This document shows, one piece after another, positions 1 to 33,909 of a stretch of DNA of 33,909 bases (the stretch's first letter is position 1; every line of letters starts with the position of its first letter). Below the pieces are notes generated by a model that was given only the letters and a program-made list of their open reading frames with translations, ran no database searches and was not told where the DNA came from. This DNA is from Bacilli bacterium (GTDB taxonomy: Bacteria > Bacillota_I > Bacilli_A > RFN20 > CAG-826). The translations under genes and the position numbers were made by a program. The stretch spans positions 1-33,909 of the forward strand of contig JAIKYF010000031.1 of the NCBI GenBank assembly GCA_024683495.1. Direction: 5' to 3'.

Positions 1-2874
1 CTCGGCATCTATGACCGTTTGGTCGGCCGTGTCTTAGCCGAAGATCTCGTCGCCTCCGAAGAAGACGGTGGAGTGGTGGTCTTCGAAAAGAAACACAAAC
101 TCACCAAGCGTGACGTGGCCAATCTCCGCGATATGGAATTCTTCGAGCATGGCGCCCACAAGGTCCATCTCAACGCCAATCCGGCCCTTGACCAATATAG
201 CGATGTCAACATCGTGAGAGTCTACGCTAACGATGATCCTGAAGACATCGTCGTCAAGATCATCGGCACCGACCTTGCCTTAAATGGCGACGAGAACACC
301 CCAAGCGTCTCCCGCATCACCATCTCCGATATGGTCGCCACCTTCTCTTACCTCATGGGTCTCCAGTATGGCATTGGACGAGTCGACGATATCGATCACT
401 TAGGCAACCGTCGTATCAGATGCGTTGGCGAGCTTCTCCAGATTCACTTCCGGATGGGTCTTAACAAGATGGCCAAAACCGTCCAGCAGAAGATGTCCAT
501 CACCGACCTTGAATCGGCTAAGCCAAGTCAGCTCATCAACATCCGCCCCTTAACCTCCGCGGTCCGTGAGTTCTTCGCCTCCAACCAACTCTCGCAGTTC
601 ATGGATCAGACCAACCCACTCGCTGAGTTGACCAATAAGAGACGTATCTCCGCCTTAGGTTTAGGCGGCATCACCAGAGACCGCGCCTCCATGGAAGTCC
701 GTGACGTTCACCATACCCACTATGGTCGTATCTGCCCAATCGAGACTCCTGAAGGCCAGAACATCGGTCTTATCAACAATCTCTCGACCTACGCCAAGAT
801 CAACCGCTATGGCTTCATCGAAACCCCATACCGCGTGGTCGTGACCGTCGAAGATGAAAAAGGCAACAAGCGTCAATTCGTCACCGACAAAGCCGAATAT
901 CTCTCGGCCGATGCCGAAAGAGGCTTATATATCGCCGAAGCCAACTTGGCTCTAGGCCAAGAGACCGTCATCGAATATGAAGGCGAGAAACTCGTCGCGA
1001 AGGAAATCCTCGAAGACGAAGTCACCTGCCGTCATAACGAAGATAACGTCAAGGCCCCGAAAGAGAAGATCACCTATGTCGATGTTTCGCCAAAACAGAT
1101 CGTCTCCATCGCCGCGGCGTGTATTCCATTCCTTGAAAACGACGATTCCACCCGTGCTTTGATGGGTGCGAACATGCAGCGTCAGGCTCTTCCTCTCCTC
1201 CGTCCATCCATGGCTTATGTCGGCACTGGGCTTGAGGGCAAGATCGCCAAAGACTCCGGCTTAGCCGTCGTCTCCAAGGGTGAAGGCGTCGTCACCTATA
1301 TGGATAGCGCCACCATCATCATCCAGGAGAAAGAAGGCCCAAGAACCTACCATCTCCAGAAGTTCGATCGTGCCAACCAAGGCACTTGCATCAACCAAAA
1401 GCCAATCGTCAAAGTCGGCGACAAGGTCGAAAAAGACCAAATCATCGCCGATGGCCCAGCCATGCGCAATGGCGAGCTCGCCCTTGGCCAAAACGTCCTC
1501 ATCGCCTATATGACCTGGCATGGTTATAACTATGAAGACGCGGTCATCATGTCCGAGAACATGGTCAAAAACGACACTTACACCTCCATCCACATCGAGG
1601 CCTATGACCTCGAGTGCCGCGAAACCAAGTTAGGCAACGAGGAAATCACCCGTGAGATTCCTAACGTCGGCGAAGATTCCAAGACCTTCCTCGACGAAAG
1701 CGGCATCATCATCCCTGGCGCGGAAGTCAAAGAAGGCGATATCCTCGTTGGTAAGGTCACTCCAAAAGGACAGACTGAGCCAACTCCCGAGGAAAAACTC
1801 CTTATGGCCATCTTCGCCGAGAAGACCAAAGACGGTAGAGATACCTCCCTCCGCGTTCCTCATGGCGGCGCTGGCATCGTCCTCAAAGTCAAGGTGTATT
1901 CTGCCAAAAACAAAGATCCACTCCCCACTGGAGTCATCCAGAAGGTGAGAGTCTATATCGTTCAGAAGAGAAAGATCTCCGAAGGCGACAAGATGTCTGG
2001 CCGTCATGGTAACAAGGGCGTCATCTCCAAGATCTTACCGGTCGAGGATATGCCATTCTTGTCCGATGGTACCCCAATCGACATCATGTTGTCCCCAATG
2101 GGCGTTCCTTCCCGTATGAACATCGGTCAGATCTTCGAGATTCATCTTGGTCTCGCCTGCCGTAAACTCGGCATGAAGATCGCCACCCCAGTATTCGATG
2201 GCATCTCCAACGATGAATTATTCGATATCATGAAGAAAGCCGGCCTCGCCAGCGATGGCAAGACCATCCTCTATGATGGGCAAACCGGCGAAAGATTCTC
2301 CGAACGTATCTCCGTCGGCATCATGTATATGATTAAACTCGTCCACATGGTCGACGATAAGTTACATGCCCGTGCGACTGGTCCTTATAGCTTAGTGACT
2401 CAGCAGCCATTAGGCGGCAAAGCCCAGAACGGCGGCCAGAGATTCGGCGAAATGGAGGTTTGGGCCCTCGAAGCTTATGGTGCTGCCCACGTCCTCCAAG
2501 AAATGCTCACCATTAAATCAGACGACCGCGTCGGCCGTAGAAAGTGCTACGAAGCCATCATCAAGGGCAACGACATCCCCCGCCCAGGCCTTCCTGAAGC
2601 CTTCAAAGTCTTCACCAAGGAACTCAAGGGCTTAGGCATGAAAGTCTCCCTTTATGATCAAGAAGGCGACCTCATCAATCTCGATCACTTAGCCAAAGAG
2701 GCTTTGATCGAAGAAAGAAAGGTCAACTCGACCATCCGTAACCTGACGGCCCCACGCGAAGAAGAAAAACCTGACGTTGTCGAAGTCACCGAAGACGAAA
2801 CCCTCGTCTCCGAACAGTCGGCCCTCGATGAAGGCTTGACCATCGGCACCAAGGTTGAGAGCGATCTTGATTAA
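1..2874 (+). CDS. rpoB: DNA-directed RNA polymerase subunit beta (5' end outside window)
   Basis: Frame open from base 1 ([16 protein letters not shown]...); contains [58 protein letters not shown] and [24 protein letters not shown] motifs; followed by rpoC. Confidence 0.98.
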
Positions 2875-2895
2875 GGAAATGGAGGTAAATAACTA

Positions 2896-5800
2896 ATGTT
2901 TGACGTTAATAATCTGGCCGCGATGCAAGTCGGCCTTGCTTCCCCTGAAGACATCATCTCTTGGTCCAAGGGCGAGGTTACCAAATCCGAAACCATCAAC
3001 TATCGTTCCCAAAAGCCGGAAATGGGAGGTCTCTTCTGCGAAAAGATCTTCGGCCCGGCCAAAGACTACGAATGCCATTGCGGCAAATACAAAAAGATCC
3101 GTTACCAAGGCATCACCTGCGAAAAGTGCGGCGTCGAAGTCATCTCCAAGGAGTGGAGAAGAGAGAGATTCGGTCATATTCACCTCATCTCCCCATGCTC
3201 CCACATCTGGTATCTTAAGGGTATCCCCTCAAGAATGAGCTTGATTCTCGAAATCCCTCCTAAGCAATTAGAGGATATCGTCTATTATGCCGCCCACATC
3301 GTCCTTGATAAGGGCAACTCCAAAATCTTAGCCGACAAGCAATACCTCAACGAATCCGCTGCCCGTATTGCCTTCAAAGACGTCATCGAAAACGAGATCA
3401 TGCCGACTCTCGAAATCGATTCTCTTCCCTATCAGAAGGCCGAAGCCATCGTCGCTAAATTAGGCGATCCCAACGAAACCTTCGATTACTTCTCCTCTTC
3501 TAACTTCATCTCCAGAAACCTTAAGACCGTCTTCGGCGAAGGCGCCGAAGCCGTCAAGGATCTTCTTAGAAAAGTCAACATCGAAGAAGAAAGCAACGCC
3601 ATCTCCGAGGCCATCAAGGCCACGAAGAGCGAGGGCGAGAGACAGCGTCTAGTCAAAAGACTCGAAGTCGTGGAAGCCTTCCGCAAATCCGGCCAAAAGC
3701 CCGAGTGGATGGTTCTCGATGACCTCCCCGTCATCCCACCTGATCTCCGTCCAATGCTTCAGCTCGATGGCGGTAGATTCGCGGCCAGTGACTTCAATGA
3801 ACTCTATCGCCGCGTCATCTCCCGTAACAATCGTTTGAAGAAATTGATCGATATCAACTCACCAAACGTCATTCTCATCAACGAGAAGCGTATGTTGCAG
3901 GAAGCCGTCGATGCTCTCATCGATAACGGCCGCCGCAACAAGCCCGTCACCGGTCCTAGCGGGAGAGCCCTCAAGTCTCTCTCCAGCGGCTTAAAGGGCA
4001 AACAAGGTCGTTTCCGTCAGAACCTCTTAGGTAAGAGAGTCGACTTCTCTGGCCGTTCGGTCATCGCGGTTGGCCCATCCCTCAAGATGTATCAATGCGG
4101 ACTTCCCCGCGAGATGGCTATCCAGCTTCTCCGCCCCTTCATCGCCGCCTTATTGATTAAGGAAGGATATGTGAGCGCCCATAAGCAAGCCGATAAGATC
4201 ATCGATCGTTACGATCCAATCGTCTTCGACATCGTCGATAGAATCATCTCTCAGCATCCTGTCTTACTTAACCGTGCGCCAACCCTCCACCGTCTTGGCA
4301 TCCAGGCCTTCCAGCCGATCCTCGTCGATGGTCGTGCCATCCGTCTCCACCCGCTCGTCTGCCCTGGCTTCAACGCCGACTTCGACGGTGACCAGATGGC
4401 GGTTCACGTCCCACTTGGCAAAGCCGCTCAAGAAGAAGCCCTTAAGCTGATGTTGGCCTCCAACAACATCTTAGGCCCGAAAGATGGCAAGCCAATCGTC
4501 ATCCCTGGCCAGGATATGGTCATGGGTAACTATTACCTCACGATCGAAGAATCCAAGAACGATTTCCTCGAGCGTGCCAAAGCTTTGCGCTCCCTCACGA
4601 TTGCCGATGAGGAAGAAAGAATCGCGAATGAAGAAGAAGCTCTCCGCCAAGAAGGCTATGCCGAAATGGAAGGTCACGTCTTCGCTTCCATCCGCGAAGT
4701 CATCGATGCCTATGAAAACCGCATCGTCTCCCTCCACAACCGTATCGGCATCAGAGCCTCCGTCCTCCATAAGAAATTCTATGGGCCGGAAGCAGTTGGC
4801 GTCGAATGGGCCAAAGGCGGTCTTCCAATCGAGGTGAAAGACCAATATCTTCTCACTTCCGTCGGTAAGATCATCTTCAATGAAATCTTCCCTGACGACT
4901 TCATCTTCATCAATGGCGATGAACCAAACGTCGAGAAGAAAGAGACCATCCTTTCTTGGTTTGTTCCAGCTGGAACCGACATCAAGGAAGCCATCGCCTC
5001 CCAACCTCTCCATGGGGCCATCAAGAAGAAGTGGTTAGGCGCCATCATCGACATGTCCTTCCATAAGTACGATATGTCCGATGAAGCGACCTCCAAACTC
5101 ACTCCATCCAAGACCTCCGCGATTCTTGATAAGATCAAGGATCAAGGCTTCGAATATTCCACCGTCTCCGCGGTTACCGTCGCTATCTCCGATATCGACA
5201 TCAGCAAACTCACGAAGAAGGGTGTCATCGTCGCCGAAAGCCAGAAGAAAGTCGACAAGATCGCCGAAATGGCGAAGAAAGGTCTTCTTTCCGAGGGCGA
5301 ACGCCACAACTTAGTCACCTCCGTCTGGAGCGCGGCTACCGAAGGCGTCAGAGACGAAGTGGCGGCTCACTTGCAGAAAGATAAGTCCAACCCTCTCGTC
5401 ATCATGTTCGAGTCTGGTGCTCGTGGCTCCATCGATAACTTCAAGCAGTTGATGGGTATGAAAGGCTGCGTCGCCAACCCGAAGAATGAAACCATCGAAC
5501 TTCCAATCATCTCCTCTTACCGTGAAGGTTTGAAGGTTGCGGAGTTCTTCATTAACACCCACGGCGCCCGTAAGGGTGGCGCGGATACCGCCTTAAAGAC
5601 CGCCGACTCTGGCTATTTGACCCGTCGTCTCGTCGATGTCTCCCAAGACGTCGTCGTCCGCGAGATCGATTGCCATTGCGACCACGGCTTCAAAGTCCGC
5701 GAAATCCGCGATACTTCCCGTGATGTCGTCATCGCCACGCTTGATGAGCGTCTCTCTGGACGTTTCTCGATGAGAGATATCGTTGATCCTAATACTGGCG

Positions 5801-6906
5801 AAGTCATCGTCAAAGCCAATGCGATGATCACCGACCTCCAAGCCAAGCAAATCGTTGCCGCTGGCATCAAGGAAGTCGAAATCCGTTCCTTATTCACCTG
5901 CCAGACCAAGAACGGCGTTTGCCAACACTGCTATGGCAGAAACATGGCGACCGGCCGCTTAGTCGAAGTCGGTGAAGCGGTTGGCATCATGGCCGCCCAA
6001 TCCATCGGCGAACCTGGCACTCAGCTCACCATGCGAGTCTTCCACACCGGCGGTTTGGCTGGTAGCGATATCACCACTGGTTTGCCTCGTGTTCAGGAGT
6101 TAGTCGAAGCCCGTCCTCCAAAGGGCGTTGCCAAGATCTCCAAGATCGATGGTGTCGTCAAATCCATCGAACACCTCGAGCGTGGCTCTTATAAAGTCAT
6201 CATCGAATCGGTACACAAAGCCGTCGATAGCGAGGTGAAAGAAGGTGAGGTCGAAGTCGATGAGTGCATCACCGATTACGGTTCTCGTCTCCGCGTCAAA
6301 GTCGGCGATCATGTCGAAAATGGTGGCAAGATCACCGAAGGCGCCATCAACCCCAAAGAATTACTCGACGTCTCCGATGTTGAGAAGGTCGAGGTCTATA
6401 TGATCAAGGAAATCCGTAAGGTCTATGCGGCCCAGGGTATCGGAATCTCCGATAAACACTTGGAAATCATCGTCCGCCAGATGCTCCGTAAGGTCTACGT
6501 CCTCGATAAGGGCGACACCGATTTGATCCCTGGGACCAGAGTCGATGTCGACACCTACACCCTCATCAACCAGGCAGCCTTGCTCGCTGGCAAAAAGCCA
6601 GCCTTGGCTCACCCCTTCCTCCTTGGCATCACCAAGGCGGCCTTAGAGACCGAATCCTTCCTCTCCGCGGCTTCCTTCCAGGAAACCACCAGAGTCTTGA
6701 CCGATGCGGCCATCAAGGCGAAGAAAGATCCTCTCCATGGCTTGAAAGAGAATGTCATCACTGGCAAACTCATCCCTGCCGGAACTGGTCTATTCTCCGA
6801 AGAAGCGGAAGCGGAAAGGCTTAAGGATTTCTCCGTTGAAGGCCATATGGCTCTCGTCAAGGATCAATACCTTGAAGACCATGACCGTCACGAAAAGAAA
6901 GACTAA
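2896..6906 (+). CDS. rpoC: DNA-directed RNA polymerase subunit beta'
   Basis: 1336 aa; catalytic NADFDGDQMAVHVPL, zinc-binding CHCGKYKKIRYQGITCEKCGVEV, AAQSIGEPGTQLTMRVFHTGG; RBS ggaggt upstream of ATG 2896. Confidence 0.98.
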   Translation: MFDVNNLAAMQVGLASPEDIISWSKGEVTKSETINYRSQKPEMGGLFCEKIFGPAKDYECHCGKYKKIRYQGITCEKCGVEVISKEWRRERFGHIHLISPCSHIWYLKGIPSRMSLILEIPPKQLEDIVYYAAHIVLDKGNSKILADKQYLNESAARIAFKDVIENEIMPTLEIDSLPYQKAEAIVAKLGDPNETFDYFSSSNFISRNLKTVFGEGAEAVKDLLRKVNIEEESNAISEAIKATKSEGERQRLVKRLEVVEAFRKSGQKPEWMVLDDLPVIPPDLRPMLQLDGGRFAASDFNELYRRVISRNNRLKKLIDINSPNVILINEKRMLQEAVDALIDNGRRNKPVTGPSGRALKSLSSGLKGKQGRFRQNLLGKRVDFSGRSVIAVGPSLKMYQCGLPREMAIQLLRPFIAALLIKEGYVSAHKQADKIIDRYDPIVFDIVDRIISQHPVLLNRAPTLHRLGIQAFQPILVDGRAIRLHPLVCPGFNADFDGDQMAVHVPLGKAAQEEALKLMLASNNILGPKDGKPIVIPGQDMVMGNYYLTIEESKNDFLERAKALRSLTIADEEERIANEEEALRQEGYAEMEGHVFASIREVIDAYENRIVSLHNRIGIRASVLHKKFYGPEAVGVEWAKGGLPIEVKDQYLLTSVGKIIFNEIFPDDFIFINGDEPNVEKKETILSWFVPAGTDIKEAIASQPLHGAIKKKWLGAIIDMSFHKYDMSDEATSKLTPSKTSAILDKIKDQGFEYSTVSAVTVAISDIDISKLTKKGVIVAESQKKVDKIAEMAKKGLLSEGERHNLVTSVWSAATEGVRDEVAAHLQKDKSNPLVIMFESGARGSIDNFKQLMGMKGCVANPKNETIELPIISSYREGLKVAEFFINTHGARKGGADTALKTADSGYLTRRLVDVSQDVVVREIDCHCDHGFKVREIRDTSRDVVIATLDERLSGRFSMRDIVDPNTGEVIVKANAMITDLQAKQIVAAGIKEVEIRSLFTCQTKNGVCQHCYGRNMATGRLVEVGEAVGIMAAQSIGEPGTQLTMRVFHTGGLAGSDITTGLPRVQELVEARPPKGVAKISKIDGVVKSIEHLERGSYKVIIESVHKAVDSEVKEGEVEVDECITDYGSRLRVKVGDHVENGGKITEGAINPKELLDVSDVEKVEVYMIKEIRKVYAAQGIGISDKHLEIIVRQMLRKVYVLDKGDTDLIPGTRVDVDTYTLINQAALLAGKKPALAHPFLLGITKAALETESFLSAASFQETTRVLTDAAIKAKKDPLHGLKENVITGKLIPAGTGLFSEEAEAERLKDFSVEGHMALVKDQYLEDHDRHEKKD

Positions 6907-6929
6907 GTCTAGCCTCTAAAGTCGACACT

Positions 6930-6960
6930 AGCCCCCGCCTCAAAGGTGGGGGCTTTATTA
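6930..6960 (+). terminator. Intrinsic terminator after rpoC
   Basis: AGCCCCCGCCT-CAA-AGGTGGGGGCT stem (one G.U) followed by TTATT. Confidence 0.85.
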
Positions 6961-6975
6961 ATGCGATAAATACGA

Positions 6976-6981
6976 TATAAT
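6976..6981 (+). promoter_or_regulatory. Predicted -10 element (TATAAT) for downstream membrane protein gene
   Basis: Perfect TATAAT, 14 nt before ATG 6996; no Shine-Dalgarno seen. Confidence 0.5.
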
Positions 6982-6995
6982 TTATTGGTTACTTT

Positions 6996-7823
6996 ATGTT
7001 AGAAAGACTCAGAAAACCAATTTTAATCATCTCCATCATCCTCATTTGGCTGATGAATATTATCCTTTTCTATATTCGGTATCCTTCCATTAACTTCGCG
7101 AGTTTATTTGATTTTGCTGATCTTTCGGAGACGGGATTGCTTGAGTTGCTGAACGCTTACGCCCTTATTGGGAATGCGATACTGATCTTGCTATTAGGGA
7201 TCTTGAGCATCATTTTCTCGCGACCCCGCTTTGGGAAAACCCCGCAAGTTCTCTTCACCATCGCCTTGATTTTATTGATTGGTCAGTTCCTTGGTCCGAA
7301 TTATTTCATGAATGTCCTCAGCTGGGATATCGCTTATTTATTTGAATCTATCGATATTTTTAAAAAACTCTTCCATATATTTATATGCCCATATCTATGG
7401 TTTTTAGGGATCACGGCCTTCCTAGTCTCCATCTTCTTTATTAGATTTAGCTTTGGGAAAATCCTCAATATCATCGCCAAAATCTATGTCATGGCCTTAT
7501 GCGCGGGGATCGTCACGTCCATGACTATGATGATTATCGCCTCTAATGGAAGCGAGAGTCTTCAGATGCCAACCTTATATCTTGCTTCTCTTTTGTTCGT
7601 CATCATGTTCATTAATCTCTTCTTGATGGGCCACAACGAATATTATGCGACCAACATCGTCTTTGAACGGGAGGAGGAGCCAGAGCCAATTAAGGTGACG
7701 ACGGTCAAAAAGACGATGAGCAAAAAAGCCCCGGTCAAGACCGACCCAGTTCCTGTTCCGAATATCCTCTTTGGGCAGAAGATCCCGGCATATTATCTAG
7801 CAGAGGATGAAGAAGTCATCTAA
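6996..7823 (+). CDS. Polytopic membrane protein of unknown function
   Basis: 275 aa with several hydrophobic segments (PILIISIILIWLMNIILFYI, AILILLLGILSIIF, ILNIIAKIYVMALCAGIVTSMTMMIIA) and a basic C-terminal tail; flanked by its own terminator. Confidence 0.8.
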   Translation: MLERLRKPILIISIILIWLMNIILFYIRYPSINFASLFDFADLSETGLLELLNAYALIGNAILILLLGILSIIFSRPRFGKTPQVLFTIALILLIGQFLGPNYFMNVLSWDIAYLFESIDIFKKLFHIFICPYLWFLGITAFLVSIFFIRFSFGKILNIIAKIYVMALCAGIVTSMTMMIIASNGSESLQMPTLYLASLLFVIMFINLFLMGHNEYYATNIVFEREEEPEPIKVTTVKKTMSKKAPVKTDPVPVPNILFGQKIPAYYLAEDEEVI

Positions 7824-7845
7824 GACCCCGTTCAAGGGTCTTTTT
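7822..7845 (+). terminator. Intrinsic terminator
   Basis: AAGACCC-cgttcaa-GGGTCTT followed by a T run; overlaps the stop codon region of the membrane protein gene. Confidence 0.75.
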
Positions 7846-7850
7846 CAATG

Positions 7851-7963
7851 TTCGAAAGCGAAAAACTTTTTTGCTTTTTTATAGGAGAAATTAGCTAAAG
7901 AAGCAGGGGAGCAAACCCCTATAAAAAAGAAGAGAATTCATCGCTCAAAAAAGTTTTTTCGAA
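7851..7963. repeat. Nested inverted repeats / A-tract element upstream of str promoter
   Basis: Outer arms CGAAAAACTTTTTTG (7859-7873) and CAAAAAAGTTTTTTCG (7946-7961); immediately inside, perfect 12-bp arms CTTTTTTATAGG (7874-7885) and CCTATAAAAAAG (7918-7929); inner GGGG-agcaaa-CCCC (7906-7919). Confidence 0.7.
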
Positions 7964-7968
7964 TGTTG

Positions 7969-7997
7969 TTGACAGGTGGTTTATATAAGTATAAACT
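7969..7997 (+). promoter_or_regulatory. Predicted str operon promoter
   Basis: TTGACA (7969-7974), 17-bp spacer, TAAACT (7992-7997). Confidence 0.75.
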
Positions 7998-8007
7998 TTC
8001 GTTCGGA

Positions 8008-8071
8008 CGTAACTAAAAGGCATTTTGCCATTTTAATTTACGGACTGGTTGACACACTGGGATATGTGTGT
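8008..8071 (+). promoter_or_regulatory. Structured 5' leader of rpsL (two predicted hairpins)
   Basis: Hairpin 1: CGTAA ct AAAAGGCA ttt TGCC a TTTT aat TTACG (8008-8042). Hairpin 2: ACACAC-tgggatat-GTGTGT (8052-8071). RBS aaaggag follows at about 8081. Confidence 0.5.
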
Positions 8072-8100
8072 TTCAAAGGCAAAGGAGAAAAAGTCAAAAA

Positions 8101-8520
8101 ATGCCAACGATAAACCAATTAGTCAGATCCGGCAGAAAGACTTCCGTTAAGAAGTCGAAGACTCCGGCTCTTGGCAAAAGATGGAATTCTTTGACCAAGA
8201 GAAGCAGCAATCAGCCATCTTCACAGAAAAGAGGCGTTTGCACCCGTGTCGGGACGATGACCCCGAAAAAGCCAAACTCGGCTTTAAGAAAGTACGCTCG
8301 TGTCCGCTTATCTAACGGTTACGAAGTCACCGCCTACATCGGTGGTGAGGGACATAACCTCCAAGAGCACAGCACCGTCATGATTCGTGGCGGCCGTGTC
8401 AAGGACCTCCCAGGCGTTCGTTATCACATCATCCGTGGTACTTTGGACTGCGGTGGAATCGAAGCTAGAAGACAGGGAAGAAGCCTCTACGGCACCAAGA
8501 AACCTGCCCCAGCTAAGTAA
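8101..8520 (+). CDS. rpsL: 30S ribosomal protein S12
   Basis: [13 protein letters not shown]... [23 protein letters not shown]... [20 protein letters not shown] 8101 is preferred over the GTG at 8068 because of the canonical MPTINQL start and aaaggag RBS. Confidence 0.97.
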
Positions 8521-8541
8521 AGAAAGGATTAGGAAAAACTT

Positions 8542-9012
8542 ATGTCACGCAAAAGCAAAGTTGAAAAGCGGGATGTCCTTCCAGATCCTGTTTACAATTC
8601 CAAACTCGTCACTCGTTTGATCAACAAGGTCATGTACGATGGCAAAAGAGGCACCTCTCAGACCATCATCTACAATTCCTTCAAGATCATCGAAGAGAAG
8701 ACCCAAAAACCAGCCATTGATGTCTTCGCTACCGCGATCAACAACATCATGCCTGGCGTCGAACTCAAAGTTCGCCGTATCGGAGCCGCCAACTATCAGG
8801 TTCCAGTGGAAGTTTCCCCCGAAAGAAAACAGACCTTAGGCCTCAGATGGCTCGTCACCTATGCTCGTCTCCGCAAAGAGAAGACCATGGAAGAGAAATT
8901 AGCCGCCGAGATCATCGATGCCGCCAATGGCACCGGCGCTTCCGTCAAGAAGAAGGAAGATGTCCACAAGATGGCCGAAGCCAACAAAGCTTACGCCCAT
9001 TATAGATGGTAG
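8542..9012 (+). CDS. rpsG: 30S ribosomal protein S7
   Basis: 156 aa; [37 protein letters not shown] ... AHYRW. Confidence 0.97.
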
Positions 9013-9024
9013 AAGGAGGACAAT

Positions 9025-11127
9025 ATGGCCAACGACGAAAACAAGATTGAGGAATCTGCCGTATACGACCTTCCTCATACTCGCAACATCGGTATCATGG
9101 CTCACATCGATGCTGGTAAAACCACAACGACTGAGCGTGTCCTCTATTACACTGGCCGCACCCACAAGATTGGCGAAGTTCATGAAGGTACTGCCGTCAT
9201 GGACTGGATGGTCCAAGAGCAAGAGCGTGGTATCACCATTACCTCTTCCGCGACTACCTGCTTCTGGAAAGGCCACCGTATCAACATCATCGACACCCCG
9301 GGGCACGTCGACTTCACCGTTGAAGTTGAGCGTTCTCTCCGTGTCTTAGATGGTGCCGTCACCGTCCTCGACTCCAAAAATGGCGTCGAGCCCCAAACCG
9401 AAACCGTTTGGAGACAGGCTGATAAGTATCACGTCCCGAGAATCGTCTTCTGTAACAAGATGGACGCGATCGGCGCGGACTTCGAGATGTGCTTAGACAC
9501 TCTCAGAGAACGCCTTGGCGTCGCTTATGCCGCTTGCCAATACCCAATCGGCAGAGAATCCGAATTCACTGGCGAAATCGATCTCGTCACCATGAGAGCC
9601 TGGATTTATTCCAAGAACAAAGACGAGCCGCCAGTGGAACAGGATATTCCTGCAGAATACCTCGAGAAGGCTACCTTCTATCATGCCCAACTCTTAGAGA
9701 CCCTCGCCAACTTCGACGAAGAAATCATGATGGACGTCTTAGAGGAGAAAGAACCTTCCATCGAGAAAGTGAAGGAAGTCATCCGTAAGCAAACCTTAAC
9801 CGCGGCTTTCTTCCCAGTTTTCTGCGGCACCGCCTTCAAGGATAAGGGCATCCAGCTCCTCCTCGACGCGGTCGTCGATTACCTCCCATCCCCACTTGAT
9901 ATCCCAGGTGAGAAGGGAACCATCAAAGGCGAACCCTATGAGTGCAAAGTCACCGACAATGCCCCATTTGTTGGCTTAGCCTTCAAGATTGCGACCGATC
10001 CATTCGTTGGACGTCTCGCTTATGTCCGTGTCTATCAAGGTCAGCTTAAGAGCGGCACCTACGTCTTGAACTCTTCTAGAGGCACCCAAGAACGTATCGC
10101 CCGTTTGGTCTTGATGCACGCCAACCGCCGTCAGGAAGTCAGCGTCTTGCACGCTGGTGAAATCGGCGCTGTCGTCGGCTTGAAAGCCACCACGACCGGT
10201 GATACCCTCTCCGATCCCAATGAACCAGCCATCCTTGAGAGCCTTGAGTTCCCAGAGCCAGTTCTTGAAGAAGCTATCGAGCCAAAAACCAAAGGCGACA
10301 TCGAGAAGATGGAAAACGCTTTGACTAAATTAGCCGAAGAAGATCCTACCTTCCGTGTCCATACCAACAAAGAAACCGGCCAGACCATCATCGGCGGTGT
10401 CGGCGAACTTCAGCTTGACGTTCTCGTCGACCGTATGAAGAGAGAATTCAACGTCGAAGTCAATGTTGGTAAACCCCAAGTCAACTATCGTGAAACCATC
10501 CGTAAGACGGGTGAGGCCCAGGGCCGTTATGTCAAACAGTCCGGTGGTCATGGTCAATATGGTGACGTTTGGGTCAGATTTGAACCAAACGAAGGCAAGG
10601 GATTCGAATTCGTCGACGCGATCGTCGGCGGCGCGGTCCCAAAAGAATTCATCAAGCCAACTCAGCAAGGTCTTGAAGAGGCCATGCAAAGAGGCGTTCT
10701 CGCCGGATACCCCCTTATCGATGTCAAAGCCACCTTGTTCGATGGCTCCTACCACGATGTCGACTCTTCGGAAGCCGCTTATAAGATCGCCGCTTCGATG
10801 GCCCTCAAAGCCGCCGCTCCGAAATGCGACCCTGTTATCCTTGAACCTATCATGAAGGTCGATATTACGGTCCCAGAACAATATTATGGTGATGTCTTAG
10901 GCGATGTTTCCCGTCGTAGAGGCTCGATCCAAGAAGAAACCGTCCGCGGCAACGCGAAAGTCCTCTCTTGCTTCGTCCCACTCGCCGAAATGTTCGGCTA
11001 TGTCACCGATCTTCGTTCCTTGACTCAAGGAAGAGGAAACTTCATGATGACCTTCGACCACTATGGTGAGACCCCACGTTTCATCCAGGAACAGATCATC
11101 AAAAATTCTTCGAACAATCTTCATTAA
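9025..11127 (+). CDS. fusA: Elongation factor G
   Basis: 700 aa; [57 protein letters not shown]; aggagg RBS. Confidence 0.97.
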
Positions 11128-11130
11128 TTA

Positions 11131-11185
11131 ATCGATATTCTTGCCTTAAGGTGAATTCAAACCTTACCTTAAGGTAAATATTGAT
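11131..11185. repeat. 55-bp imperfect dyad in the fusA-tuf intergenic region
   Basis: ATCGATATT (11131-11139)/AATATTGAT (11177-11185) outer arms and CCTTAAGGT (11144-11152)/ACCTTAAGG (11166-11174) inner arms; no T run afterwards. Confidence 0.7.
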
Positions 11186-11209
11186 AAAAGAAAATTGATA
11201 GATTAATAT
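11181..11209 (+). promoter_or_regulatory. Predicted tuf-specific promoter
   Basis: TTGATA (11181-11186), 17-bp spacer, TAATAT (11204-11209). Confidence 0.5.
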
Positions 11210-11254
11210 TAATTGCACGAAATCTTTTAAAAACCATTTGGAGGAAATTAAACA

Positions 11255-12448
11255 ATGGCAAAAGAGAAATTTAACCGTGACCGTGTCCACGTTAACGTTG
11301 GCACCATCGGCCACGTCGACCACGGCAAGACCACCCTTACCGCTGGCATCATGCACGTTCTTTCTTTAAAGGGCATGGCTAAAGACGTCGGTTACTCCGG
11401 CATCGACTCCGCCCCAGAAGAGAAGGCTCGTGGTATCACCATCAACACCGCCCACACCGAATACGAAACTGAACATAGACACTATGCTCACGTTGACTGC
11501 CCGGGGCACGCTGACTATGTCAAGAACATGATCACCGGCGCCGCTCAGATGGACGCTGCTATCCTTGTTGTCGCCGCCACTGATGGCGTTATGCCTCAGA
11601 CCCGTGAGCACGTCTTGCTCGCCCGTCAGGTCGGCGTTCCACAAATCGTCGTCTTCCTTAACAAAACCGACCTCGTCGATGATGCTGAATTAGTCGACCT
11701 CGTCGAAATGGACGTCCGTGATCTTCTCGCCAAATATGGCTTCGATGATCCAGACCTCCCAGTCGTCCGTGGTTCCGCCAGAGATGCTGGCGAAGCTACC
11801 TCTGTCGATGATCCAAGAGCCAAGTGCGTTCTTGAATTACTCGATGCTCTTGATTCCTACGTCAAGGATCCAGCCCGTGACAACGATAAGCCATTCCTTA
11901 TGCCTATCGAAGACGTCCTCACCATCTCTGGTCGTGGCACCGTCGTCACTGGTAGAGTCGAACGTGGCACCATCAAGATCAACGACGAAGCTGAAATCGT
12001 TGGCATCCGTCCAACCCAAAAGACCGTCGTTACCGGCCTCGAAATGTTCCGTAAGGTCCTTGACTTCGCTCAAGGCGGCGATAACATCGGCGCTCTTCTC
12101 CGTGGCATCACCCATGACCAAGTCGAACGTGGCCAAGTCCTTGCTAAGCCAGGCTCCATCGTCCCACACGACAAATTCACCGCTGCTGTCTATATTCTTA
12201 CCAAAGAAGAAGGCGGCCGTCACACTGCGTTCTTGAACGGTTATCGTCCACAGTTCTTCTTCCGTACCACCGATATCACTGGTAGCATCACCCTCCCAGC
12301 CGATGTCCAGATGGTTATGCCTGGAGACCACGTCACCTTCACCGTCGAACTCATCCACGCTGTCGCTCTTGAAAAGGGTACCCAATTCTCCATCCGTGAG
12401 GGTGGCAGAACCGTCGGTGCCGGCACCGTCAGCGAAATCCTTCACTAA
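11255..12448 (+). CDS. tuf: Elongation factor Tu
   Basis: 397 aa; [58 protein letters not shown]; ggagg RBS. Confidence 0.98.
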
Positions 12449-12479
12449 TTACCTTAGTTAAGGAACACCTAACAAAATC

Positions 12480-12507
12480 GCCGCGAGCTTAGGCCCGCGG
12501 CTTTTTT
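12480..12507 (+). terminator. Intrinsic terminator after tuf
   Basis: GCCGCGAGC-tta-GGCCCGCGGC stem (one mismatch) followed by TTTTTT. Confidence 0.85.
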
Positions 12508-12579
12508 GTTCTATGAAGCAAGATATAGTACGGATATTTATAAAAAATAAATAGGCTAGTCATTGTCAAAATGTTTTTA

Positions 12580-12588
12580 TGATACAAT
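12580..12588 (+). promoter_or_regulatory. Predicted extended -10 element
   Basis: TG-A-TACAAT ending 6 nt before ATG 12595. Confidence 0.45.
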
Positions 12589-12594
12589 AGTCTC

Positions 12595-13149
12595 ATGGCG
12601 ACAAAAATCGTGGCAAATGACGGAAATATCCCTGAAATTCTGGAGATGCCGGGCGACCCATCATTCTCTGATCCCACTTGGAATGATAATTATGGTGAGG
12701 AGATTTATAAAAGCCCTGACCAAAGCGATGCCTCGTACGTCCATTTCTCCAAGAAAACGAAAAAGAAGATGCTTCTTTCGAAGTTCGTTTTGACTTTTAC
12801 GGCCTTTCTAAATTCTTTCCAAGGGGCTACGTCCAAGATCGAGAACTTCAAGATGAAGTATCAAGAAGAAACCTCGATTTCCGCGGTGATAAGTTGCTCA
12901 TTAGTCTGTGCCTACACCAGGAACACCAAGGGCTTCGTCATTTTCTATCAAGGTGAGAGGAAAGAGACCAAGGAATTCTATTGCGATTGGTCGGCCGCCG
13001 TCCCCATCACCAGTGGGAGAAAACGAATGGAAGTGGCGGAATCCTTCTTCGTCGAACCAGGTTATTACCAACTTCAGGTTAAGACGGATTTCGGATTTGG
13101 GTTGACATTACAGATTAATAAAATTGAGGAATATAAATATGGAAGATAA
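12595..13149 (+). CDS. Hypothetical protein
   Basis: 184 aa; overlaps the start of the downstream MscS gene by 11 nt, consistent with translational coupling; no recognisable family by eye. Confidence 0.7.
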   Translation: MATKIVANDGNIPEILEMPGDPSFSDPTWNDNYGEEIYKSPDQSDASYVHFSKKTKKKMLLSKFVLTFTAFLNSFQGATSKIENFKMKYQEETSISAVISCSLVCAYTRNTKGFVIFYQGERKETKEFYCDWSAAVPITSGRKRMEVAESFFVEPGYYQLQVKTDFGFGLTLQINKIEEYKYGR

Positions 13150-14224
13150 TAAAGACAAGAAGCGCAACAAAAAGAAAGGAAAAATCAAAGGGGCTCAAAA
13201 GCAAGCCGTTGAATTCCTTAACGAAAGCTTATTGATGGAAGATGATGCCACCTCGGCTAAAAAGAGCCCGTGGGCGTCCTTCAACCAAATGGGCAGATAT
13301 CAGAAGATCTCCACGATTATCAAATCGATCTTCTTCATCGCCTCTTTGGTTTTGGTGGTCATGACTTTCATATCCTATAACCTCTGGCCCGATAGTCTCT
13401 TGGCCAAGATTTTCTATATGCCCGACGTCCCTTCTTATGAAAGAGTGGTGGTCGGACTTTTGGCGACTGTTTTCTATATCGTTCTATTCATCGTCAGCGC
13501 CGAAATCATCAAGAGCGTCATCTATCTTGCCGTTCCTAAGCAAGACGCTCGGGCGGTCACCATCGCCAAAATGTCCGGCAGCGCCCTCCGTTATATTGCG
13601 ATTATCATCTCCTTATTCGTTTGTTTAAGCGTCTGGGGCGTCGATACTGCCACGATTTTGGCCTCCGCCGGTATCGTTGCGATGATTATCGGTCTTGGAG
13701 CCCAGACTTTGTTCGCCGATATTTTGGCTGGGGTTAACATCATCATCGAAGATCAATTCCGAATCGGCGACATCGTCGTCATCGATAATTTCCGTGGCAC
13801 GGTTGTGGAAATCGGCTTAGTCATCACCAAAATCAAAGATTGGGCTGGAAACATCAAAAACATCCATAATGGTGGATTTAATAGCTGCATCAATCTATCG
13901 AGAATCAATTCTTACGCCACTTCAAATGTCTCAGTCGATTACGATACCGATTTAAAGAAACTAAGGAATATCTTGGAGACCAACCTTCCAAATCTCTCCA
14001 AGAAGATTCCTGCCATCATCGGCAATGCGATGTATATGGGTGTCTCGGGAGTCGAGGATTCTGGCATCGTCTTATTGATTATCGCCAAGTGCAAGGAAGA
14101 TGACCGTTTCGGGGTCGCTAGAAGGCTTAATGAAGAACTCGTCATCCTTCTTAAGGAAAACGACGTCACCATCCCCTTCCCACAAGTCACTATCTCTCAA
14201 AGAGAAGCGAAAAAGGAAAAATAA
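13139..14224 (+). CDS. Mechanosensitive ion channel, MscS family
   Basis: ATASAGIVAMIIGLGAQTLFADILAGVNIIIEDQFRIGDIVVIDNFRGTVVEIGLVITKIKDWAGNIKNIHNG pattern of the MscS TM3/beta domain; start at ATG 13139 preferred (gagg RBS). Confidence 0.88.
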   Translation: MEDNKDKKRNKKKGKIKGAQKQAVEFLNESLLMEDDATSAKKSPWASFNQMGRYQKISTIIKSIFFIASLVLVVMTFISYNLWPDSLLAKIFYMPDVPSYERVVVGLLATVFYIVLFIVSAEIIKSVIYLAVPKQDARAVTIAKMSGSALRYIAIIISLFVCLSVWGVDTATILASAGIVAMIIGLGAQTLFADILAGVNIIIEDQFRIGDIVVIDNFRGTVVEIGLVITKIKDWAGNIKNIHNGGFNSCINLSRINSYATSNVSVDYDTDLKKLRNILETNLPNLSKKIPAIIGNAMYMGVSGVEDSGIVLLIIAKCKEDDRFGVARRLNEELVILLKENDVTIPFPQVTISQREAKKEK

Positions 14225-14240
14225 GCGGGATTTGCCAGCA

Positions 14241-14278
14241 AAAACGACGGAGCAGTGGTCTCCGTCGTTTTCTTTTTT
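14241..14278. terminator. Intrinsic terminator, probably bidirectional
   Basis: Perfect 12-bp stem AAAACGACGGAG-cagtggt-CTCCGTCGTTTT then tcttttttc; the minus-strand reading also gives a T run. Confidence 0.85.
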
Positions 14279-14296
14279 CATCGATAATTTTTTTTC

Positions 14297-14569
14297 TTAT
14301 TTCGAAAAGATGTTGCTTAGATAATCGTATTCAGAATCAGTTGATAAAGGATTCTTGACTAGATAATAAACGTTGCGGGCCCGCGAGAATTTTAAGCTGA
14401 GGGCTGGGTGGGCCTCAAGGATGAATTCTTTGATTTCTTTGATATAACGCTTGAAAGTGACTGGGGGCATATCCCTTGTCCATTCAGTCGAATTCTTGGA
14501 AATTTCTTTATTCAGAAGAAGATACTCATAAAAATGCAAAATTATTTGCGACTTTCCTTTGATGTCCAT
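14297..14569 (-). CDS. Small HTH-like (winged-helix/DeoR-like) putative regulator
   Basis: 90 aa MDIKGKSQIILHFYEYLLLNKEISKN...PPVTFKRYIKEIKEFI...NVYYLV; minus-strand RBS AGAGG 9 nt before ATG; no competing plus-strand gene; ends towards a bidirectional terminator. Confidence 0.55.
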   Translation of the reverse strand: MDIKGKSQIILHFYEYLLLNKEISKNSTEWTRDMPPVTFKRYIKEIKEFILEAHPALSLKFSRARNVYYLVKNPLSTDSEYDYLSNIFSK

Positions 14570-14681
14570 CTATTTACGCCTCTATTTATCTTTAAGATAC
14601 CACTAATTTTGAAAAACTTAACAATTATTTTATATTTTGCTTTAAGAACGAAAAAATTTAGGGAAAAATTCATATTTTGTA

Positions 14682-14697
14682 TGATAATAAATTATCA
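14682..14697. promoter_or_regulatory. Operator-like inverted repeat between the divergent HTH ORF and RDD gene
   Basis: TGATAAT-aa-ATTATCA, overlapping a candidate -10 (TATGAT 14680-14685). Confidence 0.35.
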
Positions 14698-14717
14698 AAA
14701 ATTGAGAGGCAGCACTT

Positions 14718-16076
14718 ATGGCAGATACCACAATAGAGAAAACAAACCTTAATCACGTGGAAATCGTGAAACCTGGAAGACACTTACTTGGGCATTTAAT
14801 CGATGGATTACTCGTTTTGATTTTAGGATTTTTATTATTCCAATTCGCCATTTTCCCAAATATGCAAAACACCTTTGGTGGGAAAGACGCCTACGTTGCC
14901 GCGTGGCGTTTTGAAGCCGATAGCGCGTTACTTTCCATTGTTGATAGCAAAGGAGTAACGATTAACCCCTATGATGGGAATAACGATTTCGCTAGAGCCA
15001 GTTATCTGACTTTTGATACTTATGAAGGATATTACAATCACATTTGGGATTATTACACCGTATTCCTTCCCACCGACGAAAGAACCGATAAATTAATGGT
15101 GGAAGTGGATGGGAAGAAGGTAGAGGCCCCAGTCGCTGAATATTATAAGAATTTCGACATGAAAGTTCTTAATCTTCCTGACCCCAGCACTATTATAGAT
15201 CCCACCAATCCAGCTCAGTTACAAGGCGATAGCAAATACTTCCGTTATGCCTTAGATAGCGAAAATAAGGTGGATTTGACGGCAAAACCGGTGTTAGTGG
15301 TGGATCCGACAACTGATGAAAATAAGACTCAATTATTGAATTATTTCTTCAACACCGATAGTGGTACTGGTCTATATCTTGACGCCTTAAATCATTTCAA
15401 TACCCAAAGCTATATGGCTCAAAAATCCTCCATATTCGTCAGCTCTTCCTGGTATTGTTTATTGATTGCATTCCTTCCAGTCCAATTCGTGCTCATATTT
15501 GTCGTTCCGTTGATTCTTAAGAGAGGGCGGACCATCGGAAAACTTATAGTTGGAACCTCGGTAATTAAGAGCGATGGATTTAATATCACTTGGAAAGAAA
15601 GGATTCTTCGTCCGTTGGTGGTCATGGCCGTCACCTCGCCAAGAATCGGTATTTTGGCTTATTTCCTCGCTTTCTTAGGAGCGTCTCAATTCGGGAGCAT
15701 CGGAATGCTTATGATGATGGCATATGTCTTAGTTTGCGGCATATCCTTCATGTTCTGCACGATGGGTAAAGGCCATCAATCCATCCACGATAAAGTCCTT
15801 AAGACCTTGGTCGTCACCAATAAGGCCTCCTATTTCTTCAATAATTACGAAGAGTTAAAAGAATATGGAAGTGCCCACACCGATGAATTCCCTGAGTTCT
15901 ATGTTAAGAAGATTGCTGTAGAAGAACCTATAGTCCAAAATGAAGAACATTCAGAGGCTGGAGAAGATCCTTCTACAGAAAAATACGCGGGAATTGACGG
16001 GGAAAAAGAAGGGGATGTTCTCAAAAATGAGCTTGGCGAGAAGCTAACAGGTGCGGACATCGACCTCCATAAATAA
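14718..16076 (+). CDS. RDD family membrane protein with large extracytoplasmic insert
   Basis: PGRHLLGHLIDGLLVLILGFLLFQF (TM1), about 200-aa hydrophilic segment, then IAFLPVQFVLIFVVPLILKRGRTIGKLIVGTSVIKSDGFNITWKERILRPLV (RDD signature); gagagg RBS. Confidence 0.8.
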   Translation: MADTTIEKTNLNHVEIVKPGRHLLGHLIDGLLVLILGFLLFQFAIFPNMQNTFGGKDAYVAAWRFEADSALLSIVDSKGVTINPYDGNNDFARASYLTFDTYEGYYNHIWDYYTVFLPTDERTDKLMVEVDGKKVEAPVAEYYKNFDMKVLNLPDPSTIIDPTNPAQLQGDSKYFRYALDSENKVDLTAKPVLVVDPTTDENKTQLLNYFFNTDSGTGLYLDALNHFNTQSYMAQKSSIFVSSSWYCLLIAFLPVQFVLIFVVPLILKRGRTIGKLIVGTSVIKSDGFNITWKERILRPLVVMAVTSPRIGILAYFLAFLGASQFGSIGMLMMMAYVLVCGISFMFCTMGKGHQSIHDKVLKTLVVTNKASYFFNNYEELKEYGSAHTDEFPEFYVKKIAVEEPIVQNEEHSEAGEDPSTEKYAGIDGEKEGDVLKNELGEKLTGADIDLHK

Positions 16077-16103
16077 TCAATTTCTCACTTTAAAACGTAG
16101 ATG

Positions 16104-16130
16104 AAGCATTCCCATGCGGGGATGCTTTTC
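16104..16130 (+). terminator. Intrinsic terminator
   Basis: AAGCATTCCC-atgc-GGGGATGCTT (one G.U) then TTCTT. Confidence 0.8.
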
Positions 16131-16159
16131 TTAGACAAAAAAGCGCACTGTTATCTCTT

Positions 16160-16175
16160 TTAACATATATGTTAA
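16160..16175. promoter_or_regulatory. Perfect 16-bp palindrome, candidate operator
   Basis: TTAACATATATGTTAA, 2 bp upstream of a predicted -35. Confidence 0.5.
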
Positions 16176-16177
16176 TG

Positions 16178-16206
16178 TTGAAGATTGGAGATTGGGAAAT
16201 TAGAAT
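16178..16206 (+). promoter_or_regulatory. Predicted promoter of ABC operon 1
   Basis: TTGAAG (16178-16183), 17-bp spacer, TAGAAT (16201-16206). Confidence 0.5.
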
Positions 16207-16262
16207 AAATGCATGACTGATAAAAGTCTTTTTATCTTGTCATTGATTGTGAGGTTTTATTC

Positions 16263-17723
16263 ATGGAAATAAGACTTGATGGATTAACAAAGATATTCCC
16301 TGGTGATCCGAAGAATGATATTGAGCCAACCACCGCGGTCGATAATCTCTGCATCACGATTCCTGACGGCCACCTCATTGGCTTGCTCGGACCTTCTGGA
16401 TGTGGGAAATCCACGACCCTTTATATGATCGCCGGGCTTCATGAACCAACCAGCGGAGACGTTTATTTCGGAGATGAGAACGTTACTTCCCTTCCTCCAG
16501 AGAAACGTGGGATCGGCTTAGTCTTCCAAAACTATGCCCTTTATCCTCATATGACCATCTATAAAAACATCCAATTCCCTCTAACTAGTCTTAAAGTAGA
16601 GGAAGAGGAGAAGTCCTATGAATACCTCCGTGAAATCGTTATCCAAAACGTTTTAAAGGACTATAAAGAATTAATCGACATCATTCTTAATTCTTCTATC
16701 AAGGGAAGAATTTCGAAAAAGAAAGCCTCCCAAGAGATTGCTTTAAGAAAGCATCTTTCCATTTACGTCGCCAAATTTATATTTGAACTCGGACTTCATA
16801 CCGCTTCCGACCCCAAGGCCGTTGTTGATGAAGCCATCAAAAATTCTCAGCAAAAACAAGCTAAAATTGTTGAAAAGATTTCTGCTAAGGGTGCAACCCT
16901 CAGCGAAGAAGAGCCAGGGCTCCTTCTTTATAATGGCGAGCCCCATCTCTGCGTCAGAAAGATTTCCAAAGACGAGATGGATGCTTTGATTCGTCAAGCC
17001 GCCGCCTTAGTTCAAATCGAAAAATACTTAGATAGAAAGCCATCTGAATTATCCGGTGGCCAGCAGCAGCGTGTCGCGATCGCCCGCGCCCTTGTTAAGC
17101 GCCCTCGCGTCTTATTGCTCGATGAGCCTTTGTCGAACTTGGATGCTAGACTTAGGATCCAAACCCGTGAAGAAATTAGAAGAATCCAAAAAGAAACGGG
17201 AATTACCACGGTTTTCGTTACTCACGACCAAGAAGAAGCCATGTCTATCTGTGATGAAATCGTTGTTATGAAAGACGGCGAGATGATGCAAGCGGGGCAC
17301 CCTCAGGAAATTTACCGTGACCCCAATTGCTTCTTCGTTGCCAAATTCTTAGGAACTCCTCCAATCAATACCTTCAAAGGCTATTTCAAGAACAAGTCCT
17401 TATACATCGGTGAGGAAAAAATTCTCACTTCTAAAGAAGATATCGAAGATCAGGAAGTTTATGTCGGCATCCGTCCTGAAGGTTTCTTGATGGCGGACCA
17501 AGCTCCTGAAAAAGATAAGGTTTTGACCCTCAACTGTGAACAAGTTGTGACCCAAGGCCGCGATTTAACCTTGGTTTGCTCGTCCGAGTACGAGTTAAAT
17601 ACCCCATTAAAACTTATCATTGATAGCGATATCGAAGCCAAGGAAGGACCCATTAAGTTCGCCCTTCGTAAAAACAAAGTATTCGTCTTCGACAAAGACA
17701 CCGAGGAGAGGATTAACTTCTAA
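16263..17723 (+). CDS. ABC transporter ATP-binding protein, UgpC/MalK/MsmX-like, with about 120-aa insertion
   Basis: Walker A GPSGCGKST, Q-loop VFQNYALYPHMT, signature LSGGQQQR, Walker B VLLLDEPLSNLD, H-loop VTHD; C-terminal regulatory domain. Extra segment at aa ~114-233. Confidence 0.93.
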   Translation: MEIRLDGLTKIFPGDPKNDIEPTTAVDNLCITIPDGHLIGLLGPSGCGKSTTLYMIAGLHEPTSGDVYFGDENVTSLPPEKRGIGLVFQNYALYPHMTIYKNIQFPLTSLKVEEEEKSYEYLREIVIQNVLKDYKELIDIILNSSIKGRISKKKASQEIALRKHLSIYVAKFIFELGLHTASDPKAVVDEAIKNSQQKQAKIVEKISAKGATLSEEEPGLLLYNGEPHLCVRKISKDEMDALIRQAAALVQIEKYLDRKPSELSGGQQQRVAIARALVKRPRVLLLDEPLSNLDARLRIQTREEIRRIQKETGITTVFVTHDQEEAMSICDEIVVMKDGEMMQAGHPQEIYRDPNCFFVAKFLGTPPINTFKGYFKNKSLYIGEEKILTSKEDIEDQEVYVGIRPEGFLMADQAPEKDKVLTLNCEQVVTQGRDLTLVCSSEYELNTPLKLIIDSDIEAKEGPIKFALRKNKVFVFDKDTEERINF

Positions 17724-17725
17724 AA

Positions 17726-18676
17726 ATGAACAAAAGTCGTAACTATCGTGCATGGTTATATTTGGCGCCTGTTCTCATTTTGATGGGTGTTTTTACCTTT
17801 TTCCCCTTGATCAACACGATCGTGATTTCTTTCCTTCGTGACTATAATGTTACGACAGGGGCGAATAAAGGTTTTACCTTCTTCAATTACGGTGTCGTTT
17901 TGGGCATATTGGAGAAGAACGAAGGCTCAGGTTTTACTGACAATTCCTTCATATCTTGGAATTCTCCCTCGGCCTTGAGCAACACTTTGCTAATCACTTT
18001 CGTGACCGTTCCAATCTCAATTATCATCTCTTTAGTGATTGCCATTGAGATCAATAACATCAAGGTTTTGAAGAAGTTCTTCCAAACCGTCTTCTTCATG
18101 CCTTATGTCACTAACATCATCGCGGTTGGCTTAGTCTTCTCCGTCATGTTCTCCGATGGCGGAATCTTTAATCGACTATTTAAACTGATGTTTAATTCTT
18201 CAATCAGCATTTCGGAAGGTTCGACTTCTTGGGGCGCTTCGATGTTAGTTTTGTGCCTATACGTCATCTGGACCGCCTTGCCTTATAAGATTTTGATTTT
18301 CTTATCGGGCCTACAGGGCATTGATAAACAATACTATCAAGCTGCAAAAATCGATGGGGCCTCGAGATTTAAGACCTCATTACGAGTCACGATTCCATTG
18401 CTTTCCCCACAGATTCTTTACATCACAATCACCTCATTTATCGGGGCATTTAAGGAATATAACGCCGTTATCGGCTTGTTCAACCGTAGTTATACCAAAG
18501 ACCAAAACGTCCACGATTTGTATACGGTTGTATATTACATTTACGACAAGATTAATGGTGCGAGTTTCGCTACAGAGATGCAATATGCATCAGCGGCCGC
18601 GGTTATTCTCTTCGTTATTATCATGATCTTCACCTTGGTTCAGATGAGGGTCTCAAAGAAAATGGTGGTGTATTGA
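17726..18676 (+). CDS. Carbohydrate-type ABC transporter permease (MalF/UgpA-like)
   Basis: AWLYLAPVLILMGVFTFFPLINT start and EAA-like loop QYYQAAKIDGASRFKTSLRVTIPLLSP. Confidence 0.92.
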   Translation: MNKSRNYRAWLYLAPVLILMGVFTFFPLINTIVISFLRDYNVTTGANKGFTFFNYGVVLGILEKNEGSGFTDNSFISWNSPSALSNTLLITFVTVPISIIISLVIAIEINNIKVLKKFFQTVFFMPYVTNIIAVGLVFSVMFSDGGIFNRLFKLMFNSSISISEGSTSWGASMLVLCLYVIWTALPYKILIFLSGLQGIDKQYYQAAKIDGASRFKTSLRVTIPLLSPQILYITITSFIGAFKEYNAVIGLFNRSYTKDQNVHDLYTVVYYIYDKINGASFATEMQYASAAAVILFVIIMIFTLVQMRVSKKMVVY

Positions 18677-18677
18677 T

Positions 18678-19649
18678 ATGAAGGGCCCAAGTGAAATTAA
18701 TACACAACTTAATCTCATTATTCCTGGCAATAAGTCGAATATTGAGAAAACCAAAAAAGCCGCGCATTTCTGGCATATTTTCGGGATGGTTATCTCATAT
18801 GCGTTCTTAGTGGTGGCAGCCATTATCGTCTTATTCCCATTCTATTACATGGTCATGGCTTCATTTATGGCCGAAGTCGATGTCGATAATGGGCGCCTTA
18901 TCCCAATCACTGGCAATTTCTTCGAAAATATCGTCTATAACTACACTCAAACCTTATCGCAGTTTAATTATGGTCGTTATGTTGGAAATACCTTGATTGT
19001 CGCGATCACTACGACCCTTCTTCAAGTTATCGTCACGATTCTTTCGGCTTATGCCTTCGCAAGATTGGAATTCCGTGGCCGTGATATCTTGTTCACCATC
19101 TTCTTGGCAACGATGATGATTCCGGGCGAAATGATGGTCTTAACCAATTACATAACGATGTCGAACCTAGGATTGACGGGTCGAGACCAGACGCAGATAC
19201 AAGCTTATCTTGCGATGATTCTGCCATTCATTTCCTCAGTCTTCTATATCTTCTTATTACGTCAAAATTTCAAGCAAATCCCCAACGAATTGTATTTAGC
19301 CGCCCGCGTGGATGGTAAATCTGACTGGCAATATCTTTGGAAGGTCATGGTCCCATTAGCGACCCCAACCTTAATTACCATCACCATTCTTTCCATCATC
19401 GGAAGCTGGAATGCTTATGTCTGGCCTAACATCGTTACCTCGACCGCAGCCAACCGTGAGAATCTATGGACGATTTCCGTTGCGATCAGAAACGTCAATT
19501 TGGCGGTTTTAGAGCATGAAGTCTGGGTTCCTCAGGATTCATGGCTCATGTGCGCCTCCGTTCTTACGGTTGTGCCGCTCCTAGTTTTGTTTATTGTCTT
19601 CCGCAAATACATCATGTCTGGCACGGGACGTGCTGGAATTAAAGGATGA
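18678..19649 (+). CDS. Carbohydrate-type ABC transporter permease (MalG/UgpE-like)
   Basis: LFPFYYMVMASF, ELYLAARVDGKSDWQYLWKVMVPLATPTLITITILSIIGSWNAYVWPNIVT, C-terminal RKYIMSGTGRAGIKG. Confidence 0.92.
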   Translation: MKGPSEINTQLNLIIPGNKSNIEKTKKAAHFWHIFGMVISYAFLVVAAIIVLFPFYYMVMASFMAEVDVDNGRLIPITGNFFENIVYNYTQTLSQFNYGRYVGNTLIVAITTTLLQVIVTILSAYAFARLEFRGRDILFTIFLATMMIPGEMMVLTNYITMSNLGLTGRDQTQIQAYLAMILPFISSVFYIFLLRQNFKQIPNELYLAARVDGKSDWQYLWKVMVPLATPTLITITILSIIGSWNAYVWPNIVTSTAANRENLWTISVAIRNVNLAVLEHEVWVPQDSWLMCASVLTVVPLLVLFIVFRKYIMSGTGRAGIKG

Positions 19650-19661
19650 TTTGTAGGACAA

Positions 19662-19679
19662 TAATTATCGAGATAATTA
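19662..19679 (+). repeat. Inverted repeat upstream of binding-protein gene
   Basis: TAATTATC-ga-GATAATTA between permease stop and SBP RBS. Confidence 0.5.
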
Positions 19680-19698
19680 ACTTAAAGGAGGAAAATTC

Positions 19699-21285
19699 AT
19701 GAAGTTAATTAACAAGAAAGGCATCTGCGCCTTAACGTTTATGGCCGCCTGCTGCGGTTTAGCCGCTTGCGGTGGAAATCCTACTTCGTCTTCACAAGCT
19801 GGTTCTCAAACCACCGTTACCACCGTCACCTGGTGGAATAACTATGTTGTCCCTGATGATCCATCTCTTGAAGAAAACAGAAATAATAGCACCTACCGCG
19901 AATATTATTACTGCGCTGACTTGATCGCGGCTTTCCAGAAAGAAAACCCAAACATCAAAGTCGAAACCGCCTATCATGGCAACTATGCCAGCATCTTCAA
20001 TGATGCCGCGACCGCTTTGAACACCGGCGACACTCCAAACATCATCTCTTGCTACGCCGACTCCGTTGCCTCTCTTCGCAACCAAGCCGCCGATTCCATG
20101 TTGAATGTCAAAGACTTCGCCGACAAGAATCTTGCCACCGATACCGACTTCATTCAAAACTATTTGGAAATCGAAGAAGGCATGTATGGCGATGGTATGT
20201 ATTCCTTACCTTATTCCAAATCTTCTGAGACCTTAGTCATCAACTCCACCGTCTTCGAACATGTTGGAGAAGGAAAAGCTGGCTCTGACATCGTAAGAGA
20301 CGGCAAAGTTACCTATACCGCCCCAACCGCGGTCGCCACTAAGGAAGCCTATGCCGTTCCAAACAATTGGACTCAATTGATTGAAGTTGCCCGCAAGATT
20401 AAGGCCGACTTCCCAACCCTCTTTGAGAATCAAAGAGATGCCGACGGATATTTCACTTCCATCCCATTCGTTTGGGATTCTGCTGAGAATATGTTCATCT
20501 CCTTATTGAAGAATGCCGACATCGACTACACTGATGGCACTGGCGAAACCGCTGCCAAGCGTGTCTTATTCAACAATAGCGATGCCAAGAGTCTCGTCGT
20601 CCAACTCAAAAAGTGGAATAACGAAGGTTTGATCTGCACTCAGAACCAACTCCCAATCACTGACGCTGCCCGTCAATACCATCAATATTCTTCGAATATG
20701 TTCTCTGAAGGCACCGTCTTTATGACCATCTCTTCGACCACCGGTTCTCGTTATTTCGCTGCCGATGGCGGATTCAAAGCCGACTTCAACCATGTTCCCG
20801 CTTGGAAAGATGACGTTGCGTTAACCGATGCTGAAGTTATCTCTCAGGGACCATCCCTTGCCTTCTTTGACAAGAGCGAAGCCGAGAATAACGCTGCGTT
20901 GACCTTCTACAAATATCTCACCAACTCCGAGAACAGCGCGAACCTCGCTTATAACACCACTTACTTCCCACTTCGTGCCTCTTCTTACGAGAATGAGAAA
21001 GTTAAGTCCCTTAAAACCGCTTATGAAGCCGGCGTTACTACCGCTAGCTCTTATGGCGACAAGACCAAAGCCTATGCCGGTGCTTGCTTAGCCTTGAACT
21101 CCGAATACGCTGAGAATAACAATTACTTCTTATCCCCAGTCTTCGCCGAAAGTGCCAAGTGCAGAACCGCCGTTGGTAAGTTATTGACCACCGTTTTGAA
21201 CGACAGAACCGCGACCACCGATGAAGAAATCACCGCGCTCGTCGAGACTTCGTTCACCAATGCCGCCAGAGAGGTCTTAGCCTAA
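19699..21285 (+). CDS. Extracellular substrate-binding lipoprotein (family 1 SBP)
   Basis: Lipobox GLAACG; WWNNYVV... FQKENPNIKVETAYHGNYASIF... SLPYSKSSETLVIN; RBS aaaggagg. Confidence 0.9.
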   Translation: MKLINKKGICALTFMAACCGLAACGGNPTSSSQAGSQTTVTTVTWWNNYVVPDDPSLEENRNNSTYREYYYCADLIAAFQKENPNIKVETAYHGNYASIFNDAATALNTGDTPNIISCYADSVASLRNQAADSMLNVKDFADKNLATDTDFIQNYLEIEEGMYGDGMYSLPYSKSSETLVINSTVFEHVGEGKAGSDIVRDGKVTYTAPTAVATKEAYAVPNNWTQLIEVARKIKADFPTLFENQRDADGYFTSIPFVWDSAENMFISLLKNADIDYTDGTGETAAKRVLFNNSDAKSLVVQLKKWNNEGLICTQNQLPITDAARQYHQYSSNMFSEGTVFMTISSTTGSRYFAADGGFKADFNHVPAWKDDVALTDAEVISQGPSLAFFDKSEAENNAALTFYKYLTNSENSANLAYNTTYFPLRASSYENEKVKSLKTAYEAGVTTASSYGDKTKAYAGACLALNSEYAENNNYFLSPVFAESAKCRTAVGKLLTTVLNDRTATTDEEITALVETSFTNAAREVLA

Positions 21286-21303
21286 TTATCCATCCCTCGT
21301 TCC

Positions 21304-21726
21304 ATGAAAAAAGTTAAGCGTTGTATTTACTGCGGAAACAAAATGGAAGATGAGGAGCAAATCTGCCCCGCCTGCCAAAGATTTAACGATCTTGACAACA
21401 TGAATGAAGCGGGACAGCATGAGCTCCGGGCGATTCTCCATGACCAGATCCACAAAAGCGAAGAGAAGAAAGAACTTGGTTTGACCTTCCTCGTCGTCGG
21501 TGGAATCCTGGTTATTCTCGCCATTATCTTCTTTGTCCTTTCCTTTAGATTCAACACTAAGAAAGTCAAGATCTTCACCCCAGGTACCACAGAATTCATC
21601 ATCTGTTGCATCACTGGGGCGCTAGGTATTGCCTCGCTTATCTTTGGGTTCTTGAAGTTCCTCTTTGGGAAAATCGATTCCGATTATTTCCGGGACATCA
21701 TGAATCAATCGGAACAAGTCCGTTAA
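21304..21726 (+). CDS. Zinc-ribbon membrane protein
   Basis: N-terminal CIYCGNKMEDEEQICPAC, then two TM segments (LTFLVVGGILVILAIIFFVLSF; FIICCITGALGIASLIFGFL). Confidence 0.75.
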   Translation: MKKVKRCIYCGNKMEDEEQICPACQRFNDLDNMNEAGQHELRAILHDQIHKSEEKKELGLTFLVVGGILVILAIIFFVLSFRFNTKKVKIFTPGTTEFIICCITGALGIASLIFGFLKFLFGKIDSDYFRDIMNQSEQVR

Positions 21727-21740
21727 TTATCGCTTAATAG

Positions 21741-21768
21741 AGGCGCATCCATTCGGGTGCGCCTTTTT
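21741..21768 (+). terminator. Intrinsic terminator
   Basis: AGGCGCATCC-attc-GGGTGCGCCT (one G.U) then TTTT. Confidence 0.85.
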
Positions 21769-21788
21769 CCTTATTTGACAAAGTCAAA

Positions 21789-22967
21789 ATGGACTCTTAC
21801 CATTTTTTCATGCAGTTTATTGATTCCCCGTTCAAAAATTCGCTGCCGGTTAAAAAAGGACGGAAATTCGCCGTTAAATTTTTGGATTTGCTTGTCTTGG
21901 CAATAGTCACCATATTTTTGTTTGTGATCGCGGATGCCGTCGGGAACGCGACGCCTGCCTATAAAGAGAAATCGAAAAGGGCAGGGGAGCTACAGAATGA
22001 ATTATATTCCATGGCTCTTGGGGCCAAATTAATGGCGAAGAAGGATAACGCTTATCTCTCCTTAAACGAAGAAAGCGATCTCCAGATTAAGAAAGCGGTC
22101 AAGGCATCTTTGCTTAAGAACGGCAAAAAGGAATCTGAGATATCTGGCATCTACATCATAGTCGAAGCGGCAAACTCTAGTAACGACCAGCTTTTCTATT
22201 ACCTCAATACTTTTACGAATTCTCATTTGGATTCCTTTGATGATGCTAGACAAGCCAATGAACCTTCAAAATATTTGGAAATAATGCCAAATTGCACGGA
22301 ATTTTATGAAAAAAGTGATGGTTATTATTATCTGACTTTCGATGCTGCGACGAAGATCGACAATTATTATCGAGATTCTTCTTATTCCCTTGGAAGCGAG
22401 ATCTTCAACAAGGTTAAGGAAGGCTATAAAACCGGCTTAAGTTCATCCATAGATGATTTTTGCAATCATTACATCCCTTACAAAACCGCTTATTCGAATT
22501 ATTTAGGCGTTAGGGATTCAATTTATTGGATTAAAATCCCTGAATTATTGGCCGCTTACCTTGCCGCGGCGGTTTTGACCTTCTTCGTCTTCCCTCTTTC
22601 TTTGAAAGAAAAAGCGACTCTCCCAGCCAAAGTGATGAAGATCGCCGTCATTAGAAGGGATGGAAATATCCCGAAATTTTATAATTTACTGGGCAAAACC
22701 GCGATTAATTTCCTCGAAATGCCAATTTGTATGGCTGTTACCATTTTGGTTTTCTATGGCTCAGGTGGAGTGGATTTATTGATGGCCCCTCTATTCTTGA
22801 ACGTCTCTTTCTTAGGGATCGCCGTTTTCTCATTGGCCGCTATGCTGATTGGGTATTTCAGTTGCTTTATCTTTAGGAAGACGAATTCCACATTAAGTGA
22901 GGCGGCATCTGGACTATACGAAGGCGAAAAAGAAGAACAGGAGGCAAAGCGTAATGTCATCGAGTGA
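21789..22967 (+). CDS. RDD-like membrane protein with large extracytoplasmic segment
   Basis: KKGRKFAVKFLDLLVLAIVTIFLFVIADAV TM1, long polar segment, then IPELLAAYLAAAVLTFFVFPLSLKEKATLPAKVMKIAVIRRDGNIPKFYNLLGKTAIN; same layout as the neighbouring RDD proteins. Confidence 0.65.
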   Translation: MDSYHFFMQFIDSPFKNSLPVKKGRKFAVKFLDLLVLAIVTIFLFVIADAVGNATPAYKEKSKRAGELQNELYSMALGAKLMAKKDNAYLSLNEESDLQIKKAVKASLLKNGKKESEISGIYIIVEAANSSNDQLFYYLNTFTNSHLDSFDDARQANEPSKYLEIMPNCTEFYEKSDGYYYLTFDAATKIDNYYRDSSYSLGSEIFNKVKEGYKTGLSSSIDDFCNHYIPYKTAYSNYLGVRDSIYWIKIPELLAAYLAAAVLTFFVFPLSLKEKATLPAKVMKIAVIRRDGNIPKFYNLLGKTAINFLEMPICMAVTILVFYGSGGVDLLMAPLFLNVSFLGIAVFSLAAMLIGYFSCFIFRKTNSTLSEAASGLYEGEKEEQEAKRNVIE

Positions 22968-23928
22968 AGAAACGCTGGATATCAATTATTCGCTTCCTCA
23001 TCGCGGAAAGATCTTCGCGGCCAAATTATTTGATTTCTTTTCGGTCGTCATCCTTTCTATATGTCTTTATTTCTTCACCCTGACCATCATTCAAAATTCC
23101 CCAGGCTATAAGAATCTTATGATTCAACGGGGAGAAATGCTGAAGAGTTCCTTACTTTATGTCGGCTCAGACGAATCTCCGGAAAGACTGGATTTCTATC
23201 TTGAGAGCAATAAAGAGATGACCTATCTTGAGAAGAACGATACTTTCGAGAACAATCTCACTTATTTCTACACGGTTTTCCTATCTTCGGAAATGTCTGG
23301 CGAAGGTGAGAAACACTACGTAGAAGTGAAGCAAAAATTCAAAATCAATGGCAAAAGCGCACTATTTTCTGAAACTGGGGAGAGAATTTATACCAATCCA
23401 GACTATGACATTAACTATTACGAAGCCTATCAGTCCATCTATAACGACGACGCCATTCCGCATTTGTCATTGAAGGCGAATTACCGTTCAATCCGTCTGA
23501 AGATCGTTTTAAGCAACGTTATCGGGTTGATAATCACCGTTTCCGTCTCCCATATGCTGGTTTATCTTCTCGTTCCCCTCGTTTTTAAAAGAGGCAAAGT
23601 CACTTTTGGCATGAAATTAACTAAATTAGCCTATGTGGCCGCGGATGGTTTTTCGGTGAGTTGGAAAAGATATCTTGGGCAATACTTTTTCTCATTCTTT
23701 TTGGAATTTTGGGCTTCGGCAGTGGCATTTTTAGTGCCGTTTGGGGTCTCTTTAGGGTTCTTCTTTGTGAGGAAAGACCGCCAAACCTTAGCCAACTATG
23801 TCTCTGGCATCTATTTAGTCGATGCCTCTGATAGCGACATTTACCTCGATAAGTTTGAATACCTGAAGAAAATGGAGAAATTGGAGGCTTTTACGGCAGG
23901 TGAAGGGGATATTAAACTTCATCAATAA
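22954..23928 (+). CDS. RDD-like membrane protein with large extracytoplasmic segment
   Basis: HRGKIFAAKLFDFFSVVILSICLYFFTL, extracytoplasmic segment, LVPLVFKRGKVTFGMKLTKLAYVAADGFSVSWKRYLGQ; starts at ATG 22954 (gaggc RBS) overlapping the upstream stop. Confidence 0.72.
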   Translation: MSSSEETLDINYSLPHRGKIFAAKLFDFFSVVILSICLYFFTLTIIQNSPGYKNLMIQRGEMLKSSLLYVGSDESPERLDFYLESNKEMTYLEKNDTFENNLTYFYTVFLSSEMSGEGEKHYVEVKQKFKINGKSALFSETGERIYTNPDYDINYYEAYQSIYNDDAIPHLSLKANYRSIRLKIVLSNVIGLIITVSVSHMLVYLLVPLVFKRGKVTFGMKLTKLAYVAADGFSVSWKRYLGQYFFSFFLEFWASAVAFLVPFGVSLGFFFVRKDRQTLANYVSGIYLVDASDSDIYLDKFEYLKKMEKLEAFTAGEGDIKLHQ

Positions 23929-23930
23929 AT

Positions 23931-23951
23931 GAATTTATTGTCCATAAATTC
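23931..23951 (+). repeat. Perfect 8-bp inverted repeat after RDD gene
   Basis: GAATTTAT-tgtcc-ATAAATTC, no T run. Confidence 0.45.
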
Positions 23952-23968
23952 GAAACAATAAAAACTAC

Positions 23969-23997
23969 TTGATTAGCCCTTGCTTGTGTTGTAAACT
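23969..23997 (+). promoter_or_regulatory. Predicted tRNA-Lys promoter
   Basis: TTGATT, 17-bp spacer, TAAACT (23992-23997), about 10 nt upstream of the mature tRNA; same -10 sequence and spacing as the str promoter. Confidence 0.55.
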
Positions 23998-24007
23998 TTC
24001 TCTCGCT

Positions 24008-24083
<76 letters not shown>

Positions 24084-24093
24084 AACATCAAAT

Positions 24094-24115
24094 AAGGCGT
24101 TCAAACGCCTTTTTT
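24094..24115 (+). terminator. Intrinsic terminator after tRNA
   Basis: AAGGCGT-tcaa-ACGCCTT followed by T run. Confidence 0.85.
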
Positions 24116-24285
24116 GTTTTTCAGAGAAACTTCAAAAATTTTTATAAATGTAAAATTTAATTTTTTGTTCTTTTATTTTTCGTTTTCAGCGGTCTATAAA
24201 TTTGGCCTAGTCTCCCCTTTTTATCTATCTTTTCCCCTTTACAAAGGCTTTTTCATACCTCGGGTAAATAAATGTTTTTCCCTTC

Positions 24286-24312
24286 TGTGACTTCTTTGTG
24301 AGACAGTTGTGA
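24286..24312 (+). promoter_or_regulatory. Three TGTGA direct repeats at 11-bp spacing
   Basis: CTGTGAC-ttct-TTGTGAG-acag-TTGTGAG; TGTGA at 24286, 24297, 24308. Confidence 0.55.
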
Positions 24313-24314
24313 GG

Positions 24315-24343
24315 TTGTATTTATTTCGGTGATTATTTATAAT
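24315..24343 (+). promoter_or_regulatory. Predicted promoter of the 681-aa protein gene
   Basis: TTGTAT, 17-bp spacer, TATAAT (24338-24343); weak -35. Confidence 0.5.
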
Positions 24344-24409
24344 CATCTAAAGGAATTTTGATTTGAGATTACAAAATCGGTCCACAATTTTGAAAGGAAG
24401 AAATTTCTG

Positions 24410-26455
24410 ATGAAGCATGGAAATCTAATTCGCTCATTTGCCTTAACGGGCATTTTAGCGTCTTCGTGCCTTTTGGCGCACGTTTTTTCGTTCGCGGCCG
24501 CGCCGCAAGCGAAAGCTGCTGAGGCAGTGGTTGCTGAAGAGGCAACGGTTAGCACTGACTACAGTCAGGAAACCTATCTTGACGACGACAGAATCCTCTT
24601 TGGCGTCAATTCTTCAACTACGACCGGTATTTCTCAATCTCTCGGACTTTCTGTTTCCTCTCAGGTCATCACGTACAAAAATAGGCCTCAAGATGGAAAC
24701 ATTTTTGTTAAAATCAACGATCCTACCTTCGTTTCTGAATCGGAATCCAAAGTTCCAACCGATGAAGAAGGCAACCCATTAGGCGACCTTCCAATCTATG
24801 AAGGCGAAGTCTATTGCATCAAGGGCACCAAACAAAAACGTAGTAAGGATGTCGATGTCGTCATCCCTAAATATCTCACCCTTCAGGGCTACTTCATCAT
24901 TCACGTTTCCGGCATCGTTTCCGATGTCTGCGCCGATTCTTCTTCGACCGCCGATGATAAGTGGAAAAATATCGCCAACATCTATATTCATGACGAAATA
25001 GAGACCATTGCCGAAGATGCTTTCAAGGGTATTCCCGAAACTATCGGAATCAAGTGCTTAGGCGAAGAAAAAGAAGGTTGGGACGATAAGTGGACTGATT
25101 CTACCAACGTCGAATATAACGTTGAAGCCCCAGAATCCGTCACCAGCATCCTCGAACAATCCTCAACCGGCTCCTACGCCTTCGGTTCTGGCGAAAACTT
25201 CATGGTTGGCTTCCATGAGGAAGGCGAATACTATCGTCCGCTCACGATGACCTATAACATCCTTGATGAAAACGACAACCTCGTCACCACAGATGCCGAA
25301 TATGTCATCCCACTCAATTCCACCAGCCGTTTATTCGACGCGGTCGGCTCTTCCGTTGGCTCGATCAGCATCTCCTTCTCAGTGGATATTCCTATTGAAA
25401 AAGGCTTGCATATCGACCTCGGATCCTTGCTTTTCCATAACGTTTTCGAAGCTGTCAAGGTTGATGGAAAGTGGTTGCCAGACCTCACCATTCCTTATTG
25501 CGCGATACCTTCTGTTTCCGCCCAGACGGTCTTCAATATCGATGAATTCGTTTCGATGAATATCAAAACCATCTCGACCTTCATGGGCTATACCGAATTC
25601 GGCGTTGATGTCGATGTTAAGCCGGGCATCTTCGAGAAAGCCAATCCTACTTCCTACATCCAAAATAGAGAGAACATCGAAAAAGGAATCTATTACGTCA
25701 ATTATTCCTTTGTCGCTTTGAATCTCGCCAGATATCGCGTTACCTATAGAGTTAATAATGAACTCAAGGAAGAGGTTATCCGCGTTAATGCCCCAGCCAA
25801 CTATGATTTCGTTACCTTAGATAAGAAAACAGGCAACATTCTCGGCCTTTCCTTTGAGAACAGCGCCGTTGGCGAAGGCTTCTCCATCCAAACCGTTGAA
25901 AAGATCGAACTTATCGGTTTCAACATCCGCTTGGTCCTTAGAACCATCAATTCCAGCAACAAGGAATCGACCATCAATAAATCGAAAGTCGATACCAGAT
26001 TCGGCGCGGTGGTTTTATATGATAAATCCGTCAATACCGGCGTCAAACCTGTCGATATCGGCATCATCCTCATTATCATCGCCGGCGTTTACGTCGCTAT
26101 CTATGCCGCGGCCGCCGTCGGGTATTATGTCTACTCCAAAAACCGCTATAAGAACGACGAATTCAGACGCGTCAACAACAAGAAATTCTTGATCTCATCC
26201 CTCAAGAATGGCGCGGGATTCGGCTTAGTCGTCATGTCCATCAGCTTCATCATCTTCCGTTGGGGCCTGATGAACAACACGGTCGTCTCGTTCAACCCGT
26301 TAGATGTCTTCGTCATCATCTTCACGGTTGCCGCTGCGATCTTCTTAGGTTTATTCATCAAAGATGTCGTCATTTCGGTCAGGAATAACATGAAGCGGAA
26401 ACGCAACCGCAAACTCAAGCTTGACCAAGACATCGTTGACGATGGAACTCATTAA
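24410..26455 (+). CDS. Secreted/membrane-anchored protein of unknown function
   Basis: 681 aa; N-terminal signal peptide (SFALTGILASSCLLAHVFSFAAAPQAKAAEA), long extracytoplasmic part including one BspA/LRR_5-like unit (IYIHDEIETIAEDAFKGIPETIGIKCL), and three C-terminal TM segments with a basic tail; RBS aaaggaag. Confidence 0.8.
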   Translation: MKHGNLIRSFALTGILASSCLLAHVFSFAAAPQAKAAEAVVAEEATVSTDYSQETYLDDDRILFGVNSSTTTGISQSLGLSVSSQVITYKNRPQDGNIFVKINDPTFVSESESKVPTDEEGNPLGDLPIYEGEVYCIKGTKQKRSKDVDVVIPKYLTLQGYFIIHVSGIVSDVCADSSSTADDKWKNIANIYIHDEIETIAEDAFKGIPETIGIKCLGEEKEGWDDKWTDSTNVEYNVEAPESVTSILEQSSTGSYAFGSGENFMVGFHEEGEYYRPLTMTYNILDENDNLVTTDAEYVIPLNSTSRLFDAVGSSVGSISISFSVDIPIEKGLHIDLGSLLFHNVFEAVKVDGKWLPDLTIPYCAIPSVSAQTVFNIDEFVSMNIKTISTFMGYTEFGVDVDVKPGIFEKANPTSYIQNRENIEKGIYYVNYSFVALNLARYRVTYRVNNELKEEVIRVNAPANYDFVTLDKKTGNILGLSFENSAVGEGFSIQTVEKIELIGFNIRLVLRTINSSNKESTINKSKVDTRFGAVVLYDKSVNTGVKPVDIGIILIIIAGVYVAIYAAAAVGYYVYSKNRYKNDEFRRVNNKKFLISSLKNGAGFGLVVMSISFIIFRWGLMNNTVVSFNPLDVFVIIFTVAAAIFLGLFIKDVVISVRNNMKRKRNRKLKLDQDIVDDGTH

Positions 26456-26483
26456 TTAAATTTTTAAAAGGAGCGATAAGGAA

Positions 26484-28430
26484 ATGGAAATCCGCATCAA
26501 AGACCTCACAAAAATCTTCCCTGGTGATCCCAAGAAGAACATCCGCGATACCATCGCGGTCAAAGACATGGACTTCACAGTCCCTGATGGAAAGCTTGTC
26601 GGCTTATTAGGCCCTTCAGGCTGTGGTAAATCCACGACCCTTTACATGATTTCCGGACTTCAGGTCCCAACGTCAGGTGAAGTTTGGTTTGGCGACCAAG
26701 AAGTTACCAACCTCTCTCCAGAAAAACGTGGCATCGGCTTAGTTTTCCAGAACTACGCCCTTTACCCACACATGACCATCTACAAGAATATTGAGTTCCC
26801 TCTCACCAACCTTAAGGTTGAGGTACCTCTTGTCACTTTCTTCGATTTCACTCTCACCTATGAATATGAGATGAAAGAAGATGATATCGTCCAAGGCATC
26901 GAAAAGGCCGCCAACTCCCTCATGAAGAAAGCGGGTCTTAATAAAAAGGAATATGAACTCACATTAACTGAAAATAATGGGGTTTTGACCGTGAAATTGG
27001 TCCTCAAGAACGTCGCTCCTAACGTTCGTGACATGGTCAAAGAGAACTTCACAAAGATCATTGACGCCAAATTAGTCAATGAAGAAGAAGTGCAGACTTC
27101 TGACGCCTTATTCGATTCAACCGTTCGCGCGACCGTCAATAATGTCGGCGAAGGCGAGCTCGTCCGCGTGGCCTTCAAAGGCTTGCTCGGCAAGAATTTC
27201 GACACCTCTGAGATCGACAATACCATTTCCGCCTTCCAAGAAGCCGTCAAGAAATTCAGCAAACCCGAAAGCTGCGCCATCGCCAAGACCTCAATCGGCT
27301 ACGAATTGATGGCAAATATCGCTTTAATGCCAAGCAATAACCTCGAAGCGTGCATCGCCGAATGTCAGGCCAGCCACGCCTACGAAAGCGTTTCTTATAC
27401 CATTACTCAAGTCGTCAATAAAGAACTCCAAAAGGGAATTGCCTCCTATCTTAAAGGCAAGAAAGTCAAGTTCTCCGACTTCAAACTTTATTTCGATAAG
27501 AAGAATACCAAAGTCTATTTCAAACTTGTCCGCGTCAATAAGGTCGACGCCCAAGCCATCATCGATGAAATGAGCGAGCAATTCGGTTTGGCCGATTTGG
27601 AAATCGATACCGTTCAGGCCATTGCCCACCGTAAGTTAACCAAAGAAGAAAGACGCGATATCGTCATCGAAACCGCGAAACTCGTCCAGGTTGATGAATA
27701 TCTCGAGCGTAAGCCCAATCAATTATCCGGCGGTCAGCAACAGCGTGTCGCCATCGCCCGTGCGTTAGTTAAGAAACCACGCGTTCTCTTATTAGATGAA
27801 CCTCTTTCCAACTTAGACGCCCGTTTACGTTTACAAACCCGTGAAGAAATCCGCCGCATCCAGCAAGAAACCGGCATTACCACCGTCTTCGTCACCCACG
27901 ACCAAGAAGAAGCGATGTCCATCTCCGATGAGATCGTCGTCATGAAGCTTGGTATCATGCAGCAGATTGATCCACCTCAAAAAGTCTATAACGATCCTGC
28001 CAACTTATTCGTTGCCCAGTTCTTAGGAACTCCTCCAATCAACGTTTTCCGTGGCCGCATCGAAGGTAAGAAAGTCATGATCGGCGACGATTGCGTCATG
28101 ACCACCAAGAACGAATTAGGCGATAGAAAGATCTTCGTCGCCATCCGTCCAGAAGGTTTCATCCTCAAAGATGAGGGTGAGAATCTTCTCCATGCCGAAA
28201 TGGAATCCGTCCAGGTTCTTGGACGTGATATCTCCATCATCGCTCAGAACATCAACTGCATGAAGTTAAGCTTCCGCGCGATCATTTCTTCGGAAGAGAC
28301 CGTTTCCAAGAAAGACATTTCCTTTGCCATCAAACCTAATAAGATATTCCTTTTCGACGGCGAAACCGAGTTGCGTATCCGCGATGAAGAAGTAGCAGAA
28401 GAAAAGGCTGCGGAAGGAAAGGCCGAATAA
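26484..28430 (+). CDS. ABC transporter ATP-binding protein, UgpC/MalK/MsmX-like, with about 270-aa insertion
   Basis: Walker A GPSGCGKST, Q-loop VFQNYALYPHMT, LSGGQQQR, VLLLDEPLSNLD, VTHD; 648 aa with extra segment at aa ~114-385. Confidence 0.93.
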   Translation: MEIRIKDLTKIFPGDPKKNIRDTIAVKDMDFTVPDGKLVGLLGPSGCGKSTTLYMISGLQVPTSGEVWFGDQEVTNLSPEKRGIGLVFQNYALYPHMTIYKNIEFPLTNLKVEVPLVTFFDFTLTYEYEMKEDDIVQGIEKAANSLMKKAGLNKKEYELTLTENNGVLTVKLVLKNVAPNVRDMVKENFTKIIDAKLVNEEEVQTSDALFDSTVRATVNNVGEGELVRVAFKGLLGKNFDTSEIDNTISAFQEAVKKFSKPESCAIAKTSIGYELMANIALMPSNNLEACIAECQASHAYESVSYTITQVVNKELQKGIASYLKGKKVKFSDFKLYFDKKNTKVYFKLVRVNKVDAQAIIDEMSEQFGLADLEIDTVQAIAHRKLTKEERRDIVIETAKLVQVDEYLERKPNQLSGGQQQRVAIARALVKKPRVLLLDEPLSNLDARLRLQTREEIRRIQQETGITTVFVTHDQEEAMSISDEIVVMKLGIMQQIDPPQKVYNDPANLFVAQFLGTPPINVFRGRIEGKKVMIGDDCVMTTKNELGDRKIFVAIRPEGFILKDEGENLLHAEMESVQVLGRDISIIAQNINCMKLSFRAIISSEETVSKKDISFAIKPNKIFLFDGETELRIRDEEVAEEKAAEGKAE

Positions 28431-28442
28431 GAGGACTCCCAA

Positions 28443-29543
28443 ATGGAAGAAATCTCTAGTTCAATCAAAAAAGGGAAACCCGTCGCGGTAGAAGAACTCT
28501 CGGCGAGCTCGATGTTTCTTGATGAACGCCCCGTCTATGACGAAGGCTATGATCAAGAAAGCAAGACCGTCGTGCGTTTAGTTTCCCCGAAAGCATCAAA
28601 TAAACCATACCGCGTCCGCGGCATCGATGATGTTGCCGCGAGAAATAACTGGAAAGGCTGGCTCTATCTTGCCCCAGTTATCATTCTTGTCGCCGTCTTC
28701 TTGATTTATCCTCTCGTTAATACCATCTTCATTGCCTTCACCGCCAATTATCAATATGCGACCGGCACCTTCGATGGCTTAACCTTGAGAAACTTCGGTT
28801 ATATTCTCGGCTTGGTATCCAAGTCCGCGGATAATCCGGGGGCGATGGAAGTCTACTTCGTGCGTTACGCGATACCTAATACATTTATTATAGTTATCGT
28901 CACCGTTCCGATTTCGACCTTCTTGGCCTTAATCATCTCCGTTGCCTTAAACTCCATCAAATGGTTCCAAAAAACCTTGCAAACCCTCTTCTTCTTGCCA
29001 TACGTCACTAACGCGATTGCCGTAGGTATGGTCTTCTCCGTCATCTTCGACGATAAGGGTATTATCAACTACATCTTCGGACTCAACATGAACTGGATCC
29101 AGAACGCGACCCAGTATGTGGCGATGATCCCATTATGTATCTACATCGTTTGGTCTTCAATTCCATTCAAGATTCTTATTTTCCTCTCTGGCTTACAGGG
29201 CATCGATAAGCAATATTATCAAGCCGCGCAGATCGATTCTTGCAGCAAAGCCAAGGTCTTATGGAAGATCACCGTTCCTCTTCTTTCCCCGCAAATCCTC
29301 TATATCTTGATCACTTCCTTCATGGGAGCCTTCAAAGAATATACCGCGGTTGTCGGCTTGTTCAACGGTCCTGGTACCTCTGGTAAGGGTGACCCGAACA
29401 TGGAAACCATCGTTTACTACATCTACGAAAACCTCAACTCGAATACCTCCGCTGCCGCGGCAGCCGCCGTATTCCTCTTCGTCATCATCCTTGTCTTCAC
29501 AGCCCTTCAATTCTGGGCTTCGAAGAAGAGGGTCCATTATTAA
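28443..29543 (+). CDS. Carbohydrate-type ABC transporter permease (MalF/UgpA-like) with about 70-aa N-terminal extension
   Basis: GWLYLAPVIILVAVFLIYPLVNT and QYYQAAQIDSCSKAKVLWKITVPLLSP; polar N-terminus absent from the operon 1 paralogue. Confidence 0.92.
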   Translation: MEEISSSIKKGKPVAVEELSASSMFLDERPVYDEGYDQESKTVVRLVSPKASNKPYRVRGIDDVAARNNWKGWLYLAPVIILVAVFLIYPLVNTIFIAFTANYQYATGTFDGLTLRNFGYILGLVSKSADNPGAMEVYFVRYAIPNTFIIVIVTVPISTFLALIISVALNSIKWFQKTLQTLFFLPYVTNAIAVGMVFSVIFDDKGIINYIFGLNMNWIQNATQYVAMIPLCIYIVWSSIPFKILIFLSGLQGIDKQYYQAAQIDSCSKAKVLWKITVPLLSPQILYILITSFMGAFKEYTAVVGLFNGPGTSGKGDPNMETIVYYIYENLNSNTSAAAAAAVFLFVIILVFTALQFWASKKRVHY

Positions 29544-29564
29544 GGAAAGGAGGCTTAAGTATTT

Positions 29565-30554
29565 ATGAGTGAAATTGCAAAAACTGCGGTAGCCCCCAAG
29601 AAGTATATTGACTTCAAAGATGTCGTCGTCAACGACAACATCGTCATTTCCTTAGAGGAAGCAGGGCAGACCACCGATGCGATCAAGAAGGCCGAAAAAG
29701 TCTCTAAGATCATCACGACTACTCTTACCTACATCTTCATCCTCGCCTTGGTGGCCCTCGTCATCTTCCCGTTCTACTGGATGATTATCACCTCCTTGAA
29801 GCAGAATACCGAAATTCAGGCTTCAACCCAGACTTTCTTCCCCACCATCGTCATGTGGAGCAACTACGTCCACGTCTTCCAGGTCTTCGACTTCGGTAGA
29901 TATATGTGGAACACCATCGTCGTTGCTTTCTTCTCGACCTTGGGTACCTTGATCACCACGATCTTCGCGGCCTTCGCGTTCGCGAGATTGAAATTCAAAG
30001 GCCGCGAAGGCGTCTTCATGATCTTCTTGACCACGATGATGATTCCAGGCGAAATGATGGTTATCTCTAACTTCATCACCGTCGCCTCCTTCCGTTGGAT
30101 TGGTGAAGGCCAGACCCTCTTACAAGCGTATTTAGCGATGGTCGTCCCATTCCTCACTTCGGTCTTCTATATCTATTTATTAAGACAAAATTTCAAGCAA
30201 ATCCCTAACGAACTGTATTTAGCAGCGAAAGTTGACGGAAAATCCGACTGGTCCTTCCTTTGGAGAGTCATGGTTCCGTTAGCCGCCCCGACCCTCATCT
30301 CCATAACCATCTTGAAGTTCATGGGTACTTGGAACTCCTATGTCTGGCCAAACCTCGTCACCAACAGCCCGGATTACCGTTTGATCTCCAATGGTCTTCG
30401 TGGATCCGCCTTCGTCGACGTTGACTCAGGCCAAACCGAATACGGCTATCAGATGGCTGCGACCGTCTTAGTCACCGTCCCGTTGTTCCTCTTATTCATC
30501 TTCTTCCGTAAATACATTATGAGAGGCGTCGGCCGCGCCGGTATTAAAGGCTAA
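29565..30554 (+). CDS. Carbohydrate-type ABC transporter permease (MalG/UgpE-like)
   Basis: ELYLAAKVDGKSDWSFLWRVMVPLAAPTLISITILKFMGTWNSYVWPNLVT; RKYIMRGVGRAGIKG; RBS aaaggagg. Confidence 0.92.
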   Translation: MSEIAKTAVAPKKYIDFKDVVVNDNIVISLEEAGQTTDAIKKAEKVSKIITTTLTYIFILALVALVIFPFYWMIITSLKQNTEIQASTQTFFPTIVMWSNYVHVFQVFDFGRYMWNTIVVAFFSTLGTLITTIFAAFAFARLKFKGREGVFMIFLTTMMIPGEMMVISNFITVASFRWIGEGQTLLQAYLAMVVPFLTSVFYIYLLRQNFKQIPNELYLAAKVDGKSDWSFLWRVMVPLAAPTLISITILKFMGTWNSYVWPNLVTNSPDYRLISNGLRGSAFVDVDSGQTEYGYQMAATVLVTVPLFLLFIFFRKYIMRGVGRAGIKG

Positions 30555-30561
30555 AACATCG

Positions 30562-30596
30562 TTATCTAAGCAATAGCTTTGATATAAATTAGATAA
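30562..30596 (+). repeat. Inverted repeat upstream of binding-protein gene
   Basis: TTATCTAA (30562-30569) / TTAGATAA (30589-30596). Confidence 0.45.
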
Positions 30597-30620
30597 GACA
30601 ATTTTTTAAGGAGAAAAATC

Positions 30621-32135
30621 ATGTCAATCAAAAAATTACTCATCCTAGCACCAGCCGCCCTTATGGCGCTTGCGTCCTGCGGTGGTGGAACCACCCCAGC
30701 CGCCTCCAGCAGCCAAGCCTCTTCGGAGGAAGCTTCTTCAGAACCCGCCGTCTCGTCTGAGCAAAGTTCTGTCGCTTCGTCCTCTGAAGTGGGCGAAAAG
30801 ACCAAGATCAGCTTCTGGACCAATTCATCCTACACCGATGTCATTGACGGCATCATCGCCGGATTCCAAAAGGAATATCCAAACATCGAAGTCACCCATT
30901 CTAAAAAAGAAGGTAACTATGACACCGTCAAGAACCTTGTTGTCCAGGGCATCCCTGCCGATAACTATCCTGATATGTTCCTCGGATATCCCGATGCTGT
31001 TCAGGAAGTCATGCAGTACAACAAGGTCGTCAAACTCGACAAATACATTGATGATCCAGTCTATGGCTTAAGCGATGATGAATATTCCGATTATCTTGAA
31101 ACCTTCATTGAAGAAGGCCAAAACTATCCAATCGCCGGCACCTATTCTCTCCCATTAGCTAAATCCACCGAGGCTCTTTACTATAACAAGCAATTATTGA
31201 CCCTCGACCTCTCTAGCATTGACCCATCCATCAACGATGGCAACCCCATCAACGAAGAATACCTCAACAACTTAACCTGGGAAGTACTATTCGGAAAACT
31301 CTGCCCAGCCTTAGTTGCTTATAACGAGGCGATTACCGACGAGACCAAGAGAATCTACGATCCTTCTAGATATGACTTTGGCGCTGTCTTCGGCTATGAC
31401 TCCGATGATAACCTCTTCATCACTCTCGCCGAACAATATGGCTATCCTTATACCTCTGTCGACACCTCGACTGGTAAGGGCTCCATTGATTTCGTCAACG
31501 ATGGAATGAAGAGCGTTTTGAAGACCTTCAACAAAGCCAAGAATGATGGCTACTTCATCACCCAAGGCGTCGGAGGAAACTACACCAACTATGCCTTCAC
31601 CGCCAGAGCCGCCTTATTCACCGTCGGTTCCACCGGTGGCACCAAGTATCAGATCTCTACCGACTTCGAAACTGGCGTTGCCAAAATCCCACATGCTGAA
31701 GGACGTGATGCCAAAGTCATCAACCAAGGCCCATCCGTTTGTATCTTAAAGCACGGTGATGCCGATAGAGAACTTGCCACCTGGCTCTTCTACAAATATT
31801 TCACCAATGCTCAAAACTCCTTAGTCTGGGCCGTCAACACCGGCTATTCTCCAATTAGATACAGCAACTATACCTCCCCTGAATATATTGCTTATTCCAG
31901 CATTGAAGGTAAGCCCGCCGGATCTTCAGAGAAGCTCGGCGCCGAAGTCGCCCACTATGTTGGTGACGTTACCAAAGATTACTTCAGCAGCCCAGTCTTC
32001 AAAGGCTCCTCTGAAGCCCGTCTCCAAGTTAAGTCCTTAGTCACCGAGTTACTTAAACTCAGCACTGATGAATACGACAACAAAGTCGACGGACTCTTCG
32101 AAACCGCCAAAGCTAATACCTTGAAGGCGATGTAA
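30621..32135 (+). CDS. Extracellular substrate-binding lipoprotein (family 1 SBP)
   Basis: Lipobox ALASCGGG, Ser-rich linker, SFWTNSSYTDVIDGIIAGFQKEYPNIEVTHSKKEGNYDTV, TYSLPLAKSTEALYYN. Confidence 0.9.
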   Translation: MSIKKLLILAPAALMALASCGGGTTPAASSSQASSEEASSEPAVSSEQSSVASSSEVGEKTKISFWTNSSYTDVIDGIIAGFQKEYPNIEVTHSKKEGNYDTVKNLVVQGIPADNYPDMFLGYPDAVQEVMQYNKVVKLDKYIDDPVYGLSDDEYSDYLETFIEEGQNYPIAGTYSLPLAKSTEALYYNKQLLTLDLSSIDPSINDGNPINEEYLNNLTWEVLFGKLCPALVAYNEAITDETKRIYDPSRYDFGAVFGYDSDDNLFITLAEQYGYPYTSVDTSTGKGSIDFVNDGMKSVLKTFNKAKNDGYFITQGVGGNYTNYAFTARAALFTVGSTGGTKYQISTDFETGVAKIPHAEGRDAKVINQGPSVCILKHGDADRELATWLFYKYFTNAQNSLVWAVNTGYSPIRYSNYTSPEYIAYSSIEGKPAGSSEKLGAEVAHYVGDVTKDYFSSPVFKGSSEARLQVKSLVTELLKLSTDEYDNKVDGLFETAKANTLKAM

Positions 32136-32182
32136 TCCCCACCAAAAACAAATAATCACTTATCACGAAAGGAGATTTCCCT

Positions 32183-33679
32183 ATGAAATCGTTCAAACAC
32201 CTCATATTCGCTGTTCCGATGCTTATTGGCTTAGTTGCTTGCGGCGGCGGTGGAAGCACCCCCGCAGCCAGCAGCTCCTCTTCCGAAGCTTCCAGTTCGG
32301 CTGCTCCATCTAGCGATGTCAGCTTCTCGTTCTGGCACACTTTCGGTCAAGGCAACACCGAAGCGCTTCAAAACAACGCTCTTGAGTTCTCTAGAATCAT
32401 CAAGGAACGTGATGGCGTCAATTTGACCATCAACATCGAATATCAAGGCGGATATTCCGATATCCTCGACAAGGTCAATAAATCGTTCAACACCGGCTTA
32501 ACCCCGACGATGGCGGTTGCTTATCCTGACCATGTCGCCGATTATCTTCGCGTCGCCGATGGCAAATATGTCTACAATCTTGAAGACTATTTCAAAGATG
32601 CGGAAATCGGCTTTGGCAAACAAGAGGAATTGGGCGATAAATCGGGAACTGCTACGTATGGCTACGATGACTTCTATGAAGCTTTCATCGAAGAAGGCAC
32701 CCAATATGTTAAAGCGGGCACCTATTCGATGCCCTTCATGAAGTCATCGGAAGTCTTATTCTATAATGTCGAGGCTGTCAAGAATGCGATGAAGATCTAT
32801 AAGCCAGAAATCGAATCTGACGATGCCATCGAAGAATTCATTGCCAACATGACTTGGGATGAACTCTTTGAGATCTGCGATGTCGCTAGAGAGAATAAAG
32901 ATAAAGTCCTCAATACCATTGAGCGTCCATTCTTCTACGATTCCGATTCCAATCTCTTCATTTCCAAGATGTTCCAGAATGAGATTCCTTATTCCTCGAT
33001 TGGCAATGACGGCAAGGGAAAAATTGACTTTGAGACCGGCGAGGCCCGTGCTGAGGCCGAAGAAATGGTCTCCGAGATCAAAGCCCAATATGATAGAGGC
33101 AACCTCAACACCAAGGGTGTCGATGGCGGATATGGCTCTACGGCTTTCACCGATGGCAAGTGCATCTTCACCGTCGGATCAAGTGGTGGTGCTGGCTACA
33201 ATAACGTCACCGGTGGCTCTTTCCACGTCGGCGTTTGCAAAGTCCCAGCCTCTAACGATAATCCTTTATATGTCACCCAAGGCCCAACCCTTACCTTCCT
33301 TAGAAATCCTGGCAAATCCGATGCGGAAAATGACCTCAGAATGAAATATGCCTGGCAATTCGCAAAATTCATCACCAACCCCGCCATCAACGTCATGCAG
33401 TGCGTCTATGGTTCGGAAGGTTATTTCCCTGTCAGATATAGCGCCGTGACTTCCTCGGCCTATCAGGAATTCTTGAAAGAGAAGACCATCTATTCCGATG
33501 CCGCCAAGGTTTTAATCGACGATATCGATGGCAACTATCTCAACACTGCTATTTTCCCCGGCTCTGCCGAACTTCGTGATCAATGCGAAGGCATCATCAA
33601 GCTCGTCCTTACCGATAAGAAAGATGTCACGACTGCCTTCACTGATGCGATTGCTCAGACCAAACTCGTTTTGAACTAG
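32183..33679 (+). CDS. Extracellular substrate-binding lipoprotein (family 1 SBP)
   Basis: Lipobox GLVACGGG, Ser-rich linker, SFWHTFGQGNTEALQNN, TYSMPFMKSSEVLFYN; RBS aaaggag. Confidence 0.9.
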   Translation: MKSFKHLIFAVPMLIGLVACGGGGSTPAASSSSSEASSSAAPSSDVSFSFWHTFGQGNTEALQNNALEFSRIIKERDGVNLTINIEYQGGYSDILDKVNKSFNTGLTPTMAVAYPDHVADYLRVADGKYVYNLEDYFKDAEIGFGKQEELGDKSGTATYGYDDFYEAFIEEGTQYVKAGTYSMPFMKSSEVLFYNVEAVKNAMKIYKPEIESDDAIEEFIANMTWDELFEICDVARENKDKVLNTIERPFFYDSDSNLFISKMFQNEIPYSSIGNDGKGKIDFETGEARAEAEEMVSEIKAQYDRGNLNTKGVDGGYGSTAFTDGKCIFTVGSSGGAGYNNVTGGSFHVGVCKVPASNDNPLYVTQGPTLTFLRNPGKSDAENDLRMKYAWQFAKFITNPAINVMQCVYGSEGYFPVRYSAVTSSAYQEFLKEKTIYSDAAKVLIDDIDGNYLNTAIFPGSAELRDQCEGIIKLVLTDKKDVTTAFTDAIAQTKLVLN

Positions 33680-33689
33680 GAGGTACCCT

Positions 33690-33909
33690 ATGAAGCAAAG
33701 CACTAAGAAATTATTACTCGGAATCCTCGCCTTCGGTGGCTTGGGTTTAGCCGCCTGTGGCGGTGGAACCACCCCAGCCGCCTCATCCCAGGCTTCGAGC
33801 GAAAACAGCTCCGAAGCGACTTCCGTCAGCGAAGAATCCACCTTACCAGCTTGGGTTGACTATGCCTCAACCGATGCCGCACGCTTGACTCTTGATTATA
33901 AGGGCCGCA
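33690..33909 (+). CDS. Lipoprotein of unknown function, truncated by window end
   Basis: ATG 33690 after taggaggtaccct; MKQSTKKLLLGILAFGGLGLAACGGGTTPAASSQASSENSSEATSVSEESTLPAWVDYASTDAARLTLDYKGR...; frame open to the window end. Confidence 0.8.
   Translation, partial: MKQSTKKLLLGILAFGGLGLAACGGGTTPAASSQASSENSSEATSVSEESTLPAWVDYASTDAARLTLDYKGR

Follow-up and report, generated by a model that had tools for sequence, protein, structure and literature searches.

What is a long, A/T-rich inverted repeat doing directly upstream of the promoter that opens the str operon, and does its palindromic shape matter in itself? The question is raised by the window analysed here (the whole stretch of 33,909 nucleotides), which is contig 41 of a 1.59-Mb genome assembled in 172 contigs and 85% complete. 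The gene order in the window is rpoB, rpoC, a 275-aa gene, rpsL, rpsG, fusA and tuf, and the closest relatives of its rpsL in named genomes are Bacilli/Erysipelotrichales-like MAGs.

Architecture of the palindrome upstream of rpsL

Between the 275-aa gene and rpsL, we located the following features:

7822-7845, plus strand: intrinsic terminator of the 275-aa gene, AAGACCC-N7-GGGTCTT-TTT (fold -9.2 kcal/mol, z -2.8)
7846-7885, no strand assigned: left arm of the palindrome, CAATGTTCGAAAGCGAAAAACTTTTTTGCTTTTTTATAGG (inverted-repeat search, folds)
7886-7917, no strand assigned: central spacer with an inner GGGG/CCCC hairpin (sequence, folds)
7918-7968, no strand assigned: right arm of the palindrome, interrupted by a 16-nt bulge at 7930-7945 (inverted-repeat search, folds)
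7969-7997, plus strand: str-operon promoter of the sigma-A type, TTGACA-17-TAAACT (aligned counterpart in congeners)
8101-8520, plus strand: rpsL (S12; Pfam PF00164), which opens rpsL-rpsG-fusA-tuf

The initial annotation had described nested inverted repeats at 7851-7963, between a terminator and the str promoter, and the sequence is as stated there. Two pairs of perfect arms are present, one of 13 bp (7861-7873/7946-7958) and one of 12 bp (7874-7885/7918-7929); on the left the two arms are contiguous, while on the right they are separated by 16 nt (7930-7945). Beyond a 5-nt bulge, AAGCG, the repeat extends outwards as CAATGTTCGA (7846-7855) paired with TCGAATGTTG (7959-7968), with 2 mismatches, so that the whole imperfect inverted repeat comprises about 37 bp (7846-7885/7918-7968) with bulges of 5 nt and 16 nt. 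On its 5' side the terminator stem (7822-7842) lies just before the palindrome. On its 3' side the repeat is longer than annotated: it reaches TTGACA at 7969, where the annotated element ended 7 bp before that -35 box. The inner hairpin of GGGG (7906-7909) with CCCC (7916-7919) is present as claimed, C7918-C7919 are common to this hairpin and to the 12-bp stem, and the palindrome lies outside ORFs, none of at least 60 aa overlapping it.

The nested arms are not expected by chance

Dinucleotide shuffles of the sequence contained one arm of at least 12 bp in 50 of 8000 cases and two nested arms of at least 12 bp in none (0/8000), by which a chance origin of the nested arms is ruled out. The fold of the palindrome has a z-score of -3.6 as RNA (-3.5 for the other strand) and of -4.8 as single-stranded DNA, and none of 200 shuffles folded as stably. 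Genome-wide comparisons rest on a 659-kb sample of the 1.59-Mb genome; in this sample the GC-corrected fold stability of the palindrome ranks 199-234 among 15,219 windows, i.e., within the top ~1.5%.

The same 659 kb contain one other nested pair of arms of at least 12 bp, at L221 4952-5083 (contig 79 of the same genome), with perfect repeats of 14 and 12 bp around a further hairpin. This pair lies in a gene-flanking spacer and ranks second in the sample by GC-corrected fold strength; we considered it as possible kin of the rpsL palindrome and rejected it as a strong gene-flanking hairpin of another kind. The strongest GC-corrected fold in the sample is at L222 ~8119-8241 (contig 80), with z about -6.3 to -6.9.

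The palindrome is private to one genome and probably young

The palindrome was absent upstream of rpsL from all 29 congeners with readable upstream DNA, and no arms longer than 10 bp were found in congeners within 125 nt before the predicted -35 box; for two of them, G022 and G010, our script did not detect the promoter pattern and the upstream DNA was inspected by eye only. Homology to G005, G024 and G014 begins near the -10 region, and promoter and leader are common to the congeners. No second copy was found in the palindrome's own genome (85% complete), no full-length match in a further 278 genomes from the order, and no match in phages or plasmids. Partial matches of 20-44 nt in the order genomes were set aside as AT-rich chance, none of them spanning the element. 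The initial annotation had pointed to conservation or compensatory changes in relatives as one of the deciding observations, and we found neither. With no homologue in congeners, own genome, order genomes, phages or plasmids, the palindrome is, as far as sequence comparison reaches, young or lineage-specific.

The surroundings of the palindrome have a similar character. The 275-aa gene (6996-7823), which encodes a probable membrane protein and sits between rpoC and rpsL, has zero Pfam or NCBIfam matches, and a relative sought in 36 congeners was not found, so that the palindrome's spacer trails a gene and terminator private to this genome. The rpoC-rpsL junction of other congeners holds different genes or none, which marks it as a spot of gene gain.

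Two routes could have produced such a recent palindrome. Most likely its shape would be the by-product of a template-switch (quasi-palindrome) inverted duplication; template switching makes long perfect stems in a single event (PMC8794818), and the palindromic form therefore needs no function of its own. Like known quasi-palindromes, the repeat is long and imperfect yet recent, with a near-perfect stem of which one arm is contiguous and the other interrupted; here, however, the parental sequence that would place the switch points is kept in no relative, and the mode of origin is our inference. We also asked whether the right arm was inherited from the congeners' conserved block before the -35 box, TCAAAA..TTCGATG: plausible by eye, this derivation failed the shuffle test, the match being no better than that of shuffles (p 0.35).

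The less likely alternative origin is that a lone element bounded by terminal inverted repeats inserted here. A rival reading takes the palindrome as the functionless remnant of such an event, a short MITE-like mobile element of 109 bp (7853-7961) whose ends would be the inverted repeats CGAAAAAACTTTTTTG and whose target duplication would be the 6-bp AATGTT. The direct repeat AATGTT (7847-7852 and 7962-7967) does bracket these arms exactly; like MITE-like elements, the palindrome is intergenic with TIR-like ends, no relative carries it, and the equally unique 275-aa gene next to it identifies the spacer as a place of recent gain. The duplication, however, can also be read as the inverted repeat continuing outwards (CAAYRTTCGA), with the direct repeat as part of it, and by our own estimate a 6-bp flanking match is a ~1% event given free choice of ends. 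MITE-like elements differ further in that this one is single-copy, even in its own genome (85% complete), and that no related transposase ends were found; TIR-like matches in congeners were single, had one mismatch and stayed at background level, and phages and plasmids gave no match. A repeated or mobile element, for which own genome, genus, order, phages and plasmids yield no second copy, is thus rejected as the main reading and retained as a weaker rival, which we regard as doubtful.

Position and fold argue against an RNA switch, a terminator and a cruciform

Because the palindrome precedes the sole recognisable promoter and follows a terminator, a transcribed switch is unlikely: no plus-strand promoter was predicted upstream of the palindrome, the sigma-A-like one at 7969-7997 being the only one nearby. 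Such a switch would have to rely on read-through past the terminator or on a promoter that the scan misses. A structured RNA or riboswitch whose GGGG/CCCC and 12-bp stems exclude each other had been suggested on account of C7918-C7919, which do belong to both stems, and the RNA fold z of -3.6 speaks for it. Yet this stability places the element no higher than within the top 1.5% of windows, an Rfam search of the palindrome gave nothing at the gathering threshold and sub-threshold chance matches only (the top match scoring 19 bits where 117 are required), and with no homologue in 29 congeners or 278 order genomes there is no covariation to measure. For want of an upstream promoter, of homologues and of Rfam support, we rejected the RNA switch as highly improbable.

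The initial annotation had also held that the element is not a simple terminator, and indeed a G+C-rich stem with a short loop and a U-run is not what the sequence offers. A bidirectional terminator or insulator, in which the AT-rich stem and T5-T6 on either strand would halt read-through that enters or leaves the str promoter, could draw on the U5-U6 run that follows the inner 20-bp stem on both strands and on the stable folds of both (z -3.6 and -3.5). The stem, however, is almost wholly A-U and the loop large, the sole entry of a terminator scan here is the inner GGGG/CCCC hairpin, weak and on the minus strand, and a good terminator already stands 5' of the palindrome, which leaves this function unlikely.

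Could the dyad instead be recognised as DNA, with a dimeric regulator or cruciform extrusion controlling str transcription in this species? It is long, adjoins the -35 box, folds stably as single-stranded DNA (z -4.8) and occupies the place of the congeners' conserved motif. It is also single-copy, without conservation and without a regulon, its arms are low-complexity A/T tracts, and on general knowledge extrusion is disfavoured by the 32-nt central spacer and the asymmetric bulges, so that we consider a protein-binding palindrome or cruciform quite improbable. A stronger form of the idea, in which the palindrome has replaced an upstream regulatory site found 23 nt before the -35 box in most congeners and acts on the str operon as a dyad operator or as a cruciform that responds to supercoiling, appears very unlikely; if true, control of the ribosomal operon would have been rewired in this species.

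The promoter-proximal arm is a candidate UP element

The promoter-proximal arm and its flank contain one further feature:

7945-7966, plus strand: candidate UP element, TCAAAAAAGTTTTTTCGAATGT (about -59 to -38; 12 of 14 consensus positions)

The proximal arm itself, TCAAAAAAGTTTTTTCG (A6-G-T6), spans roughly positions -59 to -43 relative to the predicted start, and the distance of the UP match from TTGACA equals the expected spacing. Right arm and flank agree at 12 of 14 positions with the UP consensus NNAAAWWTWTTTTNNNAAANNN, which derives from E. coli; the consensus has been published as AAAWWTWTTTTNNNAAA (PMC2412878) and in a second form as NNAAAWWTWTTTTNNAAAANNN (PMC5664571), against which the right arm matches 11 of 15 positions, counted by hand. 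Of the 32 strong promoters examined in the 659-kb sample, none attains 12/14; of 3000 random genome positions, one does (about 0.03%). The congeners score 4-10. The predicted curvature, computed with a wedge table, is strong over 21-31 bp, reaching the genome's top 0.03% over 31 bp, and cancels out over 110 bp.

The partner for such an element is encoded in the same genome, whose RpoA has a full alpha-CTD (PF03118, E 2.5e-27) with the motifs RSNNC and NLGKKS. RSNNC corresponds to E. coli R265, N268 and C269, and NLGKKS to G296, K298 and S299, the residues that contact UP DNA in E. coli. Spacing, near-consensus right arm, local curvature and alpha-CTD residues agree in supporting, as a candidate, the curved-DNA/UP-type activating element that had been proposed here, the sole one of the three proposals to gain support. 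The near arm A6-G-T6 would serve as an ordinary UP element, or A-tract site, for alpha-CTD, whose binding would raise transcription of the str operon. UP activity is thus a prediction from position, consensus match and alpha-CTD residues. As in UP elements of bacterial sigma-70/sigma-A promoters, the match spans -59 to -38 with an A-tract followed by a T-tract in the distal subsite, stands before a strong ribosomal promoter and coincides with kept alpha-CTD contact residues in the host; the proximal subsite (-46 to -38) is matched in part only. Unlike in a typical UP element, this A/T tract forms an arm of an inverted repeat of 37 bp whose other, distal arm is A5CT6, although UP function needs no such two-armed A-tract symmetry. 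AT-rich DNA upstream of promoters is, moreover, common in this genome (AT 0.58-0.70), which weakens the UP reading. Taken with the evidence on origin, we favour with moderate confidence a lineage-specific palindrome whose near arm is an ordinary UP element and whose shape is a by-product of its origin and not a selected RNA or cruciform.

An rpsL-specific leader motif is conserved across the family

Downstream of the promoter, the comparison with congeners revealed two features that are separate from the palindrome:

8011-8052, plus strand: rpsL leader hairpin, terminator-like, U-rich on its 3' side (congeners have equivalent ones)
8049-8068, plus strand: rpsL-specific motif TTGAYACRCNNGGNNNYGTG, here TTGACACACTGGGATATGTG (a single site, in the rpsL leader; family-wide)

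In 37 genus genomes we counted 20 exact occurrences of the TTGAYACRCNNGGNNNYGTG motif, each placed at rpsL by its position; in 224 family genomes there are 62 sites, spread over 61 genomes. The reversed control pattern has none in either set. At the loci inspected outside the genus, rpsL lies within 1.5 kb in 29 of 30, and most of these motifs are in sense orientation 35-70 nt 5' of the start codon (example homologous sites: L225, L242 and L261-L290). In part of the genus the motif instead lies in reverse orientation, ~23 nt 5' of the -35 box; G005, G007 and G048 have both the leader and the upstream copy, and a few other genera (L264, L265, L272, L273, L279) combine an upstream copy with a leader variant. 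The occurrence of both orientations argues for recognition as DNA, whereas the regular position in the leader argues for recognition as RNA.

The rpsL leader opens with a conserved CGGACG followed by a long hairpin. The hairpin with its U-rich 3' side is kept in most members, with differing stem sequences; MAFFT-based consensus folding misaligned it, and we claim no covariation statistic. No Rfam family matches the leader or the TTGAYACRCNNGGNNNYGTG motif, and we found no description of the motif in the literature. Leaders of rpsL are already known as attenuators that vary (PMC2965389), and no S12 leader is listed in the main text of a survey from 2020 that reports novel ribosomal leaders (PMC7247131). 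Like those attenuators, the present locus has a structured leader before rpsL in the same operon, but the palindrome at 7851-7963 is 5' of the promoter, and the leader-like structure is the one at 8011-8068, which we regard as a candidate attenuator of this Bacilli family. By sequence comparison, then, the truly conserved rpsL-specific element is the downstream leader hairpin with TTGAYACRCNNGGNNNYGTG, not the palindrome.

Implications

The palindrome was correctly seen, is not due to chance, is lineage-specific and is most simply explained by known things. Taken alone, it offers an exceptionally clean case of a young palindrome next to a ribosomal promoter, its near arm probably an ordinary UP element. 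The comparison that it prompted matters more, for it brought out a leader motif found almost only at rpsL, sometimes with a second copy 5' of the promoter, which could make control of the str operon testable in a group besides E. coli.
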